Below are positions 1-39,281 of a stretch of DNA of 39,281 bases, piece after piece. How positions within the stretch are numbered: position 1 is the stretch's first letter; each line of letters begins with the position of its first letter. The DNA lies in NCBI GenBank assembly GCA_025362195.1, contig JANYHV010000423.1, positions 1-39,281 on the forward strand, read 5' to 3'. Source of the stretch: Fimbriiglobus sp. GTDB taxonomy: Bacteria > Planctomycetota > Planctomycetia > Gemmatales > Gemmataceae. Under the pieces are notes generated by a model, which ran no database searches, was not told the DNA's origin, and saw only the letters and a list, made by a program, of their open reading frames with translations. Both the position numbers and the translations under genes were made by a program.

Positions 1-764
1 CCGCGAAGTCGATGCTGACCTTCGTCAACTTCTCGTACTCGGCCTGGAAAACGGCGTCCCGCTGGGCGGTCGGCCAGGCTTCGGCAATCCGCTCGACGGC
101 GGCGTAAATCGCCGGGCAGTTCGTGCGGAGTTCCCGCAGGATGGTCGCGGCCTTCCAGACGAAGATGCCGCTGTTCCAGAAGTAATCGCCGGAAGTCACG
201 AACCGCTCGGCCGCGTCCGCGTCGGGCTTCTCCTTGAAGGCTTCGACGCGGGAGACGGTCACGCCGAGCCGCTGGCCGACCGACCGGCCCCGCTGGATGT
301 ACCCGTAGCCGGTGGCGGGGTAGGTCGGCGGGATGCCGAAGGTCAGCAGGGCGTCGGGGAACTCCTCGGCGAACTGCGCCGCGGCGTGGACGGCCCGCTG
401 GAACTCGGCGACCGGCTCGATGACGTGGTCGGCCGGCATGACGAGCATGACCGCGCCGGGGTCGTCCCGCGCGATCAGGGCCGCGCCCAGGCCGATGCAC
501 GCCGCCGTGTCCCGGCCGCACGGCTCGCCGACGACGTGGTCGGCCGGCAACTCGGGCAACTGTTTCGCCGCTTCGGCCCCGTGCGCACCGCCGGTGATCA
601 CCCAGGTCCGTTCGGCCGGGATCGGCCCCGTGACGCGGTCGAGGGTCGCTTGCAGCAGCGTGCGGTCGCCGGAGAACTTCAGGAACTGCTTCGGCCGGGC
701 GTTGCGGCTGCGCGGCCAGAACCGCGTTCCGCCGCCGCCGGCCATGATCATCGCGTGAAGCATC
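1..764 (-). CDS. Mannose-1-phosphate guanylyltransferase-like nucleotidyltransferase (C-terminus truncated by window edge)
   Basis: Minus-strand translation from 764 begins MLHAMIMAGGGGTRFWPRSRNARPKQFLKFSGDRTLLQATLDRV, the GGxGTRxWPxSR...PKQF signature of GDP-mannose pyrophosphorylases. Not in the supplied ORF track because it runs off the left edge. Confidence 0.85.
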
Positions 765-788
765 GTCGGTCTCGCAGGAGGACAAAAA

Positions 789-2171
789 TTACTCGAAGAA
801 TGTCGGGACCGTGACGCGGGTTCCGGCCGGAATTTTCGCCCGCAATTCGGCGTCGGTCAGGGCGAACAGCGGGGCGATCTCGACCGCCACCCCGTCGGCG
901 ACTTCGACGCCTACGGCCCGCAGTCGCCGGGCGTGCGCCGCGCTCAGCGCCGCCCGCACCGCCTCCGGAGAGTCCGCACCGGTGGCGTTCTTGAGCGGGG
1001 CAAACTCGTCCTCGCGCCGCACCCGCACGACCAGCCAGCGGTCGGCCAGCGGCAGGGCGTCGAAGACGAACAGCTCGAACTTCAGGGCGTTCTCCGTCGT
1101 CGGCTTGACCGCCGTGCCGGTTTCCGCGTCGAAGTACGGCACCTTCTTGCGGGCCAGGTGGAACGCGAGCCGGTCGGTTCCTTGCGTCACCCGTTCCAAA
1201 AAAGCCACGGCGAACAGGTGAATGGCCGTACTCCCCGCCCGGTGCAAGAGTTCGCCGCCGGCGTCGCGGGCGTCGGCCAGTTCGCCCGGCAGGTCGGAGT
1301 ACTCGACGATGCCGCACGTGCCGCCGATCAGGGCCAGAACGCCGACCTTCTCGTCGGGCCGCGTCTTGAGGACGACCTTCGTGGAGGCGTCCGAGTTCGC
1401 CTCGACGTGCCGGCCGACGAAACCGGGCGACGCGATTTCGACGAGCGGGTTATCGACCTGGAAGTAGAAGACGTGCTTCACGCCGCGGGCCTTCAAGTCG
1501 GCGAGCAGCCCCGTGTCGGCCAGGGCCGTGAGCGTGCCGCCGTGGCCGTTCGGGCTGAGGTTGAGTTCGCCGGGGGCCGTCAACAGCAACCTCCCCGTCG
1601 CCGCGTCGAGGGCCGGCATCGTCCCCTGCTCGAAGAAGATCACTTGCGAGCGCGGCAGGTCGAAGAAACTTTCCGCCAGGAAGTAAGCGTGCGTTTCGGC
1701 CGTCGTCGCCGCACTCGTCATCACCAGCAGCGGCACGGCGACGCCGTACTTGCGCGACAGGGCGTGGACCTTTTCGGCGTGCAGGCGGAACAGCGTCGCC
1801 CCGCTCACCGGGCCGACCGGGAACATGCCCTTCGGCTGCTCGAACCCGAGCCGACTGCCCTGGCCGCCGGCGACGACCAGCACCGCCACCTCGCCGCGGC
1901 GCAGGCACTCCTCGCCGAGTCGCACCGTCTCCGGGCCGAAGGATGCGGCATCTTCGACCGGCATTGGCGCAATGGCGGACGGGTCGGGCAGCAGCGTGTG
2001 CGGCTCGCCCCGGCGGGCGTAGAGGCGTGCGAGTTCGGCGAAATCGACGCCGGCGAGTTGCCCCACGAACGCCCGCCGCGCCGCCGCCGACAGTGCCGAC
2101 CAGCCGGTGAACAGGTGGTCCTGGCCGTGGGCGCGGACGCGGTGTAACAGGTCGGCGGGGGCGTCGATCAT
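789..2171 (-). CDS. UDPGP-family (UAP1-like) UTP:sugar-1-phosphate uridylyltransferase
   Basis: LVVAGGQGSRLGFEQPKGMFPVGP nucleotide-binding motif, plus LNLSPNGHGGTLTAL and FYFQVDNPLVEIASPGFVG, typical of UDP-GlcNAc/UDP-glucose pyrophosphorylases of the UDPGP family. Confidence 0.85.
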   Translation of the reverse strand: MIDAPADLLHRVRAHGQDHLFTGWSALSAAARRAFVGQLAGVDFAELARLYARRGEPHTLLPDPSAIAPMPVEDAASFGPETVRLGEECLRRGEVAVLVVAGGQGSRLGFEQPKGMFPVGPVSGATLFRLHAEKVHALSRKYGVAVPLLVMTSAATTAETHAYFLAESFFDLPRSQVIFFEQGTMPALDAATGRLLLTAPGELNLSPNGHGGTLTALADTGLLADLKARGVKHVFYFQVDNPLVEIASPGFVGRHVEANSDASTKVVLKTRPDEKVGVLALIGGTCGIVEYSDLPGELADARDAGGELLHRAGSTAIHLFAVAFLERVTQGTDRLAFHLARKKVPYFDAETGTAVKPTTENALKFELFVFDALPLADRWLVVRVRREDEFAPLKNATGADSPEAVRAALSAAHARRLRAVGVEVADGVAVEIAPLFALTDAELRAKIPAGTRVTVPTFFE

Positions 2172-2199
2172 CGGCACGGCTCGCACGACCGGGAGTTCG

Positions 2200-2979
2200 T
2201 CAGAAGGGGAATTGTAGGCCGTCGAACGCCGGCGACACCCCGGGCGGCAAGACCGCCACGAGATGGTCGTAATCCATCTCGTGGCTCATGTGCGTGAGGT
2301 ACGCCTGCCGCGGCTTCAACTCGGCGATGACGGCCAGGGACTGTTCCAAACTGAAGTGCGACGGGTGCGGCCGGTCGGGCCGCAGGGCGTCGAGGACGAG
2401 CACGTCCAGGTCGCGCAACAGGGGCAGGCTGGACTCGGGGATTTTGCTCACGTCGGTGCAGTACGCCACGTCGCCGACGCGGAAGCCGAGCACGTCGAAC
2501 CGGCCGTGGACCAGCGGGACCGGCGTGACCCGCTCGCCGAGCACGACGAACGGGTCGGTGCCGATGGTGCGGAAGGTCAGGTTCGGCACGAACCCGCCGT
2601 CGAAGTCCGGCGGCGGGAAGGCGTAGCTGAAGCACTGCCGGATGACGCCCTCGACTTCGGTCGTGCAGTACAGCGGCAGCGGCCCGCCGAGGCGGACGGG
2701 GAACATCCGCACGTCGTCCAGGCCGAACAGGTGGTCGGCGTGGTAGTGCGTGTACGCCACCGCGTGGGCCAGCGGGATGCGCTCGCGCAAGAACTGCAAC
2801 CGTAGTTCGGGCGACGTGTCGATGAGCAGGTTACCGGCGGCGAACTTGAACAGTACCGACGACCGCGTGCGGTGGTTCTTGAAGTTGCTCGACGTGCAGA
2901 CGGGGCACTCGCAGCCGATCATCGGCACGCCGACGGACGTTCCGGTGCCGAGGAAGACGAAGGTGCGGCCGTGGCTCAT
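2200..2979 (-). CDS. MBL-fold metallohydrolase, PhnP-like
   Basis: FLGTGTSVGVPMIGCECPVC N-terminus and the metal-binding motif THYHADHLFGLDD. Confidence 0.85.
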   Translation of the reverse strand: MSHGRTFVFLGTGTSVGVPMIGCECPVCTSSNFKNHRTRSSVLFKFAAGNLLIDTSPELRLQFLRERIPLAHAVAYTHYHADHLFGLDDVRMFPVRLGGPLPLYCTTEVEGVIRQCFSYAFPPPDFDGGFVPNLTFRTIGTDPFVVLGERVTPVPLVHGRFDVLGFRVGDVAYCTDVSKIPESSLPLLRDLDVLVLDALRPDRPHPSHFSLEQSLAVIAELKPRQAYLTHMSHEMDYDHLVAVLPPGVSPAFDGLQFPF

Positions 2980-2991
2980 GGGGAAATGATA

Positions 2992-3024
2992 CGCCCCGGG
3001 GCCGAGCAAGTCGTCCCCGGGGCG
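2992..3024 (-). terminator. Candidate hairpin terminator downstream of the MFS gene
   Basis: Perfect 10-bp inverted repeat CGCCCCGGGG / CCCCGGGGCG with a 13-nt loop in the 70-bp gap between the stop of the MFS ORF and the start of the MBL ORF. No U-tract. Confidence 0.35.
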
Positions 3025-3048
3025 GCAGGGTTGTCTCCGCGAGTGCCG

Positions 3049-4851
3049 TTAGATGTGGACCTGCTTGTACCCGCCGGTCGCAGCGAAGTACAGCAGCAGC
3101 AGCAAGAAGCCGACGGCCAGCGCCGCCGGCACCCCGGCGGTGTAGAGCAGGGCGGTCTTCGCGCCGTAGTCCTCGGCGGCGGTGAGCTTGTCCTTGTCGG
3201 CCTCGAAGTTCGGCAGGCCCTGCGTCGTCCACCACGACTTCAGGTCGCGCAGCGAGGTTTCGAGCTTCTCGCCGACCGGCTTGCCCGCGGCCTTCTCCTT
3301 GTCGAGCGTCGCCAGGTCCTTGTCGAGCGTCGTCATCGCGGGTCCCGAACCGGCCGCGACGGCCCCCTTGTAGTCGTTGAAGACCTTGAGCTTGGCGTTG
3401 TCGAAGCCGGCGATCTTGGGCGCGGTCTCGGGCGACACGTCGGACAGAATCGGGAAGCCTTCCGCGGCGTCGGACTTGTACCGGGCGTAGGTGTCCGGCG
3501 AGATCTCCTTGATCTTCTTCACGGCCAGGTAGTCCTGCTTGTAGCCGATGCCGGGGCCGCCGAAGAAGCCGGCCGAGATCATGCCGATGCCGCCGGCCAG
3601 GCCGATGGCGAGTGCCCCGCCCTTGGGGAACCGCTCCGAGATCACGCCGAGCATCGTCGGCCAGTAGAAGGTCTTGCCGATGCCGTACACGGTGACCGCC
3701 GCGAGCCACAGCCAGATCGTGTCGGTGAACGGCAACCCGAGCATGGCCAACCCGGCGCACCCGAGGACCGCGCTGATGAGCAGCAGGCCGATCGGGTTGA
3801 TGCGGTGGACGATCGGCCCGGCGGTGAAGCGGAGCGTGAACATCAGCACGTTGGTCCAGACGAAGGCGAGTTGGGCGTTCGTCTCGCTCTTCAAGACGCG
3901 GGTCGTGATGTTCGTGATCCAGCTATCCGTGCCGAGTTCGACGTACCCGATCAAGGCGTGCAGGACGTACAGGAAGCCGAGCAGGAAGCTGCCCGGCGAG
4001 AAGCCGCTGTAGACGGCGAAGATCAGCCAGATCACGGCCCCGGCGGCGTACCCGACGATCGGCCCGCCGGCGTACCCGCCGATCATCGGGACTTTCACCC
4101 CGACGGCCGACAACAGAGTCGGGAAGGCGAAGGCGAGGAACATCGCGGCGACGGCGAACCCGATCAACCCGACGGTGCCCATCATGCTCTTCAACGGCAC
4201 CCCGGCCGACTCGGCCTCGGACTTGGGGAACGGCCGGTTGAACATCAACAGGCCGTAAGCCAGCACGGGTAGCAGGAAGACGCCGAGCTTGAACTCCCAC
4301 GGGACCGGGCCGGTCATCTGGCCGAAGCCGAGCGTGATGAGCACGCCGAGGATCAGGCCGAGCGGCCAGCCGGCGTGCAGGATGTTCAACCAGTGGGTCT
4401 TGTTGCGCGGGAACAGGCTCGCGGTCAGCGGGTTGATGACCGCCTCGCAGGTGCCGTTGCCCAGCGCGAACAACCACAGGCCGACCGACAGGCAGGCGAA
4501 CGCGCCGTCCTTCCCGTAGGCGGCGTACACCGGGGTCGCGGCGAACGTGACCACGGCCGACGCGGCGTGCAGCAAGAACGCGACGAGCATCAGTTTGCCG
4601 TACCCGAAGAGGTCGGCGAAGAAGCTGAAGAAGATGATCGCCACGCCGAACCCGATCAGGCCGCCGCCGGTGATCGTGCCGAGTTCCGTCTGGGTGAAGC
4701 CGAACTGCTGGCCCCAGTCGGCGAGGATGACGCCCCGCACGGAGAAGCCGATGCCGGCGGCGATCAGCGTCAGGAAGCTGGCGGCGAACAGGATGCGGTC
4801 GTTCAGACTGGTCGTCGAAGTCTGGGGCGGCGCGAGTGCCGGCGGTGCCAT
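3049..4851 (-). CDS. MFS transporter with a long soluble insertion before the last TM helix
   Basis: 600 aa, many hydrophobic helices, MFS-like sugar/nucleoside transporter pattern (FALGNGTCEAVINPLTASLFP; GIGKTFYWPTMLGVISERFPKGGALAIGLAGGIG). Confidence 0.8.
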   Translation of the reverse strand: MAPPALAPPQTSTTSLNDRILFAASFLTLIAAGIGFSVRGVILADWGQQFGFTQTELGTITGGGLIGFGVAIIFFSFFADLFGYGKLMLVAFLLHAASAVVTFAATPVYAAYGKDGAFACLSVGLWLFALGNGTCEAVINPLTASLFPRNKTHWLNILHAGWPLGLILGVLITLGFGQMTGPVPWEFKLGVFLLPVLAYGLLMFNRPFPKSEAESAGVPLKSMMGTVGLIGFAVAAMFLAFAFPTLLSAVGVKVPMIGGYAGGPIVGYAAGAVIWLIFAVYSGFSPGSFLLGFLYVLHALIGYVELGTDSWITNITTRVLKSETNAQLAFVWTNVLMFTLRFTAGPIVHRINPIGLLLISAVLGCAGLAMLGLPFTDTIWLWLAAVTVYGIGKTFYWPTMLGVISERFPKGGALAIGLAGGIGMISAGFFGGPGIGYKQDYLAVKKIKEISPDTYARYKSDAAEGFPILSDVSPETAPKIAGFDNAKLKVFNDYKGAVAAGSGPAMTTLDKDLATLDKEKAAGKPVGEKLETSLRDLKSWWTTQGLPNFEADKDKLTAAEDYGAKTALLYTAGVPAALAVGFLLLLLYFAATGGYKQVHI

Positions 4852-5032
4852 GGCGGGGTAACTCCGGGAAAGTGCGGGCGGGGTTCGGCGGCGCGGGGCC
4901 GTCTGCGAGTTGGGATACTACCGACGCCCCGCCGGCCGAGCCACCAAAAAGAAGCCGTTTCCGGCAAGTCCGCCGGCCGGGGCACCGATGAAAGCGTGGT
5001 AACCTCGCCGCCCGCCCCCGGAGCCACGACCG

Positions 5033-5254
5033 ATGCACGACTTGAACGTGCTGGCCCTGTTCAAAGGCGACGAGCGGTTCATTTTCGTCTACGACGACGC
5101 GAGCCGGACCGAGGTCGTGACCGCGATCCGGGACGCGGCCGCCGACGCCGGGACCGCGTTCAACTGGTTCGACGCCGCCGTCCTCACCGAGCGGGCTAAG
5201 CAGCAGGCGGTGGCCGTGACCGCGACCGGCGACTTCGACGACACCGCACCCTGA
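5033..5254 (+). CDS. Small conserved-looking protein of unknown function (73 aa)
   Basis: Starts shortly after a divergent promoter region and ends 12 bp before the xerC/D start. Coherent globular composition. Confidence 0.6.
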   Translation: MHDLNVLALFKGDERFIFVYDDASRTEVVTAIRDAAADAGTAFNWFDAAVLTERAKQQAVAVTATGDFDDTAP

Positions 5255-5265
5255 GACCCCGCCCC

Positions 5266-6168
5266 GTGACACTCGAACAAGTCTTCGCCGACTTCCTGAT
5301 GCACCTCGGCCTCGAAAAGAACTCGTCGCCGCAGACGGTCAAGGCGTACCGCGAAGACCTAACGCAAGCCCTGACGTTTTTGCGCGACCACACAAAGCAG
5401 TCCTCGACGCGGCCCGAAGACTGGAACCTCCGGTCCCTCCGGGCACTGACCGCCTGGCTGCACAACCAGGGCTACGCGAAAAGTACGGTCGCCCGGCGAC
5501 TCGCGGCGGTCCGCTCCTTCGGCAAGTACCTGTGCCGCGAGGGCGTCATCCCGACGAACCCGGCCGACTCCCTGCGCGGGCCGCGCCTCGACAAGACCCT
5601 GCCGCACTTCCTGACCCTCGACGACGTGCAAAAACTCCTCGCCGCCCCGGGCACGGACGAGCTGGCCCTGCGAGACCGGGCGTGGCTCGAAACCCTGTAC
5701 TCCGGCGGCCTGCGGGTGTCGGAACTCGTCGGCCTGAACCTGGCCGATGTCGATCTGCCCGAGGGGATCGCGGTCGTCCGCGGGAAGGGCAAGAAGGAAC
5801 GGCTCGCACTGCTGGGCCACCCCGCGCAGATCGCGCTGCGGGACTGGATCGTCGAGCGCGCGGCCCTGTTGCGGCGCTGGAACAAGGTGAGCGACGCGGT
5901 CTTCCTCAACTGCCAGGCGACGCGGTTGACGGTGCGGAGCGTCGGCCGGCTGTTGGCGAAGCACCTGGAAGTCGCCGGACTCGACCCGCGGACGACGCCG
6001 CACACCCTGCGGCACAGTTTCGCCACGCACCTGCTCGACGCCGGGGCGGACATCCGCGGGGTGCAGGAACTGCTCGGGCACAAGAGCCTTTCGACGACGC
6101 AAATCTATACGCACGTCTCGACCCAGCGGCTGCAACAGAGTTATCACAAAGCGCACCCCCGGGCCTGA
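5266..6168 (+). CDS. xerD: Tyrosine recombinase XerC/XerD
   Basis: GTG start. Catalytic set: GLRVSEL (R), GKGKKER (K), HTLRHSFATHLLDAG (HxxR), LGHKSLSTTQIYTH (H and Tyr). Confidence 0.85.
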   Translation: MTLEQVFADFLMHLGLEKNSSPQTVKAYREDLTQALTFLRDHTKQSSTRPEDWNLRSLRALTAWLHNQGYAKSTVARRLAAVRSFGKYLCREGVIPTNPADSLRGPRLDKTLPHFLTLDDVQKLLAAPGTDELALRDRAWLETLYSGGLRVSELVGLNLADVDLPEGIAVVRGKGKKERLALLGHPAQIALRDWIVERAALLRRWNKVSDAVFLNCQATRLTVRSVGRLLAKHLEVAGLDPRTTPHTLRHSFATHLLDAGADIRGVQELLGHKSLSTTQIYTHVSTQRLQQSYHKAHPRA

Positions 6169-6365
6169 CCGCTACAGCTTCACCGCGGGTTGCCGGAGTT
6201 CGCGCGGTTGCGCCCGTCGGGCCGCGCCCGCCGCCGCGGAAACGCCCTGTTTCGAGAGGTTTGCGCGCAAGTCGGGCGGTAGATTATCCGCATCGCCCCA
6301 CGTCCCGCTCCGGCGATTTCACCCCGACCCGACCCGGTCCCGGTGGGCACCCTCGACGAACTCCG

Positions 6366-7544
6366 ATGAGGACTTGCATGAGTCGAATTCTCCCCCCGGG
6401 CCTGGCCCGCACGCTTTTGCTATTCTCGGTCTGGTCGGTCGCCGCCCCGCGGCTCGTCGCTGACGACGCCGTGCGCTGGCGGACCGATTACAACGCCGCC
6501 CGGGCCGAGGCGCACGAGAAGAACGCCCCGCTCGTCGTCGTCGTCGGGACGGACGACTGCATCTACTGCCGCAAGCAGGACGCGACGACCTTCCGCGACC
6601 CCGCCCTCGCCGAACTGTTGAACCGCCAGGCCGTCATCGTCAAAGTCAACGGGGCCAAGGAGCCGGCCTTCGTCCAGGCGCTCAAAATCCAGATCTACCC
6701 GACGACCGTGATCGCCGCCCCGGACGGCAAGATCGTTTCCTTTCTCCAGGGCTACGTCACCGCCGACCAACTCCGCGACCACGTCAAGAGCGCCGTGATC
6801 GACGCCGTGAGTACCCCCGAGTGGGCGACCCGCGACCTCGCCGAGGGGGACAAGGCGTTGCGGCTGGGGGACGCGACGCGGGCGGTCGCACTGTGGAAGA
6901 ACATCGCCGCCGGGGTGTCCGAATCGCCCGTCCGGGTCAAGGCCGAGGCCGGGGTCGCGGGGGTCGAGAAGTCGGCCCGGGAACGGTTGGGCCGGGGGCA
7001 GGAACTCGAAGCCAAGCGCGACCTGGCGGCCGCCGTCGAGGTGTACTCGGACCTGATCCGCAACTACGCCGGCACGACGGCGGCGGTCGAGGCGACGACG
7101 CGGCTGACGGCGTTCGCCGCCCGCGGCGAGGGGGTCGATCGGCTCCGCGTCATGATCGCCAAGGAGTTCCTGACGACCGCCCGGGACGACTACCGCCGCG
7201 AACGGTTCGCCGATTGCCTCGACCGGTGCGAGCAGATCGGCACGCAGTTCCCCGACCTGCCCGAGGGCCGCGACGCCGCCGAACTCAAGGCGTCGGTCCA
7301 GGCCGACCCGGACCGGTTCGCCGTCGCCGCGGAGCAGTTCTCCGTCCGCGTGGCCGAGATGCAATTGACGCTCGCCGACGGCTGGGTCAAGAAGGGCCAG
7401 CCGGCCAAGGCGGCGGCGTGCCTCGAGCGGGTCGCCCTGCTCGCGCCCAACAGCCGCACCGCCGAGGTCGCCGGGGCACGCCTGACGAGCCTGCGCAAGC
7501 CGGGCGTACCGGGGATGACGACTTCACTGCAAAAGGCTCCGTGA
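6366..7544 (+). CDS. Thioredoxin-fold protein with signal peptide and TPR-like C-terminus
   Basis: Signal-like [53 protein letters not shown] thioredoxin-like CxxC; helical repeat C-terminus. The ORF-track entry is extended upstream without support. Confidence 0.75.
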
Positions 7545-7615
7545 CCGCCGGCCGCCGCGTCCGTAGACTTGCGGAGGTTCCCTTGCCTCCCCCGATCCAC
7601 TTTCGCGGTGCCGTC

Positions 7616-8392
7616 ATGACCAAGCGTCAATCTGGGATTCTGCTCGCCGGTGCGTGCCTCGCCGTCTGGGGTCTCGCCCTCGCGGCGAACGCCACGACCG
7701 TTCTGCTCCAGGAGTACAAGAGCGGCGTCGTCTGGACCGAGCCGAAGGTCGTCGCCGCCGGGGACATGCCGGGGGCCGCGCCGGCCGACGCGGTCGTGCT
7801 GTTCGACGGTAAGGACCTGTCGAAGTGGAAGAACGGCGAGAACTGGGAGGTCAAGGACGGGTACGCGATCACCCGCAAGACCGGCATCTCGACGAAGGAC
7901 GCCTTCGGCGACTGCCAACTGCACGTCGAGTTCGCCACCCCGGCCAAAGTCTCGGGCAAGGGCCAGGGCCGCGGCAACAGCGGCATCTTCTTGATGGACC
8001 GGTACGAACTCCAAGTCCTCGACTCGGTGGACAACCCGACGTACTTCGACGGGTCGTGCGGCTCGATCTACAAACAAACCCCGCCGATGGTGAACGTCAG
8101 CCGCAAGCCCGGCGAGTGGCAGACCTACGACGTGATTTTTGAAGCCCCGGTCTTCGCCGACGACGGCAAGGTGACGAAGCCGGCGTACATCACCGTGCTG
8201 CACAACGGCGTCGTCGTTCACAACCACTTCGAGATCCAGGGCAGCACCAACTTCGACCGCCCGGCGGCGTACGTGAAGCACGCCGCGCGGATGCCGATCA
8301 GCCTGCAATTCCACGGCAACGAGACGATGTTCCGCAACATCTGGGTCCGCGAGTTCGCCGCCCTCGTCGGCAAGCCGCCGGCGGCCAAGTAA
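7616..8392 (+). CDS. DUF1080 (3-keto-disaccharide hydrolase-like) secreted protein
   Basis: [50 protein letters not shown]...[20 protein letters not shown] is diagnostic of DUF1080; signal peptide at N-terminus. Confidence 0.9.
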
Positions 8393-8406
8393 CGAAGCGA
8401 GCCAAC

Positions 8407-8442
8407 TTCCCGGCGGGCCGCGGTGCGTGAGGCCGCCGGGAA
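8407..8442 (+). terminator. Candidate hairpin terminator after DUF1080 gene
   Basis: Perfect 10-bp inverted repeat TTCCCGGCGG / CCGCCGGGAA starting 15 bp after the stop codon. No T-tract. Confidence 0.45.
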
Positions 8443-8580
8443 TCGATCAACACGTTGCTATTGGGGGAGAGTTATTGTTGCCTTCGAGTCTCGGGTCCGG
8501 CTAGAGATGGATCGTACCACTTCGTAACTGATGTGCGTCGGTCGGACTTTGGCAGAACATCGAATTTCGAGGATTCCGTG

Positions 8581-9342
8581 ATGAGTGGGGCGATTATCGC
8601 AACAGGGATTCGCAAGGGATTGTCTTGGCTGGCGACCCACGGCAAAGGGGTGACCAAACACATTGGTAACCACTCGAGAACGGCGAAGAACCTCGCCCTC
8701 AAGAACCCACGATTCGCCGCGCGGGCGGCGGGCAAATCGACGCACTCGATGTTCGCCGACTCTCGACCGAAAAAGTTGATTCAAATCGTGCTGGAGAAGT
8801 ACGACCACGCCGTCGTCCAAAAGGGCGGTCGGATCGTGGTCGAGAAGCAGTTCAACCGCGTCATCGGCAAGGCCGGCGAGAAGATCATCCGGGTCGTCAT
8901 CGACCCGCGGACGGGGCGAATCATCACGGCTTTCCCGGTATTGACGTTTATAGCGGCCGGGGCGGCCGGGGCCACATCGTTGGCACCGGGACAACACTTC
9001 CCTGGCGCGTTCCTCGGGGCCACGTACGACGAACGACTGGTACAAACCATCCAAGGTGTCGAAAAGTTGGCTCAAGACTGGGAGCGGAGCAAGCCGAAGC
9101 CCAGGGTCGATGTCTGGGCCGTCCTTCTCGACTTGTTGATTTTCGACTCGACGCCGGCCAACCACGAGGACGAAATCTTGTACGTCCGGGTGACCGATTA
9201 CGTCGGCAAACAGGCCGATCGTATGCTGGTCGATCTGGCGGCCGAAATCGGTCACCCTCTTCCGGCAGGAACCAAAGCCGCAATGAGGGCACAGTTCATC
9301 AAAGCGGTGTCGGGCTTCGAATCCGGCTCCGACGACTGGTAG
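8581..9342 (+). CDS. Hypothetical protein (254 aa), no recognised family
   Basis: ATG at 8581, open to TAG at 9342. Basic N-terminus and one hydrophobic stretch (IITAFPVLTFIAAGAAGATSLAPG). Confidence 0.6.
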   Translation: MSGAIIATGIRKGLSWLATHGKGVTKHIGNHSRTAKNLALKNPRFAARAAGKSTHSMFADSRPKKLIQIVLEKYDHAVVQKGGRIVVEKQFNRVIGKAGEKIIRVVIDPRTGRIITAFPVLTFIAAGAAGATSLAPGQHFPGAFLGATYDERLVQTIQGVEKLAQDWERSKPKPRVDVWAVLLDLLIFDSTPANHEDEILYVRVTDYVGKQADRMLVDLAAEIGHPLPAGTKAAMRAQFIKAVSGFESGSDDW

Positions 9343-9369
9343 TGCTAATCGGATTCGGCCTGAAACTCG

Positions 9370-11661
9370 TTACCGCTTCATCAGCATTTCGTCGAGGTTG
9401 AGGACGACGTTGGCGACGACGGCCCAGGCGGCGGTGTCGGGGTCGGGGGTGCCGACGAGCGCGGTGGCGAGCTTGGCGTCGGCGGCGTACTTCGCCCTGG
9501 CCTTGGCGTGCAGGGCCAGCAACCGCGTCGCTTCGACAGCGCTCGGGGCGCGGCTCAGGGTCTGCACGGTCAACCACGCCAATTTGTCGCCAGGCTGCTT
9601 CGCCGCTTGCTTGCCGAGGGCGACGGCGGCCTCGACGTACACGGGGTCGTTGAGCGTCACGAGGGCTTGCAGCGGCGTGTTGCTCTTGCCGCGGCGGATG
9701 GTACACGATTCCCGGCTGGTCGCGTCGAAGGCCATCATCGACGGGTACGGGCTGGTCCGCCGCCACTCGGTGTACAATGCCCGGCGGTACTTGTCCTCGC
9801 CGGCACTCGTCTGCCAGTCGAGGTTGGTGCCGAAGGCCGCCGTCAGCCCGCTCGACGGTTGCGGCGGCTTCACGCTCTCCCCGTACATCTTGCGGCTCAG
9901 CAACCCGGACACGGCGAGGGCCTGGTCGCGGACCATCTCGGCCGTCAGGCGGACCCGCGGCCCCCGGCTGGCGAAGCGGTTCTCGGGGTCCAGCGCGAAC
10001 AGTTCCGGCGTCACCTTCGACGACTGTCGGTAGGCGGCGCTGGTCACGATCAACTTGACGAGCCGCTTCACGTCCCACTTCGTCTCGCGGAACTCGACAG
10101 CCAGCCAGTCGAGCAGCGCGGCGTTCACCGGCGGCTCCCCCTGCGCGCCGAACTCCTCGGACGTGCGGACCAGGCCGGCGTCGAACAGCATCTCCCAGTA
10201 CCGGTTCACGGCGACCCGGGCCGTCAGAGGGTTTTCCGGGGCGATCAGCCATTCGGCGAGCGTCAACCGGTTCAGCGGCTTGCCCTTCGGCAGCGGCGGG
10301 AACGCGGCCGGGGTTCCTTCGGTGACGACCGCGCCGAGGTCCATGAAACTACCGCGGTACTGTAACTTCGTGACGCGGCGGTCCTTCGCCTGCAGGTCTT
10401 GCATGACGGGGACGGTGGTCGGGGCGCGGTGCTTCGCCCCTTCGGCGCGGGCCGTGTCGGCCTTCAATTTGAGCGACGCCTGGACGCGCGGGTCTTGCAG
10501 GGGCATCAGCTTGTCGAGCTTCGCCGCCTTCGCCTCCAACTCGGCCCGCTTGGCCTTCAAGGCCGGGGTGTCGCCGACGGGGAGCGTCGGGGTTTCGTCG
10601 GACCGGTCGGCGTCGGCGGTGTTGTTGAAGAAGGCGAACAGGGCGAAGTATTCCGTCTGCGTGATCGGGTCGTACTTGTGCGTGTGGCACTGCGCGCAGG
10701 CCAGCGACGTGCCCATCCAGACGGTCAGCGTCGTGTTCACGCGGTCCACCACGGCGACGTTGCGGAACTCCTCGTCGCTCGTGCCGCCTTCGTTGTTGGT
10801 CATCGTGTTGCGGTGGAACGCCGTGGCGACCCGCTGCTCGTCGGTCGCGTCGGGCAGCAGGTCGCCGGCGAGTTGTTCGACGGTGAAGCGGTCGAACGGC
10901 AGGTTGCGGTTGTACGCGCGGACGACCCAGTCGCGGTACGCCCAGATGGTCCGCCGCGGGTCGTCGGCGTACCCGGCGCTGTCGGCGTACCGGGCCAGGT
11001 CGAGCCACTGCCGCGCCCAGTGTTCGCCGTAGGCGGGGCTGGCCAGCAGGTGATCGACGAGCTTCTCGTAGGCGTCCGGCGCGGCGTCTTTGGCGAAGGC
11101 TTCGACCTCGGCCGGCGTCGGCGGCAGTCCGGTCACGTCGAGCGTCACGCGGCGGACCAGCGTCGCCCGGTCGGCCTCGGGTTGCGGGGCCAGCTTCAGC
11201 GCTTCGAGCTTGGCCAGCACGAAGCGGTCGATGGGGTTTCGCGCCCACGCGGCGTTCTTGACCGCCGGCAGGTCGGGCCGCGTGGGCGCGGTGTACGACC
11301 AGTGCCCGGCGTACTTCGCCCCCTGCTCGATCCACCGGGTCATCACGTCCCGGTCGGCCGGGGTCAGGGTCTTGCCGGTCCGCGGCGGCGGCATCACGAC
11401 GGCCTTGTCCTTCGACAGGACGCGCTCGATGATCGCACTCTCGCCCGGCTTGCCGGGGACGAACGCCTCGCCCTCGACGGCCCCTTCGCGGGTGTCGAGC
11501 CGCAGGCCGGACTTCCGCTGCTGTTCGTCCGGCCCGTGGCAGGCGACGCACTTGTCGAACAGGATCGGCCGCACGTCCCGGTTGAAGTCCACCTTCGCCG
11601 GTTCGCCGGCGGTAGCGGGGGGCGCGAACAGAGTGGCGAGGAGCATCAGGCGGAAGCGCAT
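9370..11661 (-). CDS. PSCyt1/DUF1549/DUF1553 planctomycete cytochrome-type protein
   Basis: Signal peptide MRFRLMLLATLFAPPATA; VDFNRDVRPILFDKCVACHGPDEQQRKSGLRLD (heme CxxCH); RNPIDRFVLAKLEALKLAPQPEADRATLVRRVTLDVTGLPPTPAEVEAF (DUF1549); LAEWLIAPENPLTARVAVNRYWEMLFDAGLVRTSEEFGAQGEPP (DUF1553). Confidence 0.9.
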   Translation of the reverse strand: MRFRLMLLATLFAPPATAGEPAKVDFNRDVRPILFDKCVACHGPDEQQRKSGLRLDTREGAVEGEAFVPGKPGESAIIERVLSKDKAVVMPPPRTGKTLTPADRDVMTRWIEQGAKYAGHWSYTAPTRPDLPAVKNAAWARNPIDRFVLAKLEALKLAPQPEADRATLVRRVTLDVTGLPPTPAEVEAFAKDAAPDAYEKLVDHLLASPAYGEHWARQWLDLARYADSAGYADDPRRTIWAYRDWVVRAYNRNLPFDRFTVEQLAGDLLPDATDEQRVATAFHRNTMTNNEGGTSDEEFRNVAVVDRVNTTLTVWMGTSLACAQCHTHKYDPITQTEYFALFAFFNNTADADRSDETPTLPVGDTPALKAKRAELEAKAAKLDKLMPLQDPRVQASLKLKADTARAEGAKHRAPTTVPVMQDLQAKDRRVTKLQYRGSFMDLGAVVTEGTPAAFPPLPKGKPLNRLTLAEWLIAPENPLTARVAVNRYWEMLFDAGLVRTSEEFGAQGEPPVNAALLDWLAVEFRETKWDVKRLVKLIVTSAAYRQSSKVTPELFALDPENRFASRGPRVRLTAEMVRDQALAVSGLLSRKMYGESVKPPQPSSGLTAAFGTNLDWQTSAGEDKYRRALYTEWRRTSPYPSMMAFDATSRESCTIRRGKSNTPLQALVTLNDPVYVEAAVALGKQAAKQPGDKLAWLTVQTLSRAPSAVEATRLLALHAKARAKYAADAKLATALVGTPDPDTAAWAVVANVVLNLDEMLMKR

Positions 11662-11826
11662 CGGCGGCACCAGCGGAGAAGCGGCGTGGGCGGGAACACT
11701 ATCATGACGTGTGCCGGCGGGGAGTGCAAGCGCCCGCGATTTTTTGCAACTCTCCGCCCGGCCGGAACCGCCGTCCGACGCGGCAGATAGAATGTCCGCA
11801 CCCGAACCCCTGGACCGCGACCGCCC

Positions 11827-12735
11827 ATGCCGAACGACTTCTACGAAACGCTCGGCGTGAGCCGCACCGCCACGGCCGACGAGGTCAAGAAAGCCTACCG
11901 CAAGCTCGCGGCCAAGCACCACCCCGACCGCAACCCCGGGGACAAGGACGCGGAGGGCAAGTTCAAGGAAGTCTCCGCCGCCTACGAAGTCCTGTCCGAC
12001 GCGACCAAGCGCGAGCGGTACGACCAGTACGGGCACGCCGGAACGTCCGGGCCGGGCGGCGGTCCCGGCGGCCGCGGCTTCCCCGGCGGGGGGTTCGGCG
12101 GCGGCCCCCAGATGGACCCGGAGATGGCCGAGGAACTGTTCCGCAACGTCTTCGGCGGCGGGGCCAGTAGCGGCGGCGGGTTCGGCGACATCTTCGGCGG
12201 CGGCCGCGGCCCCAAGAAGCGCAAGCACGCCCCGCCGCCCGACATCGAGACCGAAGTCACCGTCCCCTTCCACGTCGCGTGCAACGGCGGGTCGGTGAGC
12301 ATCAACGTCGGCGGCCGCGGCATCGAGGTCAAAGTCCCGGCCGGCATCGAAGAGGGCAAGCGGCTCCGCGTCCCCGCCGCCGCGACCGGCTCGTCCGACG
12401 TGCTGCTGAAAGTCCGCGTCGCCCCGCACCCGTACTTCAAGCGCGACGGCAACGACCTGCTCCTGGAAGTGCCGATCAGCGTGTTCGAGGCGACCCTCGG
12501 CGGCAAGGTCGATGTGCCGACCCTGGCCGGCGAGAGCCTGACCGTCCGCGTCCCCCCCGGCACGAGTTCCGGGGCGCGGATCCGCCTCCGCGGCAAGGGC
12601 GTCGTCGGCGGCGACCAGTACCTGACGATCAAGATCGTGCCCCCGGCGAACCTCGACGACGAGACCCGCGAACACCTCGCCAAACTCGCCGAAGCCGCGA
12701 ACTTCGACGCGCGGGCGGATGTCCCGTGGGCGTGA
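11827..12735 (+). CDS. DnaJ-class chaperone, CbpA-like (J-domain plus C-terminal domains, no zinc finger)
   Basis: [39 protein letters not shown] with HPD, Gly-rich linker and DnaJ C-terminal domain. No CxxCxGxG repeats. Confidence 0.9.
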
Positions 12736-12766
12736 GTCGAGTCAACTGCTCGCAGGGTAACGCGGC

Positions 12767-13267
12767 ATGGCGATGTTCGTCCACCTGACCCCGGAGTCGA
12801 AAGTCGCCGTGATTCGCCGGAACGGCATCCGCCGTGACCGCCGGGCCGTGGGTGACTTTCCCGGCGGCGTCTTCGCGGTTCCGGTCACGCGGAACTTCTC
12901 CGTATCGCACCAGTGGTTGCGCGAGTTGAAACGACGCAATCCCGGCGCGATGGCCGGGGTCTACTTCCGCGTCCCCGACGCCGAACAAGTCTGGGTCGGG
13001 CACTACCGTAAAAATCACCGCTGGATGACGGCGGCCGAAGCGGTCGGCGAATTCGACACGGCCGCGGACGCCCAGGGGTGGGAGGTCATCATCCCCCGGC
13101 GGATCGAAGCGGGCGAGTTGCACCGCGTCCGGACCTTGCCGCAAGTCGTCGGCTGGCGGTTCTCGCCCGACGCCAAGGGCAAGCCGCCGTTCTGCACGTG
13201 CAAGTTTTGCAACCGGGGCGAATACGGCATCCGCCGGATGCGGGAGCGCCTGGGGGCACCCGACTAG
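12767..13267 (+). CDS. Hypothetical protein, possible ADP-ribosyltransferase-like fold
   Basis: MAMFVHLTPESKVAVIRRNGIR...GVFAVPVTRNF...GVYFRVPDAEQVWVGHY...GWEVIIPRRIEAGELHRV; C-terminal CTCKFC motif. Coding plausible; function tentative. Confidence 0.6.
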   Translation: MAMFVHLTPESKVAVIRRNGIRRDRRAVGDFPGGVFAVPVTRNFSVSHQWLRELKRRNPGAMAGVYFRVPDAEQVWVGHYRKNHRWMTAAEAVGEFDTAADAQGWEVIIPRRIEAGELHRVRTLPQVVGWRFSPDAKGKPPFCTCKFCNRGEYGIRRMRERLGAPD

Positions 13268-13431
13268 TCAGGCTCCGCCACAGTCGGCTATCCTCGACCC
13301 GTGCGTGGCACCGGACACCCAACCACGCGTTGAACGGTCGGCGGGGGCAGGTAGGCTTTCAGAAGTGTGAAGTTCACTCGGCTCTCGCCGCGGCTGAGCG
13401 GGGTCGTTCGGCGGCAGGAGGTCCTTGAAGC

Positions 13432-13851
13432 ATGAGGTCATTGTTGCGGCAGTTGCGGGACGCGTTCCCGGAGGCACCGCTGCCGCCGCGGCCCATCACC
13501 GCGCATCGATGCCTGGAGTGCGACGAGGCCGACGAGTTGTTGGGGGGGCGGCCGTGGCCGGAGGTGGCCGCCGGCTTCCCGAACGAGTGCGACCACGCGT
13601 TCCCACTGCTCACCCCGGCCGCCCAACGGTATTACCTGCCGGCGTTCATGCTGTCGGCGTTCGGGTCGAACGGCATGCAGGTCGATTCGCTGGAGTCTGC
13701 GCTGACCGGCGGCGAGTTCGCCCCGATGTCTTTCACCCCGTCGCAGCGGGCTGCGGTCGGGCGGTGGGTGGTCGAGTACTGGGGCAGTTGGATGGGGTGG
13801 GAGGAGCCGCCCCCGCAGGTCGCCACGTGGTGGGCGGAGGCGGCGGGATAA
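13432..13851 (+). CDS. DUF6714-like protein
   Basis: HRCLECDEADELLGGRPWPEV...FPLLTPAAQRYYLPAFMLSAF resembles the DUF6714 pattern from memory. Confidence 0.6.
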   Translation: MRSLLRQLRDAFPEAPLPPRPITAHRCLECDEADELLGGRPWPEVAAGFPNECDHAFPLLTPAAQRYYLPAFMLSAFGSNGMQVDSLESALTGGEFAPMSFTPSQRAAVGRWVVEYWGSWMGWEEPPPQVATWWAEAAG

Positions 13852-13980
13852 AGGCACGCCGAACCAGGCTCTGCAGCCGACGGCGGGCGAAATGTCGGCT
13901 TCTCGTGCGTTATTTCCGCTTTAACGGCTGTCGCACCCGAGCGGGGTCGATCGACTCGACAAAATGAACAGACCTTACCC

Positions 13981-14830
13981 GAGGCCCAACGCGATGAAGC
14001 CGACCTGACGCTCGACGAGTTCAACCTGAAGGAGGCAGCCCGGGGAAACGGACCGGGCCGGCCGGGTGCCGGGAGGTCGTGCCCCGCGTCCGGGCGGCCC
14101 TCGATGTCTCGGAACGCAGAGCGTGCCGCGCCTTGGGGTTCATCGCTCGTGCGTTCGGTACGACCCGGCGGCCGACGCCGACGAGGAGGCGCTGACGACG
14201 CGTGTCCGGGAACTGGCCCGGGCCGACCTCCGCCACGGGGACTGGCGGGCTGCGGCCTTGCTGCGGGCTGAGGGGCTGAACGTGCCGCGGCGTCAGCAGA
14301 AGTCGCGGCCGTTGGGGTTGAGCGAGGGGGACTCAGTGCCGGCGTGCGGGCCGGAGGAACGAGGTGTCGAGCGACGACTTTGCGTTCGACCAGTCGGCCG
14401 ATGGTCGGCCACGGAAGGTGCTGCCGGTAGTGGACGAGTCCACGCGGGAATGCCTGGCGTTGAAGTGGGGTGGTCGATGACGGCGGCGGACGTGGTGAAA
14501 ACGCTGACGGGCTTGTAGGCCGCGCGGGTGCGGGCTGTCGGACTTGCGGAGCGACAACGGGCCGGAGTTCATCGCGGCGGCGGTCCGGGGTTGGGTGGGA
14601 GGCGGAGGCGGGCGTGGCGACGTCGTCCGTCGAGCCGGCCAGCCCGGACGAGAACGCGTCCGGTGAGCCGTTCGACAGCCGGCTGCGGGACGAGTCGCTG
14701 AGCCGGGAAGTGTTCGGGGTATTCGATGGAGGCGGAGGTGATCTCGGCGGACCACCGGCGTGCGGACCACCACGGCCGGCCGCACAGTTCGCTGGGGTCC
14801 GTAGCCCCGACGGCGACTGCCGGCGGACCA
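13981..14830 (+). pseudogene. Decayed IS3-family insertion sequence (OrfA tail plus OrfB/rve transposase), several frameshifts and internal deletion
   Basis: Frame-switching fragments in the correct order: LTLDEFNLKEAARGN; VPRVRAALDVSERRACRALG; DADEEALTTRVRELAR...RAAALLRAEG; LNVPRRQQKSRPLGLSEGDSV; SSDDFAFDQSADGRPRKVLPVVDESTRECLALKWGGR; LRSDNGPEFIAAAVRGWV; EPASPDENASGEPFDSRLRDESLSREVFG; MEAEVISADHRRADHHGRPHSSLGSVAP. Confidence 0.85.
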
Positions 14831-14834
14831 GGCT

Positions 14835-15150
14835 CCGCTCGGCCCGCACGCCGCCTTCATCAAGTGCCGCAAGTCCGCCCGGCAACCGATCCCCGCCAAG
14901 GCGGCGGGCATCCCCCGAACGGTCCCCGGCCCGGACGGGGAACTCGTGACCGATTTCCACGCGCTCCGGGCGACCTTCATCACCATGCTCGACGCCCTGA
15001 ACATCGGCCTGAAAGCCCGGATGACCCTGGCCCGCCACTCCGACCGCCGGTTGACGATGAACAGTTACTCTGCGGCCGACGCCGGGGTGATCGACGGGGC
15101 CGCCGGACTGATGCCGTCCCTCGCCCCGACGCGATCGAATCCGGGAACTC
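14835..15150 (+). pseudogene. C-terminal remnant of a phage-type tyrosine integrase
   Basis: PHAAFIKCRKSARQPIPAKAAGIPRTVPGPDGELVTDFHALRATFITMLDALNIGLKARMTLARHSDRRLTMNSYSAAD keeps HxLR, ARHS and the Tyr nucleophile. No N-terminal SAM-like/core portion upstream. Confidence 0.75.
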
Positions 15151-15285
15151 CCAGCACCCCCGCCGGGGCCGATTGCTTTCCCCTGCATTCTCCCGGGCTT
15201 TCCCCCGCGCCTGGTAAACCGTGCGGAAGTATGACGACGCCTGACGAAACGTCTGTGAATCGGCCGGTCGAGGTGTCAACGACGC

Positions 15286-15307
15286 AACCCCTTGATTTCA
15301 AGGGGTT
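15286..15307. repeat. Perfect short inverted repeat near tRNA-Thr
   Basis: AACCCCTTG-ATTT-CAAGGGGTT, 9-bp stem and 4-nt loop, between integrase remnant and tRNA-Thr. Confidence 0.6.
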
Positions 15308-15357
15308 TGACGACGATTGCGGACGCATGAGGGCGAGTGACGACGGAGAGTTGAAAG

Positions 15358-15429
15358 AGCCGCTTCAGGGATTCGGACCCTGGACCCCCGCTTTACGAAA
15401 GCGGTGCTCTACCACTGAGCTAAAGCGGC
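15358..15429 (-). tRNA. tRNA-Thr(CGT)
   Basis: Reverse complement GCCGCTTTAGCTCAGTGGTAGAGCACCGCTTTCGTAAAGCGGGGGTCCAGGGTCCGAATCCCTGAAGCGGCT folds as a cloverleaf: acceptor GCCGCTT/AAGCGGC, D-arm, anticodon loop TTCGTAA, T-arm. Confidence 0.93.
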
Positions 15430-15649
15430 ATCATCGAGAATCGTAGCATTCGGCCCCAGTCCGGTTTCATCCCACGCCCTGCAAACCAGTCGCTGCAACT
15501 TGCCCTGGCAACCGTCTCGGATACACAGCTTATCCCCTCGCGTGGGGACTGTCCAGGCGGATCGACTCCGCGTGAGCGCAAAGGGATTTTGGCAGGTCAG
15601 GCGGGGAGTGGATCGGCGGATCGCCGCCCGGAGTCCGCGAGTCACCGGG

Positions 15650-16990
15650 TCACTCGGCCGGCGGTAGGCGGCGGCGGGCGGTCTCGGCCATCCGCTTGGC
15701 GATGGTCGCTTCAAAGCCGCGGTCGGTGGGCGTGTAGTACACCGCGTCCGTCGGCACGTACTCTTGCTCGACCCAACCGCCGGCGTGGTCGTGCGGGTAC
15801 TGGTAGCCCGTGCCGTGCCCGAGCGCCTTCGACCCCGAGTAGTGGCCGTCGCGCAGGTGCGGCGGGACCGGCAGCGTCCGGCCGTCGCGCACGTCCTTGA
15901 GCGCCGCGCCGATTGCGACCGTCGAGGCGTTCGACTTCGGCGCGGTCCCCAGGTACGTCACCGCCTGGGCGAGGTTCAACTGGCACTCGGGCAGGCCGAC
16001 CCGCTCGACCGCGTCCCAGGCCGCATTGGCGATCATGAGCGCCTGCGGCTCGGCATTCCCCACGTCTTCCGACGCGAAGATCACCAGCCGGCGGGCGATG
16101 AACCGCACGTCCTCGCCGCCTTCGAGCATCCGCGCCAGCCAATAAATCGCCGCTTGCGGGTCGCTGCCGCGCAGGGATTTGATGAACGCACTGGCGAGAT
16201 CGTAGTGCGAGTCGCCCGTCGGGTCGAAGTCTTGCACCTTGCGTTGGATCGTGTCCTGGGCGAGGGCCAAGTCGAAGACGACGGGCGTCGCGGGGTCGAA
16301 GCCGGTCGCGGCCGTCATCGACTCGATGCCGATCTCGACGGCGGTCAAGGCCCGCCGCGCGTCGCCGTCGCAAATCTCGCAGAGGAACGCGACGGCTTCG
16401 TCGGTGACGGTCACGTTCCAGCGGCCGAAGCCGCGCACCGGGTCCGCGACCGCGCGCTCGATCAGCGCGCGGACGTTCGCGCGGGTCAGCGGCTCGAAGG
16501 TGAAAATTTGGCTGCGGCTGAGCAGCGGCGTGTTGATGCTGAAGAACGGGTTCTGCGTGGTCGCCCCGATCAGAATGATCACGCCGTCCTCGACGTCGGG
16601 CAGCAGTGTGTCCTGTTGGGCCTTGTTGAAGCGGTGAATTTCGTCGAGGAACAGGATCGTCCGCGTGCCGTGGTCTTCGAGCTTCTGCCGCGCCTCGGCG
16701 AGCAGTTCGCGCACGTCCTTGGTGTTCGCCGACACGGCGTTGAGAGGTTTGAACGCACTCTTGGTGTGCCCGGCGATGACGTGCGCGAGGGCGGTCTTGC
16801 CGCACCCCGGCGGGCCGTAGAAAATCAGCGACGTGAGCCGGTCGGCAATGAGCATCCGCCGCAGGAGCTTGCCCTCCCCGAGGAAGTGGTCCTGCCCGAC
16901 GTACTCGTCAAGGGTCCGCGGCCGCATCCGCGCCGCGAGCGGCCGCGCGGCGTCGCGGTTCGAGGCCCGTTCAGTGGCGAATAGGTCCAT
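15650..16990 (-). CDS. rarA: Replication-associated recombination protein A (RarA/MgsA) AAA+ ATPase
   Basis: MRPRTLDEYVGQDHFLGEGKLLRRML; FYGPPGCGKTALAHVIA Walker A; ILFLDEIHRFNKAQQDTLLPDVEDG Walker B; IGATTQNPFFSINTPLLSRS. Confidence 0.95.
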   Translation of the reverse strand: MDLFATERASNRDAARPLAARMRPRTLDEYVGQDHFLGEGKLLRRMLIADRLTSLIFYGPPGCGKTALAHVIAGHTKSAFKPLNAVSANTKDVRELLAEARQKLEDHGTRTILFLDEIHRFNKAQQDTLLPDVEDGVIILIGATTQNPFFSINTPLLSRSQIFTFEPLTRANVRALIERAVADPVRGFGRWNVTVTDEAVAFLCEICDGDARRALTAVEIGIESMTAATGFDPATPVVFDLALAQDTIQRKVQDFDPTGDSHYDLASAFIKSLRGSDPQAAIYWLARMLEGGEDVRFIARRLVIFASEDVGNAEPQALMIANAAWDAVERVGLPECQLNLAQAVTYLGTAPKSNASTVAIGAALKDVRDGRTLPVPPHLRDGHYSGSKALGHGTGYQYPHDHAGGWVEQEYVPTDAVYYTPTDRGFEATIAKRMAETARRRLPPAE

Positions 16991-17060
16991 GCGCGACGCC
17001 TCCCATGCGTGCCGGGAACATCGACATTCTACCGAAGGCGTCCAGGAAAGGCGGTGACTC

Positions 17061-18104
17061 GTGATCACGACATGGGCTTTAGGGCCACTGGTGTACGACC
17101 CCGGCAATCAGCAATGGCTGGCCTTTGTCCGCCTACCGTTGTTCGAGCTGCCCCCACCCTGCGATTCGCCCCCCACCGAAACGGTGGACGAAATCTGGAC
17201 GCAGATCGACGCTTGGTCCCGCGAACTGGAGCAGTCCTACGTGCCGCCGCCTCGCACGGCCCAAGAGGACTTCGACGACTGGGACTTCCCCGGCCGCCCG
17301 AGCCGCCGCGAGCTGCGCGAGTGTGGCTTGGGCCACTGGCTCGACAAACTCGAACGCTTGAAGCGGGAGGGGGGCTTGACCTGCGTGATACTCACAACCG
17401 ATGACGCAGACCCGCCGCGACCGATCCAGGAGGCGACGGTCCGGCACCTGATGGCGAACGAGTCCGCCATCCACGACGCGGTGTTTGCCGCCCTGACGAG
17501 ATTGAGCGCGGATTCCGGACCCGACGCGGAGGCGGTATCACGGGCCAGAGTCGGGACGATCACCGTCCACAACGACGGCCTCGACGGCCTCGCCCCGATC
17601 GTCTTCAGCATCGACTGCGAGTGGGGACAGGAGCACGGCGTCGAAGTCGCCTACCACCCGCGGATCGGGGCCGAGTGGGCGACGAGTTGCGAAAGCAACC
17701 TCGCCGCAGCCCTCCCCGAGCCTCCGCCGCCGACCCCCGCCGAGGAGCTAGCGGCGGCAATCATCGCCGGCGACGAAGGGCGAATTCGGGCACTGCTGGC
17801 CGAAGGGGTGCGGGCTCACGGCAGTTCGCTTTATTACGCAATTCATGAGCTTCATGTCGAGATGGTGCGGCAACTCTTGGCTGCCGGGGCGGACCCGAAC
17901 CATCGGGATGTCTACGAGGGCAATCCCCTCGCAGCGGCGCGGCGGGCCCTCGCACACGGGACGATGACAGTATCGCGGCGGGTGCCGTGGTGGGCGAGGG
18001 TGTTGGCATTCGCGCTGAAGTTCGTCTACGCCGGGGAGGTCCGCCGCGAGGGACGCAAAGGGCGGGCCGTCCTCCGGCTGCTGACCGACGCGGGGGCGAA
18101 GTAG
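17061..18104 (+). CDS. DUF6985-like domain plus ankyrin repeats
   Basis: IQEATVRHLMANESAIHDAVFAALTRL...ITVHNDGLDGLAPIVFSIDCEWGQEHGVEVAYHPR resembles DUF6985; C-terminus ELAAAIIAGDEGRIRALLAEGVRAHGSSLYYAIHELHVEMVRQLLAAGADPNHRD is ankyrin-like. Confidence 0.65.
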   Translation: MITTWALGPLVYDPGNQQWLAFVRLPLFELPPPCDSPPTETVDEIWTQIDAWSRELEQSYVPPPRTAQEDFDDWDFPGRPSRRELRECGLGHWLDKLERLKREGGLTCVILTTDDADPPRPIQEATVRHLMANESAIHDAVFAALTRLSADSGPDAEAVSRARVGTITVHNDGLDGLAPIVFSIDCEWGQEHGVEVAYHPRIGAEWATSCESNLAAALPEPPPPTPAEELAAAIIAGDEGRIRALLAEGVRAHGSSLYYAIHELHVEMVRQLLAAGADPNHRDVYEGNPLAAARRALAHGTMTVSRRVPWWARVLAFALKFVYAGEVRREGRKGRAVLRLLTDAGAK

Positions 18105-18107
18105 CTT

Positions 18108-18326
18108 TCAAAACTCGATTACTTGGAGTGAGCCTACATTGGCCTGCTGGTGACCGCCGTCAACAGCCCGCTCAGTCTGCGACTCGATCCAGAGTTCGGC
18201 GGCCTCGCGGATATTGGCGAGCGCTTCCTGCAACGTTTCGCCCTCGGAGAAGCAGCCCGGCATCGCGGGAACACTCACCGAGTAGCCCCCGACGGCCTCG
18301 GGCGTAACTAGCACTTTCAGCTTCAT
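18108..18326 (-). CDS. HicB-like antitoxin (UPF0150) family protein
   Basis: MKLKVLVTPEAVGGYSVSVPAMPGCFSEGETLQEALANIREAAELWIES is the canonical HicB N-terminal pattern. Confidence 0.85.
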   Translation of the reverse strand: MKLKVLVTPEAVGGYSVSVPAMPGCFSEGETLQEALANIREAAELWIESQTERAVDGGHQQANVGSLQVIEF

Positions 18327-18345
18327 CTTTGGCTCCTGTATGAGT

Positions 18346-18939
18346 TCATCCGTCCGGGTCGTCGAGCAGTTCTTGCAGCCGCGCCGCCAACTCGGGCGGC
18401 AGTCGCTGCGTCCAGGATTGATTGACCAACCCCACATCAATGAGGTCGCGTAGATTGACGCACTCGTTGGTGCGGAACATGCTCAGTTGCATCCGCACGA
18501 GTAGCCCCAGGCTCAACACGCGCATCGCGCCGAACTGTTCCGATTCGGTGACATTTGGCGCGGCGTACAAGTCAACGGGTCGGACCTTCTCGCCGGCGAA
18601 TACGATGCGGATGGAGTGCCAGTCGCGGACAGTCGCGTCGTCCGCGAACAGATTTGTTCCCGCCACGTCGCGGTGGACGAACCCGGCCGCCGTGAGTGCG
18701 TCCTTCACACGGACGAAGTCACAGGTTCGGACCAGCAGTTCCACCTTCTGAGTGTTGCGCACGGCCGATTCATCGACGCCGGCAATCCATGCCGAGACGG
18801 CGTTATCGCCTACTACGGCATACGGGATCGCGGCTTGCTCCAAGATATGAGTCGAGCGTTCGAGCCGCGCGCGGACTTTGTTGACGGCGTCTACCATCCG
18901 TTGCAAGGTATTTTCGCCAAAAACCACGTGCGTGTTCAT
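18346..18939 (-). CDS. Nucleotidyltransferase-fold protein with degenerate catalytic motif
   Basis: ILEQAAIPYAVVGDNAVSAWIAGVDESAVRNTQKVELLVRTCDFVRVKDALTAAGFVHRD follows the minimal NTase layout (VGGxA...T-D-x-D-LLV), but the GG is GD and DxD is KVE. Confidence 0.65.
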   Translation of the reverse strand: MNTHVVFGENTLQRMVDAVNKVRARLERSTHILEQAAIPYAVVGDNAVSAWIAGVDESAVRNTQKVELLVRTCDFVRVKDALTAAGFVHRDVAGTNLFADDATVRDWHSIRIVFAGEKVRPVDLYAAPNVTESEQFGAMRVLSLGLLVRMQLSMFRTNECVNLRDLIDVGLVNQSWTQRLPPELAARLQELLDDPDG

Positions 18940-18946
18940 TGTTCAG

Positions 18947-19020
18947 TACGCCTGCCGGGAGTCGAACCCAGAACCATTCGAGTAGAAATCGAATGCTCTA
19001 TCCAGTTGAGCTACAGGCGC
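18947..19020 (-). tRNA. tRNA-Arg(TCT)
   Basis: Reverse complement GCGCCTGTAGCTCAACTGGATAGAGCATTCGATTTCTACTCGAATGGTTCTGGGTTCGACTCCCGGCAGGCGTA: acceptor GCGCCTG/CAGGCGT, anticodon loop TTTCTAC, T-arm GGTTCGACTCC. Confidence 0.93.
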
Positions 19021-19042
19021 TCGGGTGCCGCATTGTCGCACG

Positions 19043-19621
19043 TCAGTCGCCGGCTGCCAAGGGGGCGCGGCCGACGACGGTGTACTCGTACCCAGTCTTC
19101 CGCGATTCGCTCGTGTAAATGGCGAGTTCGGTCACCTCCATTTGCCCGCCGGTCCACGCGGCTTGCTTCGGCAGTTCGAGGGCGAGGGCTTCCCCGTCGT
19201 CGTCGCCGGTGACCCGGCCGAGGGTCAGGTGCGGGGTGTACGCGCGCTCCTCCTGGCGGTAACTGCCGAGGTCGATCAGCGGCTCTTCGATCGCGGCGTA
19301 CAGGCCTTGCAACTTCTCCGCCCCGGTCGTGACGCCGGCCCACAGGGTCTTCGGCCGGCGTGGGGTCGGGAAGGCCCCGACTCCCCCGAGACGCAGGTCG
19401 AACGCGGCCACTTTCGCGCAGACTTTGGTGAGCATTTTGAACAGCCCGTGCAGTTCGCGGTCCTCGACTTCACCGAGGAACAGCACGGTCACGTGCAGGT
19501 TGTGCGGCTCGACCCACTTGACCGACGGGGCCGCCAGTCCGAGCGTCCGCTGCAGGCTCACGACGTTCTGGCGGACGGCGGCGTCGATTTCGACGGCGAT
19601 GAACAGGCGTAACCGGGCCAT
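19043..19621 (-). CDS. thpR: RNA 2',3'-cyclic phosphodiesterase (ThpR/LigT 2H family)
   Basis: MARLRLFIAVEIDAAVRQ; two HxTx motifs, HVTVLFLG and HLTLGR. Confidence 0.9.
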   Translation of the reverse strand: MARLRLFIAVEIDAAVRQNVVSLQRTLGLAAPSVKWVEPHNLHVTVLFLGEVEDRELHGLFKMLTKVCAKVAAFDLRLGGVGAFPTPRRPKTLWAGVTTGAEKLQGLYAAIEEPLIDLGSYRQEERAYTPHLTLGRVTGDDDGEALALELPKQAAWTGGQMEVTELAIYTSESRKTGYEYTVVGRAPLAAGD

Positions 19622-19631
19622 GGGGGGCCTT

Positions 19632-20627
19632 TCAAGATTGGGCGAGGGCGTCGTCCCAGAAGCCGCGGGTGCCGTGGTGCAGCCGCGCGCCGACCTGGGT
19701 GATGACCTTGGTACACAAGAAGTTCGCGGCCCGGGCGGCCTTCGCGGCCGGCACGCCATGGGTGACGCCGTACAGGAACGCGCCGGCGAACATGTCGCCC
19801 GCCCCGGTCAGGTCTTTCGGCTCGCAGGCGAAGGCCGGGGCGAAGCTCTCGTCGCCGTGCCAGCGGACGTGCGCCCCGTGCGGGCCGTCGGTCACGACGA
19901 CGTTCGGCACCACCGTTGCCAGGGCGGCGAACGCGGCGTGGGCACTGCCGGCCCCGGTGAGCGCCGTCGCCTCCGCGGCGTTGCAGAACAGCAAATCGGC
20001 GTGGGCCAACGCTTCTTTCAGCGGCTCACCGAAGACGTGCGGAATGAAGGCGTCCGAGCAGGTGACGGCGACCTTCACCCCGGCCGCCTTGGCGACCGCG
20101 ATCGCCTTGCGGATCGCCCCCTGCCCGGTCTCCGGGTTGGCGAAAACGTACCCCTCGACGAACAGCCACTCGGACGACGTGATCCGCCGCTCGTCGATGT
20201 GCTTCGCCGCCAGGTGGCTGGCCACGGCGAGGTTCGTCCGCATCGTCCGCTCGGCGTCCGGCGTGATGATGCACACGCTCGTCCCGCTCGTCTCGCCGAC
20301 GATCAGCGAGTTGCCCAGTTCGATGCCGAGTTGCACGAACTCGGACTGGTAAAAGAGGCCGTACCGGTCGTCGCCGATGCAGCCGATGAAGGCCGCCTTA
20401 CCGCCGAGTTGCGAGAAGCCGATGAGCGAGTTGGCGACGCTCCCGCCGCTGGCCAACCGCGGCTCCTGGGCGTGGAACTTCGTGAGGAGTTCTTGCTGCT
20501 CCGGCCCCTCGACGAGCCGCATCGTGCCGCGCTCGAAGCCGGTCGCCGCGAACTCGGTCTCGGGCAGTTCGACGAAGATATCGACGATGGCATTGCCGAG
20601 GCCGCACACCTGGAAGTCTTTGCTCAT
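19632..20627 (-). CDS. PfkB-family carbohydrate/adenosine kinase
   Basis: VCGLGNAIVDIFVELPE; GGSVANSLIGFSQLGGKAAFIGCIGDD; DLTGAGDMFAGAFLYGVTHG (PfkB signature 2). Confidence 0.9.
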   Translation of the reverse strand: MSKDFQVCGLGNAIVDIFVELPETEFAATGFERGTMRLVEGPEQQELLTKFHAQEPRLASGGSVANSLIGFSQLGGKAAFIGCIGDDRYGLFYQSEFVQLGIELGNSLIVGETSGTSVCIITPDAERTMRTNLAVASHLAAKHIDERRITSSEWLFVEGYVFANPETGQGAIRKAIAVAKAAGVKVAVTCSDAFIPHVFGEPLKEALAHADLLFCNAAEATALTGAGSAHAAFAALATVVPNVVVTDGPHGAHVRWHGDESFAPAFACEPKDLTGAGDMFAGAFLYGVTHGVPAAKAARAANFLCTKVITQVGARLHHGTRGFWDDALAQS

Positions 20628-20642
20628 GGGTCGGGGTCCGGG

Positions 20643-22325
20643 TTAAAGTTTGGCGGCCAGGTCGAGTCGCCGCAACACCTCGTCGCGGCCCAAAAGCACC
20701 ATCGTGTCGTGCAGGCCGAAGCCGACGGCGTTACCGGTCACGGCGACCCGCAGCGGGGCGTCCAGGTCCTTCGGCTTGACGCCCTTGGCCGCGGCAAAGG
20801 CGGTGAACGACTCTTTAACCGTGACGGCGTCGAACGGCGTGAGCGTCGCCAAAACTGCGGCGTACTCCCGCAGACGGTCCGCGACGCCCGGCTTCTTGAG
20901 CCGCTCCGTCACGGCCTTCGCGTCGTACTTCGGGTCGCGTCGCAGGATCGGGCCGGCGTACTGGATCATGTCGGTGAACAGCTTGATGCGGTCGCCGGCC
21001 GCGACGAACACCGCTTCGAGCTTGGCCCGCGTGGTCTCGTCGATGGCGTCGCCGATCAGCCCGGCGCGGCGCAAGAACGGCAGGCTGCCGGCGATCTTGT
21101 CGGCCATCGGCAGCTTGGCCATGTACTCGCCGGCCATCCAGTACAGCTTGTCCGGGTCGAAACTCGCCGGGGACTCGGTGACGGTGTCGAGGCTGAAGTT
21201 GGCGATCATGTCCGCGAGCGGGATGATCTCGGTGTGGTCGTCCAGGGACCAGCCGAGCTTGCCGAGGTAGTTCAGCACGGCCGCCGGGAGGTAGCCCATG
21301 ACGCGGTAGAACTCGACCGTCGCCGGGTTGAGCACCTCGTGGGCCTTGATCTGCTCGTCCGTCCAGTCGGCCGGCACGGCGTGAACGTCCCGCAGTTTGG
21401 CGACGATTTCCGGGGTCATGAACTGTGCCATCTTCCGCTTCGACAGTTTCTCCTTCGACTTCGGCGCGTTGACCACGGGGACGTGGGCGAAGACCGGCGG
21501 CGTCGCCCCCAGCGCCTCGAAGAAGAGCACCTGCGTCGGCGTGTTCGAGAAGTGCTCGGCCGCCCGGACGACGTGCGTCATCCGCATGGCGATTTCGTCC
21601 ACCACGGTGGCGAAGTTGTACAGCGGCCGGCAGACGCCGTCGGCGGGGTCGGGGCCGCGCAGTATCACCGGGTCGCCGATGCCGTCGGTGTCGAACTCGA
21701 CGACCCCGGGCACGTTGTCCTTGCCGCGCGAGCGGATCAGGTCGGTGACCGTCACCTTGCGGCCGGTCGGGACTTTGAAGCGGACCGGGCCGGGGCTTTC
21801 GCGGTAGTGCCGCAGGTTGTCGGCCGGGTCGTTGTCGCGCAACAGGCCGCGGAACTGGTACGGCCGCTGGCCCTTGGCCGCCGCGTCCTTTTCCTTCTCG
21901 ACCTGCCCGGCCGACGCCCCGGGGTTCGCGGCGTGAAAGGTCTTGAGGTGCTTGTCGATGCGGTCCTGGGTCTGCTCGTCCTTGGTCAAGTAGTCCGGGT
22001 AGGCGTGCCCGGCGGCGATCAGTTTCACGGCCGCGGCGACGTAAGTGTCGTTCCGGCGGCTCTGGAAGTACGGGGCGTAGGGGCCGACGCTCTGGACCCC
22101 GTCGTCGGTCGGCCCTTCGTCCCAGTCGAGGCCGAGCCAGCGGAAGCCGTCGAGGATCGGCACGACCGCCTCGGGCCGGTTCCGGCCCAGGTCGGTGTCG
22201 TCGATGCGGAGGACGAACTGCCCGCCGTGCCGCCGGGCGTGCAGCCAGTTGAACAGCGCCGTGCGGACGCCGCCGATGTGCAGGTACCCGGTCGGGCTGG
22301 GGGCGAAGCGGGTGCGAACGGTCAT
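20643..22325 (-). CDS. gltX: Glutamate--tRNA ligase
   Basis: MTVRTRFAPSPTGYLHIGGVRTALFNWLHARRHGGQFVLRIDDTD; KLSKRK (KMSKS-equivalent) motif. Confidence 0.92.
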   Translation of the reverse strand: MTVRTRFAPSPTGYLHIGGVRTALFNWLHARRHGGQFVLRIDDTDLGRNRPEAVVPILDGFRWLGLDWDEGPTDDGVQSVGPYAPYFQSRRNDTYVAAAVKLIAAGHAYPDYLTKDEQTQDRIDKHLKTFHAANPGASAGQVEKEKDAAAKGQRPYQFRGLLRDNDPADNLRHYRESPGPVRFKVPTGRKVTVTDLIRSRGKDNVPGVVEFDTDGIGDPVILRGPDPADGVCRPLYNFATVVDEIAMRMTHVVRAAEHFSNTPTQVLFFEALGATPPVFAHVPVVNAPKSKEKLSKRKMAQFMTPEIVAKLRDVHAVPADWTDEQIKAHEVLNPATVEFYRVMGYLPAAVLNYLGKLGWSLDDHTEIIPLADMIANFSLDTVTESPASFDPDKLYWMAGEYMAKLPMADKIAGSLPFLRRAGLIGDAIDETTRAKLEAVFVAAGDRIKLFTDMIQYAGPILRRDPKYDAKAVTERLKKPGVADRLREYAAVLATLTPFDAVTVKESFTAFAAAKGVKPKDLDAPLRVAVTGNAVGFGLHDTMVLLGRDEVLRRLDLAAKL

Positions 22326-22393
22326 CGAAATCGGTCCTTCACGCGGCGAGACGGCGGTCAGCAGGGTCATTATGCGAAGTGAGCGGCCCGCGG

Positions 22394-23497
<1,104 letters not shown>

Positions 23498-23619
23498 TGA
23501 ACCACTGGCCTGACGGGAGAGGATCGACAAGGCGTCGGCTACAATCGATATTTTAGAACGACGTGCCCGGATTTTCCACGAACATTGCGAGAAGATTGAG
23601 CGTGTCGGCCGCGTTCCGG

Positions 23620-24432
23620 TCAGGCGATGCCCAAAATCCGATTGAGTGCCGTCGTGCCCAACTCGACGACCTGGCTCGGCTTCATGTCCCAGAGCACGGG
23701 GTTGAGCAGTTCCAGCGAGACCGCCTTGGCGTAGCCGATCTCGCGCAAGCGCGCGACGATCGGGGCGAGGTCGAAGTCGCCTTCGCCGGGGAAGACGCGG
23801 TCGGCGTCGGTCATCAGTTCGCGCGGCACGCCGGGCACGTCGCAGAGTTGGACGTGGGCGAGGTTGCGGAGGGTCAGCCGCCGCAAGTCCTCGGGCTTGC
23901 TCGGCCCCTTGTAGTAGTGGAAGGCGTCGAGGCAGACGCCGACGTTCGGCTCGCCGCACTGCTCGACCAGCATCACGGCCGTGTCCAGGCAGGCGCAGAA
24001 GCTGTTGCCGCCCTGGAACTCCAACGCCAGCGTCACCCCGTACCCGGCGGCCCACTGTCCGGCCTGGGCCAACGAAACGAGGGACCGCTGGAGCGACGTT
24101 TCGTCGAGCCGCTGGTGAAAGTCGGCGACGACGACGAGGGTCGGGATGCCGAGGGCTTCGCACAGGGCGAGCCGCGCCTTGAAGTGGTCGAAGTGGGCCG
24201 CGCGGGCGTCGCCTTGGGAGAGCAGCAACCCGCCCTGGAAGGCCGCGGCCACGAGTGTCACGCTGCGGTTCTGGACGAGGCGGTTGGTCTCGTCGAGCGA
24301 GTGGGTTTCGAGGTGGGTTTCGAGCTTCGTCAGCCAGACTTCGACGGACGAACACCCGCCGTCGGCCGCGCCGACGATGTCGGCCTCGAACGGCGTGGTC
24401 AGGGTCACCGCCTGGCTGATGCACGGGGTCAT
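23620..24432 (-). CDS. Sugar phosphate isomerase/epimerase (xylose isomerase-like TIM barrel)
   Basis: LALEFQGGNSFCACLDTAVMLVEQCGEPNVGVCLDAFHYYKG and HVQLCDVPGVPRE...PGEGDFDLAPIVARLREIGYAKAVSLEL AP_endonuc_2 pattern. Confidence 0.8.
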   Translation of the reverse strand: MTPCISQAVTLTTPFEADIVGAADGGCSSVEVWLTKLETHLETHSLDETNRLVQNRSVTLVAAAFQGGLLLSQGDARAAHFDHFKARLALCEALGIPTLVVVADFHQRLDETSLQRSLVSLAQAGQWAAGYGVTLALEFQGGNSFCACLDTAVMLVEQCGEPNVGVCLDAFHYYKGPSKPEDLRRLTLRNLAHVQLCDVPGVPRELMTDADRVFPGEGDFDLAPIVARLREIGYAKAVSLELLNPVLWDMKPSQVVELGTTALNRILGIA

Positions 24433-24439
24433 GGGCGTC

Positions 24440-25954
24440 CTACTTGGCCGGCTTCTTGACCGGCGTCGGCGCGGGGGCCGGGGTTTTGGCGTCGGCGAAC
24501 GGGTTGAACAAGTAAAAGATCCAGAGGAGGACCGCGAGCACCTGCAAGCCCACCGCCACGCCGATCCAGAGCCAGACCTGACTCTTCGGCACGACGCCCT
24601 GCGACTTCAGCGGCGCGTCGGCGACCAGGGCTTCGGGGTGCTCTTCGGCCGGGGTGGCGACGACTCCCGCGAACGCCGCTTCGCCACTCTCGCCGGGCGT
24701 GTACTCGCGCGGCACGAAGCCCTCCTCGGGGGTCAGCGGCGGGTCGCCTTCGAGGACTTCGAGCGACTCGACCCGGCCCAGCGGGTGCTCGACGACTGGG
24801 ACGGACGCGAGCGCCGGGGCCGGTAGCGGTTCGGCCGGCGTCCACAGGCCGACGTTGCTGGCGAGAGCGTCGTCGATCAGGTCGGCGAGGGCGTTCGCGG
24901 CCGGCTTGTCGAGCGGGACCGGCACCGCGGCCGGTACCCCGCCGAGGCTCGCAATCGCGTCCGGGAGCGTCGGCCGGCGGGCGGGGTCGGCACTCAACAT
25001 CGCGTGAATCGCCCCGGCGAGCGGCGGCGGGACGTCCGCGCGCAGGGTGTCCAGAGGCGTGACGTGGCCGTGCCGCAGGGCGGCCACCAGCCCCGCGCGC
25101 GTCTCGCAGTGCCCGGCCGGCGTCCGACCGGTGAGCAGGTAGTACATCGTCGCGCCGAGGCCGTACACATCGGCGGAAGTCGTGAGCGGTTCGCCGGCCA
25201 GCCGTTCCGGGGCGGCGAACGCCAACTCCTGGACCGGCCGGTCTTCTGCGAGATCGAGCCGCAGGCCCAGGCCCGAGAGCTTGACGGTCGCGTCGGCGGT
25301 CGGCCGGAACCGCGGGGTGCCGTCGTCCCGCGGCTTCGCCATCGGCGTCAGCGGGCCGACGTGCAGGGTGTGCGGCTGCACGTCCCCGTGGACGATGCCG
25401 TGCTTGGCCGCGACTTCGAGCGCCGCCGCGACGCCCTTCAGGTAGTCGCAGGCCAGTCCGGCCGGCATCGGGCCGATGTCGCCGACGAGCGTGAGCAGGT
25501 CTTCGCCGTCGAACGGTTCGAGCGCGACGAAGACGCCGCCGTCCGGGGTAACTCCGGCGTCGAGGAGCGTCGTCAAGTGCGGGTGGCGGATGACGCTGGC
25601 GTCCTGGGCGCGGCGGACGTACTCGTTGCGGTCCGCGTCCGCGGGAAAGCGGCCGACGGGGAGGCGGCGGAGGACCACCGGGGACCCGAGGGACGGGTGC
25701 AGGGCGCGGAAGTCGCCGCCCAGTTCGCCGACGACCGGGAAGCCGGCGACGACCAGTTCGTCGCCGCGTCCGGCCCGCAACAGTTGCGCCTGGTACGGCG
25801 TCAGGTCGCCGGCAGCGAGCAATCGATCCGTGACTTCGTGGAGGCGGTCGGGCGTCAGTTCGCCGGGACGCGCCAGGCCGCTCACCTCGTCCGTCGGGAG
25901 TAGCCGCTGGGCGCGGGCCAGGGCGAGGAACGCCGTCGCGGGGTCGGCAGACAT
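24440..25954 (-). CDS. Protein kinase-like protein, predicted pseudokinase, with C-terminal TM helix
   Basis: Kinase lobes recognisable (LACDYLKGVAAALEVAAKHGIVHGDVQPHTLHV; FAAPERLAGEPLTTSADVYGLGATMYYLLTGRTP; PARRPTLPDAI), but DFG is SGL and HRDxxxxN is HGDVQPHT. TM VWLWIGVAVGLQVLAVLLWIFYLF. Confidence 0.85.
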   Translation of the reverse strand: MSADPATAFLALARAQRLLPTDEVSGLARPGELTPDRLHEVTDRLLAAGDLTPYQAQLLRAGRGDELVVAGFPVVGELGGDFRALHPSLGSPVVLRRLPVGRFPADADRNEYVRRAQDASVIRHPHLTTLLDAGVTPDGGVFVALEPFDGEDLLTLVGDIGPMPAGLACDYLKGVAAALEVAAKHGIVHGDVQPHTLHVGPLTPMAKPRDDGTPRFRPTADATVKLSGLGLRLDLAEDRPVQELAFAAPERLAGEPLTTSADVYGLGATMYYLLTGRTPAGHCETRAGLVAALRHGHVTPLDTLRADVPPPLAGAIHAMLSADPARRPTLPDAIASLGGVPAAVPVPLDKPAANALADLIDDALASNVGLWTPAEPLPAPALASVPVVEHPLGRVESLEVLEGDPPLTPEEGFVPREYTPGESGEAAFAGVVATPAEEHPEALVADAPLKSQGVVPKSQVWLWIGVAVGLQVLAVLLWIFYLFNPFADAKTPAPAPTPVKKPAK

Positions 25955-26052
25955 GGTGCGGCGTCTCGGGCCGGGAAGGTGAGTAACACAGCTACGAGAA
26001 TAGTAGCGACGGCCGCGCCGCCAGGCCAAGGCGAAGCCGGAATGCCCGCCGA

Positions 26053-26907
26053 TTACCAGTCGATGCCGACGGATTTGGCGATGGCGACGACCCGTTCGCG
26101 GGCCACCGTCGCGGCCCGGTCGGGGTTCTCGTGGCAGGTGTACAACTCGATCGTCACCCACCCGGCGTACCCAACTTCCTTGAGCGCCGCCAGCGTGCCG
26201 TGGAAGTCGATGACCCCGTCGCCGGGGATCAGGTGGTGGTGGACCCGGGTCGCGGCGATGTCTTCCAAATGCACGTGCCGGATCAGCGGGGCGAGCTTGC
26301 GGACGGTCGCCGCGGGGTCGTCCTTGACGCAGTAGAAGTGGCCGATGTCGAAGTTCAGGCCGAGGTACGGCGAGTCGAAGTGCCGGGCGAATTCGAGGTA
26401 CTGGTCGGCCGTTTCGATGAGCAGGTCCGGTTCCGGTTCGATTAAGAGCGGCACGCCGACTTTCTCGGCGTGGGCGACGACCGGCTTCAACATCTCGACG
26501 AAGAGTTTCAGGCACTCGCCCCACGGCCGGCCTTCGAGCGGGCCGCCCGGTTCGGTCGTGATGCACGGCGCGCCCAACTCGGCGGCGAGGCTCAACGCCC
26601 GCGTCGTGTGGTCGATGCGGACTTGCCGGTAGTTGGAGTCCGGCTCGATCCACGACGGGTGCCAGTACTTCTGCCGTCGGTCGTTGACCGCGTGCATCAT
26701 GAAGGCGTTGACGTTCGAGATGGCGAGCTTGTTCGCGGCCAATGCTTCGCGGATTGCCGCCTTGTGCGACGGCAGCAGGTAGGCCGGCCAGGCGTGCGGC
26801 ACGTCGGCCATGATCTCCACGCCGGCGTAGCCGATTCCGGCCAGCCGGTCGCACGTCTCGGCGAAGGAGTAGTTCAGGTAGGCGTTCGTCGAAAAGGCGA
26901 GTTTCAT
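26053..26907 (-). CDS. Sugar phosphate isomerase/epimerase (TIM barrel)
   Basis: MKLAFSTNAYLNYSFAETCDRLAGIGYAGVEIMAD; PLLIEPEPDLLIETADQYLEFARHF; LGLNFDIGHFYCV; HVHLEDI. Confidence 0.85.
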   Translation of the reverse strand: MKLAFSTNAYLNYSFAETCDRLAGIGYAGVEIMADVPHAWPAYLLPSHKAAIREALAANKLAISNVNAFMMHAVNDRRQKYWHPSWIEPDSNYRQVRIDHTTRALSLAAELGAPCITTEPGGPLEGRPWGECLKLFVEMLKPVVAHAEKVGVPLLIEPEPDLLIETADQYLEFARHFDSPYLGLNFDIGHFYCVKDDPAATVRKLAPLIRHVHLEDIAATRVHHHLIPGDGVIDFHGTLAALKEVGYAGWVTIELYTCHENPDRAATVARERVVAIAKSVGIDW

Positions 26908-28127
26908 GGCCGGGGGTTCGCGGGGGAGGGCGGGGAGAGGTAGTCGGTGAGCGTCGAGAATTGCAGGCCGAAGTCTTGCTCGGTCACGCCGCCCATCGGC
27001 GACTTGAAGAAGGCCGCGCACGCGGTGAGGCTGCCCGATTCGCCCCGGCGTTGGGCGAGCAACAGGATGCGGGCCACGTCCAGGGCCAGCGGCGCGGCGA
27101 GCATCGAGTCGCACCCCTGCCAGGTGAACTGGAGCGTCATTTTCACGCCCAGGAACCCTTCGTAATGGACGTGGTCCCAGGCCGTCTTCCAATCGTCCAG
27201 GCTCTCGATGTACTCGATGCTCACGTGCGACTGGGGCTTGTACCCGAGGATTTCGCCGAGCAGCGCGTCCTTACTCTTGACCTTGGTCGCCTTGTTAGCG
27301 GGGTCGCTCAAAATCAGACCGTCGCGGTTGCCGAGGATGTTGTGGCCGACCCAACTCATGACCCGCAAGTTCCGCTTGCGGAACATCGGGGCGAGGACCG
27401 CTTTCATCAGCGTTTCGCCGGTCTTGAAGTCCTGCCCGGCGAGCGGCACCCCGCGGAGTTTCGCCAACTCTTCGACGGCTGGGACGGTCGCCCCGAGGGA
27501 CGGCGTGCCGTTCAAGTACGGGAACCCGGCGTCCACCGCGGCGTATGCGTACAGGCTGCTCATCGGCAGCGCCACGGCGTCCGGCTTGTCGAGTGCGGCG
27601 TTCAGCGCGGCGAGGCTTTCGACTTCCGGGCCGGGGGCGAAAATCGGCTCCGTCGAGGCGACGTTGACGACGACGACTTGCGACAACGCGAACTTCGCCG
27701 CGAACGCCCGCAGGTCGCTTTGGATCTGCCGGATCGCCTCCCGCGGGGTCGCCGCGAGCAGCAGTCCCGGCCGGTCGGCCAGCGAGTTCAGGATGGCGTT
27801 CGGCCGGTACAAGACGCCGGGCCGGACGTTCGCCGACCACTCGTCGAGTTGCGGCAAGCAGGCCGTCAACAGCGGGTCGGCGAAAACGTTGGACCGCGAG
27901 TGCAGTTCGGCCACCGTCCGGCCGAACGAGGTCTGGCGGATGTCGTGCCCGCCGACGACGAACTGGGCGGCCGCGTCGAAGGGCAGGGCGGCGAACTCGG
28001 GCAGGGCCGTCGCCAGGCCGGTTTGCGGGGTCAGGCCGCGGGCCAGGGCGGCGAGGCCGAGGGCCGTCGTACTGCCGACGCCGCCGAACGCCCCGATCAT
28101 CCAGATGCCGACTCGTCGCTCGCTCAT
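26904..28127 (-). CDS. myo-Inositol-1-phosphate synthase family protein
   Basis: GIWMIGAFGGVGSTTALGLAAL N-terminal Rossmann motif; GQDFKTGETLMKAVLAPMFRKRNLRVMSWVGHNILGNRDGLILSDPANKATKVKSKD is diagnostic of MIPS. Confidence 0.88.
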   Translation of the reverse strand: MSERRVGIWMIGAFGGVGSTTALGLAALARGLTPQTGLATALPEFAALPFDAAAQFVVGGHDIRQTSFGRTVAELHSRSNVFADPLLTACLPQLDEWSANVRPGVLYRPNAILNSLADRPGLLLAATPREAIRQIQSDLRAFAAKFALSQVVVVNVASTEPIFAPGPEVESLAALNAALDKPDAVALPMSSLYAYAAVDAGFPYLNGTPSLGATVPAVEELAKLRGVPLAGQDFKTGETLMKAVLAPMFRKRNLRVMSWVGHNILGNRDGLILSDPANKATKVKSKDALLGEILGYKPQSHVSIEYIESLDDWKTAWDHVHYEGFLGVKMTLQFTWQGCDSMLAAPLALDVARILLLAQRRGESGSLTACAAFFKSPMGGVTEQDFGLQFSTLTDYLSPPSPANPRP

Positions 28128-28192
28128 GGTGCCCACACTCGGCCAAGTTGTCTCGGGCAGGATTGCCCATCTTATCCGCGCCGCCGGCGATG

Positions 28193-29272
28193 TCACCGGC
28201 CGCCGAGAATGTCGCGCACGGTCGCTTCCGGCACGCCCTCGACCACCTCGACCTCGCCGAGCCGCGACGGCAGCACGAACTGCAGCGCTCCGTTAACCGC
28301 CTTCTTGTCGCGCCGCATCACGTCGAGCAGGGCGTCGATCTCCCACTCCGGCAGCGGCTCGGTCGGCAGCCCGAAGGCGGCGAGCAACTTCTGCTGGCGG
28401 GCGGTGACCGACGCCGGGACGCGGCCCAGGCGTTCGGCCAGGCGGCTGGCGGCGACCATGCCGGCCGCCACCGCTTCGCCGTGCAGCCAGGTGCCGTACC
28501 CGGCCACGGTCTCGTAGGCGTGGGCGAAGGTGTGGCCATAGTTCAGCTTAGCCCGCAGCCCGGTTTCCTCGCGCTCGTCGCGTTCGACGACATCGGCTTT
28601 CAGCCGGCAACACCGGGCCACAACGTGCGCCACCGCCGCCGGATCGCGGGCCAGGATCGCGGGGACGTTGGCTTCGAGGTAGGCGAAGAACTCGGCGTCC
28701 AGAATCACGCCGTACTTCACGACTTCGCCGAGGCCGCTGGCGTATTCGCGCGCCGGCAGGGTGTCGAGGAGCGCGGTGTCGATCCAGACCCCGGCCGGCT
28801 GGTGGAACGCGCCGATCAGGTTCTTCCCGGCCGCGTGGTTGATGCCGACCTTGCCGCCGACGCTCGAATCGACCATCGCCAGTAGTGTGGTCGGCACCAT
28901 GACGAGCGGCAGGCCGCGGTTGTAACTCGCCGCCGCGAAACCGATCAGGTCGCCGGTGACGCCCCCGCCGACGGCGACGACGGGCGTCGCACGGTCGGCC
29001 GGCAGTGCCGCCAGTGCGTCGTAAACCCTTCCCAACATCGCCTGCGACTTCGACGGTTCGCCGCTCGGCACCGCGAACGTGCCGACCCGCCAGCCGGCAC
29101 CCCGGAGCGCGTCCACCAGCGTCGCGGCTTGCGGCGTCACCGCGACATCGTGGGCGACGAACACTTGCTTCGCGCGGGGGCAAACGGCCCGCAAGAACGC
29201 GGCGAATCCGGCGCCCGCGCCGCCGGCGATGTCGTAGCTCCGGGGTCCGAGGTTGACGCGCACGCTCTCCAT
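28193..29272 (-). CDS. aroB: 3-dehydroquinate synthase
   Basis: VVAVGGGVTGDLIGFAAASYNRGLPLVMVPTTLLAMVDSSVGGKVGINHAAGKNLIGAFHQP; LNYGHTFAHAYE. Confidence 0.95.
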   Translation of the reverse strand: MESVRVNLGPRSYDIAGGAGAGFAAFLRAVCPRAKQVFVAHDVAVTPQAATLVDALRGAGWRVGTFAVPSGEPSKSQAMLGRVYDALAALPADRATPVVAVGGGVTGDLIGFAAASYNRGLPLVMVPTTLLAMVDSSVGGKVGINHAAGKNLIGAFHQPAGVWIDTALLDTLPAREYASGLGEVVKYGVILDAEFFAYLEANVPAILARDPAAVAHVVARCCRLKADVVERDEREETGLRAKLNYGHTFAHAYETVAGYGTWLHGEAVAAGMVAASRLAERLGRVPASVTARQQKLLAAFGLPTEPLPEWEIDALLDVMRRDKKAVNGALQFVLPSRLGEVEVVEGVPEATVRDILGGR

Positions 29273-29337
29273 TTACGCATTGGACGAGCCGGCGAAGACT
29301 TCGCCCAGGGCAAAGCATCGATTACACTGCCGGTCAG

Positions 29338-31869
29338 ATGTCACTCCCCCCGCACGATCCGTCGGACGATTCGCTGCCGCCCCGCCCGCGGGTCGCAGGG
29401 TGGCGCGAGTTCGCGTCGGCCCCACTGACGTTGCCCGCCGTCGCGGCGACCGCCGGGCTGGCCGTCGACCGGTACGCCGGCGCGAGCGTCAACGCCGCCC
29501 TCGCCGTCGCCGCGCTGGCGTTGGTCGCGCGGGCCTTCGCCGTCAAGCCGGTGGCCGTGGCGGTCGCGATGGCGCTGGTCTTCGGCGGCCTCGCGGCGGC
29601 GTACCACCACCAGTACCGCCACGACTTCCCGGCCGACGACCTCGGCGCGAGCCTGACGCCGCAGGCGAAGCTGCTGCGCGTCCGCGGCACCCTGGCCGAC
29701 GACCCGGTGAGCCGCTTCCGCCCGACCGGCGACCCGTTCGCCCACGTCACGCACACCGCCAGCGACACAGTCCCGCTCGACGTGACGGCGGTCCAAACCG
29801 CCGACGGCTGGCGGCCCGCGTCGGGGGCGTTGCGGCTGACCGTGGCGCGCGACGAGCCGGCCGGCGCGCCGCCCTTGCACGGGCTGCACCTCGGCGATGA
29901 GGTCGAGGCGCTCGGCCTGGTCCACGCCCCGGGGCCGCCGCGCAACCCCGGCGAAGGCGACTACCGCGAGTACCTGCTCGACCAGCGAATCCGCGGCGAA
30001 ATGCACCTGCGCGAGTCGCACGGCGTCACGAAAATCGGCGACGGCCCGGCCGGCCCGGCGGGGTGGTTGAACGCCGTCCGCCGCGCGGCCCTGGCGGCGA
30101 TTCGCGCGCACGTCCCGGCCCGCGAGTCCGGCACGGCCGCGGCGTTACTGTTGGGCGACGGGTCGGCGTTGGAGCGGGCCGACTGGGACGTTTACGTCCG
30201 CACCGGGGTCGTCCACGCCCTGGCGATTTCCGGCCAGCATCTCGCCGTCCTCGCCGGCTTCTTGTGGTTCGTCCTGCGACTGGTCGGCGTGCGGCGGGCG
30301 AACAGCGCCTGGGTCGTCCTCGCCGTCGTCGTCGCCTACACGCTGCTCACGGGGCTGCGGCCGTCCGGCGTGCGGGCCTGCGTCATGGTCGCGGCGGCCT
30401 GCGGCGGGCTGGTCGCGCGGCGGCCGACGCTCGCCGCGAACTCGCTCCTGCTCGGGTGGCTCGCCGTCGTCGTACTCAACCCGACCGACCCGTTCACCCT
30501 CGGCTGCAAGCTGTCGTTCCTCGCAGTGTTCGTGCTGGTCTGGGGCCTCGGGCCGCTGCTGCGACCGCCGCCGGTGACGCCCCTCGAACAACTCATCGAC
30601 GAGTCGCGGCCGGCCGCCGTGCGCCACGCCCGCCGCGGCTTGCGGCTTCTGCGCGACGCCTACGCCGTGACCCTCGGCATCCTCGCCGTCACCGGGCCGC
30701 TCCTCGTCGCGGAGCAAAACACGCTGTCGCCGGTCGGCCTGCTCATCGGCCCGCCGGTGGTGGCGCTCACGTCGGTCGCGCTGCTGTTCGGCCTCGTGAT
30801 GCTGTTCGCCTCACCGGTCGGGTTCGTCGCCGACCTCGCCGGGTGGCCGGTCGGCGTCGCCCTGGAAGGGTGCGCGTGGCTGGTCAAGCTCGCCGACCGC
30901 CTGCCGGGCGGGGTCGTCTACCGCCCGGGGTTACCGGCGTGGTGGCTCGTCGGCTTTTACGCCGGCGTCGGGGTGTTGGTCCTCGGGGAACCCCGGCACC
31001 GTCGGTTCGCCGGGCTGGCCCTGATGGCCTGGGTGACGCTCGCGCTCCTGGTGCCGAGCGGGTCGCGGTCGCGCGGCGAGTTGCACGTCACCTTCCTGGC
31101 GGTCGGGAAGGGCGGGTGCGTCGTGCTGGAGACGCCCGACGGCCGGTGCCTGGTGTACGACGCCGGGACGACGGCCGGGCCGCGGGCGATCCGCCGTGTG
31201 GTCGCGCCCTACTTGTGGTCGCGCGGCATCGACCGCATCGACGAACTGTTCCTGTCGCACGCCGACGCCGACCACTTCAACGGCATCGCCGAACTGCTCG
31301 CCCGCTTCCCCGTCGGCCAGGTGACGCTCACCCCGTCGTTCGCCGAGAAGCCGACGCGGGAAGTCGAGGCGGCGCTGGCCGCGATCCGGGCATGGGGCGT
31401 GCCGTCGCGGGTGGCCCACACCGGCATGAGCTTCCGGGCCGGCGGCGTGAGCTTGCGCGTCTTGCACCCGCCGCCGGACGGCCCACCGGGGATCGAGAAC
31501 GAGCGCAGCCTGGTCCTCCTCGTGACGCACGGCACGCACCGCCTCCTGCTCACCGGCGACCTCGAACGCTCGGGGACGACCCTGGTCCTGGCCGACCCCA
31601 TCGACCCGGTGGACGTGCTGATGGCCCCGCACCACGGCAGTCGGGGGGCCGCGCCGGCGGCACTGGCTGCGTGGGCGAAGCCGACGTTCGTCGCCGTCAG
31701 CCGCGGCCCGGCCCTGGGCAACTCGCTGACGTCCGCCGACCTGCCGGGCCAACTCGTCTGGGACACCGACACCTCCGGGGCGATCACGATCACGAGCGGC
31801 CCCACCGGGCTGACGGCCACGGCATTTCTCACGGGCGAACGCCACATCGTCGCCCGCACCGGCCGTTAA
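29338..31869 (+). CDS. comEC: ComEC/Rec2-family competence/DNA internalisation protein
   Basis: VHALAISGQHLAVLAGFLWFVLRL, multi-TM ComEC core, C-terminal MBL domain FLSHADADHFNGIAELLARFP and LMAPHHGSRG. Confidence 0.92.
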   Translation: MSLPPHDPSDDSLPPRPRVAGWREFASAPLTLPAVAATAGLAVDRYAGASVNAALAVAALALVARAFAVKPVAVAVAMALVFGGLAAAYHHQYRHDFPADDLGASLTPQAKLLRVRGTLADDPVSRFRPTGDPFAHVTHTASDTVPLDVTAVQTADGWRPASGALRLTVARDEPAGAPPLHGLHLGDEVEALGLVHAPGPPRNPGEGDYREYLLDQRIRGEMHLRESHGVTKIGDGPAGPAGWLNAVRRAALAAIRAHVPARESGTAAALLLGDGSALERADWDVYVRTGVVHALAISGQHLAVLAGFLWFVLRLVGVRRANSAWVVLAVVVAYTLLTGLRPSGVRACVMVAAACGGLVARRPTLAANSLLLGWLAVVVLNPTDPFTLGCKLSFLAVFVLVWGLGPLLRPPPVTPLEQLIDESRPAAVRHARRGLRLLRDAYAVTLGILAVTGPLLVAEQNTLSPVGLLIGPPVVALTSVALLFGLVMLFASPVGFVADLAGWPVGVALEGCAWLVKLADRLPGGVVYRPGLPAWWLVGFYAGVGVLVLGEPRHRRFAGLALMAWVTLALLVPSGSRSRGELHVTFLAVGKGGCVVLETPDGRCLVYDAGTTAGPRAIRRVVAPYLWSRGIDRIDELFLSHADADHFNGIAELLARFPVGQVTLTPSFAEKPTREVEAALAAIRAWGVPSRVAHTGMSFRAGGVSLRVLHPPPDGPPGIENERSLVLLVTHGTHRLLLTGDLERSGTTLVLADPIDPVDVLMAPHHGSRGAAPAALAAWAKPTFVAVSRGPALGNSLTSADLPGQLVWDTDTSGAITITSGPTGLTATAFLTGERHIVARTGR

Positions 31870-31950
31870 ACTTCGGCTTCGCGCGGCGGGCGCGTTCCGG
31901 TAGCCTGGCCCGGCCACGGACGGTTACGAACTCCACGGAGGGTGCGCGAA

Positions 31951-33240
31951 ATGAGCAATGCTGTTGCCTCGAAGGGCCTGACCGGGCACGTCGGGGGCTG
32001 GATCAAGGGCATCATGGGCCTGTTCCTCGGCGTCGGGTCGGGCGTCGTCGTCATGTACTCGAACGCCATCGTCAACCAGGTCGTCAAGCCGACCCAACCG
32101 GTGGCCAACTTTTCCGTCTCCACGGACGGCCTCACGGTCACCTGCCAGAACCACGCCAGCGGCGACTCGGGCTGGTGGGACTTCGGCGACGGGAGTACCC
32201 TCGACCCGTTCGACGCGGCCCAGCCGAACCACACGCACACGTACACCAAGCCCGGGAACTACTCGGTCAAACTGATGGTGCGGAACTTCCTCATGGAGGA
32301 AAAGGACCGCACGGTCCCCGTCGATTTGACCAACCCGCCGAAAACCCTCCCGCCGACGATCAACGCGCTCAAAGTCGAAGCCCTCGGGGGCATGGCCGTC
32401 GCCCCGGCCGCGTTCCGCTTTACCGGCGACGTGCAGAACGCCGACTCAGTCATCTTCGACGTGGGCGGGGACAAGCCACTCGTCGTCGAGACCCAGGCCG
32501 GCCCGTTCGATAGGTCGTTCGTCCTGGAAAAGCCGGGCAGCCAGGTCATCACCCTGACGGCCATGACGGGCAAAGTCGCCGTGAAGAAGACGGTCAACGT
32601 CGAAGTGAAAGCGGCCCCCGTCGGGTCCGTGTCGGTCGTGCTGACCGTCGCCGACTCGGGCAGCGAAGTCGTCAAGCGGACCGTGCCCTCGGCGGTGGCG
32701 ATCCCGCTCCCCAAGAAGGGCGAGACCCGCTTCGAGCGGGTCGTCACCGCCGACGCCGGGTACACGATCGCCGCGGGCAGCGTTGGCAAGACGAACCCCG
32801 CCGTCGTCAAGAACGTTAAGGTGGAACTGCTCCCCGACCACAAGTCCGCCAAGGTCGTCGGGGAATGGGCCGCCGCCGGGGACGCGCTGGCCAAGGCCGC
32901 CGGTAACGCCGACGCGATGGTTCCGTTCACACTCGCCCAGGAGCGGACGGTGGACGTCCGCGTGCCGGCGACCTCCATCCCGGGTTACCTCACCGCGTCC
33001 ACGACCGGCACGACGATCGCACTGCCGCCGCAACGCCTCGGCCTGCAGAACCCGCAGCGGAAGATTCAAATGCAAATCGCCCGGACCCTGCCGGACGGGT
33101 CGCAGGAGGTCCTCGTCGCCGAGCCGGACTTGAAGTTCCCCTGGAAGGGCGTGGCCGTGTCGAAGCCGGGCGTCGGCTTCTCGTTCGGGGCCGCCCTCAA
33201 GGGCGACCAGTTGCAGGTCCTGATGAACACGAGCCGGTAG
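31951..33240 (+). CDS. Membrane-anchored PKD-domain protein
   Basis: GGAGG Shine-Dalgarno about 10 bp before ATG; GIMGLFLGVGSGVVVMYSN TM; SGDSGWWDFGDGSTLDPFDAAQPNHTHTYTKPGNYSVKLMVRN is a PKD motif. Confidence 0.85.
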   Translation: MSNAVASKGLTGHVGGWIKGIMGLFLGVGSGVVVMYSNAIVNQVVKPTQPVANFSVSTDGLTVTCQNHASGDSGWWDFGDGSTLDPFDAAQPNHTHTYTKPGNYSVKLMVRNFLMEEKDRTVPVDLTNPPKTLPPTINALKVEALGGMAVAPAAFRFTGDVQNADSVIFDVGGDKPLVVETQAGPFDRSFVLEKPGSQVITLTAMTGKVAVKKTVNVEVKAAPVGSVSVVLTVADSGSEVVKRTVPSAVAIPLPKKGETRFERVVTADAGYTIAAGSVGKTNPAVVKNVKVELLPDHKSAKVVGEWAAAGDALAKAAGNADAMVPFTLAQERTVDVRVPATSIPGYLTASTTGTTIALPPQRLGLQNPQRKIQMQIARTLPDGSQEVLVAEPDLKFPWKGVAVSKPGVGFSFGAALKGDQLQVLMNTSR

Positions 33241-33307
33241 CCCGCCCCGCCGACGACCGACCCCCTATAATCCCCGTGTGGCAGCCGTGCGACGCGGGGA
33301 TTCGTTC

Positions 33308-33640
33308 ATGCCGGCCGACGTCCTCCCCCTCTCGATCAAGCGCGACGGCGACGCCTTTCGGATCGAATGGTCCGACGGCGTCGCCGCGTCCGTGCCCTTC
33401 CTCACGCTCCGCAACAACTGCCCGTGCGCGACGTGCAACGACGAGCGGACCAAGCCGGCCGACCCGTTCCGCGTGTTGAGCGCCCGCGAAGTCTCGGCCG
33501 GACTCCCGGTGCCGGTGGCGATGAAGGCCGTCGGCCACTACGCCTACCAGATCACCTGGAACGACGGCCACGACGCCGGCATTTTCACCCTCGACGCCCT
33601 CCGCCGACTCGGCCAGCCCGCGACCCCCCCAAGGACTTGA
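33308..33640 (+). CDS. DUF971 domain protein
   Basis: FRIEWSDGVAASVPFLTLRNNCPCATCNDERT...VGHYAYQITWNDGHDAGIFTLDALRRL. Confidence 0.9.
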   Translation: MPADVLPLSIKRDGDAFRIEWSDGVAASVPFLTLRNNCPCATCNDERTKPADPFRVLSAREVSAGLPVPVAMKAVGHYAYQITWNDGHDAGIFTLDALRRLGQPATPPRT

Positions 33641-33645
33641 CCACC

Positions 33646-34464
33646 ATGCCCCCGCCCAGTGGCCCCGGCCAAAAATTCTCCCTGCCCGGCGTCAAGCACC
33701 TGATCGCGGTCGCCAGCGGCAAGGGCGGCGTCGGCAAATCGACGGTCGCCGCCAACCTCGCCGTCGCCCTGCAAATGGCCGGCCAGCGCGTCGGCCTCAT
33801 GGACGCGGACATCTACGGCCCGTCGGTCCCGTTGATGTTCGGCCTCGGCCAGGTGGACCAGACCCGCACGCCGTTCCCGATCGAAAAGTTCGGCGTCAAA
33901 CTGATGTCGATGGGCTTTCTCGTCGATCCCCGTCAGGCGGTCATCTGGCGCGGCCCGAAGGTGGCCCAGGCCGTCGGCTCGTTCCTGGCGCAAATCCCGT
34001 GGGGCGACCTCGACTTCCTCATCATCGACCTGCCGCCCGGCACCGGCGACGCCCAATTGACGCTGTCGCAGCAGGCCCCGTTGACCGGCGCGATCATCGT
34101 GACGACGCCCGGGGAGGTGAGCCTGATCGACGCCCGCAAGGGGGTCAAGATGTTCGAGGAGGTCCGCGTCCCGGTCCTCGGCGTCATCGAGAACATGAGC
34201 CACTTCACGAGCGCCGACGGCCAGAAGCACGCGATCTTCGGCACCGGCGGCGGGGCCAAACTCGCCGCCGAAGCCGGGGTGCCGTTCCTCGGCGAACTGC
34301 CGATCGACCCGCGCGTCGCCACGGCCGGGGACGCCGGCGAACCGGTCGTCCGCAAGCACCCCGAGTCCCCGGTGTCGGCCGCCTACGTCGAGCTCGCCCG
34401 CACGGTCGTCGCCGAGATGACCACCCGGCCGCAGGCGAACGCGCTGCCGACGGTGGAGTTGTAA
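33646..34464 (+). CDS. Mrp/NBP35/ApbC-family P-loop ATPase (no DUF59, no cysteines)
   Basis: IAVASGKGGVGKSTVAANLAVALQMAGQRVGLMDADIYGPSVPLMFG; LDFLIIDLPPGTGDAQLTLSQ; VIENMSHFTSADGQKHAIFGTGGG. Confidence 0.93.
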   Translation: MPPPSGPGQKFSLPGVKHLIAVASGKGGVGKSTVAANLAVALQMAGQRVGLMDADIYGPSVPLMFGLGQVDQTRTPFPIEKFGVKLMSMGFLVDPRQAVIWRGPKVAQAVGSFLAQIPWGDLDFLIIDLPPGTGDAQLTLSQQAPLTGAIIVTTPGEVSLIDARKGVKMFEEVRVPVLGVIENMSHFTSADGQKHAIFGTGGGAKLAAEAGVPFLGELPIDPRVATAGDAGEPVVRKHPESPVSAAYVELARTVVAEMTTRPQANALPTVEL

Positions 34465-34469
34465 GCCGG

Positions 34470-35492
34470 TTACACGTCGCCGAGCAGGTTCGGCACCTTC
34501 TCGCGGAGGTGTTCGATCTCCTGGTGCGACTCGCCGAGGTACGCCAGCAACCTCAGGTCGTCCCGCGACACCGTGCCGCCGCTGAGCAGCCAGGCGCGGA
34601 CCCGGAACAGCTTGTAGAGCTTCACCAGCTTGCGGTCGCTGATGAAGATTTTGTCCTCGCGGACCAGCGTCTTGACGAGCCGCTGGAACTCGCGGAAGAC
34701 GTCGGCCGGAAAGAAGACCTCGCGGTCGTTGGCCTCCTCGCCGCGCGCGTCGGCCGTCCGCCGGCTGAACAGGTACGTGAGGTAGCGGTTGGCCTTCAAG
34801 AAGTCGTCCAGGCCGGCGTGGCCCTCGGCCCACGGCTTCTGGTTCAGCCCCTTGTACGACTCGTTTTGCAGGCCCACGTCGATCAATTCGGTGAAGTAGT
34901 CGTCCTGCACCGGGCGGCTCTGCACCTTGAGCACGAACCGGTCCTTGAGCGCGGCCAGTTCGCCCTGCTCGGGGATTTCGTTGGTCGCGGCGAACATGAC
35001 CCGCAGCGGCACCGGCTCGGGCACGCCGTCCTGGTAGAACTTGCGCTCGTTGATGATCGTCAGCAGGATGTTCAAGATCGCCGAGTTCGACTTGAAGATT
35101 TCGTCGAGGAAGACGAGCTTCGCGGTCGGCAGCTTGCCCTCCTTGCGGCGGATGTACTTGCCGTCGCGGAGTTCCTTGATGTCGATCGCGCCGATGATCT
35201 CGCTCGGCTCGGTGAACCGCGTCAGCATGTACTCGAAGTAGTCGCCCTCGCCCATGCCGAGCGCGTCCTTGAACTTCAGGACGAGGTCGGACTTGGCGGT
35301 GCCGGGCGGGCCGACGATCAGCAGCGGCTCCTGGGCGACGGCGGCGACGCACATCAGGTCGATGAGTTCTTGCTTGTGGACGAAGTACCGGCCGAGGGCC
35401 ACGCGGAACCGGTTGATGCGCTTGCGGAGGTCGTCCGCTTCGGCCTGCAAGTCGGCGAGCGTCGAGTCTTCGGCCGAGGGCTTTTTCGCCAT
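34470..35492 (-). CDS. MoxR-type AAA+ ATPase
   Basis: LLIVGPPGTAKSDLVLKF Walker A; RFTEPSEIIGAIDI; KLVFLDEIFKSNSAILNILLTIINERKFYQDG Walker B; MFAATNEIPEQGELAALKDRF. Confidence 0.93.
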   Translation of the reverse strand: MAKKPSAEDSTLADLQAEADDLRKRINRFRVALGRYFVHKQELIDLMCVAAVAQEPLLIVGPPGTAKSDLVLKFKDALGMGEGDYFEYMLTRFTEPSEIIGAIDIKELRDGKYIRRKEGKLPTAKLVFLDEIFKSNSAILNILLTIINERKFYQDGVPEPVPLRVMFAATNEIPEQGELAALKDRFVLKVQSRPVQDDYFTELIDVGLQNESYKGLNQKPWAEGHAGLDDFLKANRYLTYLFSRRTADARGEEANDREVFFPADVFREFQRLVKTLVREDKIFISDRKLVKLYKLFRVRAWLLSGGTVSRDDLRLLAYLGESHQEIEHLREKVPNLLGDV

Positions 35493-35577
35493 GTCGCGGT
35501 GCGTCCGTCACGGGGGCTGGGCGGGGTCGGGCAGGGGAATTGTAACGGCCCGGCGGCGGTTCGGGAATCCGCGCCGC

Positions 35578-38500
35578 TCAGAGCGACTTCAGCGCCTCGG
35601 TCAAGTCCCGGGAGACGCGGCGGCGGATCAGGTACTCGTCGTCGTCCAGCCAGGCCCGGACCTGCGGCCCGAGGGTGAACTCCTCGCTCACGACGGCGCG
35701 GATCGCAACGTCGATCAGCGCGAGCGGGGCGAGCGTGAAGTACCGGTTGGTCGCCCCGGTGGCGGTCACCATGTCGAGCCGCAAGAAGAGTTCTTCGAGC
35801 CGGCCCAACGCCGTCCGCGGCGGGGCGTGTTCGAGGGCCGCGGCGTAGGCCATCGCCGTCGCCGTGCGCTCGCGGTCGTCCCGGATGCCGCGGACGAACA
35901 GGCGGTCGCGGGCGGCGTCCAACACGGCGTTGCCCTCGTCCGACTGCCCGGCCGCGAAGTACCCGACGGCCAGCCCGAGGTCGCGCGGCCCGGCGTCGGT
36001 GCCCGGCCGCAACCGGGCGACGAGGAGTTCGGCGAGCGGCCGCAGGCCGAGCCGGGCGAGGGCGCGGAAGTACGGCCCGGCGACCGGCTCGAACAGCCGC
36101 GCCGTCGGCCCGTCCGGGGCGTCGCACCGGTCGATCAAGTGTTCCGTCGCGGCGCGGAACGACCCGGCGAGTTGGAACAGTGTCGCCGCGTGGCAGGCCG
36201 CCAGCAGCATCCGCCGGCCGTACCGGTGGGTGAGGGCCGTCGGGTCGCCGCTCAGGCCGCCGAGGCGGACCCACTCGGGGATCAACTCGACGGCCCGGAG
36301 GGTTTGCGGGATGACGGCCGACACGAGTTGCGGGTCGAGGTGCGGGGCCATTTCGAGCAGCGCGAACAGGACGCGGGGCATCGTCACCGCCGTCGGGTCG
36401 GCCTCGTCGATGGCGAGCAGACGGCGGGCGTCGTCCGGGTTGTGCAGGGCCCCCTTCGGCCGCAGGAATTCGACCAGCCGGTCCCCCAGCGCGTCCCGCC
36501 CGAGGAAGCCCAGCACGTCGCGGGTCTCGAACGGGTCGATGGCGGCGCGCGGCTCCAGGATGCGCGACTGCGCCCGCAGCGCGTCGATGGCGTACCGGCC
36601 CAAGGCGTCGAGGCCGGCCGGGGCCTCGTGGGCCGGGGCGTCGGCGTCGGGCCGGCCGTCCTGGGCGTCGCGGCCGCGGTCGAGGAAGCGCTGCAACAGG
36701 TGCGGGTGGACGCGCGGATCGACGCCCGGCCCGACGGGCTGGTGCAGCACCTTGGCCGCGGCCTGTTCGAGGTCCTTGGCGTGCGCCCGGTCGCCGAGTT
36801 TACCCAGGCCCCAGGCGACCATCAGGTCGGCGTAAGCGGCCGTCCGCGGGGCCTCGCCGTCCAGCCCGGCCCACTGCAACCGCCCGGGCGACGCGAGCTT
36901 GCCGACCCACCGCTGGACCGGCTCGCGGACGCGCAGCAGCCAGTCGCGGGCCAGGGTCAGCCGGTCGCCGGTGGCCACCCCGCGGAAGCGCAGGAAGGCG
37001 GGGGCGTCGAGGTCCAGCCCCGGCCCCTTGTCGCGGAGCCGGGCGAACAGGCGGTCGCGCGCCCCGGCCAGGCCGAGCGGGTCGCCGCCGGTCAGGCGGG
37101 CCGCCCCGAGCCGCGCGAGCCAGACGCCGCGCGCCGGCAGTTCGGCCTCGCGCTCCGTCACCCGGGCCAACAGCGCCGCCAGTTCAGTTTCCGGTCCCGC
37201 GGCCGAAGCCAGGTAGGCCGCGGTCACAGCGGCCATCGGCACCGAGTCCGGGGCGTCGAGCAAGTTCGCGGCGGTGACGTGCTGCGGGGCGACGCGGGCG
37301 GCGCGGCACTCGGCCTGGAACCAGGCGGTCGCGGCGCGGTCCGGTGGTTCGTCCCAGGCCGCGTTGAGCCGGCAGACGACCGCGTCCGGCGTGTCCCCGA
37401 AGGCGGTGTAGACCTCGGCCAGGTCGCCCCACAGTTCGACGCGCTCGGCCGGGGCCAGGCGGGGCAGGTCGGCGAGCACCCGGCGTTCGAGGTCGCGCCG
37501 CCGGGCCGTCCACTCGTTGCCCATGACGAGCGCGAGCGGCGACGCCAGCTTGCCCTGCAGGCGGTCGGGCGGGGCTTCGGCGGCCGGCTCTTCGGGGGGG
37601 GCTTCCGGCGGCGGGCCGAACCGCACCGGCCTGCCCGGCCGCAACCAGTCGGCGAGCCGCGGCAGCTTCCGCCACCAGTCCCGCAACCAGTCCGCCCCGG
37701 TCGTCTCACCCGACGGCGGTTCGCGGCCGGGCGCGAGCGCCTCGACGGCCGGGAGACTCTCGGCCTCGGCGACAAACCCCGGCAAGCTCGCCCACGCCGC
37801 GCCGACGGCCGGGCGGAACGCGGTGACGCGCGGCACCTCGTAGTCGATGGCGTCGCGGAGATTGCGGAAGGCCGTGCCCGGCACCCGGACCGGTCGCCAC
37901 GAGTCGCCGCGGCGGGCGAGGACGGTCAAGTGCCCCGGGCCGAGGTCGAATATCTCGGCCAGGGTCCGCGCCCGTAGCGGCGGCGTGAGGCGCGTGCCGA
38001 CCGGCAGGAACAGCGTCGGGCACTGCGGGTGCGGGGCGAACTCCGCCAGATTCGGAGCCACGGCCACCGGGGCCGCGCCGCCCGGCTCCGCGTGCAGCAC
38101 GGTCACGCCGGAGGCCGAGTCCGGAGCGGCGAGCGAGGCGACGCGGCACTTGCGCAACAGGGCTTCCGGCGTGTCGCACAACAATGCGGCGAGGCCGGTG
38201 CGGCCGCCCGTCCAGACCCACAGGGCTGCGGCGGTGACCGGACCGGATTGGGGAACGAGTCGCAAATCGACCGCGTGAGCCGGCAACGGGGGAAGCGTCG
38301 TCGGCCGATCGTGCGTGCCCAACGCGGGCGATTCGACGGGCAGCGGCGGCACTGCCGATCCCGACCGCCACGGCCGCTCCCGCGCGAGCAGAAGTTCGTG
38401 CCCCGAAGTCGGCGCGAAACTTTCGACCAGGGCGTGCGTGAACCCCGCTTCGATCCAAACGCCCGCGCGGACTTCCCGAAAGACTTCCCACGGTCCGTCG

Positions 38501-38934
38501 GCCAGGGTCGCGGCCAGGTGGGCCGGCAGGCGGTCCAGCACGACCGTCGCCGTCGGCGTGTCGGGGTTCAATTGCAGGCCGAGCAAGCGGACGTTTTGCC
38601 GCGAGAGTTGCGCGACGAACGCGGCGAGATCGGCGTCGGGGAGAAGCACCAGCCACCGGCCGGCGGAGGCATCGGCCGTGGGCTTGAGGGGGACGAGTTC
38701 GGCCCAGGCGAGCAGCGGGCGGGGCGGTGGACCGGACCCGGGCGGGTGGACCGTGACCCCGAGGCGGGCGAGGGCGACGGCCGAATCGCGCGGCACCCCT
38801 GCCGTCGAAATCCACCGGCCGCCGGCGTCGTCGGCCCCCCCGTCCGTGGGGCGGGCCGCAATCCCTGCCGGCACGATGCCGCTGACGAGGGCGAGCCGCA
38901 ACGACTCGGCGTGGGGGAAGCGGAACGTCGGCAT
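35578..38934 (-). CDS. Large (1118 aa) MoxR-linked protein of unknown function
   Basis: Single ORF 5' of and co-oriented with the MoxR gene. C-terminal module ALGRLEELFLRLD...AIRAVVSEEFTLGPQVRAWLDDDEYLIRRRVSRDLTEAL is shared with the next upstream gene. Confidence 0.8.
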   Translation of the reverse strand: MPTFRFPHAESLRLALVSGIVPAGIAARPTDGGADDAGGRWISTAGVPRDSAVALARLGVTVHPPGSGPPPRPLLAWAELVPLKPTADASAGRWLVLLPDADLAAFVAQLSRQNVRLLGLQLNPDTPTATVVLDRLPAHLAATLADGPWEVFREVRAGVWIEAGFTHALVESFAPTSGHELLLARERPWRSGSAVPPLPVESPALGTHDRPTTLPPLPAHAVDLRLVPQSGPVTAAALWVWTGGRTGLAALLCDTPEALLRKCRVASLAAPDSASGVTVLHAEPGGAAPVAVAPNLAEFAPHPQCPTLFLPVGTRLTPPLRARTLAEIFDLGPGHLTVLARRGDSWRPVRVPGTAFRNLRDAIDYEVPRVTAFRPAVGAAWASLPGFVAEAESLPAVEALAPGREPPSGETTGADWLRDWWRKLPRLADWLRPGRPVRFGPPPEAPPEEPAAEAPPDRLQGKLASPLALVMGNEWTARRRDLERRVLADLPRLAPAERVELWGDLAEVYTAFGDTPDAVVCRLNAAWDEPPDRAATAWFQAECRAARVAPQHVTAANLLDAPDSVPMAAVTAAYLASAAGPETELAALLARVTEREAELPARGVWLARLGAARLTGGDPLGLAGARDRLFARLRDKGPGLDLDAPAFLRFRGVATGDRLTLARDWLLRVREPVQRWVGKLASPGRLQWAGLDGEAPRTAAYADLMVAWGLGKLGDRAHAKDLEQAAAKVLHQPVGPGVDPRVHPHLLQRFLDRGRDAQDGRPDADAPAHEAPAGLDALGRYAIDALRAQSRILEPRAAIDPFETRDVLGFLGRDALGDRLVEFLRPKGALHNPDDARRLLAIDEADPTAVTMPRVLFALLEMAPHLDPQLVSAVIPQTLRAVELIPEWVRLGGLSGDPTALTHRYGRRMLLAACHAATLFQLAGSFRAATEHLIDRCDAPDGPTARLFEPVAGPYFRALARLGLRPLAELLVARLRPGTDAGPRDLGLAVGYFAAGQSDEGNAVLDAARDRLFVRGIRDDRERTATAMAYAAALEHAPPRTALGRLEELFLRLDMVTATGATNRYFTLAPLALIDVAIRAVVSEEFTLGPQVRAWLDDDEYLIRRRVSRDLTEALKSL

Positions 38935-38968
38935 ACCGTGACGATAGCACGCGACCGCCCGCCCGGCG

Positions 38969-39281
38969 TTACAGTCCGCTCGCGCTGAGTTGGCGACGCA
39001 GGTCGGCGTGGATGCGGCGGCGAACCAGGTACTCGTCCTCGTCTAGCCAGCGTCGCCCGGCCGGGCCGAGGGCGAAGTCGTCGTTGACGACGGCCAGCAC
39101 GACTTCTTCGACGAGGTTCAGGTGGAAGCGCGAGTAGAACCGGCTCGTCGTGAACGAGTTGGCGACGCGGGCCGGGTCCATCTTGTGGAACAGCTCGACG
39201 ATGCGCGCCAGCCCCGCCTCGGCCGGCCCCTGCCCGAGTGCCGAAACGTAGGCTTGCGCGAGCGGCGTGAAGTCCTTGGGC
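38969..39281 (-). CDS. C-terminus of a second MoxR-linked protein, paralogous tail (truncated by window edge)
   Basis: Open reading from the right edge: KDFTPLAQAYVSALGQGPAEAGLARIVELFHKMDPARVANSFTTSRFYSRFHLNLVEEVVLAVVNDDFALGPAGRRWLDEDEYLVRRRIHADLRRQLSASGL*. Confidence 0.8.
   Translation of the reverse strand, partial: PKDFTPLAQAYVSALGQGPAEAGLARIVELFHKMDPARVANSFTTSRFYSRFHLNLVEEVVLAVVNDDFALGPAGRRWLDEDEYLVRRRIHADLRRQLSASGL

Follow-up and report, generated by a model that had tools for sequence, protein, structure and literature searches.

Three genes at a contig edge of Fimbriiglobus sp. as the probable 3' end of an FtsH-type MoxR-vWA ternary system

The window, i.e. the whole stretch of 39,281 nt that was analysed, is an entire contig (C407, G000:C407:1-39281) of a Fimbriiglobus sp. 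MAG that is 87% complete. At its right edge, three co-oriented genes are transcribed from the minus strand in the order truncated gene, 1118-aa giant, MoxR. These open reading frames had been noticed in a preliminary description and are confirmed by homology. The tail of the truncated gene and the giant are separated by 34 nt, the giant and MoxR by 85 nt. The following features are relevant:

33367-34464, convergent with MoxR: NUBPL/Mrp-type ATPase, the next gene past MoxR
34470-35492, minus strand: MoxR AAA+ ATPase of 340 aa, FtsH-ternary type according to Pfam and tree
35100-35117, minus strand: MoxR Walker B motif LVFLDE (motif scan)
35289-35312, minus strand: MoxR Walker A motif GPPGTAKS, a GXXXTAKS variant (motif scan)
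35578-38934, minus strand: fvmX7b, the 1118-aa giant and large partner of the FtsH ternary system (PF20005; MoxR-adjoining homologues in relatives)
35581-37539, minus strand: predicted all-alpha solenoid of fvmX7b, residues 466-1118 (AlphaFold2 secondary structure)
37540-37839, minus strand: low-confidence linker of fvmX7b, about residues 366-465 (pLDDT below 50 over most of 367-465)
37840-38934, minus strand: predicted N-terminal alpha/beta head of fvmX7b, residues 1-365 (AlphaFold2; pLDDT of the head alone 86.8)
38969-39280, minus strand: fvmX7a, C-terminal 103 aa only, an open-ended reading frame cut by the contig end (assigned by identity to congeners)

In this GC-rich window, ORF length alone is weak evidence, as the strand opposite the giant also contains an ORF of 907 aa. 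Giant and tail are regarded as real genes because of their homology: The protein sequence of the giant is conserved in 20 of the 41 genomes that were searched, the own one included, and the fvmX7a tail has 96% identity (over 103 aa) to fvmX7a of the congener G001 and 70% identity to that of the congener G002. Tail and neighbouring fvmX7b share 39-40% identical residues and are, as supposed before, paralogues. The tail motif WLD(E/D)DE(Y/F)L..RR is conserved in the fvmX7b C-terminus (alignments A1 and A2). G001 has the same arrangement distributed across two contigs, one with paralogue and giant, the other with giant and MoxR. Promoter and terminator scans of the locus were uninformative. Two further genes of the window form a tandem pair that shows no apparent connection to the system: one for a sigma-54 activator (22394-24424), the other for an 804-aa protein resembling protein kinases (24440-26854).

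Pfam assigns residues 1-344 of the giant to PF20005 fvmX7 ('FtsH ternary system domain X7'; E-value 3.4e-29, 102.6 bits at a cut-off of 24). No bpX2 match was found in it by Pfam, and neither NCBIfam nor PADLOC named a family for giant or tail. Weak CRM1_C and YukD Pfam matches below cut-off were disregarded. In an AlphaFold2 model of the full giant (38 sequences, mean pLDDT 82), an alpha/beta head is joined by a probably disordered linker to a long alpha-solenoid; the head modelled alone has the same secondary structure. Based on this predicted architecture, the giant is probably a scaffold. Fold searches with the full giant and with the head yielded no structural match at E 0.001 or better. 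The matches of the solenoid are generic (TPR/PPR-like repeats). The best head matches are ferredoxin-like folds (LepA, ACT, BMC, RRM); since they are weak and have low TM-scores, the head fold was left unnamed. Between genomes, fvmX7 belongs to the least conserved components: Best-pair identities are 42-55% for fvmX7 and a comparable 37-58% for fvmX6, but 63-78% for FtsH and 74-84% for MoxR.

With its counterparts in two congeneric genomes, the window MoxR shares 97% and 86% identity, and it matches PF20030 bpMoxR (2.6e-61, 207 bits), AAA_5 (4.8e-23) and AAA_lid_8 (7.2e-7). The GXXXTAKS-type P-loop and the intact Walker B motif expected for the MoxR of an FtsH ternary system are present. This P-loop variant is common to the MoxRs of FtsH and beta-propeller ternary systems (Kaur et al., 2020; PMC7159879). 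The PF20030 profile, whose name derives from the beta-propeller systems, matches many MoxRs (in 12 of 14 control genomes). Therefore, the class of the MoxR was assigned by a tree. Here, the window MoxR falls within a clade of fvmX7-linked MoxRs (support 100/99), whereas the beta-propeller-type MoxRs form a separate clade that includes a second MoxR of the same genome. The latter, encoded on contig C129 (L149:8425-13249, G000:C129), scores 301 bits against PF20030 and adjoins the gene for a protein of 903 aa, the ends of which match bpX0 and bpX1 weakly. This means, the genome carries both kinds of MoxR system, and that of the window is the FtsH kind. The only solved relative of the window MoxR found by sequence is RavA (2.6e-35, residues 22-198). 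As in RavA-ViaA, the ATPase is a MoxR-family AAA+ protein, but the match covers only the AAA+ core, and an adjoining ViaA-like vWA gene is absent.

Operons were scanned at 59 loci in the contig collection and in fetched relatives. The recurrent order is (RtcA) - radical SAM - fvmX6 - fvmX5 - FtsH/M41 - fvmX3-analog - fvmX7 (one or two copies) - MoxR, followed by vWA in a few lineages. Directly upstream of fvmX7, relatives thus encode a radical SAM protein, PF20004 fvmX6, PF20003 fvmX5, an AAA + Peptidase_M41 protein and PF20002 fvmX3-analog. The whole series down to MoxR, with two tandem fvmX7 genes as in the window, was found at L142 and L067, which lie on the same contig. The suspected conserved linkage between giant and MoxR recurs: MoxR is the next gene past the last fvmX7 at 18 of the 46 loci that offer at least 1.5 kb of room, several of which share a genome and are not independent; at the other 28, MoxR and fvmX7 are unlinked. 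In three distant lineages, the next gene past MoxR encodes PF19997 ivWA with PF19996 ivWA-helical_N (Mariniblastus, L122; Kofleriaceae, L133; L129, labelled Comamonas), and MoxR and ivWA are also adjacent in L136, L171 and L172. These two families are the vWA that Pfam attributes to FtsH ternary systems and the helical domain at its N-terminus. A propeller gene was not seen in the fvmX7 operons of relatives. At L091:2367-7187 in G001, a 1606-aa VWA_3 + TPR protein, which is not ivWA, is encoded convergently with MoxR; it is absent from this position in the window.

The FtsH proteins of relatives carry GPPGTGKT in all cases and HEXXH in nearly all full-length copies (motif scan). They comprise one clear AAA domain and an M41 peptidase. 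In FtsH ternary systems, two AAA+ copies are expected in FtsH, the first of them inactive; a profile comparison of their N-terminal ~290 aa with the AAA domain yielded no match. A few Gemmataceae genomes (L060, L062, L070, L071) have a very divergent fvmX7 and MoxR, and the FtsH proteins of L060, L070 and L071 do not match the HEXXH pattern searched. In many Gemmataceae, and only there, the gene for RtcA (RNA 3'-terminal phosphate cyclase, PF01137) adjoins or overlaps the radical SAM gene at the operon head (L026, L028, L039, L063, L066, L067, L097, L099, L100, L105, L109, L110, L112, L118, L124, L134 and L142, some of them on the same contig). The text of Kaur et al. (PMC7159879) does not mention RtcA.

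The system can also be split. In G002, radical SAM, fvmX6, fvmX5, FtsH and fvmX3-analog genes lie together on contig C14, and fvmX7a (alone at L030) and ivWA are located ~100 kb apart on C5. The fvmX7b gene remains beside MoxR on C19 (L024), which suggests a direct partnership between fvmX7b and MoxR. The parts of the Fimbriiglobus genome are dispersed, too: Its ivWA (91 bits at a cut-off of 35) is truncated by the end of contig C464 and in the assembly unlinked to the window genes. The FtsH, fvmX5, fvmX6 and radical SAM genes of the system were not found in this MAG or in that of G001 (86% complete), and this counts against the interpretation given below. A system-type FtsH is present in G002 and in most operons of relatives. 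As the N-terminal part of fvmX7a is missing from the assembly, and also from that of G001, a real assembly gap follows position 39281. The rest of fvmX7a should lie beyond this position, and the missing FtsH-block genes may lie in the gap or may be absent from the genome. However, fvmX7a need not adjoin FtsH, because both are found at separate loci in G002. A vWA gene just past 39281, as had been predicted, is unlikely, since vWA genes of relatives are located downstream of MoxR, i.e. on its other side, or are unlinked, and the own ivWA is on C464.

Among 61 Gemmataceae genomes, fvmX7 was found in 46, fvmX5 in 41, ivWA in 40 and a MoxR of the 180-220-bit class in 44. Fourteen of the 15 genomes devoid of fvmX7 also lack fvmX5, ivWA and the class MoxR; the exception, G044, has all three. 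Co-occurrence with fvmX7 in these 61 genomes yielded p-values of 2.3e-8 for fvmX5, 6.7e-8 for ivWA and 4.3e-10 for MoxR of the window's bit-score class (one-sided Fisher tests, 6e-6 to 4e-10 overall), which are optimistic because relatedness was ignored. The parts are co-retained even where their genes are scattered, as in G002. With one to a few copies, fvmX7 is present in 34 of 43 high-quality Gemmataceae genomes, compared to 4 of the 147 genomes sampled from the rest of the phylum. Outside Gemmataceae, the system occurs sporadically (L129, L133, L122, L136), which suggests transfer.

Taken together, the three edge genes are best explained as the 3' end of an FtsH-type MoxR-vWA ternary system that works in the way outlined below, and we consider this reading as a whole probable. 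Their identity as parts of an FtsH-type system, which rests on the family assignments, the conserved gene order and the cognate ivWA elsewhere in the genome, is almost certain as far as sequence can tell. FtsH ternary systems are known from a computational prediction (Kaur et al., 2020; PMC7159879); a full-text search of a paper library yielded no second publication with these family names. In the simpler type described there (vWA-MoxR subsystem 3), a radical SAM gene is present and the vWA protein has a helical N-terminus. With this type, the window and its genome share the GXXXTAKS P-loop of MoxR, the fvmX7 partner and the gene for vWA with helical N-terminus; the FtsH and radical SAM genes are shared by the operons of relatives. 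Differences are the location of the own parts on separate contigs with the FtsH block not in the assembly, the two tandem fvmX7 paralogues and, in many Gemmataceae, RtcA at the operon head. The system is hence of a described kind, and the duplicated fvmX7 and the dispersed parts are features of the lineage.

The following mechanism can be envisaged. Like other MoxR-vWA pairs, ivWA and MoxR would form a chaperone couple, in which ivWA, by analogy to known couples, would bind the target or complex. The fvmX7 proteins would present the target by means of their putative recognition head, flexible linker and solenoid; their role as scaffold or adaptor of the couple is somewhat favoured over other roles. 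MoxR would hydrolyse ATP and remodel the large fvmX7-scaffolded complex. As the proteolytic partner, the FtsH-M41 metalloprotease would then unfold and cleave the remodelled or released protein. Such degradation by FtsH is conceivable because its ATPase motif is intact and HEXXH is found in nearly all full-length relatives; whether FtsH acts on the same substrate as the couple is, in our estimation, evenly balanced. The radical SAM enzyme might modify a peptide or protein partner. For Gemmataceae, the census yields a testable parts list, with MoxR and FtsH as AAA+ machines, the vWA protein, and the giant as a putative scaffold of two parts. It also points to cultured species with most parts linked, for instance Limnoglobus roseus PX52 (L127), in which the genes from radical SAM to MoxR form a single run.

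The preliminary description had correctly placed the genes in a MoxR-vWA ternary system, with giant and truncated protein as large partner components, but had proposed the beta-propeller type with vWA or propeller genes past the contig end. In favour of this type, the MoxRs are related (PF20030) and share the P-loop variant with beta-propeller systems (subsystem 4; PMC7159879), and weak bpX2 matches (best 8.5e-6) occur in some of the fvmX7 relatives. However, the tree separates both types with strong support, the window MoxR scores far fewer bits against bpMoxR than its counterpart on C129, the genes upstream of fvmX7 in relatives belong to FtsH-system families, and neither a bpX domain or propeller protein beside the window MoxR nor, in window or operons of relatives, a vWA protein with C-terminal beta-propeller next to MoxR was found. 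The comparison of the giant with the Pfam ternary families yielded fvmX7 instead of bpX2, and an hhalign comparison of the fvmX7 profile with the bpX0/bpX1 protein of the same genome yielded nothing. The beta-propeller system in mind does exist in this genome, on C129, but for the window genes this assignment was rejected on the basis of Pfam scores and MoxR tree and must be considered very improbable. Even less credible is a generic MoxR that neighbours an unrelated giant gene by chance. The loci with unlinked MoxR and fvmX7 would fit such a coincidence, but the recurrent adjacency, the phyletic co-occurrence, the ivWA adjacency in other lineages and the dedicated MoxR clade argue against it. 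Equally remote is the idea that the giant itself is a divergent vWA component, although, according to Kaur et al. (2020; PMC7159879), FtsH systems include vWA domains that are highly divergent and joined to large alpha-helical regions: The same operons and genomes have a gene of its own for ivWA, and the model, an alpha/beta head with an all-alpha C-terminus, had no vWA chain among its listed structural matches. Hence, a hidden vWA was rejected.

The purpose of the FtsH-type system is difficult to judge. Kaur et al. (2020; PMC7159879) make the case for a role in conflict with invaders. For the system described here, an anti-invader role has slightly less than even prospects in our view; a conventional effector gene adjoining the window genes was not seen, which counts against the overall reading. 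The same machine could instead serve housekeeping proteostasis or complex assembly in Gemmataceae, a serious possibility, although not the expected outcome. It would agree with the presence of fvmX7 in most high-quality Gemmataceae genomes but very few others of the phylum, with the co-retention of dispersed components and with the lack of a recognised toxic effector gene beside the operon. On the other hand, fvmX7 is poorly conserved between genomes compared to MoxR, as components of conflict systems often are, and the scattered occurrence outside Gemmataceae points to transfer. Furthermore, an association with a multicellular habit was reported (Kaur et al., 2020; PMC7159879). A more specific and rather unlikely proposal is that the Gemmataceae system has become a dispersed AAA+/protease machine retained by the lineage, in which the fvmX7 scaffolds were duplicated and an RNA 3'-phosphate cyclase was added, and that this machine acts in proteostasis or RNA-end repair and not in defence only.

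Some records deserve a comment with regard to their taxonomic labels. L129:5126-15790 and L133:5347-15719, labelled Comamonas sp. KCTC 72670 and Kofleriaceae, contain compact operons from radical SAM to ivWA with short gene overlaps, which reflect either transfer between phyla or mislabelled records. L105, titled 'Bacteroidales bacterium', carries the complete operon of Gemmataceae and matches G022, a genome of this family; this record is probably mislabelled.
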